From positions 1 through 10,512 of the forward strand of contig JAUYLR010000047.1 in assembly GCA_030698935.1 (NCBI GenBank): 10,512 nt of DNA, written 5' to 3'. The notes under the pieces are model-generated. The model was not told the DNA's origin, made no database searches, and was given only the letters and a program-made list of their open reading frames with translations. Positions 1 to 10,512 of the stretch are shown here, piece after piece (within the stretch, counting starts at the first letter, position 1; every line of letters begins with the position of its first letter). A program made the position numbers and the translations under genes. Origin of the DNA: a bacterium (GTDB lineage: Bacteria > Patescibacteriota > Minisyncoccia > Phycocordibacterales > UBA2100).

Positions 1-1134
1 GAGGTGATACTGCCGATGACGGAGAGGGCGGAACAGCTGATGTATATTCAGAAGTCATTCCGGAAACTCGCCCAATTCAAATCCAAAACATTTGATTACC
101 GCGAGAACAGCAACACGGATTATCTGGAGCTCATCCCGCTCGTGGAAGGGGTTGAAGACCAGATACGCATAGGGAAGCTGCTTTCCGAATATGTTGATAT
201 GCACGAGAAATTCTTCCGCAGGAAGCCGCTGTATATCAGGCCGTTTTTGGCACGCTCCGATCCGGCCCTGCTGTCCGGCTTCATCCCGAACATACTCGCG
301 AACAAAATCGCGCTTTCGGAAATTCACAAATTCGGAAAAGAGAAAAAAGTCCGGATGTATCCGATAATAGGGGCCGGGAGTTTGGTTTTCAGGGGAGGAT
401 TGAGCCCGGCCCGCGTAAAAGAATTCGCGGAAGAATACGGCGGAGTTCGCACGGCGACAGTGCAATCCGCATTTCGTTACGATTATCCTCTCGTCCAGGT
501 AAAGAAAGCTCTGTCGTACCTGAATGCAAACCTTGCCAAAAGGAACGCCCGGACAATCGCGCGGAAGGACCATGAGCATCTTCTGAACATAATAAGAATT
601 TTCTCCGACACCTACCGCTCCACGCTTGATAAACTGCTTCAGGACATGTCACCGTTCTTTCAGGCGGTCCCGAAACGGCGGGAGAGGCATCAGCACATCG
701 GCCTTATCGCATACAAGCGGGAAATGGGGAAGAACACTTTGCCGCGCGCCATAAGTTTTACCGCGGCCTGGTATTCCCTCGGCATTCCGCCGGAGTTCAT
801 CGGGCTCGGCAGGAGTTTGAATTCGTTGAACGAGCGCGAAAGAGAAATCCTGAAGAAATATTACACGCATCTTTATTCCGACGTCATGGAGGCCGGGAAG
901 TACATAAACCGCGAGAATATAAAAACACTCGCGAAGGGCAACAAGTCGTGGCGTCTTATTTTGGAAGACATAGAACTTGCCGAGAAATTGCTCGGGATAC
1001 GGCTGGGGCCCAAATCCAACAGGGAATTGCTTCACCATAATTTGACTTCGCAGCTTCTGCTCCAGCGCAAAAATAAACCGGAAGTAAGCCGTCTTATCGT
1101 AGAAACGGGTAAATTGAGAAGGAGTTTGGGCTGA
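1..1134 (+). CDS. ppcA: Phosphoenolpyruvate carboxylase, archaeal type (5' end outside the window)
   Basis: Carboxylates phosphoenolpyruvate with bicarbonate to oxaloacetate, a cytosolic anaplerotic step that feeds aspartate and so the lysine genes downstream. The frame is already open at base 1 (E-V-I-L-P-M-T-E), so this is the C-terminal part. About 377 residues are visible against roughly 480-530 for the family, so perhaps 100-150 N-terminal residues are missing; the GTG at base 4 is not a real start. Motifs seen: ARSDPAL (bases 250-270), a glycine-rich IIGAGSL..FRGGLSP stretch (364-408) and TVQSAFRYDYP (457-489), all characteristic of the compact archaeal family and unlike the ~900-residue bacterial enzyme. 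It ends in TGA and is followed by a hairpin with a T-run. Family assignment is from recalled motifs; no odd residue or frameshift is visible. Confidence 0.9.
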   Translation, partial: EVILPMTERAEQLMYIQKSFRKLAQFKSKTFDYRENSNTDYLELIPLVEGVEDQIRIGKLLSEYVDMHEKFFRRKPLYIRPFLARSDPALLSGFIPNILANKIALSEIHKFGKEKKVRMYPIIGAGSLVFRGGLSPARVKEFAEEYGGVRTATVQSAFRYDYPLVQVKKALSYLNANLAKRNARTIARKDHEHLLNIIRIFSDTYRSTLDKLLQDMSPFFQAVPKRRERHQHIGLIAYKREMGKNTLPRAISFTAAWYSLGIPPEFIGLGRSLNSLNEREREILKKYYTHLYSDVMEAGKYINRENIKTLAKGNKSWRLILEDIELAEKLLGIRLGPKSNRELLHHNLTSQLLLQRKNKPEVSRLIVETGKLRRSLG

Positions 1135-1143
1135 GCGTTTTCC

Positions 1144-1171
1144 TTGACTTTCTATGTATTAGGAATATCAT
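1144..1171 (+). promoter_or_regulatory. Possible sigma70 promoter for secE-nusG-rplK
   Basis: TTGACT (1144-1149), a 16-nt spacer and TATCAT (1166-1171) lie just after ppcA. Transcription would begin near 1178, at the foot of the GC hairpin listed as a terminator, so the secE message would start with a stable hairpin followed by element A1. The match is fair (5/6 and 5/6), but position and AT-richness make chance possible. Confidence 0.35.
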
Positions 1172-1177
1172 TCAATT

Positions 1178-1197
1178 AAACCCCGCGAGGGGTTTTT
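1178..1197 (+). terminator. Rho-independent terminator after ppcA
   Basis: AAACCCC (1178-1184), loop GCGA, GGGGTTT (1189-1195), with the T-run at 1193-1197. This is a compact GC stem with a tetraloop 44 nt after the ppcA stop. The T-run is short and partly inside the stem. The hairpin is nearly symmetrical and could instead cap the 5' end of the secE transcript. Confidence 0.6.
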
Positions 1198-1198
1198 G

Positions 1199-1387
1199 AT
1201 TAGGAAAATAAGGAGGGTAGCGACTATATTTTCCTAATCCCGCCCCAATTTTGAAACCACGAATAAATATGCAATACTGTCGTTCCAAAGCAATGTCAGA
1301 ACTCATTGGCAGGGACTGCTGGGGCTCAAAATTGGGGCGGGACATAAGATTTTCTAAGCTCGTTATCACTCACTAACAAAATCTAAT
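1199..1387 (+). repeat. Hairpin element family A, copy A1, fused to the secE start
   Basis: About 189 bp, closely similar to 2253-2441 along its whole length with almost no indels. Three consecutive stems are visible. The first is ATTAGGAAAATA (1199-1210) with TATTTTCCTAAT (1227-1238), whose loop carries AGGAGGG (1211-1217). The second is a 17-bp perfect arm TCCCGCCCCAATTTTGA (1238-1254) with its complement at 1326-1342. The third is AGATTTT (1347-1353) with AAAATCT (1378-1384), extended by GTTA (1362-1365) with TAAC (1374-1377). The last stem ends 3 nt before the secE ATG. Inside the long loop a GCAG/CTGC triloop hairpin is kept in both copies with a different loop (GGA here, AAA in A2). A 35-codon open frame (1269-1376) ends 11 nt before secE. 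No known RNA family or transposase is recognised. Confidence 0.9.
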
Positions 1388-1669
1388 ATGTCCTTCTTTC
1401 AATACCTCAAAGATACGCGCGGTGAACTGCGGCATGTCGCATGGCCTACGCAATTACAGACTATCGTGTATACGGTAATCGTCATTTTGCTCTCGTTCCT
1501 CATTGCGCTGTACCTTGGCCTCTTTGATTACATTTTCACAACGGGATTGAAGAATGTGCTTCAAATACTTCCTGCGCAAAGTGCGCCGGCGGTAACAATC
1601 AGCAACGTCCAACTTTCCACCACCACTCCGGTTTCCGTGCCAAGCGAATCTTCTCCGGCTACACAGTAA
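1388..1669 (+). CDS. secE: Preprotein translocase subunit SecE
   Basis: Essential small subunit that clamps SecY in the SecYEG protein-conducting channel of the cytoplasmic membrane. The protein has 93 residues: a short amphipathic N-terminal region with the typical ELRHVAWPT motif (residues 13-21), then one membrane segment (about 26-46), as expected for the single-span bacterial form. After the membrane segment comes an unusually long tail of about 40 residues rich in Ser, Thr, Pro and Val (residues 60-93); usual single-span SecE ends soon after the helix. It is followed by nusG after 41 nt, the near-universal secE-nusG order. The ATG is fused to element A1 and has no Shine-Dalgarno sequence; the reading starts exactly where SecE homologues start, so the start is secure. 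Confidence 0.93.
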   Translation: MSFFQYLKDTRGELRHVAWPTQLQTIVYTVIVILLSFLIALYLGLFDYIFTTGLKNVLQILPAQSAPAVTISNVQLSTTTPVSVPSESSPATQ

Positions 1670-1672
1670 TTT

Positions 1673-1703
1673 CCTGACACCTATAACCTAACACCTGTCA
1701 CCT
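1673..1703. repeat. Short CACCT repeats between secE and nusG
   Basis: ACACCT at 1677-1682 and 1691-1696 and TCACCT at 1698-1703, within a CCTGACACCT..ACACCTGTCACCT stretch filling most of the secE-nusG gap. It takes the place where a ribosome-binding site would be expected and contains none. Function unknown; possibly simple-sequence slippage. Confidence 0.5.
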
Positions 1704-1710
1704 GATTTAT

Positions 1711-2256
1711 ATGTCAAAACAAACACACGGTTCCGAGCGTCAATGGTATGCAATCCACACATATTCCGGCTACGAAGATGCGGTTGCCCGCAACTTGAAA
1801 CAGCGGATTGACTCGTTCGGAATGAAAGACAAGATTTTCGCCGTCGTGGTGCCTACGGAAAAGAAAATAAAAATTAAAAATGGCCGCAAAACGGAAGCGA
1901 AAGAGAAGATTTTCCCCGGCTATGTGCTCGTAGACATGGTCGCGACCGATGACGCATGGAGCGTCGTTCGCAACACCCCGCAGGTTACCGGATTTGTCGG
2001 CACCGCCAATCAGGCCGTCCCCCTCACGCCGGAAGAAGTAGAAAAGATATTGAAACGCAACGAGGGCGACACTGTGCGGCATGCGATTGATCTTGCGCTT
2101 GACGACGCCGTCATAATCATTGACGGACCGTTCAAGGATTTGGAAGGGAAGGTTGGCGAGATTGACGAAGAGCGTGGAAAGGTTAAGGTGTTAGTTCCGA
2201 TGTTCGGCCGCGAGACTCCGGTTGAATTGGAAGCCGACCAGGTGCAACGCGTTTAG
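1711..2256 (+). CDS. nusG: Transcription termination/antitermination factor NusG
   Basis: Binds the RNA polymerase clamp to raise processivity and links it to Rho or to the leading ribosome. The protein has 181 residues, normal for bacteria. The NGN domain opens with WYAIHTYSGYED (residues 12-23) and contains FPGYVLVDM (68-76) and NTPQVTGFVG (88-97). The KOW domain at the C terminus holds the GPFKDLEGKVGEID signature (about 139-152). The gene lies between secE and rplK, the classical order. The ATG follows ACCTGATTTAT, with no Shine-Dalgarno sequence. Its TAG stop lies at the first bases of repeat copy A2, so the gene ends exactly where the element begins. No unusual insertions. Confidence 0.97.
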   Translation: MSKQTHGSERQWYAIHTYSGYEDAVARNLKQRIDSFGMKDKIFAVVVPTEKKIKIKNGRKTEAKEKIFPGYVLVDMVATDDAWSVVRNTPQVTGFVGTANQAVPLTPEEVEKILKRNEGDTVRHAIDLALDDAVIIIDGPFKDLEGKVGEIDEERGKVKVLVPMFGRETPVELEADQVQRV

Positions 2257-2441
2257 AAAAATAAGGAGCGAAGCGACTATATTTTGCTTAATCCCGCTCC
2301 AATTTTGAAACTTTGAATAAATATGCAATACTGCCGTTTCCAAGCACAGCCAGAACTCATTGGCAGAAACTGCTGGAACTCAAAATTGGGGCGGGATGTA
2401 AGATTTTCTAATCTCGTTAGCACTCGATAACAAAATCTAAC
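2253..2441 (+). repeat. Hairpin element family A, copy A2, fused to the rplK start
   Basis: Second copy of the element at 1199-1387, occupying all of the nusG-rplK gap. The long arm TCCCGCTCCAATTTTGA (2292-2308) pairs with 2380-2396. The one base that differs from A1 (T2298 opposite G2390) becomes a G-U pair in a + strand RNA, so the stem is kept. The terminal hairpin AGATTTT (2401-2407) with AAAATCT (2432-2438), plus GTTA (2416-2419) with TAAC (2428-2431), again ends 3 nt before the ATG. The first stem is weaker than in A1 (AAAATA 2258-2263 with TATTTT 2280-2285, plus scattered pairs). The 35-codon open frame is retained at 2323-2430, stopping 11 nt before rplK. Confidence 0.9.
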
Positions 2442-2864
2442 ATGGCCAAACAAGTAACAAAAATCATAAAGCTGCAGATTCCGGCGGGTGCCGCAACGCC
2501 TGCGCCGCCGGTCGGCACCGCACTGGGGCCCGCGGGCGTGAACATCGGCGAATTCGTCAACCAGTTCAACACGAAGACAAAGGCGCAGGCGGGGAGTATT
2601 CTGCCGGTTTTAATGAAGGTCTACAGCGACCGCACCTTTGATTTTATCGTCAAAAAGCCGCCTGCATCACGCCTCATTCTCAAAGCCGCTGGACTGGAAA
2701 AGGGTTCCGATAAGCCGCACTCCAACAAAGTCGGGAAGCTCACAGGGAAGCAAGTGGAAGACATCGCCACGGAAAAGATGGAAGATTTGAACGCAAACGG
2801 CATGGAACAGGCGAAGAAAATAATCGCCGGCACGGCCCGCTCAATGGGTATAACCACCGAGTAG
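2442..2864 (+). CDS. rplK: 50S ribosomal protein L11
   Basis: Component of the GTPase-associated stalk base of the large subunit, binding 23S rRNA with its C-terminal domain. The protein has 140 residues, normal length. The N-terminal domain carries the proline-rich APPVGTALG segment (21-29); C-terminal [13 protein letters not shown] matches the L11 signature. Position 26 is Thr where PPVGPALG is the usual bacterial form, and the FC of the usual NI.EFC motif is FV. Prolines of this segment are known sites of thiopeptide-resistance substitutions, so the change may matter for drug sensitivity (inference). rplA, the usual next gene, is absent: lysA comes tail to tail 2 nt later. The ATG is fused to element A2 with no Shine-Dalgarno sequence. 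Confidence 0.97.
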
Positions 2865-2866
2865 CT

Positions 2867-4102
2867 TTAAAACTTCAGCGTCGCGAAATAATCCTCTCCT
2901 GTTTCCGCTCTGCGGATCATCCTGAATTCTCCCGTGGGCGACAGCAGGAATTCCGCCGAACGTAGTTTGCCGTTGTAGTTAAAACCCATCGCGTGGCCGT
3001 GCGCTCCCGCGTCGTGGAGTACCACAACATCTCCGGCTGCAATTGCGGGCAATTTCCGGTCAATCGCGAATTTGTCGTTGTTTTCACAAAGTGAACCGAC
3101 CACGTCATACGTCGTATCTTCCGGCGCACCTTCTTTCCCCAGAACGGTGATGTGGTGGTACGCTCCGTACATTGCCGGCCGCATCAGATTTGCCATGCAC
3201 GCGTCTAACCCCGCGTATTTCTTATACGTTTCTTTGACGTGGCGGACGGCAGAAACGAGGTAGCCGTGGGGCCCCGTAATGTAGCGCCCGTATTCTGTGT
3301 ATATTTTCAACGCAGGCATCAGATTTTTCGCTACCGCGTCTTCGTAGAGTTTGCGAATGCGCGCCGAGACCGCCCCGATATCCACTGCCCGCTCATCTGG
3401 TTTGTAGGGAATGCCAAGCCCGCCGCCGAGGTTGATGAATTCAAGCTCCACTCCCGCGTTCTCGCGAATTTCATGCGCGAGCGCAAAGAGCATACGCGCC
3501 GTCTCCACAAAATACTCCTCCCGCAGTTCGTTTGAAGCCACCATGGTGTGCAGGCCGAAACGCTTCACGCCTTTTTGTTTGGCGATTTTGTACGATTCAA
3601 TGATTTGCTCTTTTGTCATTCCGAACTTCGCTTCTTTCGGGTTGCCGATGATTGCATTTCCTCCGCGCAGCGGCCCCGGATTGTAGCGAAAAGAAAGAAT
3701 CTCCGGCAGCCCCGCGTGTTTCTCCAGAAACTCAATGTGGCGTACGTCATCCAGATTGATGATTGCACCGAGCTCGCGCGCTTTTTTGAACTCATCCCTA
3801 GGCGTGTCGTTGGAGGTAAACATAATGTTCTCGCCCGTGATGCCCGCGCGCTCCGCAAGTTCCAGTTCCGGCAGGGAACTGCAATCGGCGCCGGACCCCT
3901 CTTCTTTTAGAATCCCAAGGATGGCCGGATTTGGCGTGGCTTTAACCGCAAAATACTGCTTAAAACCTTTATTCCACGAGAAGCCCGCGACAATATCGCG
4001 CGCGGTCTGCCGTATGCCGGTTTCGTTGTAGATGTAGAAAGGCGTAGGGTATTTTGTAATGAGCCCCTCAATTTGCTCTTTTGTGAACGGCAATGTTTTC
4101 AC
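2867..4102 (-). CDS. lysA: Diaminopimelate decarboxylase
   Basis: Last step of lysine synthesis: PLP-dependent decarboxylation of meso-diaminopimelate. I place the start at GTG 4102-4100 (411 residues), because MKTLPFTKEQ fits the family N terminus and the 10256 gene starts MKT at the same place of the same element type. An in-frame ATG at 4147 would add 15 residues made wholly of element B1. Numbering from that ATG: PLP lysine in YFAVKATPNP (K69), HTMVASNEL (200-208), phosphate-binding GGGLGIPY (241-248), EYGRY (285-289), MRPAMYGAYH (322-331), GSLCENND with Cys354, and GFNYNGKLRSAEFL near the end. EYGR replaces the usual EPGR and GSLCEN the usual GP.CES, so this is a divergent subgroup. Last gene of the minus-strand lysine cluster, tail to tail with rplK with no terminator between. 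Confidence 0.93.
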   Translation of the reverse strand: MKTLPFTKEQIEGLITKYPTPFYIYNETGIRQTARDIVAGFSWNKGFKQYFAVKATPNPAILGILKEEGSGADCSSLPELELAERAGITGENIMFTSNDTPRDEFKKARELGAIINLDDVRHIEFLEKHAGLPEILSFRYNPGPLRGGNAIIGNPKEAKFGMTKEQIIESYKIAKQKGVKRFGLHTMVASNELREEYFVETARMLFALAHEIRENAGVELEFINLGGGLGIPYKPDERAVDIGAVSARIRKLYEDAVAKNLMPALKIYTEYGRYITGPHGYLVSAVRHVKETYKKYAGLDACMANLMRPAMYGAYHHITVLGKEGAPEDTTYDVVGSLCENNDKFAIDRKLPAIAAGDVVVLHDAGAHGHAMGFNYNGKLRSAEFLLSPTGEFRMIRRAETGEDYFATLKF

Positions 4103-4221
4103 CCCGTTAGAGGCAGGACGCAGTCGTGTCGTTGATTGTGAAGTCATAAAGATTCAGTATTGTAATGGAAGTTGGTAAGTGGTCCGATGTTGTGGTGCGC
4201 GACCGCGGCCTCTAACGGGGT
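4101..4221 (-). repeat. Hairpin element family B, copy B1, before lysA
   Basis: 121 bp bounded by perfect 14-bp arms: ACCCCGTTAGAGGC (4101-4114) and its complement at 4208-4221. In the minus-strand RNA, an inner 8-bp stem (CGCGGTCG on the 5' side) follows after a bulge; here one pair is G-U where copy B2 has a Watson-Crick pair. It is closely similar to B2 at both ends; the middle has diverged. The 5' end lies 12 nt after the dapL stop and the 3' end contains the GTG proposed as the lysA start. A further ATG (4147) and 15 in-frame codons lie within it. Confidence 0.88.
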
Positions 4222-4233
4222 TCATAAGCATAT

Positions 4234-5430
4234 TCATTGGTTACCGAAGTTTTCCCGTATTGAATTAACCGCTTTTTCAATATCTTCTCTGTGCCCGAAC
4301 GCCGACACCCGCATGTAACCCTCTCCGTTTTCTCCGAACACGACCCCCGGTGTCGTAATAACGCGCGCTTTCGTTAAGAGTTCATCAAAGCATTCCCACG
4401 AAGAAAGGCCTTGCGGGCACCGGAGCCAGATGTAGGGGGCATTCTCACCCCCGTAGAGAGTAAATCCGGCGGATTTCAGTCCCTCACGTATGATACGCGC
4501 ATTTTCCATGTAGTAATCCACCTGTCCGTGCGTTTGTTTCTGGCCTAGGGCGGACAGAACCGCGAGGCCTCCTTCCTGCGCGATATTTGAGGCACCGTTA
4601 AACATCGTGGTTTGCCGCCTGTTCCAAAATTGGTTCAAGGTTCCCGTATCGCCGTCCTCGGTTTGCAGTTCTTTCGGTACGATAGTCCAGCCGAGGCGCA
4701 CCCCCGTGAATCCCGCCGCCTTGGAGAGGCTCTGAATCTCTATGGCGCACGACTTCGCGCCTTCTGTCTCGTAGATGCTTCTGGGCAGTTTGGGGTCGCG
4801 GACATATTCCGAATACGCGGCATCAAAAATGATTATTGCCTTGTGTTTTCTCGCGTACACGACATATGACTCCAGCTGTTCTTTCGTTGCGACGGTTCCC
4901 GTCGGATTATTCGGACTGCAGATATATATCAAGTCCGCTTTTTCTTTCGGTATCACCGGCAGGAAATTATTTTTCTCAGGACATGCCATGGAGACCACGC
5001 GCTTGCCGGAGATTACGCTGGCTTCGCGGTGGACAGGGTAGCCGGGGTCGCTTATCGCCACCACGGCGTCATCAGAAAAGATAGATGTGATGTTGGCGCA
5101 GTCACTTTTTGCCCCGTCGCTCACAAACACATCGGAAGGCTCAATGACGATACCCCGTTTCCCGTACCATTCTGCGATGGCCTGCCGCAATCGCGTGTCG
5201 CCCTGTTCGTCCCCGTATCCCGTGTACGTATCTCTTTTACTCAATTTGTCCACGCCCGCACGAAGGCCTGCAACGACAGAAGGCACGATAGGCTCGGTCG
5301 TGTTGCCGATACCAAGCTTGTACAGCTCAACGCCCGGATGCGAATCAAGGAACGGTTTCGCCCGTTTTGCAATTTCTGTGGAAAAATACCCCTGGGCGAC
5401 TTTGGTGAAGTTGAGGTTGATTTTTGCCAT
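4234..5430 (-). CDS. dapL: LL-diaminopimelate aminotransferase
   Basis: Converts tetrahydrodipicolinate plus glutamate directly to LL-diaminopimelate, replacing the succinylase steps DapD/DapC/DapE. 398 residues, class I/II fold-type I aminotransferase. Seen: YKLGIGNTTEP (37-47), SDGAKSDCAN (104-113), SPNNPTG (172-178), FDAAYSEY with the cofactor-contacting Asp203 and Tyr206, and the PLP lysine in SLSKAAGFTGVRLGW (K237), followed by GEGYMRVSAFG near the end. The SKxxGFTGxR form is typical of DapL rather than of general aspartate aminotransferases. The start lies 3 nt after the dapA stop, so the two genes are translationally coupled; there is no Shine-Dalgarno sequence and no repeat element between them. 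Ends in TGA 12 nt before element B1. Confidence 0.95.
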   Translation of the reverse strand: MAKINLNFTKVAQGYFSTEIAKRAKPFLDSHPGVELYKLGIGNTTEPIVPSVVAGLRAGVDKLSKRDTYTGYGDEQGDTRLRQAIAEWYGKRGIVIEPSDVFVSDGAKSDCANITSIFSDDAVVAISDPGYPVHREASVISGKRVVSMACPEKNNFLPVIPKEKADLIYICSPNNPTGTVATKEQLESYVVYARKHKAIIIFDAAYSEYVRDPKLPRSIYETEGAKSCAIEIQSLSKAAGFTGVRLGWTIVPKELQTEDGDTGTLNQFWNRRQTTMFNGASNIAQEGGLAVLSALGQKQTHGQVDYYMENARIIREGLKSAGFTLYGGENAPYIWLRCPQGLSSWECFDELLTKARVITTPGVVFGENGEGYMRVSAFGHREDIEKAVNSIRENFGNQ

Positions 5431-5433
5431 ACG

Positions 5434-6330
5434 CTATATGAGCCCCAATCCCTGCAGGCATTTTTTCAGTTTCGCTTTGTTTTGGGGCTCCAGTGCGACG
5501 AGCGGCAGGCGGAACGATTCTTGAATCAGTCCCATCATAGAGAGGGCGGTTTTCACGGGAATAGGATTTGATTCAATGAAATTAATATCCATGAGAGGCA
5601 AAAGGCGGCGGTGCAGTTCCTCCGCCCTTTTCCAGTTGCCCGCAAGCGCCTCTTGGCAGAGCTCGGTAAACTCTTTTGGAACTTCGTTTGCGACGACGCT
5701 GATGCATCCGCGGGCTCCGAGCCTCATCGCTTCCAGAGTGATGGCGTCGTCGCCGGAGAGGACAACAAATCCTTTTGGCGCGTCTTTGATGATGTCTCTG
5801 AACTGGTCAATTTTTCCCGCCGCTTCTTTTATGGCGATGACGCCCGGAACCTCTCTGGCGATTCGTACCACGGTCGCGGGAAGCACGTTAGAACCGGTCC
5901 GTGAAGGTACGTTGTAGAGAATGACCGGCAGAGGAACCGCATCCGCAATCGCTTTGTAGTGCGCAACCAGTCCGTTCGGGGTCGGTTTGTTGTAGAACGG
6001 GCTTACGTGCAACAGCCCCACCGCGCCCTGTGCCCGTGCGATTTTTGAGAGTTCAATCGCCCGCGCGGTGTTGTTGGAACCGGCACCCGCGATAACGGGA
6101 ATTTTTCCTGCCACCTCTTTCACGGCGAACTGTATAACTTCGGCGTACTCTTTGTCGTTCAGGGTGACCGCCTCTCCGGTGGAACCGCACACGACGATGC
6201 CGCTCACGCCTCCCGCTACTTGGCGTTTAAGCAACCGTCTGAACGCGGGGAAGTCCACCGCGCCGCTTTTTGTGAACGGCGTAACAATGGCAGTGAGAGC
6301 CCCCTGCAGAATAATTTTGGTCATATCCAT
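5434..6330 (-). CDS. dapA: 4-hydroxy-tetrahydrodipicolinate synthase
   Basis: Condenses pyruvate with aspartate semialdehyde, the branch point to lysine and diaminopimelate. 298 residues, single TIM barrel of normal length. Seen: CGSTGEAVTLND (48-59) with Thr51 (the usual GTTGE reads GSTGE), PFYNKP with Tyr113, VILYNVPSRTG with Tyr139, the Schiff-base lysine K168 in VIAIKEA, and NPIPVKTALSMMGL. All catalytic residues of the family are present. Two starts are possible: ATG at 6330, which touches element C1 directly, or the second ATG at 6324 (MTKIILQG), which overlaps by ATGA the stop of the open frame carried by C1. The second fits DapA homologues slightly better. The following dapL is 3 nt away. 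Confidence 0.95.
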   Translation of the reverse strand: MDMTKIILQGALTAIVTPFTKSGAVDFPAFRRLLKRQVAGGVSGIVVCGSTGEAVTLNDKEYAEVIQFAVKEVAGKIPVIAGAGSNNTARAIELSKIARAQGAVGLLHVSPFYNKPTPNGLVAHYKAIADAVPLPVILYNVPSRTGSNVLPATVVRIAREVPGVIAIKEAAGKIDQFRDIIKDAPKGFVVLSGDDAITLEAMRLGARGCISVVANEVPKEFTELCQEALAGNWKRAEELHRRLLPLMDINFIESNPIPVKTALSMMGLIQESFRLPLVALEPQNKAKLKKCLQGLGLI

Positions 6331-6449
6331 ACACTAAGTTTGCCGTAATTTCGTGCCGAAGCAATTCCAGCGCGGTTAGATATATTCCTCATAGTTGCAA
6401 AGTTATTCACAGTGATTTTATTCATGAGAGGCGACGGCAAACTTAGTGT
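6331..6449 (-). repeat. Hairpin element family C, copy C1, before dapA
   Basis: 119 bp with perfect 16-bp arms: ACACTAAGTTTGCCGT (6331-6346) and its complement at 6434-6449. It matches 7327-7445 along its length with no indel, including the shared interior block CCGCGCTGGAATTGCTTCGG (minus strand). It touches the dapA ATG with no spacer. An open frame on the minus strand (6321-6425, 34 codons) leaves the element and ends in the ATGA that overlaps the second dapA ATG. No transposase and no clear target duplication. Confidence 0.9.
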
Positions 6450-6481
6450 CGGGGTCATATTATTGTATTCCGTGCGCTTTC

Positions 6482-6599
6482 ACCACGTTAGAGGCAGGTC
6501 GCGGTCGTGTGGTTGTTTTTGACATCATAGAGTTTGTAACCTAATCAATATTGTGAGTGATTCGGTGTCGTGTTGCGCGACCGCGGCCTCTAACGTGGT
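6482..6599 (-). repeat. Hairpin element family B, copy B2, overlapping the end of dapB
   Basis: 118 bp with perfect 14-bp arms: ACCACGTTAGAGGC (6482-6495) and its complement at 6586-6599. Against B1 the fourth arm base is A instead of C, and the opposite arm has T instead of G, so the pair is exchanged as a unit. The inner CGCGGTCG/CGACCGCG stem is perfect. The last 19 residues of dapB are read from this element or its edge. After the 3' arm, GTGAAA occurs as in B1, but only a short frame (minus strand 6528-6460, 22 codons) follows, ending 1 nt before another ATG. Element C1 begins 32 nt further on, so two different elements sit in tandem. Confidence 0.88.
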
Positions 6600-7320
6600 T
6601 CATCACGTCATCAAACGTATACAATCCTTTTTTCCCGTTGATGAACTCCGCGGCGAGAATCGCGCCCTGCGCGAAACCCTGCCGGTTGTGTGCCGCATGA
6701 GAGATGGTGACAGCGTCGGCGGGACTGTCAAAAATCACCTCGTGAAATCCGGGGTTCACGCCGCCGCGCACCGATGAGAAATGAAGTTCCTCGGGACGGA
6801 TTTTTCTGTCCAATTTCGCGGTCTGCAGTGTAGTTTTCACCTTAGAATTTTGCAGTATCTCCTCTGCGGTCCGCAGGGCCGTCCCCGACGGACTGTCTTT
6901 TTTTCCGGCATGGTGAATCTCGTGGCCGGACACATCGTACTCTTTAAACGCGGAGAACAATTTCGTGGCATGTGCCACCGCGCGGAAGAAGATGTTCGCT
7001 CCGATAGAGAAGTTTTGCCCGTAAATCAGGCCGATTCCGCTCTCGCGAACTACTTTCTCAACCTCCGGCAAATGTTCCTGCCATCCAGTAGTGCCCACCA
7101 CCAGATTTTTACCCGCTTTTGCCACCGTCCTAATGTCGTTCAGAACTATTTCCGGCGAGGTGAAATCAATGATAACGTCGGCATTTTCGAGCCCCGCCGT
7201 ATCTATCCCGCCCGCAGGCTCTGTGAGGCCGATGACAGAAACATCGTGCACGCCCGCAACGCGAACGAGCCGTTCAATTTCAGTTCCCATATTTCCATGT
7301 CCGAGTAATCCTATGTGCAT
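6541..7320 (-). CDS. dapB: 4-hydroxy-tetrahydrodipicolinate reductase
   Basis: NAD(P)H-dependent reduction to tetrahydrodipicolinate, the substrate of DapL. 259 residues. Rossmann motif LLGHGNMG (5-12), GTTGW (76-80), the catalytic motif EIHHAGKKDSPSGTA (134-148) with the His pair and Lys, then SSVRGGVNPGFHEV (about 182-195). The normal family ending (GLYTFDDVM) is reached at residue 240. The remaining 19 residues, rich in Arg and His (NHVRGRGRATRH...), are encoded by element B2, which appears to have replaced or displaced the original stop. The tail is probably tolerated, as the C terminus lies after the last structural helix (inference). The ATG at 7320 lies 6 nt from element C2, with no Shine-Dalgarno sequence. 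Confidence 0.93.
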   Translation of the reverse strand: MHIGLLGHGNMGTEIERLVRVAGVHDVSVIGLTEPAGGIDTAGLENADVIIDFTSPEIVLNDIRTVAKAGKNLVVGTTGWQEHLPEVEKVVRESGIGLIYGQNFSIGANIFFRAVAHATKLFSAFKEYDVSGHEIHHAGKKDSPSGTALRTAEEILQNSKVKTTLQTAKLDRKIRPEELHFSSVRGGVNPGFHEVIFDSPADAVTISHAAHNRQGFAQGAILAAEFINGKKGLYTFDDVMNHVRGRGRATRHRITHNID

Positions 7321-7326
7321 ACCCGC

Positions 7327-7445
7327 ACACTAAGTGTGCCGTAATTGTGCGCCGAAGCAATTCCAGCGCGGTTAAACATATTTCCAATAGTTATAAATAT
7401 ATTCATAGTGGTTTTGTTCATAAGAGGCGACGGCATACTTAGTGT
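7327..7445 (-). repeat. Hairpin element family C, copy C2, before dapB
   Basis: 119 bp, second copy of C1. Arms ACACTAAGTGTGCCGT (7327-7342) and ACGGCATACTTAGTGT (7430-7445) are complementary except at one position, which is G-T on the + strand (A-C in a minus-strand RNA). After one mismatch the arms extend by four further pairs (CCCG 7322-7325 with CGGG 7447-7450). The element fills nearly all of the lysC-dapB gap. A minus-strand open frame at 7311-7421 (36 codons), in the frame matching that of C1, runs out of the element and overlaps the dapB start by 10 nt. Confidence 0.9.
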
Positions 7446-7457
7446 CCGGGCATACAG

Positions 7458-8807
7458 TCATTTGTTCAGAAACGTGTCGTGTACCATGTTAGCCGCCCGC
7501 ACGACGTCAGTCGCGGGTATGACCAAACTGATGTTGATGTCTGATGCCCCCATAGAAATCATCCGCAGGGGTATTCTGTGCTTGCTGAACCGTGCGGATA
7601 CGTCTCTCATTATATCCTGCGCGGATGCGATTCCCTCGCCGATGAGCGATATCATGCCGAAGCTGTCTTTATGCACTCCGACTTTTGAGAATGTCCCCAG
7701 TTCTTTGACTGCCGTCTCAAGGTGACCGTTGCTATTATCCAACGTAACCGAAACGCTGACCTCGGAGACCGAGACCAAATCAATGGAAATCTGATGCCGT
7801 GCGAATATCTCAAACATACGCGCGAGGAATCCGCGGGAGAAGAGCATTGAGTCCGAATAGACATTGACAAGCACCACGTCTTTTTTGAAGGCGATAGCTT
7901 TCAATCCGGTGCCCGTAGAACGCGGGCTGACAAGGGTGCCCGGCGCTTTGAGATTAAACGTATTCAACACGCGCACCGGAATATTTCTCTCAACGGCAGG
8001 CCTGATGGTCCTCGGGTGGAGGACTTTCGCGCCGAAAGCGGCCATTTCGGATGCTTCGCGATACGAAATATCCGAAATGATGCGCGCGTTTTTGACAACG
8101 CGCGGGTCGGCGGTAAAGATGCCGTCCACATCGGTCCATATCTGAATTTCTTTTGCACCAAGCGAGCGCCCCAGAATGGATGCGGAGTAATCGGAGCCAC
8201 CGCGGCCGAGCGTTGTCGTGCGGCCGTCTGGAGCACAGCCGAGAAATCCCGTAACAACCGGCACGATTCCTTTCCGGATGAGCGGAACGATTATTTTCCG
8301 CGCGTTTTTTTCCGTTTCTTTCGGAAGGAATTCCGCCTGTATGAAATTATCATCGGTGGCGACTATCTCCGTTGAAATAACCTGCGCGGAATCAATGCCG
8401 TGCGCCCGCAGGGCATGAGAAATCATATACGACGACATAATTTCTCCCGAAGACACAAGCACGTCCATTTTCTCCGGAGAGAATCTTCCTTTGCGCGCGA
8501 GCGCTTCCGTTTTTGCGAGCTGTGCATCAACGTACCCGAGGATATCCGACACTGTCTCGGCGGGGAACAGCGCAGTAGCTAATGCCTCGTGCGTTGCACG
8601 GATGGCCGAAATATGGCTCGGAATCTGTGCTTTTGGGCATTTAGCAAGCGCGAGAAGCGCCTCGGTGACGCCGCGTATGGCCGACACGACGACCACCGGT
8701 CGCGATGTGCGGTGGCGTTTCACTATCGCGACAATCGCGAGAACCGCCTCTTTGGTTGCGACAGAAGTGCCTCCGAATTTTATTATGATATTAGGAACGT
8801 GTGCCAT
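7458..8807 (-). CDS. lysC: Aspartate kinase, LysC (AKIII-like)
   Basis: Phosphorylates aspartate, the first committed step. 449 residues, the same length as E. coli LysC. Kinase domain: IIKFGGTSVA (8-17), TLGRGGSDYSAS (199-210), IWTDVDGIFTADPRVV (223-238), EMAAFGAKVLHPRT (254-267). Two ACT domains follow: SMLFSRGFLARMFEIFARHQ (320-339) with SEVSVSVTLD (348-357), and MISLIGEGIA onward. Met321, Ser324, Phe327 and Leu328 align with the lysine-site residues of the lysine-inhibited E. coli enzyme (Met318, Ser321, Phe324, Leu325), so lysine feedback is likely (inference). The ATG at 8807 lies 1 nt after the asd stop and gives MAHVPNIIIKFGG, matching the family start. The frame stays open 33 codons upstream, but that overlaps asd. 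Confidence 0.95.
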   Translation of the reverse strand: MAHVPNIIIKFGGTSVATKEAVLAIVAIVKRHRTSRPVVVVSAIRGVTEALLALAKCPKAQIPSHISAIRATHEALATALFPAETVSDILGYVDAQLAKTEALARKGRFSPEKMDVLVSSGEIMSSYMISHALRAHGIDSAQVISTEIVATDDNFIQAEFLPKETEKNARKIIVPLIRKGIVPVVTGFLGCAPDGRTTTLGRGGSDYSASILGRSLGAKEIQIWTDVDGIFTADPRVVKNARIISDISYREASEMAAFGAKVLHPRTIRPAVERNIPVRVLNTFNLKAPGTLVSPRSTGTGLKAIAFKKDVVLVNVYSDSMLFSRGFLARMFEIFARHQISIDLVSVSEVSVSVTLDNSNGHLETAVKELGTFSKVGVHKDSFGMISLIGEGIASAQDIMRDVSARFSKHRIPLRMISMGASDINISLVIPATDVVRAANMVHDTFLNK

Positions 8808-8808
8808 A

Positions 8809-9912
8809 TTATTGCGCGCGCAAGTAGCCTTTGGCTTTGAGAAGTTCCGCCACGAGCACCGCTCCGCCCGCGGCGCCCCGAATGGTGTTGTGAGAAAGGG
8901 CAACAAATTTCCATCCCAATACGGCGTCTTCCCGCAATCTGCCGATGCTTATTCCCATGCCGTGCCCGATGTCGCGGTCCAGTTTTGTCTGCGGGCGGTT
9001 GTCTTCCTCAAAATATGTAATGAATTTTTGCGGCGCTGAAGGGAGGCCGAGGCCCTCAAGGGGGCTTTCAAATTCGCGCCAGCATTTCAGAATCGCATCC
9101 CGAGCCGGTTTCGTTTTGAACGAGACAGCGACGGAAGCCATGTGACCATCGGCAACGGGAACTCTGATGCACGTGGCGGAGATTTTTGGTGTCGTTGCAA
9201 GCACGAACGCGCCGTTTTCAATCCGCCCCCATATTTTCATCGGTTCTTTCTCCGATTTTTCCTCCTCGCCCCCGATGAAGGGGATGACGTTGTCCAGTAT
9301 TTCAGGCATTGTTTCAAAGGTTTTTCCCGCGCCGGAAATGGCCTGCAGGGTTGAGACGATTACTTCCTGCGGACCGAATTCTTTAAGCGCCTCAAGCGCG
9401 GGAATGTATGACTGAACGGAGCAGTTCGGTTTGACGACAATGAATCCCGCATCCCACCCGCGGTTTTTCTGCTGAATCGGAATCATGGCGAGGTGGTCCG
9501 CATTTATCTCCGGCATAATCATCGGCACATCCGCCGTCCAGCGGTGGGCGGAGTTGTTGGAAACCACCGGCACGCCGCGCGACGCGTACAGCTCCTCCAA
9601 CGCGCGTATATCTTCTTTCTCCATGTCCATCGCGCTGAACACAAAATCCACATGGGCTTGTATTTTCTCCACGTCATCCTCAACTGAAAGTACGACGAGG
9701 TCGCGCGTGCCCGCGGGAATAGGGGTGGAGTATTTCCATCGGCCCAGAACCGCTTCCGCGTATGTTTTTCCTGCGGACTGTCTTGAAGCCGCGACCGCGC
9801 GCACTTCAAACCACGGATGGTTTTCAAGCAGTTGAACAAATCTCTGTCCGACCATGCCGGTTGCACCCAAGATGCCAACCGAGAGTTTTTGTGATGATGT
9901 AGATTTAGCCAT
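8809..9912 (-). CDS. asd: Aspartate-semialdehyde dehydrogenase, archaeal/fungal type
   Basis: NADPH-dependent reduction of aspartyl phosphate to aspartate semialdehyde. 367 residues. NADP-binding GILGATGMVGQRF (13-25); catalytic cysteine in KPNCSVQ (C164), reading PNCS where many bacterial enzymes read PNC(S)T; substrate Arg250 and catalytic His257 in CIRVPVADGHMASV; and the C-terminal block ISIGRLREDAVLGWKFVALSHNTIRGAAGGAV typical, in shorter pieces, of the archaeal and fungal branch. First gene of the minus-strand lysine cluster, 1 nt from lysC. An extended -10 promoter lies about 50 nt upstream. No Shine-Dalgarno sequence precedes the ATG, and no repeat element lies between promoter and start. 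Confidence 0.95.
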   Translation of the reverse strand: MAKSTSSQKLSVGILGATGMVGQRFVQLLENHPWFEVRAVAASRQSAGKTYAEAVLGRWKYSTPIPAGTRDLVVLSVEDDVEKIQAHVDFVFSAMDMEKEDIRALEELYASRGVPVVSNNSAHRWTADVPMIMPEINADHLAMIPIQQKNRGWDAGFIVVKPNCSVQSYIPALEALKEFGPQEVIVSTLQAISGAGKTFETMPEILDNVIPFIGGEEEKSEKEPMKIWGRIENGAFVLATTPKISATCIRVPVADGHMASVAVSFKTKPARDAILKCWREFESPLEGLGLPSAPQKFITYFEEDNRPQTKLDRDIGHGMGISIGRLREDAVLGWKFVALSHNTIRGAAGGAVLVAELLKAKGYLRAQ

Positions 9913-9961
9913 ACATTAATTGCTTATGGTAACCGAGAGGTAATAATGTGCCTACGCAGGC

Positions 9962-9970
9962 ATTATAACA
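9962..9970 (-). promoter_or_regulatory. Extended -10 promoter for the lysine cluster
   Basis: On the minus strand TGTTATAAT, a perfect extended -10 (TGN-TATAAT; hexamer at 9962-9967). The -35 region is weak: TGTCAA at an 18-nt spacing, which is the complement of the + strand TTGACA at 9986-9991, so the two divergent promoters share bases. Transcription would begin near 9955 within GCCTACGCAGGC, a small inverted repeat (9950-9961), leaving a leader of about 40 nt. No lysine riboswitch fits in it. Confidence 0.65.
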
Positions 9971-9985
9971 AGTTTTTGGGGAATA

Positions 9986-10014
9986 TTGACAGAATTGTAC
10001 CAGTTTGTTATGAT
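9986..10014 (+). promoter_or_regulatory. Near-consensus sigma70 promoter for the gene at 10256
   Basis: TTGACA (9986-9991), exactly 17 nt, then TATGAT (10009-10014) preceded by TGT, an extended -10. This is the best promoter in the window. Transcription would start at about 10021, so the message begins just before element B3 and carries it whole as its leader, roughly 235 nt. Confidence 0.8.
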
Positions 10015-10028
10015 TATAACAATACCCG

Positions 10029-10256
10029 TCCCGTTAGAGGCCGCGGAAGACAAATTTTCTTTATGTCACATTTAAGTCGCGTATCAATGAGGTCGATCAG
10101 TAGCAATATATCTAGGTCGGGAAGCTTTGCTTCCTGCCTGCCCGCCAAAGCCAGAGCTGAGTCAGCGGTATTGGCAACAGACACTAGATATTTATTAGTT
10201 AATCAAGCTCGTTACTATCGCGCTTTCAGGCGATGGCAGGCGGGCCTCTAACGGGA
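10029..10256 (+). repeat. Hairpin element family B, copy B3, forming the leader of the 10256 gene
   Basis: 228 bp with perfect 14-bp arms TCCCGTTAGAGGCC (10029-10042) and 10243-10256. It shares GTTAGAGGCCGCGG and CCTCTAACGGG-TGAAA with B1 and B2, but the interior is different and longer. Its orientation is reversed relative to B1 and B2, following the gene. The interior holds a perfect hairpin GGAAGC-TTT-GCTTCC (10120-10134), an 8-bp inverted repeat ATATCTAG (10108-10115) with 10184-10191, GCCTGCC (10136-10142) with GGCAGGC (10235-10241), and ATCGC (10217-10221) with GCGAT (10230-10234). The last base of the arm is the A of the downstream ATG. With the promoters this accounts for the 343-nt gap 9913-10255. 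Confidence 0.88.
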
Positions 10257-10512
10257 TGAAAACCGTAAGTCAGGTAGTAGAGGGAATAATCCAGCGTTCA
10301 CCCTTTATCGCTGAAGCGATGGCGGAGGGGCTTGCCAACAACGCGCAAGTCGCGCGGAGAATAAAACCGGAAGTGGAAAAAATATTGCTGGAGGAGGTCT
10401 CCGAAGGTTCCATTGCGATGGCTCTGCACAGAATCGGCAAAGCCTCGGAGACTCCTGCCTACGGCACACGGTTCCTCAAGCAGATGAGCGACATCACCGT
10501 GCGCTCCAATTT
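10256..10512 (+). CDS. Unrecognised small protein, possibly an ACT-domain regulator (3' end outside the window)
   Basis: 85 residues are visible, starting MKTVSQVVEG at the ATG that ends element B3. The segment SPFIAEAMAEGL..NAQVARRIKPEVEKILLEEV (residues about 15-48) looks helical, with a helix-turn-helix flavour; then EGSIAMALHRIGK and, at the window edge, FLKQMSDITVRSN, which looks like the approach to a beta strand. I recall similar short proteins in Patescibacteria with a C-terminal ACT-like domain, but that part lies beyond the window and cannot be checked here. It is divergent from asd and shares its promoter region, so a role in sensing lysine or another amino acid is plausible but only inferred. 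The reading frame, promoter and leader are well supported; the function is not. Confidence 0.7.
   Translation, partial: MKTVSQVVEGIIQRSPFIAEAMAEGLANNAQVARRIKPEVEKILLEEVSEGSIAMALHRIGKASETPAYGTRFLKQMSDITVRSN

Follow-up and report, generated by a model that had tools for sequence, protein, structure and literature searches.

Hairpin-bounded, MITE-like elements at gene starts in Patescibacteria

Results

The window (the whole 10,512-nt stretch analysed, contig JAUYLR010000047.1 of assembly GCA_030698935.1) carries secE, nusG, rplK, lysA, dapL, dapA, dapB, lysC and asd, all supported by NCBIfam, and a gene at 10256 that has no match in NCBIfam or Pfam. The lysA gene closely follows dapL. Seven hairpin elements of three families, A, B and C, had been proposed here by a sequence-only reading, and sequence comparison located all of them, with inverted arms exact or nearly so (Table 1). 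Within the window, A1 and A2 are 85% identical over 165 nt and C1 and C2 83% over 133 nt. Six of the seven elements (A1 was left out) were folded as RNA, and each was more stable than all 200 shuffles, with z-scores of -4.4 to -6.6 for B1, B2, C1 and C2, -5.7 for B3 and -3.3 for A2. Rfam covariance models gave no match to the window at the gathering score. The families had been said to share no sequence, which holds except for the ends of B and C and the inner repeat of A, all of which start with (T)CCC.

Table 1. Elements of the window and their target duplications.
Feature	Position (strand)	Structure	Relation to genes and flanks
A1	1199..1387 (+)	End hairpins about 1200-1238, 1346-1386; inner inverted repeat 1238-1254 / 1326-1342	
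A2	2253..2441 (+)	Layout as A1; inner repeat 2291-2308 / 2380-2397	
B1	4102..4220 (-)	119 nt, C..G ends	GTG rebuilt at lysA start
B1 target duplication	4098..4101 (-)	TGAA	lysA side
B1 target duplication	4221..4224 (-)	TGAA	Upstream copy (ATGAA)
B2	6483..6598 (-)	116 nt; compensated outer bases CCA/TGG	Follows dapB; no long gene start directly adjoining
B2 target duplication	6479-6482 and 6599-6602	TGAA	
B3	10029..10256 (+)	228 nt, T..A ends, inner insert	Supplies, as its last base, the A of the 10256 ATG
C1	about 6326..6454 (-)	TATGA duplication 6455-6459 + 6321-6325	dapA start in or beside downstream copy
C2	about 7322..7450 (-)	TATG duplication 7451-7454 + 7318-7321	dapB ATG 7320-7318 within downstream copy

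As claimed from the sequence, an element abuts the start codon at secE, rplK, lysA, the 10256 gene, dapA and dapB. The end of A1 is separated by a 1-nt gap from the secE ATG (1388); A2 begins with TTAG, bases that provide the stop of nusG, and its end lies 1 nt short of the rplK ATG (2442); and B1 holds an in-frame ATG 45 nt upstream of the lysA GTG. B2 is the exception that had been noted: its junction GTG opens only a short ORF that terminates immediately ahead of C1's upstream ATG, and the reading frame of dapB extends into B2.

All three families recur beyond the window, in the source genome and in relatives, and the proposal that they mark gene starts was borne out by 94/115 copies of B, 41/43 distinct hairpins of A and 10/12 listed copies of C. 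The B survey comprised 115 distinct copies of ~115 bp, whose ends read [T/C]CCCGTTAGA…TCTAACGGG[A/G] and whose target duplication is mostly 4 bp long, being exact in 68/115 and slid by one in 9 and 10, with 0-2 copies for other slides. Start copies were counted for ORFs of at least 20 codons (87 copies have one of at least 40), and the other 21 are not at a start junction. In the rebuilt start codon the A or G is the element's last base and TGNN is the duplicated target, and the start codon of the left flank is kept in 81/94. The duplication measures 4 bp in 56 start copies, 5 bp in 10, 3 bp in 9 and 2 bp in 3, and 16/94 show none of at least 2 bp, among them B3, with a left flank of CCCG versus TGAA. 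Orientation is near-uniform, with 62 start copies in sense and one reversed, the other 31 having other inner sequences. Housekeeping genes that bear the element include gyrA, alaS, aspS, L36, S17, GAPDH and ddl, and NCBIfam alignments fit starts at the B junction (L36 twice at 1-37/37, AlaRS from residue 1, GAPDH and Ddl).

Mobility of B was visible in a single empty/filled pair at ddl (empty in genome G048, filled in G000, with G019 carrying a different copy there) and in nested copies, one of which, at locus L234, has as its target precisely a start codon that belongs to another element. Together with the target duplications, these cases uphold the derivation of B from mobile repeats: its inverted ends, a short target duplication and an empty site in a relative mark it as a foldback element of the MITE-like kind. 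No autonomous partner or transposase with B ends was found in the loci examined, where long pairs were chance TGAA matches, and a scan of IMG/VR gave no hits.

The outer helix is 99.9% paired in 56 of 58 eligible copies, with a U-A end pair in 45 and C-G in 11, a conservation of the arms that is partly forced, as copies were searched by exact arms. Such stems kept with paired changes, a B insertion shared by G018 and G000 ahead of an orthologous gene, and the presence of A at rplK in 5/30 loci would suit old, riboswitch-like leader RNAs inherited with their genes and immobile. We consider that reading highly improbable, since for B it is contradicted by the target duplications, the empty site, the nesting and the unrelated genes, by loops without conserved sequence (mean column identity 59%) and by the lack of an Rfam match.

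Whole contigs were used to ask how far starts exceed expectation. On the 376-kb contig of G033, with gene starts called by a simple longest-ORF rule, 8/11 duplication-bearing copies are at starts and three at TTGAC, which is -35-like. When this contig was scanned de novo for repeats, starting from seeds, five duplication-bearing pairs emerged, all with B ends, and a looser end (10-mer, one mismatch) added four duplication-less pairs (25151, 126613, 140390, 298204). On 342 kb of G054, among the six copies of >45 nt with a duplication of at least 4, four are at starts, one is at TGGTATAAT and one is unclear. These figures bear on passive survival, in which B inserts almost at random with a mild target preference, only gene boundaries tolerate it, and start copies cannot be deleted without loss of the gene. 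A coding fraction of 0.90 on the G033 contig fits that account. So do tiny 29-bp forms, 8/10 distinct ones of which do occur within ORFs, and B-type copies from other phyla, of which 0/7 are at starts (vs 40/42) and which occupy TTGA, TAAA and similar sites. Start codons should, however, make up only about 1% of tolerated positions, or 8.3% of tolerated TGNN and 15.4% of TGAA sites, and even at 15.4% the binomial probability of 8/11 is 3e-5; B moreover keeps one orientation. Passive survival is thus unlikely. Scatter blind to starts, named beforehand as what would speak against the elements as start markers, is absent in Patescibacteria and appears in those seven foreign copies.

The elements had also been suggested to replace Shine-Dalgarno control. 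In the relative tested, G033, there is no such signal to replace: Shine-Dalgarno motifs precede 20/192 genes, compared with 16/192 in a control stretch. The same genome has a -10 hexamer exactly 6 nt before the ATG in 35/192 genes, a leaderless-promoter signature which suggests leaderless mRNA at many genes. These comparisons draw on the known -10/-35 spacing and leaderless -10-to-ATG spacing. With no Shine-Dalgarno signal and a -10 box 6 nt before many ATGs, B would often turn a leaderless start into one with a 5'-hairpin leader. A -10 box precedes 34/80 left ATGs of B and 54/192 genes of the set (p 0.02), which means that not every B target is leaderless. No Shine-Dalgarno-like tetramer precedes the rebuilt start in any of the 94 copies, and a search for promoters inside B gave eight -10-like hexamers, all of them ending farther than 25 nt upstream of that start. 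The suggestion that the elements are structured leaders derived from mobile repeats was therefore largely right, the outer stem being kept in B, and failed in its Shine-Dalgarno part.

The boxes before left ATGs also agree with a machinery that actively recognises the open promoter or the -35 box and hits starts as leaderless transcription starts. Further in its favour, a -35-like TTGAC follows 8/9 TTGA/TCAA duplications, a 5-of-6 match to the -10 box lies 15-17 nt onward in 4/9 of these, and one G054 copy has hit TGGTATAAT. Against it, many targeted starts lack a visible -10 box, lysA of the window included, and the target at L234 was a start codon within another element. We regard active promoter recognition as a somewhat doubtful explanation.

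The in-frame inner ATG seen in B1 proved characteristic of its class, being present in 14/15 GTG-rebuilding copies and 9/73 ATG-rebuilding copies (p 1.7e-9); in G054 the GTG class becomes 3/4 if a GTG-ended copy without inner ATG, set aside as unclear, is counted. An inner ATG would be pointless if the element were removed from the RNA, by excision or by ribosome skipping, with the original start restored. Near-identical ATGNN flanks of a perfect stem and the kept left start codon would match such removal; the frame from left to right start is random (31/25/25), and we give the idea hardly any credence. These random frames, together with scattered stops, also led us to reject, as a general rule for B, a coupling of translation by way of an ORF that starts at the left ATG.

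Family C has TATG-type duplications, identical over at least 4 bp in 11/12 listed copies (by eye), and is probably a non-autonomous, MITE-like foldback element. Eight 119-nt copies, which are related to one another, are open in one frame (8/8, vs 0/8 and 0/8 in the others), and in 7/8 (by eye) this frame closes no more than 10 nt from the ATG that follows. Its codon-position excess is weak (p 0.035), with 97 synonymous and 425 non-synonymous changes, compared with 73/449 and 59/461 in the other frames. Translational coupling through this coding-like frame is possible.

Family A is an element distinct from B and C that likewise abuts start codons; it consists of an inner repeat flanked by a hairpin at either end. 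A small GIY-YIG ORF (PF01541) lies between the end hairpins in 5/30 GIY-YIG loci, the five most closely related to the query, and the window copies carry no ORF; this putative nuclease gene is a candidate for A mobility. At rplK, loci without A exist in which the entire spacer differs, and no duplication was seen.

Discussion

We consider it likely that B, and probably C, are non-autonomous, MITE-like foldback elements of Patescibacteria that insert mostly across start codons and rebuild them. Insertion with a short target duplication would mostly fall across the gene's start codon; in B the second target copy and the element's last base would form a new start codon, and in C the entire duplicated TATG would supply it again. 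In hosts with no Shine-Dalgarno signal and many leaderless promoters, the transcript may begin at or near the old ATG, and the element RNA would then form a 5'-end hairpin with its 3' foot against the rebuilt AUG. Ribosomes would initiate at that AUG in T..A-ended copies and, in C..G-ended copies, at the loop AUG in frame with the gene. Kept copies might perhaps also make the mRNA more stable or govern its translation.

More tentatively, transposition may be aimed at start codons or promoters in use (the leaderless transcription start or the -35 box), making the elements portable gene-start modules, either a hairpin with a rebuilt ATG or a hairpin with an in-frame ATG and an N-terminal peptide. 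A, B and C might then have arrived independently at a hairpin foot in contact with the AUG, as a context for initiation that is peculiar to hosts lacking Shine-Dalgarno signals.

A gene would be expected to fall silent when 115 bp of hairpin separate its promoter from its start codon. Yet such insertions are tolerated, or favoured, at the housekeeping genes listed above, and the inserted element becomes part of how its host gene begins. The elements offer a natural experiment on start-codon choice in Patescibacteria, a group in which the relative tested has promoters of the leaderless kind and shows no Shine-Dalgarno signal. They also provide a mobile element with a target rule that is legible in the sequence itself, and they caution that automated annotation may misplace the start codon of genes that bear them.

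Our literature search turned up no publication on MITEs that rebuild start codons or on leaderless genes in Patescibacteria, and papers containing any of four B-end 10-mers look unrelated among the matches listed. In the portions of the sources available, bacterial MITEs are described as short, non-coding or barely coding, with inverted ends, a target duplication, many copies and possible gene fusion (PMC10969869, PMC6382973). B resembles them, for example MITEAba12, in its short length, inverted ends, target duplication and many copies. MITEAba12 is described there as preferring AT-rich targets, among which no sequence trend is seen, and as making 9-bp duplications (PMC6382973), whereas the target of B is a start codon, rebuilt by its last base; 'start codon' does not occur in the available text of the MITE review (PMC10969869). 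Rickettsia palindromic elements (RPE), which according to the same text fuse within ORFs (PMC10969869), are resembled by description by the 29-bp forms and N-terminal extensions found here (palindromic, frame-compatible, in small-genome bacteria); unlike RPE as described there, the ~115-bp B copies occupy gene starts.

Stem-loops of the ompA and papA type are single-gene leaders with the ribosome-binding site after the stem. In B, by comparison, the AUG touches the stem and the Shine-Dalgarno-like tetramer is missing. The likeness lies in a proposed stem near the mRNA 5' end, which for ompA and papA is placed, in the part of the source available, a few nt from that end and reported to stabilise the mRNA (PMC3997798). 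Family A resembles GIY-YIG homing-endonuclease elements in the PF01541 ORF between its end hairpins, and differs from them in that most copies have no ORF and the site is a gene start, not an intron or intein.

Copies of the three families in the source genome and its relatives

All seven hairpin elements of families A, B and C were present where the sequence-only reading had placed them, and the gene identities that it had given were also borne out. In RNA folding, each of the six elements folded scored better than every shuffle (the seventh is A1). Searching for each family, as that reading had suggested, revealed more copies of all three both in the source genome (678,695 bases, 111 contigs, the window being contig 80) and in relatives. 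The source genome holds four more near-full copies of A plus fragments, ten paired copies of B and one truncated by a contig end, and three more copies of C, one of them diverged. Among 70 genomes of the family, A-like matches were detected in 29, exact B pairs in 16 and family C in 6. The B pattern was present in 110 stretches in one scan of a GTDB collection, and a viral collection yielded 0 matches to it.

The titled genomes with paired B ends (80 titled of the 110 stretches) were mostly 'Candidatus Kaiserbacteria' and other Patescibacteria, the group to which the host presumably belongs. When B copies were sorted into phyla by record title, 40 of 42 in Patescibacteria stood at starts, compared with none of the 7 from other phyla (a Spirosoma match among these may be due to chance); the shares were 17/18 for unnamed bacteria, 22/29 for loci without a listed title and 15/19 for own-genus searches. 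In an Omnitrophota locus, elements sharing the CCCCGTTAGAGGC ends and flanked by TAAA occur singly and in a tandem-like arrangement, none at start codons.

Coordinates and loci of short forms and associated features
Feature	Locus	Position
Palindrome of two B ends, 29-30 bp	G033:C1 (= L227)	157662-157690
Palindrome of two B ends, 29-30 bp	G033:C1	307686-307714
Palindromes of two B ends, 29-30 bp	L221-L226, L228, L239	
Elements with CCCCGTTAGAGGC ends (Omnitrophota)	L137	474-640, 4914-4976
B copy with mutually inverted flanks	L028 (G000:C90)	8162-8382
GIY-YIG gene between A end hairpins	L272	1204-1470
GIY-YIG gene between A end hairpins	L284	1204-1470
GIY-YIG gene between A end hairpins	L334-L338	

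Family B is inserted at start codons

The flanks of 124 distinct B pairs follow the rule ...ATGNN - [T/C]CCCGTTAGAGGC ... GCCTCTAACGGG[A/G] - TGNN..., in which TGNN on both sides is the target duplication and the last base of B completes an ATG or GTG at the junction. In a stricter set of 115 distinct elements (107-133 nt including the outer bases, identical copies counted once, copies 6 nt or less from a locus end left out), the reading frame opened by this codon ran for 20 codons or more in 94 copies and for 40 or more in 87. Two of the seven ORFs of 20-39 codons encode L36, their 37 residues fitting the family model at 1-37/37; other junction genes include gyrA, alaS, S17, aspS, cysteine desulfurase, GAPDH, nusB and ddl. 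An exact 4-bp duplication was found in 68 of the 115, and sliding the window by one base gave 9 and 10 copies because some duplications are of 3 or 5 bp (other slides, 0-2). Among the 94 start copies, 56 have 4 bp duplicated, 10 have 5 bp, 9 have 3 bp, 3 have 2 bp and 16 none, and the left-side start codon is kept in 81; exactly 4 bp is duplicated in 12 of the 21 non-start copies. The inner stem lies in sense orientation in 62 start copies and in reverse in one, the other 31 having other inner sequences; the non-start copies include 5 sense and 1 reverse.

The search fixed ten inner bases per arm and left the outer bases largely free; the outer helix was paired in 99.9% of cells (56 aligned of 58 eligible sense copies), with U-A (45) or C-G (11) as the terminal pair. 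In the inner helix, three pairs had changed on both sides and another measure, pairing itself, was lost at one pair in 11 copies.

At ddl (16 of 25 loci listed), the site is filled in G000 and empty in the relative G048, where the same promoter region leads directly into ATGAAGAGT; in G019, a copy with different ends (GTTAGAAGC) occupies the same start codon. Moreover, at locus L234 one element is inserted exactly in a start codon carried by another, 39 nt before the host's end and in frame, and the newcomer has a GTG, preceded at a distance of 15 nt by an ATG in the same frame. Repeated mobility of B, as an element inserted at start codons, is well supported. Nested elements were also noted in L030, L091, L236, L237 and L239, often at CAGG of the inner arm; nested copies other than L234 have CAGG duplications. 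One B copy near a contig end has flanks mutually inverted for at least 60 nt, a possible assembly artefact.

Contigs of two genomes were scanned regardless of context. The whole 376,200-nt contig of the relative G033 gave 15 pairs, one a spurious overlap, leaving 14 elements, 11 of them with an exact 4-bp duplication. In eight of these 11 the junction is a gene start, the ORFs ranging from 110 to 738 codons, and three lie at TTGA then C, a -10-like hexamer following after 16-17 nt (a weak one, TACCCT, in one case); the remaining three elements are two 29-bp palindromes within ORFs and one copy without duplication. In 342,010 nt of G054, 12 pairs were found, six of them longer than 45 nt with a duplication of at least 4 bp: four at starts, one in TGGTATAAT and one unclear, with an apparently spurious 56-codon ORF. 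The others were one start copy with a 3-bp duplication, one with TTA only, three with none and one 29-mer. Random insertion on tolerated sites would place an expected 8.3% of TGNN or 15.4% of TGAA insertions at starts, and sequence preference plus gene avoidance does not explain the number of copies there. The position may reflect either targeted insertion or selection favouring copies that leave a usable start.

Start codon use and probable leaderless initiation

Among 91 start copies of 108-126 nt, another in-frame ATG lay upstream of the junction in 9 of the 73 with T-starting ends (ATG class) versus 14 of the 15 of the GTG class (Fisher p 1.7e-9), counts that are not all independent, some B loops being related. 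In the other two frames, upstream ATGs numbered 0 and 13 of 73, and 0 and 5 of 15, respectively. The contig scans, two copies of which also belong to the 115 set, gave an in-frame inner ATG in 5/5 (G033) and 3/3 (G054; 3/4 counting the unclear copy) of the GTG class, and in 1/3 and 0/2 of the ATG class. The simplest reading is that T..A-ended copies start at the junction ATG and C..G-ended copies within the loop, adding an N-terminal peptide ending ...PASNG.

On the G033 contig, 35 of 192 ATG genes with 150 codons or more have a -10-like hexamer that ends precisely 6 nt ahead of the ATG, versus about 2 at background offsets, and Shine-Dalgarno-like tetramers were not enriched (20 versus 16 in a control stretch). 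A -10 box at this distance is the signature of leaderless mRNA; the same signature was noted upstream of ddl and rplK (L260-L305). The same hexamer ended 6-9 nt before the left ATG, the old start codon, in 34 of 80 B copies versus 54 of the 192 genes (p 0.02), so in many B copies, though not all, transcription would start at this codon too, with the element lying from about +6 of the transcript. According to a passage and reference titles in PMC3997798, mRNAs of other bacteria can be stabilised by a stem located within a few nucleotides of their 5' end. The B hairpin stem could place the 5' end beside the rebuilt AUG, thereby preserving leaderless-type initiation.

Short forms consisting of two B ends were also found, most without duplication; of 10 distinct ones, 8 lie within ORFs that span 100 codons or more. 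Together with a 4-bp duplication, the 29-bp form would leave the frame intact, reading PVRGxASNG. In this frame-compatible insertion in ORFs they resemble Rickettsia palindromic elements.

Families C and A

Family C has arms ACACTAAGTTTGCCGT. Among the 12 copies listed, 10 have an ORF that starts within 6 nt of the arm and is 204 codons or longer, and 11 have, by eye, a duplication of at least 4 bp, mostly TATG, CATG or GATG; the two non-start copies have CTTG and GAAAA.

Family A consists of two end hairpins flanking variable inner inverted repeats, and the arms of the first hairpin covary between copies, by eye. In 41 of the 43 distinct 3' hairpins across all loci collected, a start codon follows within 5 nt, mostly after 1 or 3 nt, and its frame either reaches 40 codons or is open; as for the two exceptions, one is apparently a chance match and one lacks an ATG. 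Between nusG and rplK, 5 of the 30 loci listed carry a full A without an ORF, and two genomes (G052, G049) have there an 89-codon GIY-YIG gene between A end hairpins. Of 30 loci of the protein, 5 were enclosed by A hairpins or had the 3' hairpin after the gene; these five are the closest relatives (73-100% identity) and lie at no fewer than four different genes. A thus probably descended from a GIY-YIG-nuclease element; genes of the GIY-YIG type are widespread in these genomes, however, occurring in 46 of 52. The loci in the table with this arrangement are candidate full-length A elements. Upstream of rplK in G048 (L273), the two outermost A-like ends stand alone (TTTAGAAAAATAAAAAATCTAACATGG), a remnant or a precursor. 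Finally, at L205 (G001:C14) two A-type elements lie in tandem, one of them at the start of rpmJ and the other at the gene that follows.
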